From positions 1-36,027 of the forward strand of contig JARKPC010000055.1 of NCBI GenBank assembly GCA_029975435.1: 36,027 bases of DNA, given 5' to 3'. Below the pieces are notes generated by a model. The model did not search any database, was not told the origin of the DNA, and saw only the letters and a program-made list of their open reading frames with translations. The translations under genes were made by a program, and so were the position numbers. The DNA comes from Propionivibrio sp. (GTDB lineage Bacteria; Pseudomonadota; Gammaproteobacteria; Burkholderiales; Rhodocyclaceae). Below are positions 1 to 36,027 of the stretch, piece after piece; positions within the stretch are counted from its first letter, which is position 1, and each line of letters begins with the position of its first letter.

Positions 1-569
1 CAAGCCATCCGGCACGAGGTCAGGGCATTGACCGCCAGGCAGAACTCCTCGACGTAGATGCGCCAGTTGCTGCGGCATTCGAGCACGCCGCCCAGTTCGA
101 GCATGGCAGGAAAAACCGGGTGCCCGTGCCAGCGACGCGACAAGTGCCCGATCTTCGGCCAGGGGTTAGGGTAGAGCAGGTAGTGCCGCGCCAAACGGAC
201 GCCGGCATCGTGCATCAGCCGCCAGTAGTCGACCAGATCGGCGCGTACCAGATCGAGATTCGGCGGCAGGCTGGCGGGATCGAACCGGCCGAGGCGCACC
301 TCGGACTGGTCGACGCCGATCACGTAATGATCCGGGAATGCCCGCGCCAGGGCGATCGAACTCTCGCCGACACCGCAACAGGCATCGAGGATCAATGGCG
401 CGCGTGGCGCCTCGCGTTCGCGGCGCGCAAGGCTCGCCTCGAACGCGGCCCGGTTGTAGTCCGCATAGGGCTTGCGGAATGGCGCCGAGCGATGGCGTTC
501 GAGCAGGAGGGCCAGATGTTCATGAACCCCTGTCTGGGCACTTGTCGGAACGCGGGAATTGGCGCGCAT
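1..569 (-). CDS. TrmB-like SAM-dependent methyltransferase (3' end cut by window edge)
   Basis: The frame reads from an ATG at 569 to the window edge with no stop, so about 189 residues are visible and the C-terminus is missing. A class I methyltransferase SAM-binding loop (LILDACCGVGESS) lies near residues 58-70. Further on come VIGVDQSEVRL and a TrmB-like block YPNPWPKIGHLSRRWHGHP, close to the YPNPWPKxRHxxRRW signature of tRNA (guanine46-N7)-methyltransferases. It is therefore probably a tRNA or related RNA methyltransferase. The canonical TrmB N-terminus is not obvious, so it may be a paralogue rather than TrmB itself. The ATG is only 4 bases downstream of the dus stop, which implies co-transcription with another tRNA-modifying enzyme. 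Exact substrate unknown. Confidence 0.8.
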   Translation of the reverse strand, partial: MRANSRVPTSAQTGVHEHLALLLERHRSAPFRKPYADYNRAAFEASLARREREAPRAPLILDACCGVGESSIALARAFPDHYVIGVDQSEVRLGRFDPASLPPNLDLVRADLVDYWRLMHDAGVRLARHYLLYPNPWPKIGHLSRRWHGHPVFPAMLELGGVLECRSNWRIYVEEFCLAVNALTSCRMA

Positions 570-573
570 GGGA

Positions 574-1545
574 TCAATCCGCGAAGTCGCCCGGCACCGC
601 CAGTACCGAACCAACCTCCTGTATGTCGATCACAGGCCGAAGCCGGTGATACAGGCTTTCGGCCTGCGGATAGCGGCGGCGCAGCGAGTTGAGCCAGAGC
701 TTCAGCCGGCCCGGCGCGTGCCGCGGCGTGACGCGCTGCTGCACCCGCATCCAGAACTCGCTCACCAGGGGGAGTAACTCACCCCACTCTGCGTCCAGTG
801 TTTCTTCGCGCAAGCCCCCATCCAGCGACGCGCGGATGCGCCTCGCCAGAAACGGATCGGCCACCGCGCCGCGCCCGATCATCACATCCTTGCATCCAGT
901 CACTTCGCGGCAACGCTCATAATCAGCCACCGACCAGATTTCACCATTGGCAATCACCGGCACAGTCACCGTTTCCCGCACCCGCGCGATCCACTCCCAG
1001 TGTGCCGGCGGCCTGTAAGCGTCGATCTTGGTGCGCGCATGCACGACCAGGGAAGCGACTCCGCCAGACTCCAGGGCCCGGGCGCACTCCAGCGTCTTGC
1101 CGGTATCGCGCACTCCTAGCCGCATCTTGGCCGTCACGGGAATGGTGTGCGGCACGGCGTCGCGGACACTCCGGGCAATCCGCCGCATGAGCTCGGGGTC
1201 GTCCAGGAGCATCGCGCCGCCGCCATGGCGGTTGACCGTCGGCGCCGGGCACCCGAAGTTGAGATCGATGCCCACCGGGGCAAGCTTCGCCAAGCGGGAC
1301 GCCGTCTCGGCCATGCGCTCCGGATGACTGCCCAGCAATTGCACGACGACCGGCGTTCCGGACCGCGTTCTGCCTCGATTATCGAGTTCCGGGCAGACGC
1401 GCCGGAAAGAGCGCAATGGCAACGGCGTGCCGGAAACCCGGAGAAACTCTGACACGGCGCCGTCGTAGCCGCCAACCCGGGTCAGCAGATCACGCAGCAG
1501 ACTGTCGACGAGCCCATCCATGGGCGCCAGAAATACCTTGCTCAT
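574..1545 (-). CDS. dusC: tRNA-dihydrouridine synthase, DusC type
   Basis: FMN-dependent enzyme that reduces uridine to 5,6-dihydrouridine in tRNA; the DusC branch acts on U16 in E. coli. The 323-residue protein opens with LAPMDGLVDSLLRDLLT and contains QLLGSHPERMAE, the active-site block DLNFGCPAPTVNRHGGGAML with its catalytic Cys, VTAKMRLG, VVHARTK, VIANGEIW and VMIGRGA, all in the order of a Dus TIM barrel. The IANGEIW and CPELxNRxRTxSGTxVxVQLLG stretches resemble DusC more than DusA or DusB. A TTG at 1566 would add seven residues, but the ATG at 1545 sits directly before the usual N-terminal strand. The gene lies 42 bases downstream of the diguanylate cyclase and 4 bases upstream of the TrmB-like gene. 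Confidence 0.93.
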   Translation of the reverse strand: MSKVFLAPMDGLVDSLLRDLLTRVGGYDGAVSEFLRVSGTPLPLRSFRRVCPELDNRGRTRSGTPVVVQLLGSHPERMAETASRLAKLAPVGIDLNFGCPAPTVNRHGGGAMLLDDPELMRRIARSVRDAVPHTIPVTAKMRLGVRDTGKTLECARALESGGVASLVVHARTKIDAYRPPAHWEWIARVRETVTVPVIANGEIWSVADYERCREVTGCKDVMIGRGAVADPFLARRIRASLDGGLREETLDAEWGELLPLVSEFWMRVQQRVTPRHAPGRLKLWLNSLRRRYPQAESLYHRLRPVIDIQEVGSVLAVPGDFAD

Positions 1546-1587
1546 GGCAGAGGTGCTTGACCACAAAAAAGAAAATGGAGACGGAAC

Positions 1588-2616
1588 TTAACCGAAAAGC
1601 GCGTCGATATCAAAGTCATCGGCAATTTTCGCCGTGACGGGTTCGGGTTTGGCGATCGCGCCATCCGCCAGCAGCCGCTCATAGCTGCACACCCGGTTAC
1701 GGCCGTTTTTCTTGGCGTAATACAGGGCCTCATCGCCCCGCCCTACCACGTCGGTGGGCACGTCCTGCCGGGATACGGCGGTGAAACCGATTGAGCAGGT
1801 CACTTTGCCGACTTGCGGGAACTCGTGCGTCTCCACCGAACAGCGAAAGCGTTCGAATCCCGCCGCCGCGAGGTTTTCGTCCGGCGCGTTGAGAATCGCG
1901 ACGAACTCTTCTCCGCCAAAGCGAAACAGGCGGTCACCTCCCCGAAACGTCTTGCGCATCAATTCACCCATGCGCAACAGCACTTCATCGCCGAAGAGAT
2001 GGCCAAAGGAATCGTTAACGCGTTTGAAATGGTCGATATCGATGACGCCGAGCCAGGCAGGGCAATCTTCCTCATCGCAGGCGCGGCGCTCGCGCGTCGC
2101 TTCCTCATTCGGCTTGGCCGACGACGAGGAAAGCAAACGATCGAAGGTTTCATCGAAGGTCTTGCGATTGAGCAACCGCGTCAGCGAATCCAGTTCACTG
2201 TAGTCGAGCAGCCTGATCTGGTTGCCGAAAATCCGGGCCAGCGTTTCAACCGATCCCGAGCGTTCGTTGCACAACGGTTGATCGGTAGAGAAAATCAGGA
2301 TCAACTCTTCACTGCTCAACTCCGACCAGTCGAGCACCAGCGCCCCGCAATGCAGCCCCGAGCACTGCGAGGTCGCCAACGAGCCGTCCCGCCGCAGGTT
2401 TTTAAGCCATTCCCCCCAGAACGATCCCGGCACGTGTGCGGCGGTTGTCCCTGTCGCGAGACGCAAAGGACCCTCTCCTTGTGGATCGCGCGAAAAAATT
2501 CCGACGTGCGCACTCCCGCCGAATAGCGCATCCACCGCCCCAAGCAGAGTGGAAGGCAGTTTGCCGCGGTCACGGCAGGATGAAATCGACTCGATATTGC
2601 GCAGCAAGGACAGCAC
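1588..2616 (-). CDS. Diguanylate cyclase, GAF-like N-terminus plus GGDEF domain
   Basis: Makes c-di-GMP from two GTP. With the start used here (GTG at 2616, after GGAG and AAGGA) the protein has 342 residues. The first ~140 residues look like a GAF-type sensory fold. The GGDEF domain follows, from LTRLLNRKTF onward, with IDIDHFKRVNDSFGHLFGDE, the active-site GGEEF at about 234-238 and an RGGD allosteric inhibition site five residues before it, so a catalytically active, feedback-inhibited enzyme is expected. There is no membrane segment. The open frame continues upstream to 2790, with a possible GTG near 2694. Those longer starts would overlap the divergent PIN gene, so the N-terminus is uncertain while the stop is firm. 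It precedes dusC on the same strand. Confidence 0.88.
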   Translation of the reverse strand: MLSLLRNIESISSCRDRGKLPSTLLGAVDALFGGSAHVGIFSRDPQGEGPLRLATGTTAAHVPGSFWGEWLKNLRRDGSLATSQCSGLHCGALVLDWSELSSEELILIFSTDQPLCNERSGSVETLARIFGNQIRLLDYSELDSLTRLLNRKTFDETFDRLLSSSSAKPNEEATRERRACDEEDCPAWLGVIDIDHFKRVNDSFGHLFGDEVLLRMGELMRKTFRGGDRLFRFGGEEFVAILNAPDENLAAAGFERFRCSVETHEFPQVGKVTCSIGFTAVSRQDVPTDVVGRGDEALYYAKKNGRNRVCSYERLLADGAIAKPEPVTAKIADDFDIDALFG

Positions 2617-2718
2617 GCTCCGGCATTCCTTCAGGGGCCCTGCCGGGAAAACCCGCAGGCATGTGATAATCCTGCGAATTCTATGTGTGTTCACCCCTTC
2701 CCACAACTTCTTTCGCAT

Positions 2719-3201
2719 ATGCCTTTCCGTGTTTCGACAACCCCTTTGCGCCTGGTCCTCGACACCAATATCGTCATGGACATGCTGCATTTCCGGGACA
2801 CCCGCACGGACTGGCTGAAAAGCGCCATCGCCCGGCGCCAGGTGCTCTGTTTCAGCGATGCCGACTGCCTCGGCGAATTGGGACGCGTCGCCGCCTATCC
2901 GGAATTCGGTCTTGACGACGCGCGCCAGGAAAAATTACTGGGCGCTTACCTTGATTTCGTCACCCGATACGATGCTGCCGAAGAGAGCACCGCTGCCCTG
3001 CCCCGCTGCCGGGATGCGGACGATCAGAAATTTCTGGAACTGGCGGCCCGCTGCAAGGCCGACCTGCTTATCACACGCGACAAGCAATTGCTGCGATTGG
3101 ATCGGCATCGGCACAAACCTCTGCCTTTCGCCATCGTCACCGCTGAAAAGGCGGCGACACTACTTGAGTTTCCTGCGGAACACCCAGCGAGTGTCTTCTG
3201 A
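2719..3201 (+). CDS. PIN-domain putative ribonuclease (VapC-like, solitary)
   Basis: A 160-residue PIN-fold protein of the COG1569-like type. Acidic metal-binding residues are visible in [13 protein letters not shown] (D15), [22 protein letters not shown] and [12 protein letters not shown], the spacing expected of PIN nucleases. The start is the ATG at 2719; an in-frame ATG at 2683 would add twelve residues without an evident ribosome site. No antitoxin-like small gene lies next to it: upstream is the divergent diguanylate cyclase and downstream the convergent yaaA, whose 3' end overlaps this gene by 42 bases. It may be an orphan toxin, a housekeeping RNase-like protein, or a toxin whose antitoxin lies elsewhere. 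Target unknown. Confidence 0.8.
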
Positions 3202-3933
3202 CACGGCCTCGTCGAAGACATACCCCTCAACGGCGAAGGACTTCAGTTCCAACGGCTCGACGATGCGCCGAGTGACCGCAAAGCGGGCCATCAATCCCCG
3301 CGCGCGCTTGGCGTAGAAGCTGACCACCTTGTACTTGCCGGCGCTCCAGTCCTCGAAAACCGGCTCGATCACCGGAACGGACAACTTCTTTGCCTTGACC
3401 GACCTGAAGTATTCCGCCGACGCCAGATTGATCACCGCCGAGGACTTCATCCTGCGCAAGACATGCTCCAGTGCCTCCGTAATCCGGTCGCCCCAGAAAG
3501 CGTAGAGATCCGCGCCGCGCCGATTATCCAGGCGGAGGCCCATCTCCAGCCGGTACGGCAGGATCTTGTCGAGCGGTCGCAACATCCCGTACAGGCCGGA
3601 GAGAATACGCAGGTGATCCTGGGCGAAAAGCAGATCGTCGGCCGAAAGCGACCTGGCATCGAGCCCTTCGTAGACATCGCCATTGAAAGCCAGCACCGCC
3701 TGTTTGCCTTTCCCGCGAGGGTAAGGATTTTGCCACTCGGCGTACCGGGCCACGTTCAATACCGCCAGCGGGTCGCTGATTTCCATCAGCGAAGCCAGCT
3801 TTGCCGGAGAAAACTCGCGTAGCCGCTCTACCAGGATTTCTGACTGGCCGAGGAAATCCGGGCGGGTGGCCTTGACCACGGTCGGCGGCGAGTCGAAGTC
3901 GAGGGACTTGGCAGGGGAAAGCAGGATGATCAT
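3160..3933 (-). CDS. yaaA: Peroxide stress protein YaaA (DUF328/UPF0246)
   Basis: YaaA limits oxidative DNA damage during peroxide stress in E. coli, apparently by lowering free intracellular iron. The 257-residue protein starts [16 protein letters not shown], the family signature, and contains [51 protein letters not shown] and a C-terminal [18 protein letters not shown], all in the usual order. The length is typical. The open frame extends upstream to 4830, but the methionine at 3933 begins the conserved family N-terminus and the extension runs antisense to a coding gene. It is divergent from the DUF2863 gene across a 138-base gap and overlaps the PIN gene tail-to-tail. Confidence 0.95.
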
Positions 3934-4034
3934 GAAAACCTGTGGTCTTGAGTTCTTGATTGAGAGCGACGAAAACCGCCGGAACGATCCTGCAAGCGGT
4001 TTTCCACAAAGACGGCGAGCCGCCGGCGCTTGGT

Positions 4035-4040
4035 ACAATA
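4035..4040 (+). promoter_or_regulatory. Possible -10 element upstream of the DUF2863-bio operon
   Basis: TACAAT lies about 32 bases before the operon's first ATG inside the 138-base divergent gap shared with yaaA. No convincing -35 hexamer stands at the right spacing, so this is only a candidate. I looked for a BirA-type operator (TTGTAAACC arms) in the gap and did not see one. Confidence 0.25.
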
Positions 4041-4071
4041 ACGGATTATCCGACCTGCGGAAAACCCCATC

Positions 4072-5247
4072 ATGAAACGCAACCGTCTCTCCTCGCGCAA
4101 ACGCATGTCTTCCGATGCCACCGAACTGGGAAGGCTGGCCATCGGCCTGGCAGAATCGGGAGGCAAACTGGAGCGCAGCTTCTGGGAAAACCAGCTCGTC
4201 GAACTGATCGACCGCATCCTGCAGGAAGGGGTGGAAGAAGACCTGAATGCGGCTCTCGACCGCCTCTTCGATTCCCACGCGGAGGCGCACGACTGCCTGG
4301 CGGACGCCATCGAGGCGCGCGCCGAGTCCTGCGTGATGACGCATCAAGCGCAGGATTACGACATCCTGCTTTTCAACGTTCCACTGCTTGCCTGGTCGCG
4401 CTTCTCGATCCCGGCCGGAACGATCCCTGCCGCCACCCTGCAAACGCTCAAGGTGCAGCTCGGCGCGCATGTCTTCTCGGGAGCGTCGCAGATTTCCCTC
4501 GTCGACTACCTCTACAGTCCCGACCAGCTGCCGCGCAGCTTCGTGGACACCTGGCAGCTGATGCGCGACCTCGGCGGCGCGGCGCTGTGCGGCAAGGCGC
4601 CGAAGCTGGATATTTCCGCCATGCCGGAGACCAACCAGTTTCTTTCCGATACCCGCTACCTGATCGGCGCCGTCGCCGTGCCGCGCGGCATGCCGATCTT
4701 CCGCTGGAACGAGGCCGACGACGTAACCCGCGAATCGGCGCTCAAGGAATGGGTCAAGCAGGGCGGCCCATCGCTCGAACCCCTGCTGGCCGGGTGCGCC
4801 TTCCAGCCGCTGCTCGCCGATGCCTACCACGCCGCCTGCCGTCTTGCCGACATGGCGTCCCGTCCCTACTCGCTACGCGCCTCGGTCTCCTTCCTGCAGA
4901 CCACTCTCGGCAAGCCCGCCGAGTCGCTGCGCGCCGTCGTTGGCGGATTCCACGACAAACGGCTGGAGGAGTACCGGATCGGATTCGGCCCGCGCAACGA
5001 CGAGGCCATTTACCATGGCATCGTATGGCCGCTGCTCGGCAGCGAGGACGAAACGACCGACGTGATCGGCGAAGTCGAGAGCATCCTGCGCGAATCGGGA
5101 ATCAAGGAAGTAATCGTCCACAACCAGCAATTCCCGTTCGAGTTCTGCGACGACTGCGGCGCACCGCTGTACCCGAACGCCGAAGGTGAAACGGTACATG
5201 CCGAAATGCCCGATCTCGGCAACACGAACTCACAGACATTGCACTGA
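4072..5247 (+). CDS. DUF2863 family protein
   Basis: A 391-residue cytoplasmic protein of the DUF2863 family, which I know mainly from Betaproteobacteria; its biochemical role is unknown. A basic N-terminus ([11 protein letters not shown]) is followed by an acidic helical region, then a mixed domain with [16 protein letters not shown] and a C-terminal part with [10 protein letters not shown]. Near residue 358 is a small CxxC element ([12 protein letters not shown]) followed by EMPD, which could bind zinc. There is no signal peptide or membrane span. The stop is 4 bases before the bioA start, so it is very probably the first gene of the biotin operon. That context suggests, but does not show, a link with biotin or acyl-carrier metabolism. 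Confidence 0.85.
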
Positions 5248-5251
5248 CCTC

Positions 5252-6583
5252 ATGAACAACCACGATCTGTTGCAGCGAAGCCTGGCTGCCGTCTGGCACC
5301 CCTGCACGCAAATGAAGCAGCATGTCGGCAACGGCAGCGAGCTGCCGATGATCCCGATTGCCCGCGGCCAGGGTGTCTGGCTCCATGATTTCGACGGCAA
5401 GCGCTATCTCGACGGCATCAGCTCGTGGTGGGTCAATCTCTTCGGCCATGCCAACCCGCGCATCAACGCCGCCCTGCGCACGCAACTGGACGAACTGGAA
5501 CACGTCATCCTCGCCGGTTTCACGCACCGCCCGGTAGTCGAACTCTCCGAGCGTCTTTCCGCGCTGACCGGAAATGCGCTCGGGCATTGCTTCTATGCCT
5601 CCGACGGCGCCTCGGCGACCGAGATCGCGCTCAAGATGTCGTTCCACAGCTGGCGCAACCGCGGCTTGGACAAGAAGCGCGACTTCCTCTGCCTGGAGGG
5701 GAGCTACCACGGCGAAACCGTCGGCGCGCTGGCCGTCACCGACGTGGCGATCTTCAAGGACGCCTACGCTCCACTGATACGTGCTGCGGCGACGGTGCCG
5801 ACACCGGACGCGCGCCAGGCGCTGGACGGAGAAACGCCGGCCGAAGTGGCCCGTCGGGCTGCCGGGGCGCTTGAACGCCATCTCGAGGCGCACCACGAGA
5901 ACATTGCCGCGTTCATCGTCGAACCGCTGATCCAGTGCGCCAGCGGCATGGCCATGTACGACCCGGAGTATCTGAGACTGGCGCGCGCCCTGTGCGACCG
6001 CTACGACGTCCATCTGATCTGCGACGAGATCGCTGTCGGCTGCGGCCGTACCGGCACCTTCTTCGCCCACGAGCAGGCGAACATCAAGCCGGATTTCCTG
6101 TGCGTCTCGAAAGGCATCTCCGGCGGCTACCTGCCGCTGTCGATCGTTCTCACCACCGACGCGGTGTATCAGGCGTTCTACGACGACTCGACGGTGCGTG
6201 GCTTCCTGCATTCGCACTCCTACACCGGCAACGCACTGGCCTGCCGCGCGGCGCTGGCCACGCTCGACATCTTCGAGGAAGACAAGGTGCTGGACGCCAA
6301 CGTCTTCCGTGCCCGGAAGCTGGCGGCCGCACTCGCCCCGCTGGCCGGCCACCCCCGGGTTCGCCACCTGCGCCAGCGTGGCATGATCATCGCCCTCGAC
6401 GTCGACACCGAGGATGCCAGGTTCTCGCGCCGTTTCTATCGCGCCGCCCTGGAACGCGAAACCCTCACCCGTCCGATCGGCCACACTGTTTACCTGATGC
6501 CACCGTACATCGTCAGCGACGATGAAATCAGCCACCTCGGCCAGGCTGTTGCCGGCGCCCTCGAGGCAGCACTTCACCCATGA
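5252..6583 (+). CDS. bioA: Adenosylmethionine-8-amino-7-oxononanoate aminotransferase
   Basis: Converts 8-amino-7-oxononanoate (KAPA) to 7,8-diaminopelargonate (DAPA) with S-adenosylmethionine as amino donor and PLP as cofactor. The 443-residue protein is a class III aminotransferase. It has WHPCTQM near the N-terminus, YLDGISSWWVNLFGH, YASDGASATEIALK, EGSYHGET, LICDEIAVGCGRTG (D258) and the Schiff-base lysine K287 in CVSKGISGGYLPLS. SSWW and HSHSYTGN are typical of BioA. The chosen ATG at 5252 gives the normal BioA N-terminus; the upstream in-frame ATG at 5186 lies inside the preceding gene. It overlaps bioF by four bases (ATGA), indicating translational coupling. Confidence 0.97.
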   Translation: MNNHDLLQRSLAAVWHPCTQMKQHVGNGSELPMIPIARGQGVWLHDFDGKRYLDGISSWWVNLFGHANPRINAALRTQLDELEHVILAGFTHRPVVELSERLSALTGNALGHCFYASDGASATEIALKMSFHSWRNRGLDKKRDFLCLEGSYHGETVGALAVTDVAIFKDAYAPLIRAAATVPTPDARQALDGETPAEVARRAAGALERHLEAHHENIAAFIVEPLIQCASGMAMYDPEYLRLARALCDRYDVHLICDEIAVGCGRTGTFFAHEQANIKPDFLCVSKGISGGYLPLSIVLTTDAVYQAFYDDSTVRGFLHSHSYTGNALACRAALATLDIFEEDKVLDANVFRARKLAAALAPLAGHPRVRHLRQRGMIIALDVDTEDARFSRRFYRAALERETLTRPIGHTVYLMPPYIVSDDEISHLGQAVAGALEAALHP

Positions 6584-7734
6584 TCTGGAACGAACTCGAA
6601 AACGGGCTGACCGACCTCGAACGCGAGGGCCTCAAGCGCGTTCGCCGCACGCTCGAAGCCCCCTGCGGTCCATTGGCGCGCGTCGACGGGCGCGACCTGA
6701 TCAGCTTCTGCAGCAACGACTATCTCGGGCTGGCCAACGACCCCAAACTGATCGAAGCCGCCTGCGCCGGGGCGAAGAAATGGGGCGTCGGCAGCGGTGC
6801 TTCGCATCTCGTCAGCGGCCATCTCTCGCCACACGAGGAACTGGAACAGGAACTCGCCACATTTACAGGCTTTCCCCGCGCCCTGCTGTTTTCAACCGGC
6901 TACATGGCCAACCTGGGCATCATCGTGGCGCTGGTCGGTCGCGGCGATGCCGTGTTCGCGGACAAGCTCAACCACGCCTCGCTGATCGACGCGGTCCAGC
7001 TTTCCCGCGCCGACCACGAACGCTACCCGCACGGCGACCTCGACGCCCTGGAACGCCTGCTCGCCGCCAGCAAGGCCAAACGCAAGCTGATCCTGACCGA
7101 TGCCGTGTTCAGCATGGACGGCGACCTCGCGCCGCTGCCCGAACTCCTGCAACTGGCAGAACGCTTCGACGCCTGGCTGGTCATCGACGACGCGCACGGA
7201 TTCGGCGTGCTGGGTGAGCACGGCTGCGGCAGCCTCAGCCATTTCGACATTCCCGCCAATCCGCGCATCCTTTACATGGGCACGCTCGGCAAGGCCGCCG
7301 GCGCGGCGGGCGCATTCGTCGCCGCATCGGACACGGTCGTCGAATGGCTGCTGCAGCGCGCGCGCACCTACATCTTCACCACCGGATCGAGCCCGGTCAT
7401 TTCCTGCGCCCTGCTGGCCAGCCTGACGCTGATCCGCGAGGGCGACGAGCGGCGCCGTCAACTGCGCCGGCTGACGCTCCGCCTGCAGAACGGTCTGTCC
7501 GGCACGCGCTGGCAACTCATGCGCTCTCCGACCGCCATCCAACCGGTAATCATCGGCGACAACCATGAAACGCTGCAGGTCGCGCTGGCCCTCTTCGGGC
7601 GCGGCCTGTGGGTGCCGGCCATCCGCCCGCCCACCGTGCCCAAGGGCACCGCCCGCCTGCGTGTTTCGCTCAGTGCCGCACACAGCGAAGCGCATGTGCA
7701 GTTGCTGGTGGACGCTTTGCGGGAACTGGCATGA
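6580..7734 (+). CDS. bioF: 8-amino-7-oxononanoate synthase
   Basis: PLP enzyme of the alpha-oxoamine synthase family that condenses pimeloyl-ACP (or pimeloyl-CoA) with L-alanine to give KAPA, the first step of biotin ring assembly. The 384-residue protein has the family order FCSNDYLGLAND, GVGSGASHLVSGH, LLFSTGYMANLG, DKLNHASLIDA, FSMDGDLAPLPEL, VIDDAHGFGVLG and the PLP lysine K238 in MGTLGKAAGAAG. The length is standard. It is coupled to bioA upstream and to bioH downstream by ATGA overlaps. Confidence 0.97.
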   Translation: MIWNELENGLTDLEREGLKRVRRTLEAPCGPLARVDGRDLISFCSNDYLGLANDPKLIEAACAGAKKWGVGSGASHLVSGHLSPHEELEQELATFTGFPRALLFSTGYMANLGIIVALVGRGDAVFADKLNHASLIDAVQLSRADHERYPHGDLDALERLLAASKAKRKLILTDAVFSMDGDLAPLPELLQLAERFDAWLVIDDAHGFGVLGEHGCGSLSHFDIPANPRILYMGTLGKAAGAAGAFVAASDTVVEWLLQRARTYIFTTGSSPVISCALLASLTLIREGDERRRQLRRLTLRLQNGLSGTRWQLMRSPTAIQPVIIGDNHETLQVALALFGRGLWVPAIRPPTVPKGTARLRVSLSAAHSEAHVQLLVDALRELA

Positions 7735-8480
7735 CCCTGCCCGATCTGGCGCTGATCCACGGCTGGGGGCTGGGTCCGGGCGTCTGGCAGCCTTGCGCCG
7801 AAAGGTTGGACAGCGTCGCCCGGATTCACCGCATCACGCTTCCCGGATACGGGGATACGCCCGACCGTGGCGAGACCTTCGTCGAGGCCGCCCGATCGGC
7901 ACTCGAAACCTTGCCCGATGGCGTGACCCTTTGCGGCTGGTCGCTCGGCGGCCTGCTCGCCATGCAGGCGGCGCTGCTGGCGCCGGAACGCGTTGCCCGG
8001 CTGATTCTCGTCGGCAGCACCCCGAGTTTCGCGCAACGCGACGACTGGATCCCGGCGCAGTCCCCATCCGTGCTTGCCGGCTTCGCCGAGGCGGTAGCCA
8101 GCAACGACCGCGTCACACTGCAACGCTTCGTGGCCCTGTTCAACCAGGGCGATACCAAAGCGCGGGCCATCGGCCGTGAAATCAACCAGGGAATCCTGTC
8201 ATCCTCGCTCCCGCCAGTTGCAACGCTGCTCAAGGGGCTTGACTGGTTGCGGGACATCGATTTGCGGGCGCAGGTGTCCGCCCTGTGCTGCCCGGTTCTG
8301 CTGATCCACGGTGAAAACGACCCGCTGATGCCCTTGCCGGCCGCCCGCTGGCTGGCGGAACACTTGCCGCAATCGCAACTCGAAGTACTCAGCGGGGCGG
8401 CGCACGCGCCTTTCCTCAACGATCCCGATCATTTCGCAACTCTCGTCGGCAGATTCATCCATGCACACCGTCTCGATTAA
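7731..8480 (+). CDS. bioH: Pimeloyl-ACP methyl ester carboxylesterase
   Basis: Alpha/beta hydrolase that removes the methyl ester from pimeloyl-ACP methyl ester and so ends the disguised fatty-acid route opened by BioC. The 249-residue protein begins with LALIHGWGLGPGVW (oxyanion region) and shows a serine nucleophile S71 in CGWSLGG, an aspartate D197 in HGENDPLMP and a histidine H225 in GAAHAPF, spaced as in E. coli BioH. The start is the ATG inside the ATGA overlap with bioF. The open frame upstream of it is antisense or overlap noise. Its position between bioF and bioC supports BioH over a generic esterase. Confidence 0.95.
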   Translation: MTLPDLALIHGWGLGPGVWQPCAERLDSVARIHRITLPGYGDTPDRGETFVEAARSALETLPDGVTLCGWSLGGLLAMQAALLAPERVARLILVGSTPSFAQRDDWIPAQSPSVLAGFAEAVASNDRVTLQRFVALFNQGDTKARAIGREINQGILSSSLPPVATLLKGLDWLRDIDLRAQVSALCCPVLLIHGENDPLMPLPAARWLAEHLPQSQLEVLSGAAHAPFLNDPDHFATLVGRFIHAHRLD

Positions 8481-9234
8481 GCAGCGCGTCCGCGAGTCCT
8501 TCGACAAGGCGGCGGTCACCTACGACGGTGCCGCCGTCGTGCAGCGCCGCGTATGCGACCGCCTGCTGCAGGAACTTGCCGAGCAGGAACCTTTCCCGGC
8601 GCGGGTTCTCGATGCCGGCTGCGGAACCGGCTATGGGTCGGGGCAGTTGCGCAAGCGCTGGCCGGCGGCACACATCACCGGCATCGACTTTGCCCCGTCC
8701 ATGCTGGCGTTGGCCAGAAAAGAGACCGACTGCTGCCAGGCCGCGGACATCGAAAAGCTGCCGTTTGCGGAAGCCTGCTTCGACCTCTGGTGGTCCAGCC
8801 TGTCCATCCAGTGGTGCAACGCCGCAGCGGTCTTCAGCGAAGCGGTTCGCGTTCTGCGCCCGGGCGGGCAGATTGCCTTCAGCACCTTGTGCCCGGATAC
8901 CTTTGCCGAACTCCGCGCGGCGTTCGCGGGAGTCGACCAGCATCGGCACACGCTCCCTTTCGACGAACCGGACGCCATCAACGCCGCGTTGGCCGGCGCC
9001 GGCCTCCGTGATATCCGCCTGATTCGCGAACGGCACACGATCTACTACCCTGAGTTGAAATCGCTGCTGCGCTCGATCAAGGCGATCGGAGCACAAAACG
9101 TCGGCGAAGGCGGACGCAGCGGCATGATGGGCCGTGCCGCCTGGCAGAAGGTCGAAGCCGCCTACGAACGATTCCGCACTCAGGCCGGACTGCCGGCAAG
9201 CTACGACGTCCTCCTGGGATATGCCAGAAAATGA
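8461..9234 (+). CDS. bioC: Malonyl-[ACP] O-methyltransferase
   Basis: SAM-dependent methyltransferase that caps the free carboxyl of malonyl-ACP so that fatty-acid synthase can elongate it to pimeloyl-ACP methyl ester. The 257-residue protein opens with VRESFDKAAVTYDGAAVVQ, the typical BioC N-terminus, followed by SAM motif I (VLDAGCGTGYGS, about 49-60), ITGIDFAPSMLALAR and LRPGGQIAFST. The ATG at 8461 lies 20 bases inside the end of bioH, a longer overlap than the other junctions but one that gives the right N-terminus. The end overlaps bioD by ATGA. Confidence 0.95.
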   Translation: MHTVSIKQRVRESFDKAAVTYDGAAVVQRRVCDRLLQELAEQEPFPARVLDAGCGTGYGSGQLRKRWPAAHITGIDFAPSMLALARKETDCCQAADIEKLPFAEACFDLWWSSLSIQWCNAAAVFSEAVRVLRPGGQIAFSTLCPDTFAELRAAFAGVDQHRHTLPFDEPDAINAALAGAGLRDIRLIRERHTIYYPELKSLLRSIKAIGAQNVGEGGRSGMMGRAAWQKVEAAYERFRTQAGLPASYDVLLGYARK

Positions 9235-9911
9235 GTTCCAACGATCTTTCAATACAACCTGATCGGGCCTGGTTCGTCACCGGCACCGACACCGAAGTCG
9301 GCAAGACTTTCGCCACCTGTGCCTTGCTCCTGGCATTGCGCAATCTTGGGATTCAGGCGATCGGCATGAAACCGGTCGCCGCCGGTACGGACGAGAACGG
9401 CAGGAACGACGACGTCGAGCGTCTGATCGCCGCTTCCGGCGTCGACGCACCACGCGACCTGATCAACCCGTACCTTTTCCAACCGGCGATCGCCCCGCAT
9501 ATCGCCGCCGCGGAGGCCGGCCAAGTCATCGATATCGGGCACATCGTGGCCGCGTTCGAAGAACTTCGCCGCAAGGCGGACGCCGTTCTGGTGGAGGGAG
9601 TCGGAGGATTCTGCGTTCCGCTCGGACATGACTGCGACACGGCGGATCTGGCCGAAAAACTGGCATTGCCGGTCATCCTGGTCGTCGGCATGCGGCTTGG
9701 CTGCATCAACCATGCGCTGTTGACCTGCCAGGCTATCGCCGCCCGCGGCTTGACACTGGCCGGGTGGATCGCCAACCGCATTGATCCGGCGATGTCGCGT
9801 TTCGACGAAAATCTGGCCGCGTTGCGCCAACGGATCGACGCCCCGCTGCTCGGCATCATCCCGCCCGCCAGCACCCCGGAAACGGCGGCCTCTGGATTGC
9901 GGATTCCGTAA
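9231..9911 (+). CDS. bioD: ATP-dependent dethiobiotin synthetase
   Basis: Carboxylates and cyclises DAPA to dethiobiotin with CO2 and ATP. The 226-residue protein has a P-loop GTDTEVGKT (18-26), the substrate-binding GMKPVAAG, a VEGVGGFCVPL loop and VVGMRLGCINHALLT, as in BioD. It is the last gene of the operon. The following step needs BioB, whose gene is not in this window. A hairpin follows within 15 bases of the stop. Confidence 0.96.
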   Translation: MSSNDLSIQPDRAWFVTGTDTEVGKTFATCALLLALRNLGIQAIGMKPVAAGTDENGRNDDVERLIAASGVDAPRDLINPYLFQPAIAPHIAAAEAGQVIDIGHIVAAFEELRRKADAVLVEGVGGFCVPLGHDCDTADLAEKLALPVILVVGMRLGCINHALLTCQAIAARGLTLAGWIANRIDPAMSRFDENLAALRQRIDAPLLGIIPPASTPETAASGLRIP

Positions 9912-9924
9912 CTGAACAGCAAGC

Positions 9925-9958
9925 GCAGTTCGGGTTAAGCTGCGCCAACCCGACCTGC
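9925..9958. terminator. Hairpin between convergent bioD and hpt genes
   Basis: GCAG-t-TCGGGTT pairs with AACCCGA-c-CTGC around a 10-base loop, giving roughly a 12-position stem with one mismatch. It sits in the 51-base gap between the bioD stop and the stop of the opposing Hpt gene, where a shared terminator would be expected. There is no U-tract on either side, so efficiency is uncertain. Confidence 0.45.
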
Positions 9959-9962
9959 GGAT

Positions 9963-10313
9963 TCACTCCGCCTCTTTCTCCAGCGCAGCAGCCAGGCGCT
10001 TCATGACCGACACCAGTTCGGCCGTCATTTCCCGAGCGCCGTCAAGACGGCCGGCGGCAGCGAGACTTTCGAGCTGCTGCGCGAGCGACCGACCACCTTC
10101 GCAGGCAAAGCTGGCCAACATGCTCTTCACGGTATGCGCCTCGCGCCGCAGTTCTTCGAGGTTGCCCGAGGCCAGCGCCGCTTCGAGCGCCGTGCAATAG
10201 CTGCCGATTTCGGCGACGAAGGCCCCGGCGATTGCCGCGAAAAGGGCTCCGTCTCCGGCCAGTTGCTCGATTGCCCTCTCTCTGTCGTACAGTAATTCAT
10301 CGATGCACGGCAT
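9963..10313 (-). CDS. Stand-alone Hpt (histidine phosphotransfer) protein
   Basis: A 116-residue, mostly helical protein with the phosphotransfer motif EAHTVKSMLASF; H60 is the predicted phospho-accepting histidine. Such proteins shuttle phosphoryl groups between receiver domains. It has no other domain, no signal peptide and no membrane span. The start ATG follows a GAGAGGGG ribosome site and lies 18 bases after the HD-GYP regulator stop, so it is the last gene of the FIST-kinase-regulator cassette. It probably relays phosphate between the hybrid kinase receivers and the HD-GYP regulator. The kinase already carries its own C-terminal Hpt, so the two may serve different partners. Confidence 0.87.
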   Translation of the reverse strand: MPCIDELLYDRERAIEQLAGDGALFAAIAGAFVAEIGSYCTALEAALASGNLEELRREAHTVKSMLASFACEGGRSLAQQLESLAAAGRLDGAREMTAELVSVMKRLAAALEKEAE

Positions 10314-10331
10314 CTGTCATCCCCTCTCAGG

Positions 10332-11384
10332 TCACGTTCCCGCGACCACCGCATCCTGGTAACGGGCATGAATATCCAGCACCTCATCCCACGCTGCGAA
10401 GAACGACTCGACGCACACCGGATCAAAATGGCTCCCGCAATTATCGCGCAGGTAGGCTTCCGCTTTTTCCAGCGTCCAGGCATCCTTGTAGGGACGCACC
10501 GAAGTCAGGGCGTCGAACACGTCCGCTACCGCAACGATCCGCCCCAGCAACGGGATGGCTTCGCCGGCGAGGCCATACGGGTAGCCTGATCCGTCGAACT
10601 TCTCATGGTGTGCGACGGCAATGACCGCCGCCGTCTGGAACACCCGGGACTCGCTGCCGCTCAGCAACTCGTGCCCGATCACCGTATGGCGCTTCATTTC
10701 GTCATACTCTTCCGGGGTCAGTTTGCCCGGCTTGAGCAGGATGTAATCGGGAATCCCTATTTTCCCCACGTCATGCATTGGAGCGGCCTGCAGGATGAGT
10801 TCCAGTTCGTCGGTGGGAAACCCCATCTTTCCGGCGATCAACCGCGAATAGTGCGCCATGCGCTGGATGTGTGCCCCCGTTTCCGGATCCCGGAATTCCG
10901 CCGCGCGCGACATGCGGAACAGCAGTTCCTGTTCCCGCGCATGAATTGCCGCGGTGGCCTTCTTCACCTCGTCGGCCAGCCAGGCGGCCTTGTCGGCGAG
11001 CTTCTTGCGGCTGGCTCCCAGGGCCAGCATGTTGCGCACGCGCGCCGAGAACTCGATACGGTCCACCGGCTTGTTCAGGAAGTCGGTGGCTCCTCGCTGC
11101 AAAGCCTCGTAGCGCACCTCCTTGTCGTCGTTGGCGGTGATCATCAGGATCGGCACATCCTCGCGCCCCGCGATTCGGCGCAGGCGGGAAACGAACTCGA
11201 TACCATCGAGGTCGGGCATCATGTAGTCGACGACGACCAGATCGGGCAGGTTCTCCGTGCACCATGCCAGCCCCTTGGGCGATTCCTGGAACAGCAGCGG
11301 TTCGCAATCGCCGAGTCTTCTGACCAGCGCACTCAGCAGCGTGAGGTTGATGTCGCTATCATCGACGATGGCAATACGGTTCAT
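10332..11384 (-). CDS. Response regulator with HD-GYP c-di-GMP phosphodiesterase domain
   Basis: A 350-residue RpfG-like protein. Residues 1-120 are a receiver with acidic pocket DD (8-9), phospho-acceptor D53 in VVVDYMMPDLDG and K105 in LNKPVD. A coiled-coil linker (about 125-155) leads to an HD-GYP domain with HDVGKIGIPD (H204, D205), KRHTVIGHELL, HHEKFDGSGYPYGL (259-272) and ADVFDALTSVRPYK. All metal-binding motifs look intact, so it should hydrolyse c-di-GMP when phosphorylated or released. An AGGAG ribosome site precedes the ATG. It is 61 bases downstream of the hybrid kinase and upstream of the Hpt gene, which makes it the likely output of this relay. Confidence 0.95.
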   Translation of the reverse strand: MNRIAIVDDSDINLTLLSALVRRLGDCEPLLFQESPKGLAWCTENLPDLVVVDYMMPDLDGIEFVSRLRRIAGREDVPILMITANDDKEVRYEALQRGATDFLNKPVDRIEFSARVRNMLALGASRKKLADKAAWLADEVKKATAAIHAREQELLFRMSRAAEFRDPETGAHIQRMAHYSRLIAGKMGFPTDELELILQAAPMHDVGKIGIPDYILLKPGKLTPEEYDEMKRHTVIGHELLSGSESRVFQTAAVIAVAHHEKFDGSGYPYGLAGEAIPLLGRIVAVADVFDALTSVRPYKDAWTLEKAEAYLRDNCGSHFDPVCVESFFAAWDEVLDIHARYQDAVVAGT

Positions 11385-11445
11385 ACCTTCTCCTCATGAC
11401 CTCGTGCAACAATTGCAGCAGCGAATGCAGCTTTCCGATCCGGCT

Positions 11446-15387
<3,942 letters not shown>

Positions 15388-15429
15388 GATTACAGGAGGC
15401 CCAAGGCGCGAATGACGCACGATGACATG

Positions 15430-16587
15430 TCAGCCTGCCGATTCTGAGATTTCGTCAAGGCAGGCCACCATCACCGTCTGGTTATGCAGTTTGCACGCAG
15501 GATCCGCTCCGACAGGGCTGATTTCCCCGAAGGAATAGAAACCGGCGACGGCAACCCCGCCACCAAAAGCATCGGCAGCCACCTCCACCTCTTCCTCGAC
15601 GCGCTCGCCCATGACCAGTTCGCGGCCCACGCAACTGACCATGAAGATCAGTCCACAAGACGCATTCCCGCCGTTGAGCATCCGCCGTGCTGATTCGGCC
15701 GCTGTTTCGACGCCGCCGACAAGCTTGTCGGTGCTGGCGTGCATCATGCGCAAATAGCTGTCGGGTTTGACCTCGTCGCCGAAGCGCAGGCCACCCGTCT
15801 TCTCTTCCACCGAGAGCATGGAACGTATCAGGCCGATCTCGTCATGGTTTCTGTCCAGTATCGCGAAGGGGAAAAAATGGCCAACGGTAGGCAGATCACG
15901 CGCGTAGTCGCCGAGATAGCGCCGGTACACGTCGAGTGCCGGTTCCCCGTCGAGTTCGTACAGCACGTTGCCCTCGCAACGTGTCACCTTGCGCACCGGG
16001 CCGAAAGGCGCCCAGCCGCCATGCACACCGAATCCGAAGCGCAGGGCGCTGCCATACAAGCCGAGAGCGACGATGGTTTCGCTCCCGCACCCCGAATCAT
16101 CGAGAACCCAGGTCTGGTAGTAACCTTCTTTCCTGCTTGCCAGACCGCCGACGACCGGCACCGCAGCCCCGAGGGCCGCGTTGATTCCGGCGAGCAGCGC
16201 GCTGCCGCGAATACCCACCCCCTGACACAACAGCAACACGGCACGCAGCCCTTCCCTGGGCAGCGAGTCGCCAAGACGTTTGCCGGCATCGTACGATTTT
16301 TCCCTGCCCTCCAGTCGCACGGTGGCTTCGACGATCGATGAGTTCTCGAAACGCACGGCTGTCACCACGCAACTTGCCTGCTCCACCCCCGCCGTGGATA
16401 TGGCAAAAGCGGCGGAACAACCGATACGCCGCGCGCCGGGGAAGCATTCGGCCAGAGCGGGCGCCAGGTTGCACAAGGCCTCCGACGGTCCGAAAGCAAG
16501 GACGAGGTCGGGGTTCAGATCGATTAAGGGTGACAGCGTGGCCTGCACGTCTGCGGCAGTGCCGAGGATCGCCTGAACGGTCTGCAT
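15430..16587 (-). CDS. FIST-domain sensory protein
   Basis: A 385-residue FIST_N plus FIST_C protein. FIST modules are predicted small-ligand sensors (amino acids have been proposed) attached to signalling proteins. Visible features are LVLAFGPSEAL, RRIGCSAAFAISTAG, VVGGLASRKEGYYQTWV, GLYGSALRFGFGVHGGW, the C-terminal-domain stretch YRRYLGDYARDLP, and the end block GVAVAGFYSFGEISPVG with KLHNQTVMV, which is typical of FIST_C. There is no signal peptide. AGGGGGAG stands before the ATG. It is the first gene of the cassette, immediately ahead of the hybrid kinase, so it probably supplies the input signal. Ligand unknown. Confidence 0.9.
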   Translation of the reverse strand: MQTVQAILGTAADVQATLSPLIDLNPDLVLAFGPSEALCNLAPALAECFPGARRIGCSAAFAISTAGVEQASCVVTAVRFENSSIVEATVRLEGREKSYDAGKRLGDSLPREGLRAVLLLCQGVGIRGSALLAGINAALGAAVPVVGGLASRKEGYYQTWVLDDSGCGSETIVALGLYGSALRFGFGVHGGWAPFGPVRKVTRCEGNVLYELDGEPALDVYRRYLGDYARDLPTVGHFFPFAILDRNHDEIGLIRSMLSVEEKTGGLRFGDEVKPDSYLRMMHASTDKLVGGVETAAESARRMLNGGNASCGLIFMVSCVGRELVMGERVEEEVEVAADAFGGGVAVAGFYSFGEISPVGADPACKLHNQTVMVACLDEISESAG

Positions 16588-16675
16588 TTATATCTCCCCC
16601 TGTAGTCGATGCCCTGACATAGACAGTGCCGCTTCAAATCGGCAATAATTCCGGGCCATTCTAGCCGGTTTAGCC

Positions 16676-17215
16676 ATGAAATTTCTTTTCGACCTGTTCC
16701 CCGTCATCCTGTTTTTTGCTGCCTTCAAGCTCGGCGACATCTTCATCGCCACAGGCGTCGCCATCGCCGCCACCTTCGCCCAGATCGGCTGGGTGTGGCT
16801 GCGGCACCGCAAGGTCGACACGATGCTCTGGGTCAGCCTGGGCATCATCACCGTTTTCGGCGGCATGACCCTTATCTTCCACGATGAAACCTTCATCAAG
16901 TGGAAACCGACGGTACTCTACTGGGCCTTGGCAGCCGGACTCGCCGGCAGCTCGTTGTTCTTCCGCAAGAACCTGATCCGCACCCTGCTCGCCGAGCAGG
17001 TCGATGCTCCGGAGTTCGTCTGGCGGCGGCTCAACTGGTCGTGGATCGGCTTCTTCGTTTTCATGGGCATAGCCAACCTGGTCGTGGCCTTCGCCCTGAA
17101 CTTGTCGACCGAAACCTGGGTCAATTTCAAACTGTTCGGCGGTATCGGCCTGATGCTCGTCTTTGCCGTCATCCAGGGATTGATGCTGTCGAAATACATC
17201 GAGGAAAAGAAGTAA
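16676..17215 (+). CDS. yciB: Inner-membrane septation protein A (YciB/IspZ)
   Basis: A 179-residue polytopic inner-membrane protein with about five hydrophobic segments and the family N-terminus [14 protein letters not shown]. Other typical stretches are [37 protein letters not shown] and the end LSKYIEEKK. YciB is linked to cell-envelope and division-site integrity and interacts with elongasome and divisome proteins in E. coli. It is divergent from the FIST gene across an 88-base gap and overlaps the next gene by one base (TAATG), forming a yciB-yciI-bolA unit, an arrangement I recognise from other Betaproteobacteria. Confidence 0.95.
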
Positions 17216-17517
17216 TGCTCTACGCCATCATCGGGGAAGACGTCCCCAACTCGCTCGACCAGCGGCTTGCCGCACGGCCCGCGCACGTCGAACGCCTCAA
17301 GGCGCTGCAGGACGAAGGCCGCCTTATCGTCGCCGGCCCCTGTCCGGCCATCGACAGCCCGGACCCCGGACCGGCCGGCTTCACCGGCAGCGTCATCATC
17401 GCCGAGTTCCCATCGCTGGCCGACGCCAAGGCTTGGGCCGACGCCGACCCCTACATTGCTGCCGGAGTCTACGCCGAGGTCACGATCAAGCCGTTCAGGA
17501 AGGCCTTTCCGGCGTGA
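17215..17517 (+). CDS. yciI: YciI family protein
   Basis: A 100-residue single-domain protein of the YCII fold (dimeric ferredoxin-like). The sequence [36 protein letters not shown], then [16 protein letters not shown] and [13 protein letters not shown] follows the family pattern, with the conserved His in RPAHVERL. The family is of uncertain function; some members act in ring-cleavage pathways. The start overlaps the yciB stop by one base and the stop overlaps the bolA GTG start, so all three are translationally coupled. Confidence 0.93.
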
Positions 17518-17783
17518 GCGGCATCGAATCGCTGCTGCGGGAACGACTCGCCTTTCTGTCCCCGCTGCAACTGGAACTTGTCGACGATTCCGCAGAGCAT
17601 GCCGGCCACGCCGGTGCACGCGAGGGCGGGCACTACCGCCTGCTGATCGTCTCGCGCCAATTTTCCGGCAAATCGACGTTGCAGCGGCACCGAATCATCT
17701 ACGACGCGTTGGGCGATCTGATGCGTAGTAGAATACATGCACTGAGCATCCGTTCATTGACGCCCGACGAAACAAAGCCTTGA
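17514..17783 (+). CDS. bolA: BolA family protein
   Basis: An 89-residue BolA-fold protein. The start is the GTG in the GTGA overlap with yciI, giving a first line of [21 protein letters not shown]. The family core is [20 protein letters not shown] followed by [14 protein letters not shown] and [10 protein letters not shown], with the invariant histidine of the C-terminal helix (RHRIIYDAL) present. BolA proteins bind [2Fe-2S] clusters with monothiol glutaredoxins and affect morphology and stress responses. An upstream in-frame ATG at 17433 would lie deep in yciI and is not used here. Confidence 0.92.
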
Positions 17784-17845
17784 ACGACCCACTTGGTTTT
17801 TTCCGGTCGCAGAACTCGACCACCAACTCATCAGGAACACGCCAC

Positions 17846-18631
17846 ATGCAAAAACTCACGCAAATCGCCGCAGCCCTGGCTATCGGCGCCTCGATCTCCG
17901 TTTCCGCCCTCGCCGCCGACAAGGCATTTGTCAAGGTCAACGGAGCGTCCGTTTCACAGAACCTCGCCGACGCCTTCATCGCCGAACAAAAGGCCAAAGG
18001 CGCGCCGGATTCGCCTGAACTGCGCAACGCCATACGTGAAGAACTGATCCGCCGCGAACTCCTGCTGCAGGAAGCCAAGAAATCCGGCCTGGACAAGAAG
18101 CCGGACATCGCCGCCCAGGCCGAAGCTGCCAAGCAGGCGATCCTGATCCGCAGCTACGTGCAGGACTACGTCAATAAGCACCCGATCAAGGACGAGCAAC
18201 TGCAGTCCGACTACGACAAGATCAAGGCCCAGGTCGGCAGCACCGAATACAAGGCCCGCCACATCCTGGTCAAGGAAGAGGCCGAAGCCAAGACCGTCAT
18301 CGAGAACCTGAAGAAAGGCGTCAAGTTCGAGGAACTGGCAAAGCAATCGATCGACCCGGGCTCCAAGGAGAACGGCGGCGAACTCGACTGGGCTGCGCCG
18401 AGCAACTACGTCAAGCCTTTCGCCGACGCCCTCACTGCCCTGGGCAAGGGAAAGTACACCGAAACCCCGGTAAAGTCCGATTTCGGCTATCACGTCATCA
18501 TGCTTGACGACACCCGCGCTACGTCCTTCCCGTCATTCGACGAAGTCAAGCCGCGCCTGCTGCAACAGGCGCAGACGCAGCAGATCACCAAGATGGTCGA
18601 TAGCCTGCGCGCCAAGGCCAAGGTCGAGTAA
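17846..18631 (+). CDS. Periplasmic parvulin-type peptidyl-prolyl cis-trans isomerase
   Basis: A 261-residue exported protein. Residues 1-22 form a signal peptide (MQKLTQIAAALAIGASISVS then ALA^AD). A helical chaperone-like region (30-125) is followed by one PpiC parvulin domain (about 130-225) with KARHILVKEE, FEELAKQSIDPGSKENGGEL, DWAAPSNYVKPFADAL and FGYHVIMLDD, the usual parvulin blocks. It should assist folding of outer-membrane or periplasmic proteins, like PpiC/PrsA or SurA relatives. The ATG at 17846 is preceded by AGGA; the longer open frame from 17780 has no signal-like N-terminus. It follows bolA after 62 bases and ends 23 bases before a strong terminator. Confidence 0.93.
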   Translation: MQKLTQIAAALAIGASISVSALAADKAFVKVNGASVSQNLADAFIAEQKAKGAPDSPELRNAIREELIRRELLLQEAKKSGLDKKPDIAAQAEAAKQAILIRSYVQDYVNKHPIKDEQLQSDYDKIKAQVGSTEYKARHILVKEEAEAKTVIENLKKGVKFEELAKQSIDPGSKENGGELDWAAPSNYVKPFADALTALGKGKYTETPVKSDFGYHVIMLDDTRATSFPSFDEVKPRLLQQAQTQQITKMVDSLRAKAKVE

Positions 18632-18654
18632 CCGGAAAACGGCACCAAAAATAG

Positions 18655-18691
18655 AAAGCGCCGGGACGGCTCAAGCCTCCCGGCGCTTTTT
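18655..18691 (+). terminator. Rho-independent terminator after the parvulin gene
   Basis: AAAGCGCCGGGA pairs perfectly with TCCCGGCGCTTT across an 11-base loop, and the descending arm runs into a T stretch. It ends the yciB-yciI-bolA-parvulin unit. Confidence 0.93.
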
Positions 18692-18873
18692 CATGGCAAT
18701 CCCGAATGCGGCATTGACGTCCCCTGCGGACTGAAAGCCCGCTGCCCGATCGCCAGCATGCATCCCTTCGTTCGCTTTCTTTCTGAGGCAATTCGGTGCC
18801 GGTCTGTTTGCCTGGACTGGCGAAACGTCTATATTGGCATTGAATCGGCATGAGCCTCCCGTTAAGCTCCTTG

Positions 18874-18896
18874 CTGTTGTCTGAACAGACAAACAG
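18874..18896. promoter_or_regulatory. Near-perfect palindrome just upstream of the GGDEF-EAL start
   Basis: CTGTTGTCTG-aa-CAGACAAACAG forms arms that match except for one extra base. It ends 9 bases before the ATG at 18906. It could be a protein operator, or in the mRNA a hairpin that limits ribosome access, since only a weak AGAGA ribosome site lies between it and the start. The rest of the 18692-18873 gap has no gene that I can support. Confidence 0.45.
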
Positions 18897-18905
18897 AGAC
18901 ATCGA

Positions 18906-21900
18906 ATGTCCTCGACGGTGACTTTTTCTCGCTCGCTTAAATCCAGGATCACGCTAGGGGTACTGGGTGTTTTCCTGCTGAGCCTGTGGACCCTATCCAT
19001 TCTTGCCAGCCAGATGTTGCGTGCGGACATGGAGCGGATGCTGGGCGAACAGCAGTTTTCGACGGTATCCACCATGGCGGCCTCGATCCAGTCCGATCTG
19101 GCGCTTCGTTATGAAGCACTGGACAGGACGGCACCAGTCCTGGCTGACCACATGCGCAACGGCGAGGCCCTGCAAGCCGCGCTGGAACGACAAACGGCGC
19201 TCCCCAGCTTGTTCAACGGCGGTCTCATCGTTTACGGCCCTGATTACAAGGGCACTGCCGGCGTGCCCGTGCTGGGACAAGTCGGAACTGACTACTCGGA
19301 CAGGGAATCGGTGGTCGCCGCAATCAAGGAAGGAAAATCATCAGTCAGTCGGCCCGTCATAGGAAAAACGCTGCGTGCCCCGATTTTTCTCATGACTGTG
19401 CCCGTTCGTGACAGTCAGGGCGACGTGATCGGCGCTTTATCGGGAGTACTGTACCTCCAGCGAGCGAACTTCCTTGGTCATCTTACGGAAAACCATTACG
19501 GCAAGACAGGAGGCTTCCTGCTGGTTTCAGCAAAGCACCGGATGATTATTACGGCAACCGATAAGGCCCGGATCATGGAACCCAGTCCGCCACGCGGCGA
19601 GATTCCGGCGATCGACCGTTTTCTCGATGGCTACGAGGGGTCGCTAGTCTACGTTAACCCTCAGGGCAAGGAAGTCTTGCAATCCGTCAAGCAGATCCCC
19701 TGGGCCGGATGGTACCTGGCCGCCGCCTTGCCTACCGACGAAGCCTTCGCCCCGATTCGGGAAGTGCAGCAACGCATGCTGATCGTCACGGTGCTCTTGA
19801 CCTTTCTAGCGGGAGCAACAACCTGGTGGGTACTGCGGCGACAGCTCTCTCCCATGCTGGATACGGTAAAAGCACTGACGACCATGTCGGATACGGGTCA
19901 GTCCTTGCAGTCCCTGCCCATTGTGCGGCAGGACGAAATCGGTCAACTGGTCGGTGCCTTCAACCATCTTCTGCAAACGCTGGAGGATCGCGACACGGCG
20001 CTGCAGGAGATGAAGTGGAAATTCCGGGCCCTGTTCGAGAAAGGCCCCATCGGCGTGGCTTACCACGAAATGATCTATGACGCGGCAGGCAAACCGATTG
20101 ATTACCGCTTCATCGATGCAAACCGGGCGTACCGGGAACTGACCGGCATTGACCCGCGCGGCAAAACGGTCCTCGAGGCGTTTCCGGGGATTGAAAAGGA
20201 TACGTTTGACTGGATATCCGCGTTCGCTCACGTGGTCCGAACGGGAGAGGATATCCGCATCGAGCGATTCCTGGAATACAACGGGCATTGGTATGACTGC
20301 GTCGGATACCGGTACAAGCCGGATCACTTCGTCGCCGCTTTCTTTGACATCACCGGCCGAAAAGAAGCGGAAGCTGCGCTGAGAGATAGCGAGGAGCACT
20401 ATCGCGCGATCTACCAGGCGAGCCAGGATTTCATCACGATCAACCGGTTGAGCGACTGGGTGTTTCTCGACGTCAACCAGCCCTTCCTCAATGCCCTGGG
20501 CTACGAACGCGACGAAATGATCGGTCATACCTCGAAAGAGCTGGGCCTCTGGGCCAATCCGGACGATCGAAAGCGCTTTCTCGAAATACTCCAGCGGGAT
20601 TCCCGATGCCAGGGATTTGAAACCCCTTACAGGACGAAGAACGGGGACCTGATCTGGGTATCCGCTACCGCATCGATTGTCCAGCTCGGTGGCATCCCCT
20701 GCGTCCACTCGGTGACGCGCGATATCACCAAACGCAAACAGGACGACGCAAAAATCAACGAACTGGCCTTTTTCGACCAGCTGACGCGCCTGCCCAACCG
20801 CACGCTGCTCCTCGATCGGCTGAAACAGTCGATGGCCGCCAGTTCCAGGAGCGGCCAATACGGGGCATTGTTACTCATTGACCTGGATAACTTCAAGACG
20901 CTCAACGATGTGCTCGGCCACGATATGGGCGACCTGCTGCTGAAACAGGTCGCCCAGCGCCTGGTCGCCTGCGTCCGGTCCGAAGATACCGTGGCACGCC
21001 TGGGAGGCGATGAGTTCGTGGTTGTCCTGTCGAACCTGAGCGCCAGCGAACGTGATGCGGCCAAGCAGACCGAAGGGATTGGCGAGAAGATCGTTTCCAC
21101 CCTCAATCAGGTTTACCAACTCAACGACCATACGTATTACTGCTCCCCGAGCATCGGCGCGAACCTGTTCGTCGGCCAGCGAGCCGATACAGACACGCTG
21201 CTGAAACAGGCCGACATCGCCATGTACCGGGCAAAGAAGGATGGCGGCAATGCCTTGAGATTCTTCGATTCTGGCATGGAGGCCGTGGTCATCGAACGCG
21301 CCGCCTTGGAGAAAGGGCTGCGCGAAGCGATCAATCAAGAGCAGTTGGTTCTTTATTATCAGGCGCAGGTCTCGGAGGCGCAGTTGATCGGCGCCGAAGT
21401 CCTGGTGCGCTGGCAGCACCCGGTACGTGGTCTGGTTTCTCCCAATGAATTCATTCCGCTGGCCGAAGAAACCGGACTCATTCTTTCCTTGGGACACTGG
21501 GTCCTGGAAACGGCCTGCGCTCAATTGGCAACCTGGGGAGAGCGAGCTGACATGAGTCATCTCACGGTTTCGGTCAATGTCAGCGCGAATCAGTTTCGCC
21601 AAAAGGATTTCGTTGAGCAAGTTTCAAGTGTTCTCGACAAAACCGGTGCAAACCCGTTTCGCCTGAAGCTCGAAGTCACGGAAAGCATGTTGCTGTCCAA
21701 TGTCGATGAAGTGATCGACAAGATGTTCTCCCTGAAAGCCAGGGGGGTTGGTTTTTCGCTCGACGACTTCGGCACCGGCTATTCCTCGCTGTCCTATTTG
21801 AAACGATTGCCTTTGGATCAACTCAAGATCGCCCAACCGTTCGTGCGTGACATTCTGGCCGATGAGAACGACGCGGCGATTGCCACGACGATCATCGCCC

Positions 21901-22058
21901 TGGCTCAGAGCTTCGAACTCGACGTCATCGCCGAAGGTGTGGAAACCGAAGCGCAGCGCGACTACCTCTCCAGCGTGGGCTGTCACGCGTATCAGGGCTA
22001 TTTCTTCAGCCGTCCGTTGCCCATTGAGGATTTCGAGCGATTTTCCCGGGAGTTTTAA
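18906..22058 (+). CDS. Membrane dCache-HAMP-PAS-PAS-GGDEF-EAL c-di-GMP enzyme
   Basis: A 1050-residue inner-membrane signalling protein. TM1 (about 15-36), an extracytoplasmic double Cache sensor (40-285) and TM2 (about 290-310) are followed by a HAMP-like segment (312-365), two PAS domains (about 370-485 and 495-610), GGDEF (620-785) and EAL (800-1050). The cyclase site is intact: GGDEF at 700-704 with an RSED inhibition site at 691-694. In the EAL domain E831 (EVL), N891, E923, D953/D954 (DDFGTGYSS), K974, E1010 (EGVE) and Q1030 are present. The usual LKID motif, however, reads LKIA: residue 976 is Ala, codon 21831-21833. Both activities are possible, with phosphodiesterase perhaps weakened. 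It is monocistronic, with its own upstream region. Confidence 0.95.
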   Translation: MSSTVTFSRSLKSRITLGVLGVFLLSLWTLSILASQMLRADMERMLGEQQFSTVSTMAASIQSDLALRYEALDRTAPVLADHMRNGEALQAALERQTALPSLFNGGLIVYGPDYKGTAGVPVLGQVGTDYSDRESVVAAIKEGKSSVSRPVIGKTLRAPIFLMTVPVRDSQGDVIGALSGVLYLQRANFLGHLTENHYGKTGGFLLVSAKHRMIITATDKARIMEPSPPRGEIPAIDRFLDGYEGSLVYVNPQGKEVLQSVKQIPWAGWYLAAALPTDEAFAPIREVQQRMLIVTVLLTFLAGATTWWVLRRQLSPMLDTVKALTTMSDTGQSLQSLPIVRQDEIGQLVGAFNHLLQTLEDRDTALQEMKWKFRALFEKGPIGVAYHEMIYDAAGKPIDYRFIDANRAYRELTGIDPRGKTVLEAFPGIEKDTFDWISAFAHVVRTGEDIRIERFLEYNGHWYDCVGYRYKPDHFVAAFFDITGRKEAEAALRDSEEHYRAIYQASQDFITINRLSDWVFLDVNQPFLNALGYERDEMIGHTSKELGLWANPDDRKRFLEILQRDSRCQGFETPYRTKNGDLIWVSATASIVQLGGIPCVHSVTRDITKRKQDDAKINELAFFDQLTRLPNRTLLLDRLKQSMAASSRSGQYGALLLIDLDNFKTLNDVLGHDMGDLLLKQVAQRLVACVRSEDTVARLGGDEFVVVLSNLSASERDAAKQTEGIGEKIVSTLNQVYQLNDHTYYCSPSIGANLFVGQRADTDTLLKQADIAMYRAKKDGGNALRFFDSGMEAVVIERAALEKGLREAINQEQLVLYYQAQVSEAQLIGAEVLVRWQHPVRGLVSPNEFIPLAEETGLILSLGHWVLETACAQLATWGERADMSHLTVSVNVSANQFRQKDFVEQVSSVLDKTGANPFRLKLEVTESMLLSNVDEVIDKMFSLKARGVGFSLDDFGTGYSSLSYLKRLPLDQLKIAQPFVRDILADENDAAIATTIIALAQSFELDVIAEGVETEAQRDYLSSVGCHAYQGYFFSRPLPIEDFERFSREF

Positions 22059-22119
22059 CGCGCAGCGCCCCAGCAGGAATCGACGAGTACACGTTCGTGT
22101 CGTTACCTCGTTTGCCCAC

Positions 22120-22248
22120 ACACGCGGCGTAGCGCCGTTCGCCGGATTGCCGAACGAGCCACCGGTAGCGCTTCCCGGCACACCAGAGCGCGCAAGCGAC
22201 GACATTGTCGAGCGTCAGCGTGGTCGCCACACGGCGCAATTGCCGCGT
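22120..22248 (-). pseudogene. Decayed fragment of hydE
   Basis: The minus strand encodes TLTLDNVVACALWCAGK and VRQSGERRYAACV, which match TLTLDDVVACARWCADK and VLQSGERRDAAFV of the intact HydE. At nucleotide level 22133-22218 aligns without gaps to about 24541-24626, with roughly 71 of 86 positions identical by eye. A one-base deletion follows in the 22220-22240 part, shifting the frame relative to hydE. There is no radical-SAM cysteine triad, start or full-length frame. It has the same orientation as hydE, about 2.4 kb away. Confidence 0.8.
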
Positions 22249-22394
22249 CTGGAAAACTGGATATCTTCGACGGTTTGCTCCGTCCAGACGAAGTCAGCAT
22301 GACCGGCGGCGAATTCATCGTCGTCGAGTGCAAGAACATCACGGCAATTGCATGGATGTCTTTGGAATTACAGACGACAGTAAAAGTCCTGCAT

Positions 22395-22467
22395 CGTCAT
22401 TCCGGCGAAAGCCGGAATCCCGGGTTTTGGAGCGCCGACTGGGTCCCGGCCTTCGCCGGGAGGACGG
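22395..22467. repeat. REP-like palindromic repeat
   Basis: CGTCATTCCGGC-gaaa-GCCGGAAT and, about 25 bases on, TCCCGGC-cttc-GCCGGGA form two hairpins in the arrangement of the common proteobacterial dispersed repeat whose minus-strand reading gives the tell-tale GIPAFAGMT. It lies in a non-coding gap. Other copies elsewhere in the genome are expected but cannot be seen here. Confidence 0.75.
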
Positions 22468-22711
22468 TGTCCGGACGAATTGGATCTTTTTGTAGAACCT
22501 GTCAAGAATGTTTTGTGCATTTCCGTTTTTGTCATGAAAAGGACAAGAAGCCATGGAAATTTTTGGAGGCAAAAGACCATCCGGTCAGTCGCAACGGCAA
22601 GCACACCGCGATTTATGCTCCCCGGCATCTCCCAGGCGCCGAGACAGGCACCTCGGCGCTGGCTACTGCGACCTTGAGGCATGCCACAGTCTTCAAATGG
22701 GCGGCCTTCAC

Positions 22712-23668
22712 CTATTCTCCCGACTCAGAGTTCCTTGTGCCCCGAGGTTGCAGCAACGTCCTGAAACCCTTGGCTCCGGTCAACGGCAGCCGTTCGGGCA
22801 AGGTGCTCCACTCCAGGATCTTCTCGATAATCAGGCGCTTCGTCTCGTCCGGCTGAGCCATTGTTGAAGCCATCCTGAAACAGAGAATCGATGTGTGGTT
22901 GTGCATTTGCAGACGGTAGTAGTAGGTCAATTGAGCGATCGTGCTGCGATAGACCCACAGGAACAGAGCGGAGATGAATTCGACGATTGCCGCGCCGCTC
23001 AGTATCAGGATATTGAAGTCCTGCGGCGGCCGCGTGAGGTTGAATCTCTCCACAGGACCGACATAGAGAGCAATGCCGATCAGCAGCAGCAAGAAGCCGA
23101 GCCACATCGCCAGCACGGCATTGAAGAAACTGCCCCGCGTCTGTTTGAGCCCGATTTCGTAGTAAGCGTCGAGTTGCGCGCGGCTGTAGCGAAGTAGCGG
23201 GAGCAACCCGGCGGCATCGCTCTGTTCCAGCCGATCGATTGCATCCTGCTCGGTTTCGCGCACGCTCTCCTTGACCCGTTCAATAGCCGTATCCTGGATC
23301 TCGAAGGAGATATCAGCGACGAAACCGGCCACTCCAAGTACCAGGCCGGTTGCCCAGAATGGCGCGGCGAACAGGAAGAAAAATCCGAAGAAGGACGGTA
23401 TCCATCGCCACTTCTCCTCATTGGCAAAATCCCATAGCCGCTGCGGCAGGTCGTACCACGAATAATAGGCGATTGGCAGAAGCAGCACGAACAACGCAGC
23501 AACCAGACCCCACATGACTACCAGTGTTTTCGGATAGCGCACGAGGTACATTCGGAGCGTTTGGGCGAGCGGATCCCGTGACTTCTTCTGCAACAACTGT
23601 TCCGAACCCTGCTCTACGGTTCCTTGCGAACCGCCCTGCACTGTCTGGGGTGACGTATGTTCGGTCAT
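22712..23668 (-). CDS. Four-helix membrane protein, possible TRADD-N-associated-type 2TM domain
   Basis: A 318-residue protein of unknown function. A polar, Gln/Ser-rich N-terminus (1-42) precedes TM1 and TM2 (about 48-72 and 90-125, with FFGFFFLFAAPFWATGLVLG). A helical cytoplasmic linker (125-205, QDTAIERVKESVRETEQDAI) follows, then a second TM pair (about 208-232 and 245-270). The second half, with SFFNAVLAMWLGFLLLLIGIA, then LSGAAIVEFISALFLWVYRS and a YYYRLQMHNH tail, recalls the two-helix module described with TRADD-N domains in predicted conflict systems; that is from memory and uncertain. The start ATG at 23668 follows GGAGAG; a longer frame to 23977 is antisense or overlap noise. It lies 100 bases after hydE on the same strand and looks less GC-rich than its neighbours. 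Confidence 0.8.
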   Translation of the reverse strand: MTEHTSPQTVQGGSQGTVEQGSEQLLQKKSRDPLAQTLRMYLVRYPKTLVVMWGLVAALFVLLLPIAYYSWYDLPQRLWDFANEEKWRWIPSFFGFFFLFAAPFWATGLVLGVAGFVADISFEIQDTAIERVKESVRETEQDAIDRLEQSDAAGLLPLLRYSRAQLDAYYEIGLKQTRGSFFNAVLAMWLGFLLLLIGIALYVGPVERFNLTRPPQDFNILILSGAAIVEFISALFLWVYRSTIAQLTYYYRLQMHNHTSILCFRMASTMAQPDETKRLIIEKILEWSTLPERLPLTGAKGFRTLLQPRGTRNSESGE

Positions 23669-23679
23669 GATCACTCTCC

Positions 23680-23696
23680 GCATCAAGCGTTGATGC
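23680..23696. promoter_or_regulatory. Seven-base inverted repeat ahead of the membrane gene
   Basis: GCATCAA-gcg-TTGATGC sits immediately upstream of the GGAGAG ribosome site of the membrane-protein gene, in the 100-base gap after hydE. It may be an operator or a small mRNA hairpin. There is no U-tract, so a terminator is unlikely. Confidence 0.35.
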
Positions 23697-23768
23697 AACC
23701 TGAGACCCTTTCGGCTGAACCAGCCAACCGTGGAGACTACGCCTTCACTATAGGCGAGATATCCACGC

Positions 23769-24935
23769 TCAGACAATTCGCCCAGGGCGCTGGGCGAAAT
23801 GTGTTGAATCCCCCCACTGATTCTTCTCGATCCGCCGCCCGACCGAAGCGATACGGTTTTCCAGACAGACTGCGCACTGCTCGGCGGAATCGTCGAGGCA
23901 GGGCTTGCCGTCGTAGAGGGTGTACATCTTGCGTACGGCCGGCGGCGTGACCTGCGGCATGATGACATTGGCACCAAAGCGAAGCCCCTGTTCGCGGCCG
24001 TCGTCGGCCATCGCCTGCAGCGCGGTGGTGGCAGCGATGTTGACGTCGCGCAGCAACAATCGCGCGGCGGCGATCATGCGCAGGCCGAGGCGCAGGCGCT
24101 CGTCGGCCGGAGGAATCTCCGGTGCGCCGGGCAGCACGGCCTGGGCGTGCGGAATGTACGGTCCCATGCCGATCATGTCGACGTCCATGTCGCGGAAGAA
24201 CAAGAGGTCGCCGATCAGGTGGTCGACGGTCTGTCCCGGCAGGCCGATCATCACGCCGGTGCCGACCTGGTAGCCGATCTCGCGCAGACTCTTCAGGCAG
24301 GCGACGCGCGTCTCCAGACGTTGGCTTTCCGGGTGGAGCCGGGCAAAGAGTTCGGGGGACGAGCTCTCGATACGCAGCAGATAGCGGTGCGCGCCGGCGG
24401 CGAACCAGCGCGCGTACGTCTCCGGCGCCTGCTCGCCGACGCACAGGGTGATGCCCAGACCCTCGGGCTGTGCTTCGGTGCGGGTGGCGTCCTTGATCGC
24501 ACGGATCATCGCCTCGACGCGGCGCACGAAGGCAGCATCGCGCCGTTCGCCGGATTGCAGTACGAGCGAGCCGTAGCCCTTGTCGGCGCACCAGCGCGCG
24601 CAGGCGACGACGTCGTCAAGTGTCAGGCTGTAGCGCTTCACGGTGCGGTTGCCGCGACGGATGCCGCAGTAGTGGCAGTCGAGCACGCAGCGGTTGGAGA
24701 ACTCGACGAGGCCGCGCAGGCGCACGGTGTCGCCGCAGTGGGCGAGCATTACCTTCTCGGCGGCGGCGCGGATGACTTCGACCTCGTCCGGGTCGGCGGC
24801 GGTAAGGATGCGGCGTAGCACGTCAGTCGCGTCGCCGCGCTGCCAGTCGCTGTCCAGCAGGTCGGCAAGCTCGTACGCGCCGGCGCCGGGCGGCGCCGCG
24901 CGATGGTGCCAGACGATCCGGGCCGTCTGGCTCAC
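23769..24935 (-). CDS. hydE: [FeFe] hydrogenase maturase HydE (radical SAM)
   Basis: Radical SAM enzyme that works on the HydG-derived Fe(CO)2CN-cysteine synthon on the way to the diiron subcluster of the H-cluster. The 388-residue protein carries the CxxxCxxC triad (C83, C87, C90 in NRCVLDCHYCG), followed by TLDDVVACARWCADKGYGSL, LQSGERRDA, YLLRIESSSPELFARLHP, VGTGVMIGLPGQT, IGMGPYIPH and a C-terminal C-x7-C-x2-C (CLDDSAEQCAVC) matching the accessory cluster site of T. maritima HydE. The start is the GTG in a GTGA overlap with hydF. It is the last maturation gene of the operon. BioB is a homologue, but the blocks and context are those of HydE. Confidence 0.96.
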   Translation of the reverse strand: MSQTARIVWHHRAAPPGAGAYELADLLDSDWQRGDATDVLRRILTAADPDEVEVIRAAAEKVMLAHCGDTVRLRGLVEFSNRCVLDCHYCGIRRGNRTVKRYSLTLDDVVACARWCADKGYGSLVLQSGERRDAAFVRRVEAMIRAIKDATRTEAQPEGLGITLCVGEQAPETYARWFAAGAHRYLLRIESSSPELFARLHPESQRLETRVACLKSLREIGYQVGTGVMIGLPGQTVDHLIGDLLFFRDMDVDMIGMGPYIPHAQAVLPGAPEIPPADERLRLGLRMIAAARLLLRDVNIAATTALQAMADDGREQGLRFGANVIMPQVTPPAVRKMYTLYDGKPCLDDSAEQCAVCLENRIASVGRRIEKNQWGDSTHFAQRPGRIV

Positions 24936-26173
24936 GCGGCGGCCCCTTCGAGCGCGCGGCGGTAGGCGTCCAGGGCAGCGGGGAAGCATTGCAGCGAGCG
25001 GTCGAGCACGCCCTGCACCACCGAGATGGCCATGCCGTAGTTGGTCATCGGCACGCCCTGCCGGGCCGCGCGGTACTGGCGCGCGAGCATCTGCCGGCAC
25101 GTCACGGTGCAGCCGCCGCACTGCACGATCAGCGCGTACGGCGTGAGGTCGTCGGGAAAATCGCGACCGGATTTCACGTCGATCTCCAGGTTGCCGCCGG
25201 CGAACTGGCGCAGCCAGCGCGGGATCTTCACCCGCCCGATGTCGTCGGCCAGCGCGTGGTGCGAACAGGCTTCCGAGATCAGCACCCGGTCGCCCGGCCG
25301 CAGGCGCGAGAGGGCGCCGGCGCCCTCGGCCAGCCCGATCATGTCGCCCTTGAAGCGGGCCATCAGGATCGAGAAAGTGGTGAGCGGAATGTCGCGCGGC
25401 GTGTCGGCGGCGACCTTGAGCACCACCTGCGAGTCGCAGACGACGAGCTTCGGCGGCGTGGCGAGGCGTGCCAGCGCATCGGGCAGTTCGCGCTCCTTGA
25501 CCATCATGCCGGTCGCATCGCTGTCGAGGATGTCGCGCAGGGTCTGCACCTGCGGCAGGATCAGCCGCCCCTTCGGCGCGCCGAGGTCGATCGGCACGAC
25601 GAGGACGACGACGTCGCCCGGCCCGATCAGATCGCCGATCAGGCGCGCGTCCTCCAGGCCGCCCTCCGGCGCCTGGCGGAACATCGCTTCCTTGAGCGAG
25701 TCGATGCCCTGACCCTGGCCAGCGCTGACGACGACCGACTCGACGTTGTCGGCGGCCAGATCCATCAGCTGCGCCTTGCCCGGCTCCGCGAGGTCGGACT
25801 TGTTGAAGACGACGACGAACGGCGTTTTCCGTTCGCGCAGCGTGACGATCAATTCCTGTTCGAGCGACCCGACCCGCCCGTCATCAACGACGATCAGCGC
25901 GAGATCGACGCACTCCAGCACGGCACGGGTTTTCTGCACACGCAACGCGCCGAGTTCGCCCTCGTCGTCGAGACCGGCCGTATCCACGAACACCACGGCG
26001 CCGAGCGGCGCGAGTTCGTAGGCTTTCTCCACCGGGTCGGTGGTCGTTCCCGGATGCGCCGAGACGATCGACACCGACTGCCCGATCAGCGCGTTCATCA
26101 GCGTCGACTTGCCGCTGTTGCGCTTGCCGAAGAGGCCGATGTGCAGGCGCAGGCCCTTGGGGGTGTCTTGCAT
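24932..26173 (-). CDS. hydF: [FeFe] hydrogenase maturation GTPase HydF
   Basis: Scaffold GTPase on which the diiron subcluster is assembled before transfer to HydA. The 413-residue protein has an N-terminal Era/TrmE-like G domain (P-loop GKRNSGKS at 16-23, HPGTTTDP, DTAGLDD, NKSDL), a dimerisation middle domain, and a C-terminal cluster domain with ACSHHAL and VQCGGC. The family consensus is CxH-x(46-53)-HCxxC. Here the residue before CxxC is Gln instead of His, with 45 residues between; the three cysteines are kept. The ATG follows AAGGA. The gene is 196 bases downstream of aspA, a gap holding inverted repeats, and is coupled to hydE by GTGA. Confidence 0.96.
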   Translation of the reverse strand: MQDTPKGLRLHIGLFGKRNSGKSTLMNALIGQSVSIVSAHPGTTTDPVEKAYELAPLGAVVFVDTAGLDDEGELGALRVQKTRAVLECVDLALIVVDDGRVGSLEQELIVTLRERKTPFVVVFNKSDLAEPGKAQLMDLAADNVESVVVSAGQGQGIDSLKEAMFRQAPEGGLEDARLIGDLIGPGDVVVLVVPIDLGAPKGRLILPQVQTLRDILDSDATGMMVKERELPDALARLATPPKLVVCDSQVVLKVAADTPRDIPLTTFSILMARFKGDMIGLAEGAGALSRLRPGDRVLISEACSHHALADDIGRVKIPRWLRQFAGGNLEIDVKSGRDFPDDLTPYALIVQCGGCTVTCRQMLARQYRAARQGVPMTNYGMAISVVQGVLDRSLQCFPAALDAYRRALEGAAA

Positions 26174-26218
26174 GGTCAGTCCTTGGAATTCATATGAGGG
26201 CTACGCGGATGTAGCTCC

Positions 26219-26372
26219 GTCTCCCCACTGACAAGGGGGGAACAAGGGGGGTTGAACAACGGTTCCGTGGCCCCACCAAACGCTGCAAACCCCTCCCGAC
26301 CTCCCCTTGTCAGGGGAGGGGCCGTCACGCCGTCGTCTGAGCTCCGAAACATTGTGGTTAGTCCGTTGTTCA
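26219..26372. repeat. Inverted-repeat element between aspA and hydF
   Basis: TCCCCactgacaaggggGGA (about 26220-26241) is met in inverse orientation by CTCCCCTTGTCAGGGGAG (about 26301-26318), the latter also a hairpin within CCCTCCC...GGGAGGGG. Independently, TGAACAACGG at 26253-26262 recurs inverted at 26363-26372, where it overlaps the aspA stop codon. The set looks like a small dispersed non-coding repeat (REP/MITE-like). No gene is supported in this 196-base gap. Confidence 0.6.
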
Positions 26373-27770
26373 CTTTCTGTACCCGAGCGCCGTCATCGCG
26401 TCCACCGACAGCAGGCGGTCGAGCACTTCCGGCGCAAGCAGGCCGCGGGCGAGAACGACTTCGCGGATCGTGCGTTTTTCGCGTTGCGCTTCCCTGGCCA
26501 CGTCGGCGGCGAGTTCATAGCCGAGCGCCGGCACCAGCGCGGTGACCTGCGCGTGCGAATGTTCGAGCAGGTCGGCGCAGCGTTCGGCGTCGGCCTCAAG
26601 CCCCTCGATGCAGTGGGTGCGGAACAGCGTGTCGGCGCGCTCCAGCAGGTCCAGGTTGCCGAGCAGCGCGTGCGCCACCAGCGGCAGGAAGGCGTTGAGC
26701 TCCAACTGGCCGGACTGGGCGGCAAGGGTCACCGCCTGATCCTGCGCGATGGCCTGCAGCGCGGCCTGGCCGACGGCTTCGCAGATCACCGGGTTGACCT
26801 TGCCCGGCATGACGCTGGAGCCGACCTGCACGGCCGGCAGGCGCAGTTCGCCGATCCCGGCGTGCGGGCCCGAGGCCAGGAGGCGCAGGTCGGAGGAAAT
26901 CTTGAACAGATTGACCGCGTGCGCCTTGAGGATGCCGGAGACTTCGACGAAGGCGTCGGCATTCTGCGTGGCGTCGACGAGGTTCTCGGCGCGCGCCAGG
27001 TTCATCTTCGTCACCTCGCGCAGCGCGTCGGTGACGCGGAAGATGTACTCGCGCGGCGCGGTGAGGCCGGTGCCGATCGCCGTGCCGCCAAGGTTGACCA
27101 CGCGGATTCGCTCCTCGCACTTGAACACGCGCCAGCGGTCGCGGCCGAAGGCTTCGGCCCACGCCGAAAATTCCGCGCCGAGCGTCATCGGGCAGGCGTC
27201 CTGCAACTGCGTGCGCCCGACCTTGACGATGTGCGCGAAGTCGCGTTCCCTGGCCTGGAACGCCGTCTGCAGCGCGGCGATGGCTTTCTCCAGGCGGCGC
27301 AGGCCATCGGTCGCCGCCACCTTGAGCGCCGTCGGAAAAACGTCGTTGGTCGACTGGTGCAGGTTGACATGATGCAGCGGATGCACGCGCCGGTACTCGC
27401 CGCGCCGGCCGCCAAGCGCTTCCTCGGCGCGGTTGGCGATCACCTCGTTGACGTTCATGTTGAGCGAGGTGCCGGCGCCGCCCTGCAGGGCGTCGACGAC
27501 GACGGCGGCGGTCAATGCGGCGTTTCCTTCGGCCAGTTCGCGGCAGGCATCGGCAATGGCCGCGCCGACCTCCTTGTCCAGATAGCCGAGCGCGGTGTTG
27601 GTCTGCGCGCAGGCGAGCTTGACGAGCGCCATGCCGCGCACCAACGACGGCGCGCACGGCCGCCCGGTCAGCGGAAAATTGATGAGCGCCCGCGCCGTGT
27701 GGATGCCGTAGAGGGCGTCGGCGGGGACGGCGAATTCGCCGAGGGAGTCGGTTTCGGTGCGTGTCGGCAT
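26370..27770 (-). CDS. aspA: Aspartate ammonia-lyase (fumarase/aspartase superfamily)
   Basis: Reversibly splits L-aspartate to fumarate and ammonia. The 466-residue protein has the superfamily blocks VNLHQSTNDVFPTALKVA, VGRTQLQDACPMTLG, GGTAIGTGL and the signature GSSVMPGKVNPV, whose flexible loop carries the catalytic serine. The C-terminal RTIREVVLARGLL resembles aspartases more than fumarases. The start is the ATG at 27770 after GGGAG, 19 bases beyond the hydG stop; upstream frame is antisense noise. It is embedded between hydG and hydF, so a role in supplying ammonia or fumarate to hydrogenase maturation or to fermentative metabolism is likely. I recall aspA beside hyd maturation genes in other anaerobes. 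Fumarase activity is not excluded. Confidence 0.92.
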   Translation of the reverse strand: MPTRTETDSLGEFAVPADALYGIHTARALINFPLTGRPCAPSLVRGMALVKLACAQTNTALGYLDKEVGAAIADACRELAEGNAALTAAVVVDALQGGAGTSLNMNVNEVIANRAEEALGGRRGEYRRVHPLHHVNLHQSTNDVFPTALKVAATDGLRRLEKAIAALQTAFQARERDFAHIVKVGRTQLQDACPMTLGAEFSAWAEAFGRDRWRVFKCEERIRVVNLGGTAIGTGLTAPREYIFRVTDALREVTKMNLARAENLVDATQNADAFVEVSGILKAHAVNLFKISSDLRLLASGPHAGIGELRLPAVQVGSSVMPGKVNPVICEAVGQAALQAIAQDQAVTLAAQSGQLELNAFLPLVAHALLGNLDLLERADTLFRTHCIEGLEADAERCADLLEHSHAQVTALVPALGYELAADVAREAQREKRTIREVVLARGLLAPEVLDRLLSVDAMTALGYRK

Positions 27771-27789
27771 CGGCGGCTGCTCCCTCGCC

Positions 27790-29193
27790 TCAGCAGAACA
27801 CGTCCCGCTTGCCGGCGCGGATGTGCGCCAGCATCTTCTCGGCGTTGCGTCGCGTCCTGGCGCCCATCTTGTCGAGTTCGCAGGCGATCGCCGCTTCGCC
27901 GACGCAGCGGGCGCTGTCCGAACCATAGTCGGTCAGGTATTCGAGGAAGGTGGTCACCGCGTTGGGGTCGCACTTCTGCTTGATCAGGCCGGGCTTGGCA
28001 AGATCCATGAAGTCCTGTCCGGTGCGCCCGAGCCGGTAGCAGGCGGTGCAGAACGAAGGGATGAAGCCCATCGCCGCGAGTTCGGCGATGACCTCGTCGA
28101 GCGAGCGATGGTCGCCGAGTTGGAACTGTCCCGAAGTCGTTTCGCCCTCGCTGTAACCGCCGGGGTTGGTGCGGCTGCCGGCGGATATCTGCGACACGCC
28201 GAGCGCGTAGCACTCTCGGCGGATCGCCGCCGATTCGCGCGTCGACAGGATGATTCCGGTATAGGGCACGGCAAGGCGGAGGATGGCGATGATCTTGCGG
28301 AAATCATCGTCCGACACCGGGGCCGGCGGATTGATCGACACGTCGGAGCCGTCCGCCGGCTCCATGCGCGGCACGCTGATGGTGTGGCAGCCGACGCCGA
28401 ACGCATCCTCCAGGTGCGCGATGTGCTGCATCAGGCTGAGGATTTCGAATCGCCAGTCAGCGAGGCCGAACAGCACCCCCATGCCGACGTCGTCGATGCC
28501 GGCCTGCATGGCGCGGTCGAGGGCGGTGGCGCGCCAGTCGAAGTCACGCTTCCTGCCGGAGAGGTGCACCGCCGCGTAGGTGTCGCGGTGGTAGGTCTCC
28601 TGGAACAGCTGGTAGGTACCGATCTCGGCCTTTTTCAATTGCGCGAATTCCTCGACCGTCAGCGGCGCAAGGTTTACGTTGAGCCGGCGGATATGGCCGT
28701 GCGCCTCGGTCACGTCATACACCGCCCGGATCGCGTCGAGCACGTAGTCGAAGCCACCGCGCGACGCCGCATACCCCTCGCCGGCGACCATCAGCAGGCG
28801 CTTGTGGCCTTGTTTTACCAGTTCGCGCACGTCGGAGCGGATGCCGTCCATGGAAAGCGCCGTGCGCGGCAAGGCCTTGTTGGCCGAACGAAAGGCGCAG
28901 TAGGTGCAGTCGTTGCCGCAGACGTTGGAAATGTACAACGGCGCGAACAGCACCATGCGCCGGCCGTAGATTTCTTCCTTGACCTGCCGCGCCGTGACGA
29001 ACAGTTCCTCCGCCAGATCCGGCGTGGCGATGCCACACAGCGCGGCCACCTCGGCCGCATCCAGTCCCTTCAGCTCACGTGCCTTGGCCAGGACCTCGCG
29101 CACGCGCCCGACGTCGGGCGCGGAAGCACGCAGGATGTCCTCCGCATCGGCGGGATGCAGCCACTCGGAGGCCGGACAGAAGTGCCTATCCAT
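27790..29193 (-). CDS. hydG: [FeFe] hydrogenase maturase HydG (radical SAM tyrosine lyase)
   Basis: Cleaves tyrosine to p-cresol and dehydroglycine and yields the CO and CN- ligands as an Fe(CO)2CN-cysteine synthon. The 467-residue protein has the SAM-cluster triad C92, C96, C99 (NVCGNDCTYCAF) and a C-terminal C-x2-C-x22-C (CTACYRLGRTGQDF ... KC) that binds the auxiliary [5Fe-5S] cluster; it is this site that separates HydG from the thiamine enzyme ThiH. Other matching blocks are MVAGEGYAASRG, YQLFQETYHRDTY, GMGVLFGLADWRFE, VPRMEPADGSD and SAGSRTNPGGY. The start is preceded by AGGGA and lies 30 bases after hydA. Confidence 0.97.
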   Translation of the reverse strand: MDRHFCPASEWLHPADAEDILRASAPDVGRVREVLAKARELKGLDAAEVAALCGIATPDLAEELFVTARQVKEEIYGRRMVLFAPLYISNVCGNDCTYCAFRSANKALPRTALSMDGIRSDVRELVKQGHKRLLMVAGEGYAASRGGFDYVLDAIRAVYDVTEAHGHIRRLNVNLAPLTVEEFAQLKKAEIGTYQLFQETYHRDTYAAVHLSGRKRDFDWRATALDRAMQAGIDDVGMGVLFGLADWRFEILSLMQHIAHLEDAFGVGCHTISVPRMEPADGSDVSINPPAPVSDDDFRKIIAILRLAVPYTGIILSTRESAAIRRECYALGVSQISAGSRTNPGGYSEGETTSGQFQLGDHRSLDEVIAELAAMGFIPSFCTACYRLGRTGQDFMDLAKPGLIKQKCDPNAVTTFLEYLTDYGSDSARCVGEAAIACELDKMGARTRRNAEKMLAHIRAGKRDVFC

Positions 29194-29223
29194 GCGCCAT
29201 TCCCTGTCGCCGTGAACTTCCGA

Positions 29224-31029
29224 TCATTCCCCGCGCCCTTCCTGTTCGCGCAACTCCTTCCACTCCTCGCGGATATTCGCATCGACGCCGCACGGCCGCG
29301 GACCATAGTGCGTGTGCAACATATGGTGCGCCTTCTCGGAATGCGGCGCGCCGAGGAACTCGGCATACAGCTTCTTGACCTGCGTGTTGTTGTGCGACTG
29401 GCGCACCTTGGCCTTGCGGTCGATATTGAAGATCGTCTCGCGCCGCCGCATGGCATGCGGGATGTAGGCCTTCTTGGAACGCAGCGTGCCGCCGCCGTCG
29501 ACGCAACCGCCGGGACAGGCCATGATCTCGATGAAGTCGAAATCGGCCTTTCCGGCCAGCACGGCTTCGACCAGGCGCCGTGTTCCCTTGAGGCCATGGC
29601 ACATGGCCACCTTGATCTCGCCATACTGGCGCCCGAGATCGACGGTAGCCGAGCGCACGTTGTCGAAACCGCGCAGCTGCGAGACTTCGATGTGCTCCAG
29701 TTCCTTGCCGTTGAGCACGTAGTACATGGTGCGCACCGCCGCTTCCATGACCCCGCCGGTGGTGCCGAAGATGGCGCCGGCGCCGGAGTATTCGCTCATC
29801 AACGGGTCGTCGTAGGAAGAAGGCTCCAGATTCTTCAGATCGATGCCCTCGCGGCGCAACAGGCGCGCGAACTCGCGCATCGTCAGGACGACGTCCACGT
29901 CCGGATAGCCGTTGTTGCGCAACGCCGGGCGGGCTGCCTCTTCCTTCTTGGCAGTGCAGGGCATGATCGAGACCACGCGCATTTTCTCGGGATCGAAGCC
30001 GCGTTTCTCCGCCAGATACGTCTTGGCGATCTTGCCGACCACCGCCTGCGGCGAGCGGGTCGAGGACAGCAGCGGCAGCACGTCCGGGTAATGCTTCTCG
30101 GCGAAGTTGATCCACGCCGGGCAACAGGACGTAAAGACCGGACGTTTTTTCTCGGCCAGCTTGCCGAGCAGTTCGGTGCCTTCCTCCATGATCACCACGT
30201 CGGCGCCGAAGTTTGTATCCAGAATGACGTCGGCGCCAATGTTGCGCAACGCGGCGATGATCTGCCCCTCGACGTTGGTCCCGGCCGGCAGGCCGAATTC
30301 TTCGCCAAAGCCGACACGGATGGCCGGAGCCATCTGGAAGACGGTGATGATCTCCGGATCGGCGAGATAGTCGAGCACGTCCTGCGTCTGATCCCGCTCT
30401 GAGAGCGCTCCCGTCGGACAGACCATGACGCACTGACCGCAGGTCACGCAGGGAGACACGTCGACCGAACCGCCCTTCAGCGCCACGCCAGCCGTCCGTC
30501 CCCAGCCGGTCATCTCCAGCGCATCGACGCCCTGAACGGTACGGCACACAGCCACGCAGCGCTGGCAGCGGATACAGCGGCTGCGGTCATAGACGACCGG
30601 TTGGGTGCCCGTATCGGGCGCCAGATCCTTCCAGCCCTCGGTATAGCGGAAGCGGATCTGCTTCAGGCCCACCGAATTGGCCACGGGCAGCAACTCGCAG
30701 TTGCCGTTGCGCGGGCAGGTGGAGCAATCCTGATGGTGATCGGCCATGATCATTTCCATCTGCAACTGGCGCATCTCCTGCACGACCGGCGTCCGTGTCA
30801 TGACCTGCCAGCCCTCGGCGAGCGGGGTATCGCAGGCGGTCACGTATTCCGGCCCGGCACCGCCCGGCCGCCGCACCTCGACGACGCAGACGCGACAGGT
30901 GCCCGGCGCGTGGTCGATGTCGTTCAGCTCGCAAAGGGTCGGAATGTGGATGCCATGGCGGCGGGCCACATCCAGAATGGTTTCGTTCGCTTCGAATGCG
31001 TAGTCTTGTCCGTTGATCGTGGCGTACAT
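29224..31029 (-). CDS. hydA: [FeFe] hydrogenase catalytic subunit, group A
   Basis: Catalyses H2 <-> 2H+ + 2e-. In the 601-residue protein, residues 1-75 are a plant-type [2Fe-2S] domain (C33, C45, C48, C66). A NuoG-like His/Cys cluster site follows (H98/H99, C102, C105, C111), then two [4Fe-4S] motifs (CIRCQRCVAVC near 152 and CVTCGQCVMVCP near 194). The H-cluster domain carries L1 FTSCCPAW (C302 proton relay, C303 ligand), L2 MPCTAKKEE (356-364, C358) and L3 EIMACPGGCVDGGG (501-514, C505, C509). The small-subunit-like tail ends near 600. All catalytic residues are canonical, so it should be active. It lies 6 bases after the flavin oxidoreductase gene, its probable electron partner. Confidence 0.97.
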   Translation of the reverse strand: MYATINGQDYAFEANETILDVARRHGIHIPTLCELNDIDHAPGTCRVCVVEVRRPGGAGPEYVTACDTPLAEGWQVMTRTPVVQEMRQLQMEMIMADHHQDCSTCPRNGNCELLPVANSVGLKQIRFRYTEGWKDLAPDTGTQPVVYDRSRCIRCQRCVAVCRTVQGVDALEMTGWGRTAGVALKGGSVDVSPCVTCGQCVMVCPTGALSERDQTQDVLDYLADPEIITVFQMAPAIRVGFGEEFGLPAGTNVEGQIIAALRNIGADVILDTNFGADVVIMEEGTELLGKLAEKKRPVFTSCCPAWINFAEKHYPDVLPLLSSTRSPQAVVGKIAKTYLAEKRGFDPEKMRVVSIMPCTAKKEEAARPALRNNGYPDVDVVLTMREFARLLRREGIDLKNLEPSSYDDPLMSEYSGAGAIFGTTGGVMEAAVRTMYYVLNGKELEHIEVSQLRGFDNVRSATVDLGRQYGEIKVAMCHGLKGTRRLVEAVLAGKADFDFIEIMACPGGCVDGGGTLRSKKAYIPHAMRRRETIFNIDRKAKVRQSHNNTQVKKLYAEFLGAPHSEKAHHMLHTHYGPRPCGVDANIREEWKELREQEGRGE

Positions 31030-31035
31030 GATCGA

Positions 31036-33042
31036 TCACCCTGCAATGGTTGATGGTTTGACGGCAGCGTGGCCGCTGCGCAGCGATTTTTCCGTAATCA
31101 CCGAGTAGAGGCGATAACAGCGCAGGCAGCGGCTGGCTTCTTCGTAGGCCGCTTCCTTGGGAATCACGCCATCGACCTCGTCGAAGCTGCGAATACGCTG
31201 CTCCGCTTCCAGTTCGGGGACTTTCGCGCGCAGCTTGTTGATCGGCGGATGCGTCAGGCACTCGTTCGCCAGCAGCTTGTTGCGGGCCAGGAATTTCTGC
31301 ATCCGCAGGGCCGGTTTGTCGTGAATCCGGCCGTCCAGCAGGTATTCGCGAATGCTCGCCGCCGCCCGCTCGCCGTGGTCCAGCGCATTGACCAGCGTCA
31401 GCGGGCCGAGCACGCAATCGCCGCCCGCGAACACTCCCGGACGCGAGGTCTCGAGCGTATCCGGGTCGGCCTTGACGCAGTTCCAACGGTCGAGTTCGAT
31501 GCCGTCGTCCGGAGAGAGCACGTTTTCGTCGACCACCTGGCCAATCGCCGCGATGAGCCAGTCACAGGGCATGAATGACTCGGAATCCGGAATCGGCTCG
31601 ACGCTACGCCGGCCGCGCGCGTCGACTTCCGTCTGGCGCATGCTCACCAACTTGACGCCGATCAGCCGGTCGTCCTCGATGACGAGTTCCGACGGATTGG
31701 TCAGGCAATGGAAGATGATCCCTTCGTGTTCGGCGGCGTGGACCTCCTCGCGGTCGGCCGGCATGTCCTTGAGCGTCCGGCGATACACCAGATGCACCGA
31801 CTTCGCACCCAGCCGCCGCGCCGAGCGGACGCAATCCATCGCGACGTTGCCGCCGCCAACGACGACCACATCGCCCCCGAACTCGAACGGCTCGCCATAT
31901 TCGACGCGCTTATGCACGTTGAGCAGAAAGTCGATTCCCGACGAGTAACCCTGCGGCACCAGCTCTTCGTTCTGGACGCCGAGTTGCGCCTCCTTGCTCG
32001 CGCCGTAAGCGAGGAAAACCGCGTCGTACCCCTTGCCCAGCAGGTCGTCGATCGAGAAGTCGCGGCCGAGCATCTTGCCGTAGTAGAAGTGCCCCCCGAG
32101 CTGGCGGATGATGTCCTCGCTCTCCGCCTTGAGCACGTCCTTGGGCAGGCGGTAGCTGGGAATCCCGACCGAGGCCATGCCGCCAGCGGCCCGATTGGCG
32201 TCGAAGACGTCGACCTGAATGCCGCCAAGCAGGAGCTTGTAGGCGCAGGTGATGCCGGCTGGCCCGGCGCCGATCACCGCCACGCGCTTGTCGTGCTGCT
32301 CGGCGCTGGGCGTGAACTTGAGCCGCCCCTGCTTCAGCGCCTGGTCCGCGGCATAGCGCTTCAACATGCGAATGCCGACGGCCCCTTCTGCCGCGTTGCG
32401 CCGGCAGGCATCCTCGCAGAAGCGGACGCAGACCCGGCCGCAGGTGGCCGCCATGGAATACTTGTCGAGGACCACGCCGAGAGCGAAATCGAACTTGCCG
32501 CCCTTGACGCCGTCGATGTAGCGCGGGACGTCGATCTTGGACGGACAGGCTTCGATGCACGGCGCGGTGGTATAGACAAAACTGTGCTGAAACACGGCCT
32601 GGGCCGGCGTCATGGCCTTGAATTCGGTTCGGAAATGCCGCAACGCCTCGAGCAGGCTGCGCGCGCAGTTCTGCCCCATGCCACAGAGGGAGGTCTGGGT
32701 AACCTGCCAGGCGAGTGTTTGAGCCTCGTCGAGCGACTCGGATGCGGCAGTCCCGGCGGAAATGCCCTTGAGCAGATCGCGCAGACGCTGCGTGCCGACG
32801 CGGCACGGTGTGCATCGGCCGCACGATTCGTTGGCTGCCTGCGTCAGATACTGTGCGAAAGCTTCGGCAAGGCAGGTGCTCTCATCAAGAACCAGGAAAC
32901 CGCGATCGGAAATGAATGCCTTGGTCGCCGTGCTTGGCGCAATGTCTTCCAGGCCCGACAGGCCCGGCACATCCTTCTTGCCCGGACCCCGCCGCGCGTC
33001 GTAGACGACACCGTCCCAAACCCCATAAACGCAGTGACTCAT
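31036..33042 (-). CDS. NuoF-cluster/GltD-like NAD(P)H oxidoreductase, hydrogenase partner
   Basis: A 668-residue fusion. Residues about 25-145 match only the C-terminal [4Fe-4S] part of NuoF (NESCGRCTPCRVGTQ with C74, C77, C80 and SLCGMGQNC with C120); the FMN/NADH-binding NuoF domain is missing. Residues about 150-640 are a GltD/NfnB-like flavoprotein: cysteine clusters APCIEACPSKIDVP and CGRVCVRFCEDACRR, FAD motif VIGAGPAGI (256-264), second nucleotide motif VVGGGNVAMD (about 397) and GDCVLGPLTLVNA. It should carry electrons between NAD(P)H and HydA, as in the glutamate-synthase-linked (A2) class. The start is the ATG at 33042 after GGAGG. It is the first gene of the hydrogenase operon. Confidence 0.92.
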   Translation of the reverse strand: MSHCVYGVWDGVVYDARRGPGKKDVPGLSGLEDIAPSTATKAFISDRGFLVLDESTCLAEAFAQYLTQAANESCGRCTPCRVGTQRLRDLLKGISAGTAASESLDEAQTLAWQVTQTSLCGMGQNCARSLLEALRHFRTEFKAMTPAQAVFQHSFVYTTAPCIEACPSKIDVPRYIDGVKGGKFDFALGVVLDKYSMAATCGRVCVRFCEDACRRNAAEGAVGIRMLKRYAADQALKQGRLKFTPSAEQHDKRVAVIGAGPAGITCAYKLLLGGIQVDVFDANRAAGGMASVGIPSYRLPKDVLKAESEDIIRQLGGHFYYGKMLGRDFSIDDLLGKGYDAVFLAYGASKEAQLGVQNEELVPQGYSSGIDFLLNVHKRVEYGEPFEFGGDVVVVGGGNVAMDCVRSARRLGAKSVHLVYRRTLKDMPADREEVHAAEHEGIIFHCLTNPSELVIEDDRLIGVKLVSMRQTEVDARGRRSVEPIPDSESFMPCDWLIAAIGQVVDENVLSPDDGIELDRWNCVKADPDTLETSRPGVFAGGDCVLGPLTLVNALDHGERAAASIREYLLDGRIHDKPALRMQKFLARNKLLANECLTHPPINKLRAKVPELEAEQRIRSFDEVDGVIPKEAAYEEASRCLRCYRLYSVITEKSLRSGHAAVKPSTIAG

Positions 33043-33515
33043 GCCCCCTCCTCAACTCGTAAATATTCTGTCAGCCGACGTATCGAAAAACGCTCCTCGC
33101 CGCCGTCCCTATCGATCCTGTCCTTCCCGTAATTTCAATCCGAATGCATAACATCTGCGAAGCCTGTCGAGCTTCTCAACGCAACATGATCAAATATAAT
33201 CCAACATAAAGAAATTAAAAATTAATGTGGCGTTTGTTAAATAAAAACAAACGCTTCGACCACATCGGCCATCCTGCTGCGAACGTGTCGCCTTCTTCAG
33301 CGAATCGGCGTGCATCGCCAAAAAAATCACCCGCCGCGACATTTCGTCCACGAACGGGCGCCTGCGGAAATCCGCAACCTAAGCGGCAGCGATGGACGGT
33401 CGAGAAAGGCGTTCGGGGATGAGGCGCGGGAAGCCACCCATGGTCGCGCAAGCGGAGGCTCCGGCACGCATCGCGCCGAAACGACAACTTCACGAAACCT
33501 CGGGGGAAACAAAGT
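33043..33515. other. 473-base upstream region of the hydrogenase operon, no gene seen
   Basis: An AT-rich core (about 33185-33250) stands out against GC-rich flanks and probably holds the operon promoter, though I could not fix -35/-10 boxes. Besides the strong palindrome at 33230-33254 (listed separately) there are GAAGC-ctgtcga-GCTTC at 33159-33175 and TGCGGA-aa-TCCGCA at 33363-33376. The 33260-33515 part holds only weak open frames without family resemblance. A structured leader or small RNA is possible but unproven. Confidence 0.6.
33230..33254. promoter_or_regulatory. Perfect 9-base inverted repeat upstream of the hydrogenase operon
   Basis: GCGTTTGTT-aaataaa-AACAAACGC, arms identical and loop of seven A/T bases, lies about 190 bases before the operon's start codon inside the AT-rich core. 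The geometry suits a dimeric regulator operator. There is no T-run after either arm, so it is a poor terminator for the upstream small gene. Confidence 0.5.
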
Positions 33516-33869
33516 CTATTTGGTAATCGGCGTGCTGCGACCCGAGTACTGATCGCTCATGCGATAGACGGCTTCAGTGAATGGCGCCGTCGGCTTGTCC
33601 CGGCAAAAGCGCTCGATATACAACTCAACGGTGCTGCGCGAAACATCCGAAACCTGCTGTTTCTGACTGGCGTAGTTGTGGCCGCTCAGAAAGCCGCGCG
33701 CCCAGGAAACGTACTCCCTGCGCACATCCGGATCCTCTTTGGATTTTGTCCAGGCCTGGCACGAATTGTCGTCAAAACCGAGCATCCTGACCTGCGCCGC
33801 GGCCTGCCCAGAGGCTGCACAGACACACAGAAATATCGCCGCCACCCAGTTAGAGCCGTTCTTCCACAT
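33516..33869 (-). CDS. Small exported protein with a cysteine pair
   Basis: A 117-residue protein. Residues 1-25 form a signal peptide (basic MWKNGSNW, then AAIFLCVCAASG and a QAAA^Q site). The mature part has two cysteines, in DNSCQAWTKSK and IERFCRDKP, and a pattern SCxxW, WARGFLSGHNY, YIERFCRDKP, AVYRMSDQ. This resembles small periplasmic proteins such as the Rap1a/Tai immunity or HdeA-like families, probably helical with one disulfide. I cannot assign a function. The ATG at 33869 is favoured because it opens the signal peptide; an upstream frame reaches 34079 across the purL terminator. It stands alone between purL and the hydrogenase operon. Confidence 0.8.
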   Translation of the reverse strand: MWKNGSNWVAAIFLCVCAASGQAAAQVRMLGFDDNSCQAWTKSKEDPDVRREYVSWARGFLSGHNYASQKQQVSDVSRSTVELYIERFCRDKPTAPFTEAVYRMSDQYSGRSTPITK

Positions 33870-33985
33870 CGGGATATCCACCCTTCTCTCGCGAAACAGA
33901 ATTAGCCATTGCAGCCGTGCTCCCGCTTTGAGTATAACGCACCGCATTCCTCGCGACGGCAACCGACCGGCGCAAGCGACGAAAC

Positions 33986-34016
33986 AAAAAAAGAACGGGC
34001 GCCCTGGCGCCCGTTC
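33986..34016 (-). terminator. Rho-independent terminator of purL
   Basis: On the minus strand GAACGGGCGCC pairs perfectly with GGCGCCCGTTC (11 base pairs, tiny loop) and is followed by seven T residues. It begins about 40 bases after the purL stop at 34057. Confidence 0.95.
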
Positions 34017-34056
34017 GCGTCTCATCCCGTATCGCGCCTCCGCGCGTCGTCTCCGA

Positions 34057-36027
34057 CTACCCCACCCACTTCCGCGCATTGCGGAACATGCGCATCCACG
34101 GCGAGTCCTCGCCGAGGGTCTCCGGGTGCCAGGACATCTGCACGGTGCGGAAGACGCGCTCGGGGTGCGGCATCATGATGGTGAAGCGGCCGTCCGCCGT
34201 GGTCACGCCGGTGATGCCGACCGGCGAGCCGTTCGGGTTGTATGGATAGACCTCGGTGGCATTGCCGGCGTTGTCGAGGTAGCGCATGGCCACCAACGCC
34301 TCCGCCTGCTGCGCTGCCGAGTCGAAATCGGCGCGCCCCTCGCCGTGCGAGACGACGATCGGCATGCGGCTGCCGGCCATGCCGGCAAAGAACAGCGACG
34401 GCGAATCCGGGATCTCGACCATCGTGAAGCGTGCCTCGAACTGCTCGACGCGGTTGCGCTCGAAGCGCGGCCAGGCTTCAGCGCCGGGAATCAGGTCTTT
34501 CAGCGCGCTCATCATCTGGCAGCCGTTGCACACGCCGAGCGCGAAGGTGTCGCCGCGCCCGAAGAAGGCCGAGAACTCATCGCGCGCGCGCGGGTTGAAC
34601 AGGATCGTCCGCGCCCAGCCCTTGCCGGCGCCGAGCACATCGCCGTAGGAGAAGCCGCCGCACGCCACTGCGCCCTTGAAGCCAGCCAATGAAACACGGC
34701 CGGAAAGGATGTCGCTCATGTGCACGTCGACCGAGGCAAAGCCGGCGCGGTCGAAAGCGGCGGCCATTTCGATCTGGCTGTTGACGCCCTGCTCGCGCAG
34801 GATGGCCATCTTCGGTCGCGCGCCAGTGGCGATGAACGGCGCGGCGATGTCCTCGGCCGGATCATAGCGGAGTGCCACCGAGAGGCCGGCGTCGTTCCCG
34901 TCGAGAAGACGGTCGTATTCCTGCTGCGCGCATTCCGGGTTGTCGCGCAGCGACTGCATGCGGAAGCTGGTTTCCGACCAGGCGCGGTGCAGATCGACGC
35001 GCTTTTCGCAGAACACCGCTTCCGTCTTGCATAAGACGCGCAACTCGCCATGGCGGTTAGGCGCCCCGATCACGCTGGCACCAAGACCGGCCATCTGCAG
35101 CGTGGACAGCACCGTGTTGCGCACCGCGCGGGAAATCTGCACCACGGCGCCGAGTTCCTCGTTGAACAACGCGCGCACCTGGCCGCCCCTGGAACCATCG
35201 CACAGTTCGTCGAGGTCGATGGTCGCGCCGCAGCGCGATGCAAATAGCATTTCGGCAAGGCAGGCAAACAGGCCTCCGTCCGAGCGGTCATGGTACGCCA
35301 GCAGCATCCCGTCGGCTGCGAGCTTCTGCACGGTAGCGAAGAACGCGACCAGCTTTTCCGCAACGTCGACGTCCGGCACATCCGACCCCGTGGCATTGAA
35401 CACCTGCGCCAGCGCCGAACCCCCGAGACGGTTTTTCCCCGCGCCCAGATCGATCAGGAGCAAGTCGGTATCCCCGGCGTCGAGTTGCAACTGCGGCGTC
35501 AGCGTCCGCCGCGCATCCTGCACCGGAGCAAACGAACTGACGATCAGTGACAGCGGCGCCACGACCTGCTTCTTCTCGCCGTTCTCTTCCCACGCCGTGC
35601 GCATCGACAGCGAATCCTTGCCGACCGGGATCGACACACCGATCTTCTGGCACAGGTCGGACACCGCGCGCACCGTGTCGAACAGGCGGGCATCCTCCCC
35701 CGGCACGCCGGCCGGCGCCATCCAGTTGGCCGACAGCTTGACGTCGCCAAGCTTGGCGATGCGCGCCGCGGCGATGTTGGTCAGCGCCTCGCCGACGGCC
35801 AGGCGGCCCGAGGCCGGCGCGTCGAGGATCGCCACCGGCGTGCGTTCGCCCATGGCGAAGGCTTCGCCGCGCAGCGTATTGAAGCCCATCGTAGTCACCG
35901 CAACGTCGGCCACCGGCACCTGCCACGGGCCGACCATCTGGTCGCGCGCGGTCATGCCGCCGACGGAACGGTCGCCGATGGAGATCAGGAAGGTCTTGTC
36001 GGCGATGGTCGGCAGACGCATCAGGCG
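34057..36027 (-). CDS. purL: Phosphoribosylformylglycinamidine synthase, C-terminal half (cut by window edge)
   Basis: Large-type PurL converts FGAR, glutamine and ATP to FGAM in purine synthesis. About 656 of the expected ~1300 residues are visible; the frame stays open to the window end, so the ATG at 36021 is internal. Visible blocks include [64 protein letters not shown] and the C-terminal glutaminase with [29 protein letters not shown], the nucleophile Cys in GVCNGCQMM and [10 protein letters not shown] near the end. A strong terminator follows the stop. Confidence 0.97.

Follow-up and report, generated by a model that had tools for sequence, protein, structure and literature searches.

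A six-gene operon on the minus strand of a Propionivibrio draft genome is predicted, with a probability of roughly 70%, to make and mature a two-subunit, cytoplasmic, NADP(H)-linked [FeFe]-hydrogenase that does not bifurcate electrons. The operon occupies positions 23769 to 33042 of the window, which is the whole stretch of 36,027 nucleotides that was analysed. Open reading frame calls together with domain and profile searches revealed the transcript order SfrB-like oxidoreductase subunit, HydA, HydG, AspA, HydF and HydE, which bears out the original prediction of six genes on one strand at this position.

Organization of the operon

The six genes are separated by 6, 30, 19, 196 and -4 nt in transcript order. 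An identical six-gene order is found in Propionivibrio dicarboxylicus DSM 5885 (L006), P. soli (L007), Formivibrio citricus (L009) and others, which excludes a chance pattern. The reading frame containing aspA opens at 27926 and comprises 518 amino acids, of which Met 53, at position 27770, is the probable start, and hydE probably begins with a GTG codon at 24935, resulting in a 4-nt overlap with hydF. The gap between aspA and hydF (26174 to 26369, no strand assigned) contains a palindromic repeat, further copies of which are found in the genome; the nearest relative (L002) lacks it at this place. No FNR-like, sigma-54-like or minus-strand sigma-70-like site was found upstream of the operon (33043 to 33515), and the FNR-like and sigma-54-like patterns were no more frequent in the window than in shuffled sequences. 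Rfam searches of the whole window gave no match at the gathering score.

HydA and the maturation proteins

HydA (29224 to 31029, minus strand) is a group A [FeFe]-hydrogenase of the M3 type, which reaches 502.7 bits against TIGR02512 (cut-off 405.95) and consists of a 2Fe-2S domain, a His-ligated 4Fe-4S domain, a 2x4Fe-4S domain, the H-cluster domain and a C-terminal SSU domain. The motifs TSCCPAW (300), MPCTAKKEE (356) and MACPGGCVDGGG (503) are intact, and the H-cluster ligands Cys302, Cys358, Cys505 and Cys509 are present, as is Cys303; the earlier claim that all canonical H-cluster motifs are retained is thus confirmed. The cluster ligands are conserved in 43 of 43 SfrB-linked HydA proteins, and Cys303 in all but one of them (42/43).

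The best solved relatives of HydA are the HydA1 subunits of HydABC complexes, and the nearest NCBIfam model is the NADH-dependent 'A6', which is missed with 701 versus 765 bits. Both findings would fit a complex of the A3 type or resembling StnABC, with subunits similar to HydB and HydC, encoded elsewhere, joining HydA and carrying out the bifurcation, and with the SfrB-like protein as an extra subunit or an unrelated neighbour; lysine-type GltD units are also known in such complexes. However, this is quite unlikely, as the genes for the SfrB-like protein and HydA are adjacent in all 24 named loci (L002 to L025) from several phyla, a biased sample found via HydA similarity, and the trees of both proteins show broadly matching clades. 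HydABC shares the HydA architecture and ligands with the window, but the operon lacks an FMN-bearing HydB and a HydC: neither the FMN/NADH domain of NuoF, by which HydDB recognizes A3 (HydABC), nor a NuoE-like protein was found among the six gene products.

All three maturation proteins exceed the cut-offs of their families: the radical SAM maturases HydG (27790 to 29193, minus strand; TIGR03955, 505 bits, cut-off 312) and HydE (23769 to 24935, minus strand; TIGR03956, 321 bits, cut-off 255) and the GTPase scaffold maturase HydF (24932 to 26173, minus strand; TIGR03918, 549 bits, cut-off 326). Together, they would assemble the H-cluster. AspA (26370 to 27770, minus strand) is likely an aspartase rather than a fumarase; this falls short of proof, since the aspartate ammonia-lyase subfamily NF008909 is passed with 627 bits (cut-off 510), whereas the stricter aspA equivalog TIGR00839 gives 504 bits, below its cut-off of 681. 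aspA adjoins hydF in the window and in eight of 13 relatives whose maturase genes are clustered, and both the association of aspA with hyd genes and the role of the hyd-associated AspA have been described (PMC11736057). By analogy, AspA is predicted to provide ammonium for the amine bridge of the H-cluster, with fumarate as a by-product.

The SfrB-like partner subunit

Judged by its sequence, the first gene (31036 to 33042, minus strand) encodes an SfrB-like subunit of 668 amino acids, in which all features and ligands are found in one chain of about 650 to 670 amino acids; the SfrB features follow our reading of the descriptions in PMC3543383, PMC7483475, PMC13040438 and PMC5736913. The protein contains a NuoF-type C-terminal NADH_4Fe-4S domain (PF10589, amino acids 62 to 143), followed by Fer4_20 and a GltD-type FAD/NAD(P) unit. 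It had been described as NuoF/GltD-like, of which the GltD part holds; the resemblance to NuoF does not extend beyond the PF10589 domain, as the FMN domain is absent and the full NuoF model TIGR01959 yields 68 bits against a cut-off of 559. The partner passes the cut-off of no NCBIfam model. Among solved structures, both sequence and fold place it closest to the GltD units of NfnABC and StnABC. From the structure model, which has a mean pLDDT of 73.3 with values below 50 at residues 165 to 237 and low confidence in the Fer4_20 region, the fold match alone was used.

In 73 of 73 aligned partners, Cys74/77/80/120, 162/166/205/209/213/639/642 and Lys228 are invariant. Lys228 occupies the column of Lys170 of StnC, a protein for which bifurcation was reported to be lost and whose K170A/C variants were reported to be inactive, whereas two bifurcating NfnB/NfnL proteins possess a glutamate at this ligand position of the proximal cluster (Glu117 in 4ylf, Glu126 in 5jca). 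This bears on the idea that the hydrogenase bifurcates or confurcates, with electrons being split at the FAD of the GltD-type unit as in NfnAB. In favour of this idea, the GltD unit shows homology to NfnB/NfnL and retains the FAD-contacting arginine (R298), which corresponds to R201 supporting bifurcation in NfnL and is likewise present in StnC. However, with the lysine in every partner, as in StnC, and no NfnA-like FAD subunit among the six gene products, such a mechanism is very improbable. Lysine-type GltD units also occur inside the bifurcating complexes StnABC and NfnABC, but there another, HydB-like subunit bifurcates.

A Tyr-Arg-Arg motif common to StnC and NfnB, both of which bind NADPH, is present in all 73 partners and points to NADP(H) as the substrate. 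The same enzyme operating with NADH instead of NADPH is unlikely in view of this motif, although the comparison set consisted of NADPH binders without NADH-using relatives and the sequence cannot settle the cofactor.

In the proposed non-bifurcating hydrogenase, the partner would be the site at which electrons enter from or leave to NADP(H). NADPH would reduce the FAD of the GltD-type unit, from which single electrons would pass via the lysine-ligated and the all-cysteine 4Fe-4S clusters and the NuoF-type 4Fe-4S cluster to HydA, and within HydA via the chain of 2Fe-2S and 4Fe-4S clusters to the H-cluster. The path would be reversible, so that H2 could also be used to form NADPH; the fermentative H2 release suggested earlier would be one of two possible directions. 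No biochemistry of an SfrB-HydA pair was found in the literature searched. Arithmetic with potentials of -320 mV and -370 mV for the NADPH couple indicates that H2 release from NADPH is feasible only below about 0.07 kPa H2 (-320 mV) to about 3 kPa (-370 mV). Given these limits, a low-H2 or syntrophic setting, or an H2-fed supply of NADPH at higher H2, would suit the enzyme.

Relation to known hydrogenases and SfrB proteins

HydDB assigns to group A2, which is putatively linked to glutamate synthase and whose role it gives as undetermined, enzymes with a GltD protein immediately downstream of HydA and no NuoF domain in the partner. In the window, too, the gene for a group A catalytic subunit is accompanied by one for a GltD-type partner; however, this partner lies immediately upstream of HydA, HydG being the downstream protein, and it carries the PF10589 domain while scoring far below the cut-off of the full NuoF model. 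The label itself is not uniform, as A2 has also been applied to CpI (PMC9431212). In a quick tree with long reference branches, 41 of 43 SfrB-linked HydA proteins form a single clade, which is separate from CpI and two HydABC-type HydA1s; the grouping with A1 or A3 enzymes that had been named as evidence against an A2-like operon was thus not observed. The description as A2-like therefore stands with respect to the GltD-type partner beside HydA and the clade, but not with respect to gene position and an agreed use of the label. HydDB's possible role for A2, H2 oxidation supplying reductant to glutamate synthase, agrees with the GltD homology of the partner and the HydDB table, but is extremely improbable here: the GltD-type unit of the partner shares its chain with a cluster domain of the NuoF type, in other phyla partner-type proteins precede formate dehydrogenase-like or complex I genes, and none of the six proteins is GltB-like.

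An NADPH-linked hydrogenase of the SfrB-HydA kind was already proposed in 2012 for Pelobacter carbinolicus, in which the SfrB-like Pcar_2503 was suggested to be the NADPH-oxidizing partner of the [FeFe]-hydrogenase HndD-1 (Pcar_2502), and the operon in the window is probably a further example. According to this description (PMC3543383), aspA is located between hydG and hydF as in the window, but hydF and hydG belong to another hydrogenase cluster, whereas the window has one run of six genes. By description, SfrB of Geobacter SfrAB and SfrB2 of Moorella thermoacetica, the 76-kDa beta subunit of an NADP-specific formate dehydrogenase with 4Fe-4S, ferredoxin-type and NADP-binding domains, are of similar size and probably belong to the same family as the partner; however, they serve SfrA and formate dehydrogenase, respectively, rather than HydA. 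StnC of Sporomusa ovata StnABC (8oh5) resembles the partner in being a GltD-type NADPH unit with a proximal-cluster lysine that feeds a NuoG/HydA-like Fe-S domain, but it has the alternate ligand Cys114 (Val or Ile in 73 of 73 partners), lacks an H-cluster and works alongside the bifurcating StnAB. There are about even odds that SfrB-like proteins constitute one interchangeable, lysine-ligated NADPH electron-input module, which evolution has combined with formate dehydrogenases, with complex I-like enzymes and, perhaps repeatedly, with [FeFe]-hydrogenases; 'group A2' would then be its hydrogenase branch, working as a plain reversible hydrogenase with NADPH rather than as a helper of glutamate synthase.

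Distribution and history

An [FeFe]-hydrogenase domain of any kind was found in 14 of 399 genomes of the order and 22 of 395 of the family, so the same operon being vertically inherited across most Rhodocyclales, which would have spoken against acquisition, was not seen; within the genus, 15 of the 20 genomes listed possess the domain. HydA looks old and vertically kept within the genus, since its tree agrees with that of rpoB there, and the nearest named relative (L002, a metagenome-assembled genome, MAG) has the operon flanked by the same neighbours, which also makes a misbinned contig unlikely. Across lineages, the HydA and partner trees are patchy and imply separate gains. The suggested acquisition is therefore supported between lineages, but not as a recent event. 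A recent gain in this genome is also not favoured in view of the match to rpoB, and composition is weak evidence. The six genes have a GC content of 0.64 to 0.69 and a GC3 of 0.82 to 0.91; purL, bioA, bioF and the DUF2863 gene are close (0.64 to 0.67 and 0.81 to 0.87), and lower values were obtained for dus (0.66; 0.78), a histidine kinase gene (0.62; 0.74) and the GGDEF-EAL gene (0.57; 0.70). The GC3 of aspA and hydF exceeds that of all seven window genes compared. Beyond Burkholderiales, the nearest HydA neighbours are three MAGs of Rhodospirillales and Eisenbacteria. A HydF search of ten genomes gave no match over the cut-off in four, namely these three MAGs and a member of the genus (G1154), and the bins may therefore be incomplete or mixed.

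Significance

The lysine pattern leads to a concrete prediction, an NADPH-linked enzyme without bifurcation at the GltD FAD, and the same operon is present in type strains such as Propionivibrio dicarboxylicus DSM 5885 and Formivibrio citricus DSM 6150. The activated-sludge bacterium 'Ca. P. aalborgensis' is credited with a [NiFe] group 3d enzyme (PMC4930944). The operon described here broadens the H2 metabolism expected of Propionivibrio.

Operon structure and HydA

The minus strand carries, between 33042 and 23769, the genes encoding the SfrB-like partner, HydA, HydG, AspA, HydF and HydE, in this order. They lie on C128, the contig that makes up the entire window and belongs to a draft genome of 4.39 Mb (292 contigs, 81.9% complete). 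The six-gene, one-strand [FeFe]-hydrogenase set of the original prediction is confirmed. HydA, HydG, HydF, HydE and AspA exceed curated NCBIfam cut-offs; AspA passes via a subfamily model, its score for the equivalog TIGR00839 (aspA) being below the cut-off. None of the NCBIfam models matched the partner above its curated cut-off. The intergenic gaps of 6, 30, 19, 196 and -4 nt would be in line with a single transcript. The aspA-hydF gap (26174-26369) contains a palindromic repeat. A genome search with its 109-base core gave 19 matches at E <=0.01, the core itself included and most of them partial; the locus of the nearest relative (L002) has merely a short gap at this position. An ORF adjoining hydE (22712-23977) matches the transmembrane domain PF20712 (CyanoTRADDas_TM) and is 94% kept in L002.

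HydA carries the ligands of a 2Fe-2S cluster (C33, C45, C48, C66), of a His-ligated 4Fe-4S cluster (H98, C102, C105, C111), of two more 4Fe-4S clusters and of the H-cluster (C302, C358, C505, C509), the cluster roles of these residues being assigned by reference to CpI. In an alignment of 43 SfrB-linked HydAs, a set that excludes loci L171 and L172, the cluster ligands are conserved in all 43; the canonical H-cluster motifs noted earlier are intact in the window's HydA. C303 is kept in 42 of the 43; the exception is locus L163, whose HydA lacks the exact third H-cluster motif and has both of its cysteines.

aspA is located between hydG and hydF in the window; of 13 listed relatives with clustered maturases, 8 show the same placement. 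According to PMC11736057, ammonia-lyases can provide the bridge nitrogen of the H-cluster in vitro, and many hydF genes have aspA, ilvA or sdaA nearby. The further AspA relatives in the genome are only 38-41% identical (three) or weak (two), and the operon aspA is therefore a separate copy.

The partner and the predicted NADPH path

The partner (668 aa, 31036..33042, minus strand), originally described as a NuoF/GltD-like oxidoreductase, has elements of both proteins in a domain scan but is neither NuoF nor GltD proper: it is a fusion of a NuoF-type C-terminal 4Fe-4S domain (aa 62-143), Fer4_20 (158-238) and a FAD/NAD(P) unit. Its best solved sequence relatives are 9n5u chain A, 9bov chain A and StnC, the NADPH unit of Sporomusa ovata StnABC (8oh5), and a fold search returned the same top three complexes. 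The partner was likened to SfrB-type proteins by their published descriptions: Pelobacter Pcar_2503, named SfrB, is the proposed partner of HndD-1 (PMC3543383), Moorella SfrB2 is described as the beta subunit of an NADP formate dehydrogenase (PMC13040438), Geobacter SfrB is reported to be related to StnC (PMC7483475), and in Desulfitobacterium an SfrB-like stretch was reported within a HydA-like protein (PMC9888536). Elsewhere in the genome, a 1058-aa open frame (C94:737-2506) shares 36% identity with the partner across aa 42-643 and probably represents a larger fusion built from these units.

StnC is described as having lost bifurcation, its proximal cluster being held by Lys170 or Cys114, where NfnB has a glutamate (PMC10482914). 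We aligned 73 partners, 44 of them HydA-linked (window included) and 29 from the Desulfovibrio phylum. At the position of Lys170, 73/73 have lysine and both Nfn proteins have glutamate; the Cys114 column holds valine or isoleucine and the Arg201/Arg239 column arginine, each in 73/73. Seven cysteines and the lysine would provide the eight ligands of two partner clusters, and Cys74, 77, 80 and 120 would ligate the third. The lysine column and the ligand count together predict simple NADPH electron transfer, with no bifurcation at the partner's FAD; since the 73 partners are homologues, conservation alone does not prove lysine ligation. The lysine-type column is also present in units of bifurcating complexes, namely StnABC and, by column, 9n5u and 9bov. 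In such complexes a different subunit bifurcates, and no separate bifurcating subunit is encoded among the six operon genes.

Possible module swapping across enzymes

A partner search of 198 genomes of the Desulfovibrio phylum gave matches at 1e-80 or better in 153. Among these matches are numerous longer fusions as well as proteins that align with the GltD part and nothing else. Among the best 30 loci, one is HydA-linked (the search centre itself), 17 show a cysteine motif of formate dehydrogenase type just downstream, and 12 show neither feature within about 1.5 kb. Inspection of five of these 12 revealed formate dehydrogenase/NuoG-like proteins at three and complex I-like membrane genes at two, downstream genes being identified from the motif and by eye. 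In the latter two (L122, L133), the SfrB-like gene lies immediately upstream of genes that are NuoH/NuoI-like by eye, which suggests an NADPH input for complex I.

A quick tree of the partners unites 42 of the 44 HydA-linked rows in a single clade (SH-aLRT 100) and places a formate dehydrogenase-linked pair as its sister (SH-aLRT 98). The remaining two, L163 and L170, both from the genus Propionivibrio, fall outside on long branches, which makes their position unsure. The SfrB-HydA pairs at these loci (genomes G356 and G390, respectively) are divergent and lie outside the main clades of both the HydA and the partner tree; G356 has the usual pair as well.

Distribution and descent

In the family, 22 of 395 genomes contain the [FeFe]-hydrogenase domain; the figures are 14 of 399 for the order and 5 of 398 for the phylum (four of the five over the cut-off), and each includes the window's own genome. 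Among the 20 genus genomes listed it is present in 15, one of which (G390) has the divergent type only, and missing in five, the genomes without it being listed in order of kinship. Three starred groups, G290+G105, G216+G374 and G365+G301+G052, appear in both the HydA and the rpoB tree of 11 genus members, and the starred branches of the two trees do not conflict, the deeper branching order being open in both; pairwise identities correlate with a Spearman coefficient of 0.91 (55 non-independent pairs). The window genome's own rpoB was not found, and its nearest relative, G365, was used as a stand-in. Genome G109 belongs to the genus by rpoB (one clade, 100/100; 84-89% identity), but its HydA shares only 55-62% identity with the HydAs of the genus and clusters with MAGs of Eisenbacteria and Rhodospirillales (support 97-99; partner grouping 98). 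Family f20, of the same order, lies outside the Propionivibrio/Formivibrio/Paludibacterium clade in both the HydA and the partner tree. From these comparisons we conclude that transfers between lineages took place, with vertical retention and some loss within the genus. The proposed acquisition is supported between lineages, whereas the agreement of HydA with rpoB points to vertical keeping within the genus.

Other hydrogenases and relation to known systems

The genome also contains a HoxH/HoxY-like [NiFe]-hydrogenase pair (C3, L116:418-2406; PF00374 match), read from ORFs, and thus has two unrelated hydrogenases. At locus L011 (3657-9994), genes for a 2-oxoacid oxidoreductase of two subunits and for another GltD-like protein, which carries a ferredoxin domain, lie directly upstream of partner-hydA and are a possible electron source; a second GltD-like gene is upstream at L014 (3025-6352) too. 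On contigs C31, C58 and C77 of the window's genome, POR_N 2-oxoacid oxidoreductase genes are located a few kb from GltD-like genes.

A literature search, largely without subscription journals, found no paper on Propionivibrio and [FeFe]-hydrogenase and none joining NADPH, [FeFe]-hydrogenase and GltD. An NADP-reducing [FeFe]-hydrogenase of Moorella was reportedly purified by Rosenbaum and Mueller in 2024; it is said to have six subunits and to bear FMN, and its build would thus differ from that of the window system. CpI is taken here to be an A1 enzyme. The A2 label is not uniform, as PMC9431212 applies it to CpI. The kind of system is already known, by proposal, and the window system is a new member of it; what the present analysis adds is the test of the lysine position and the tree of the partner module.
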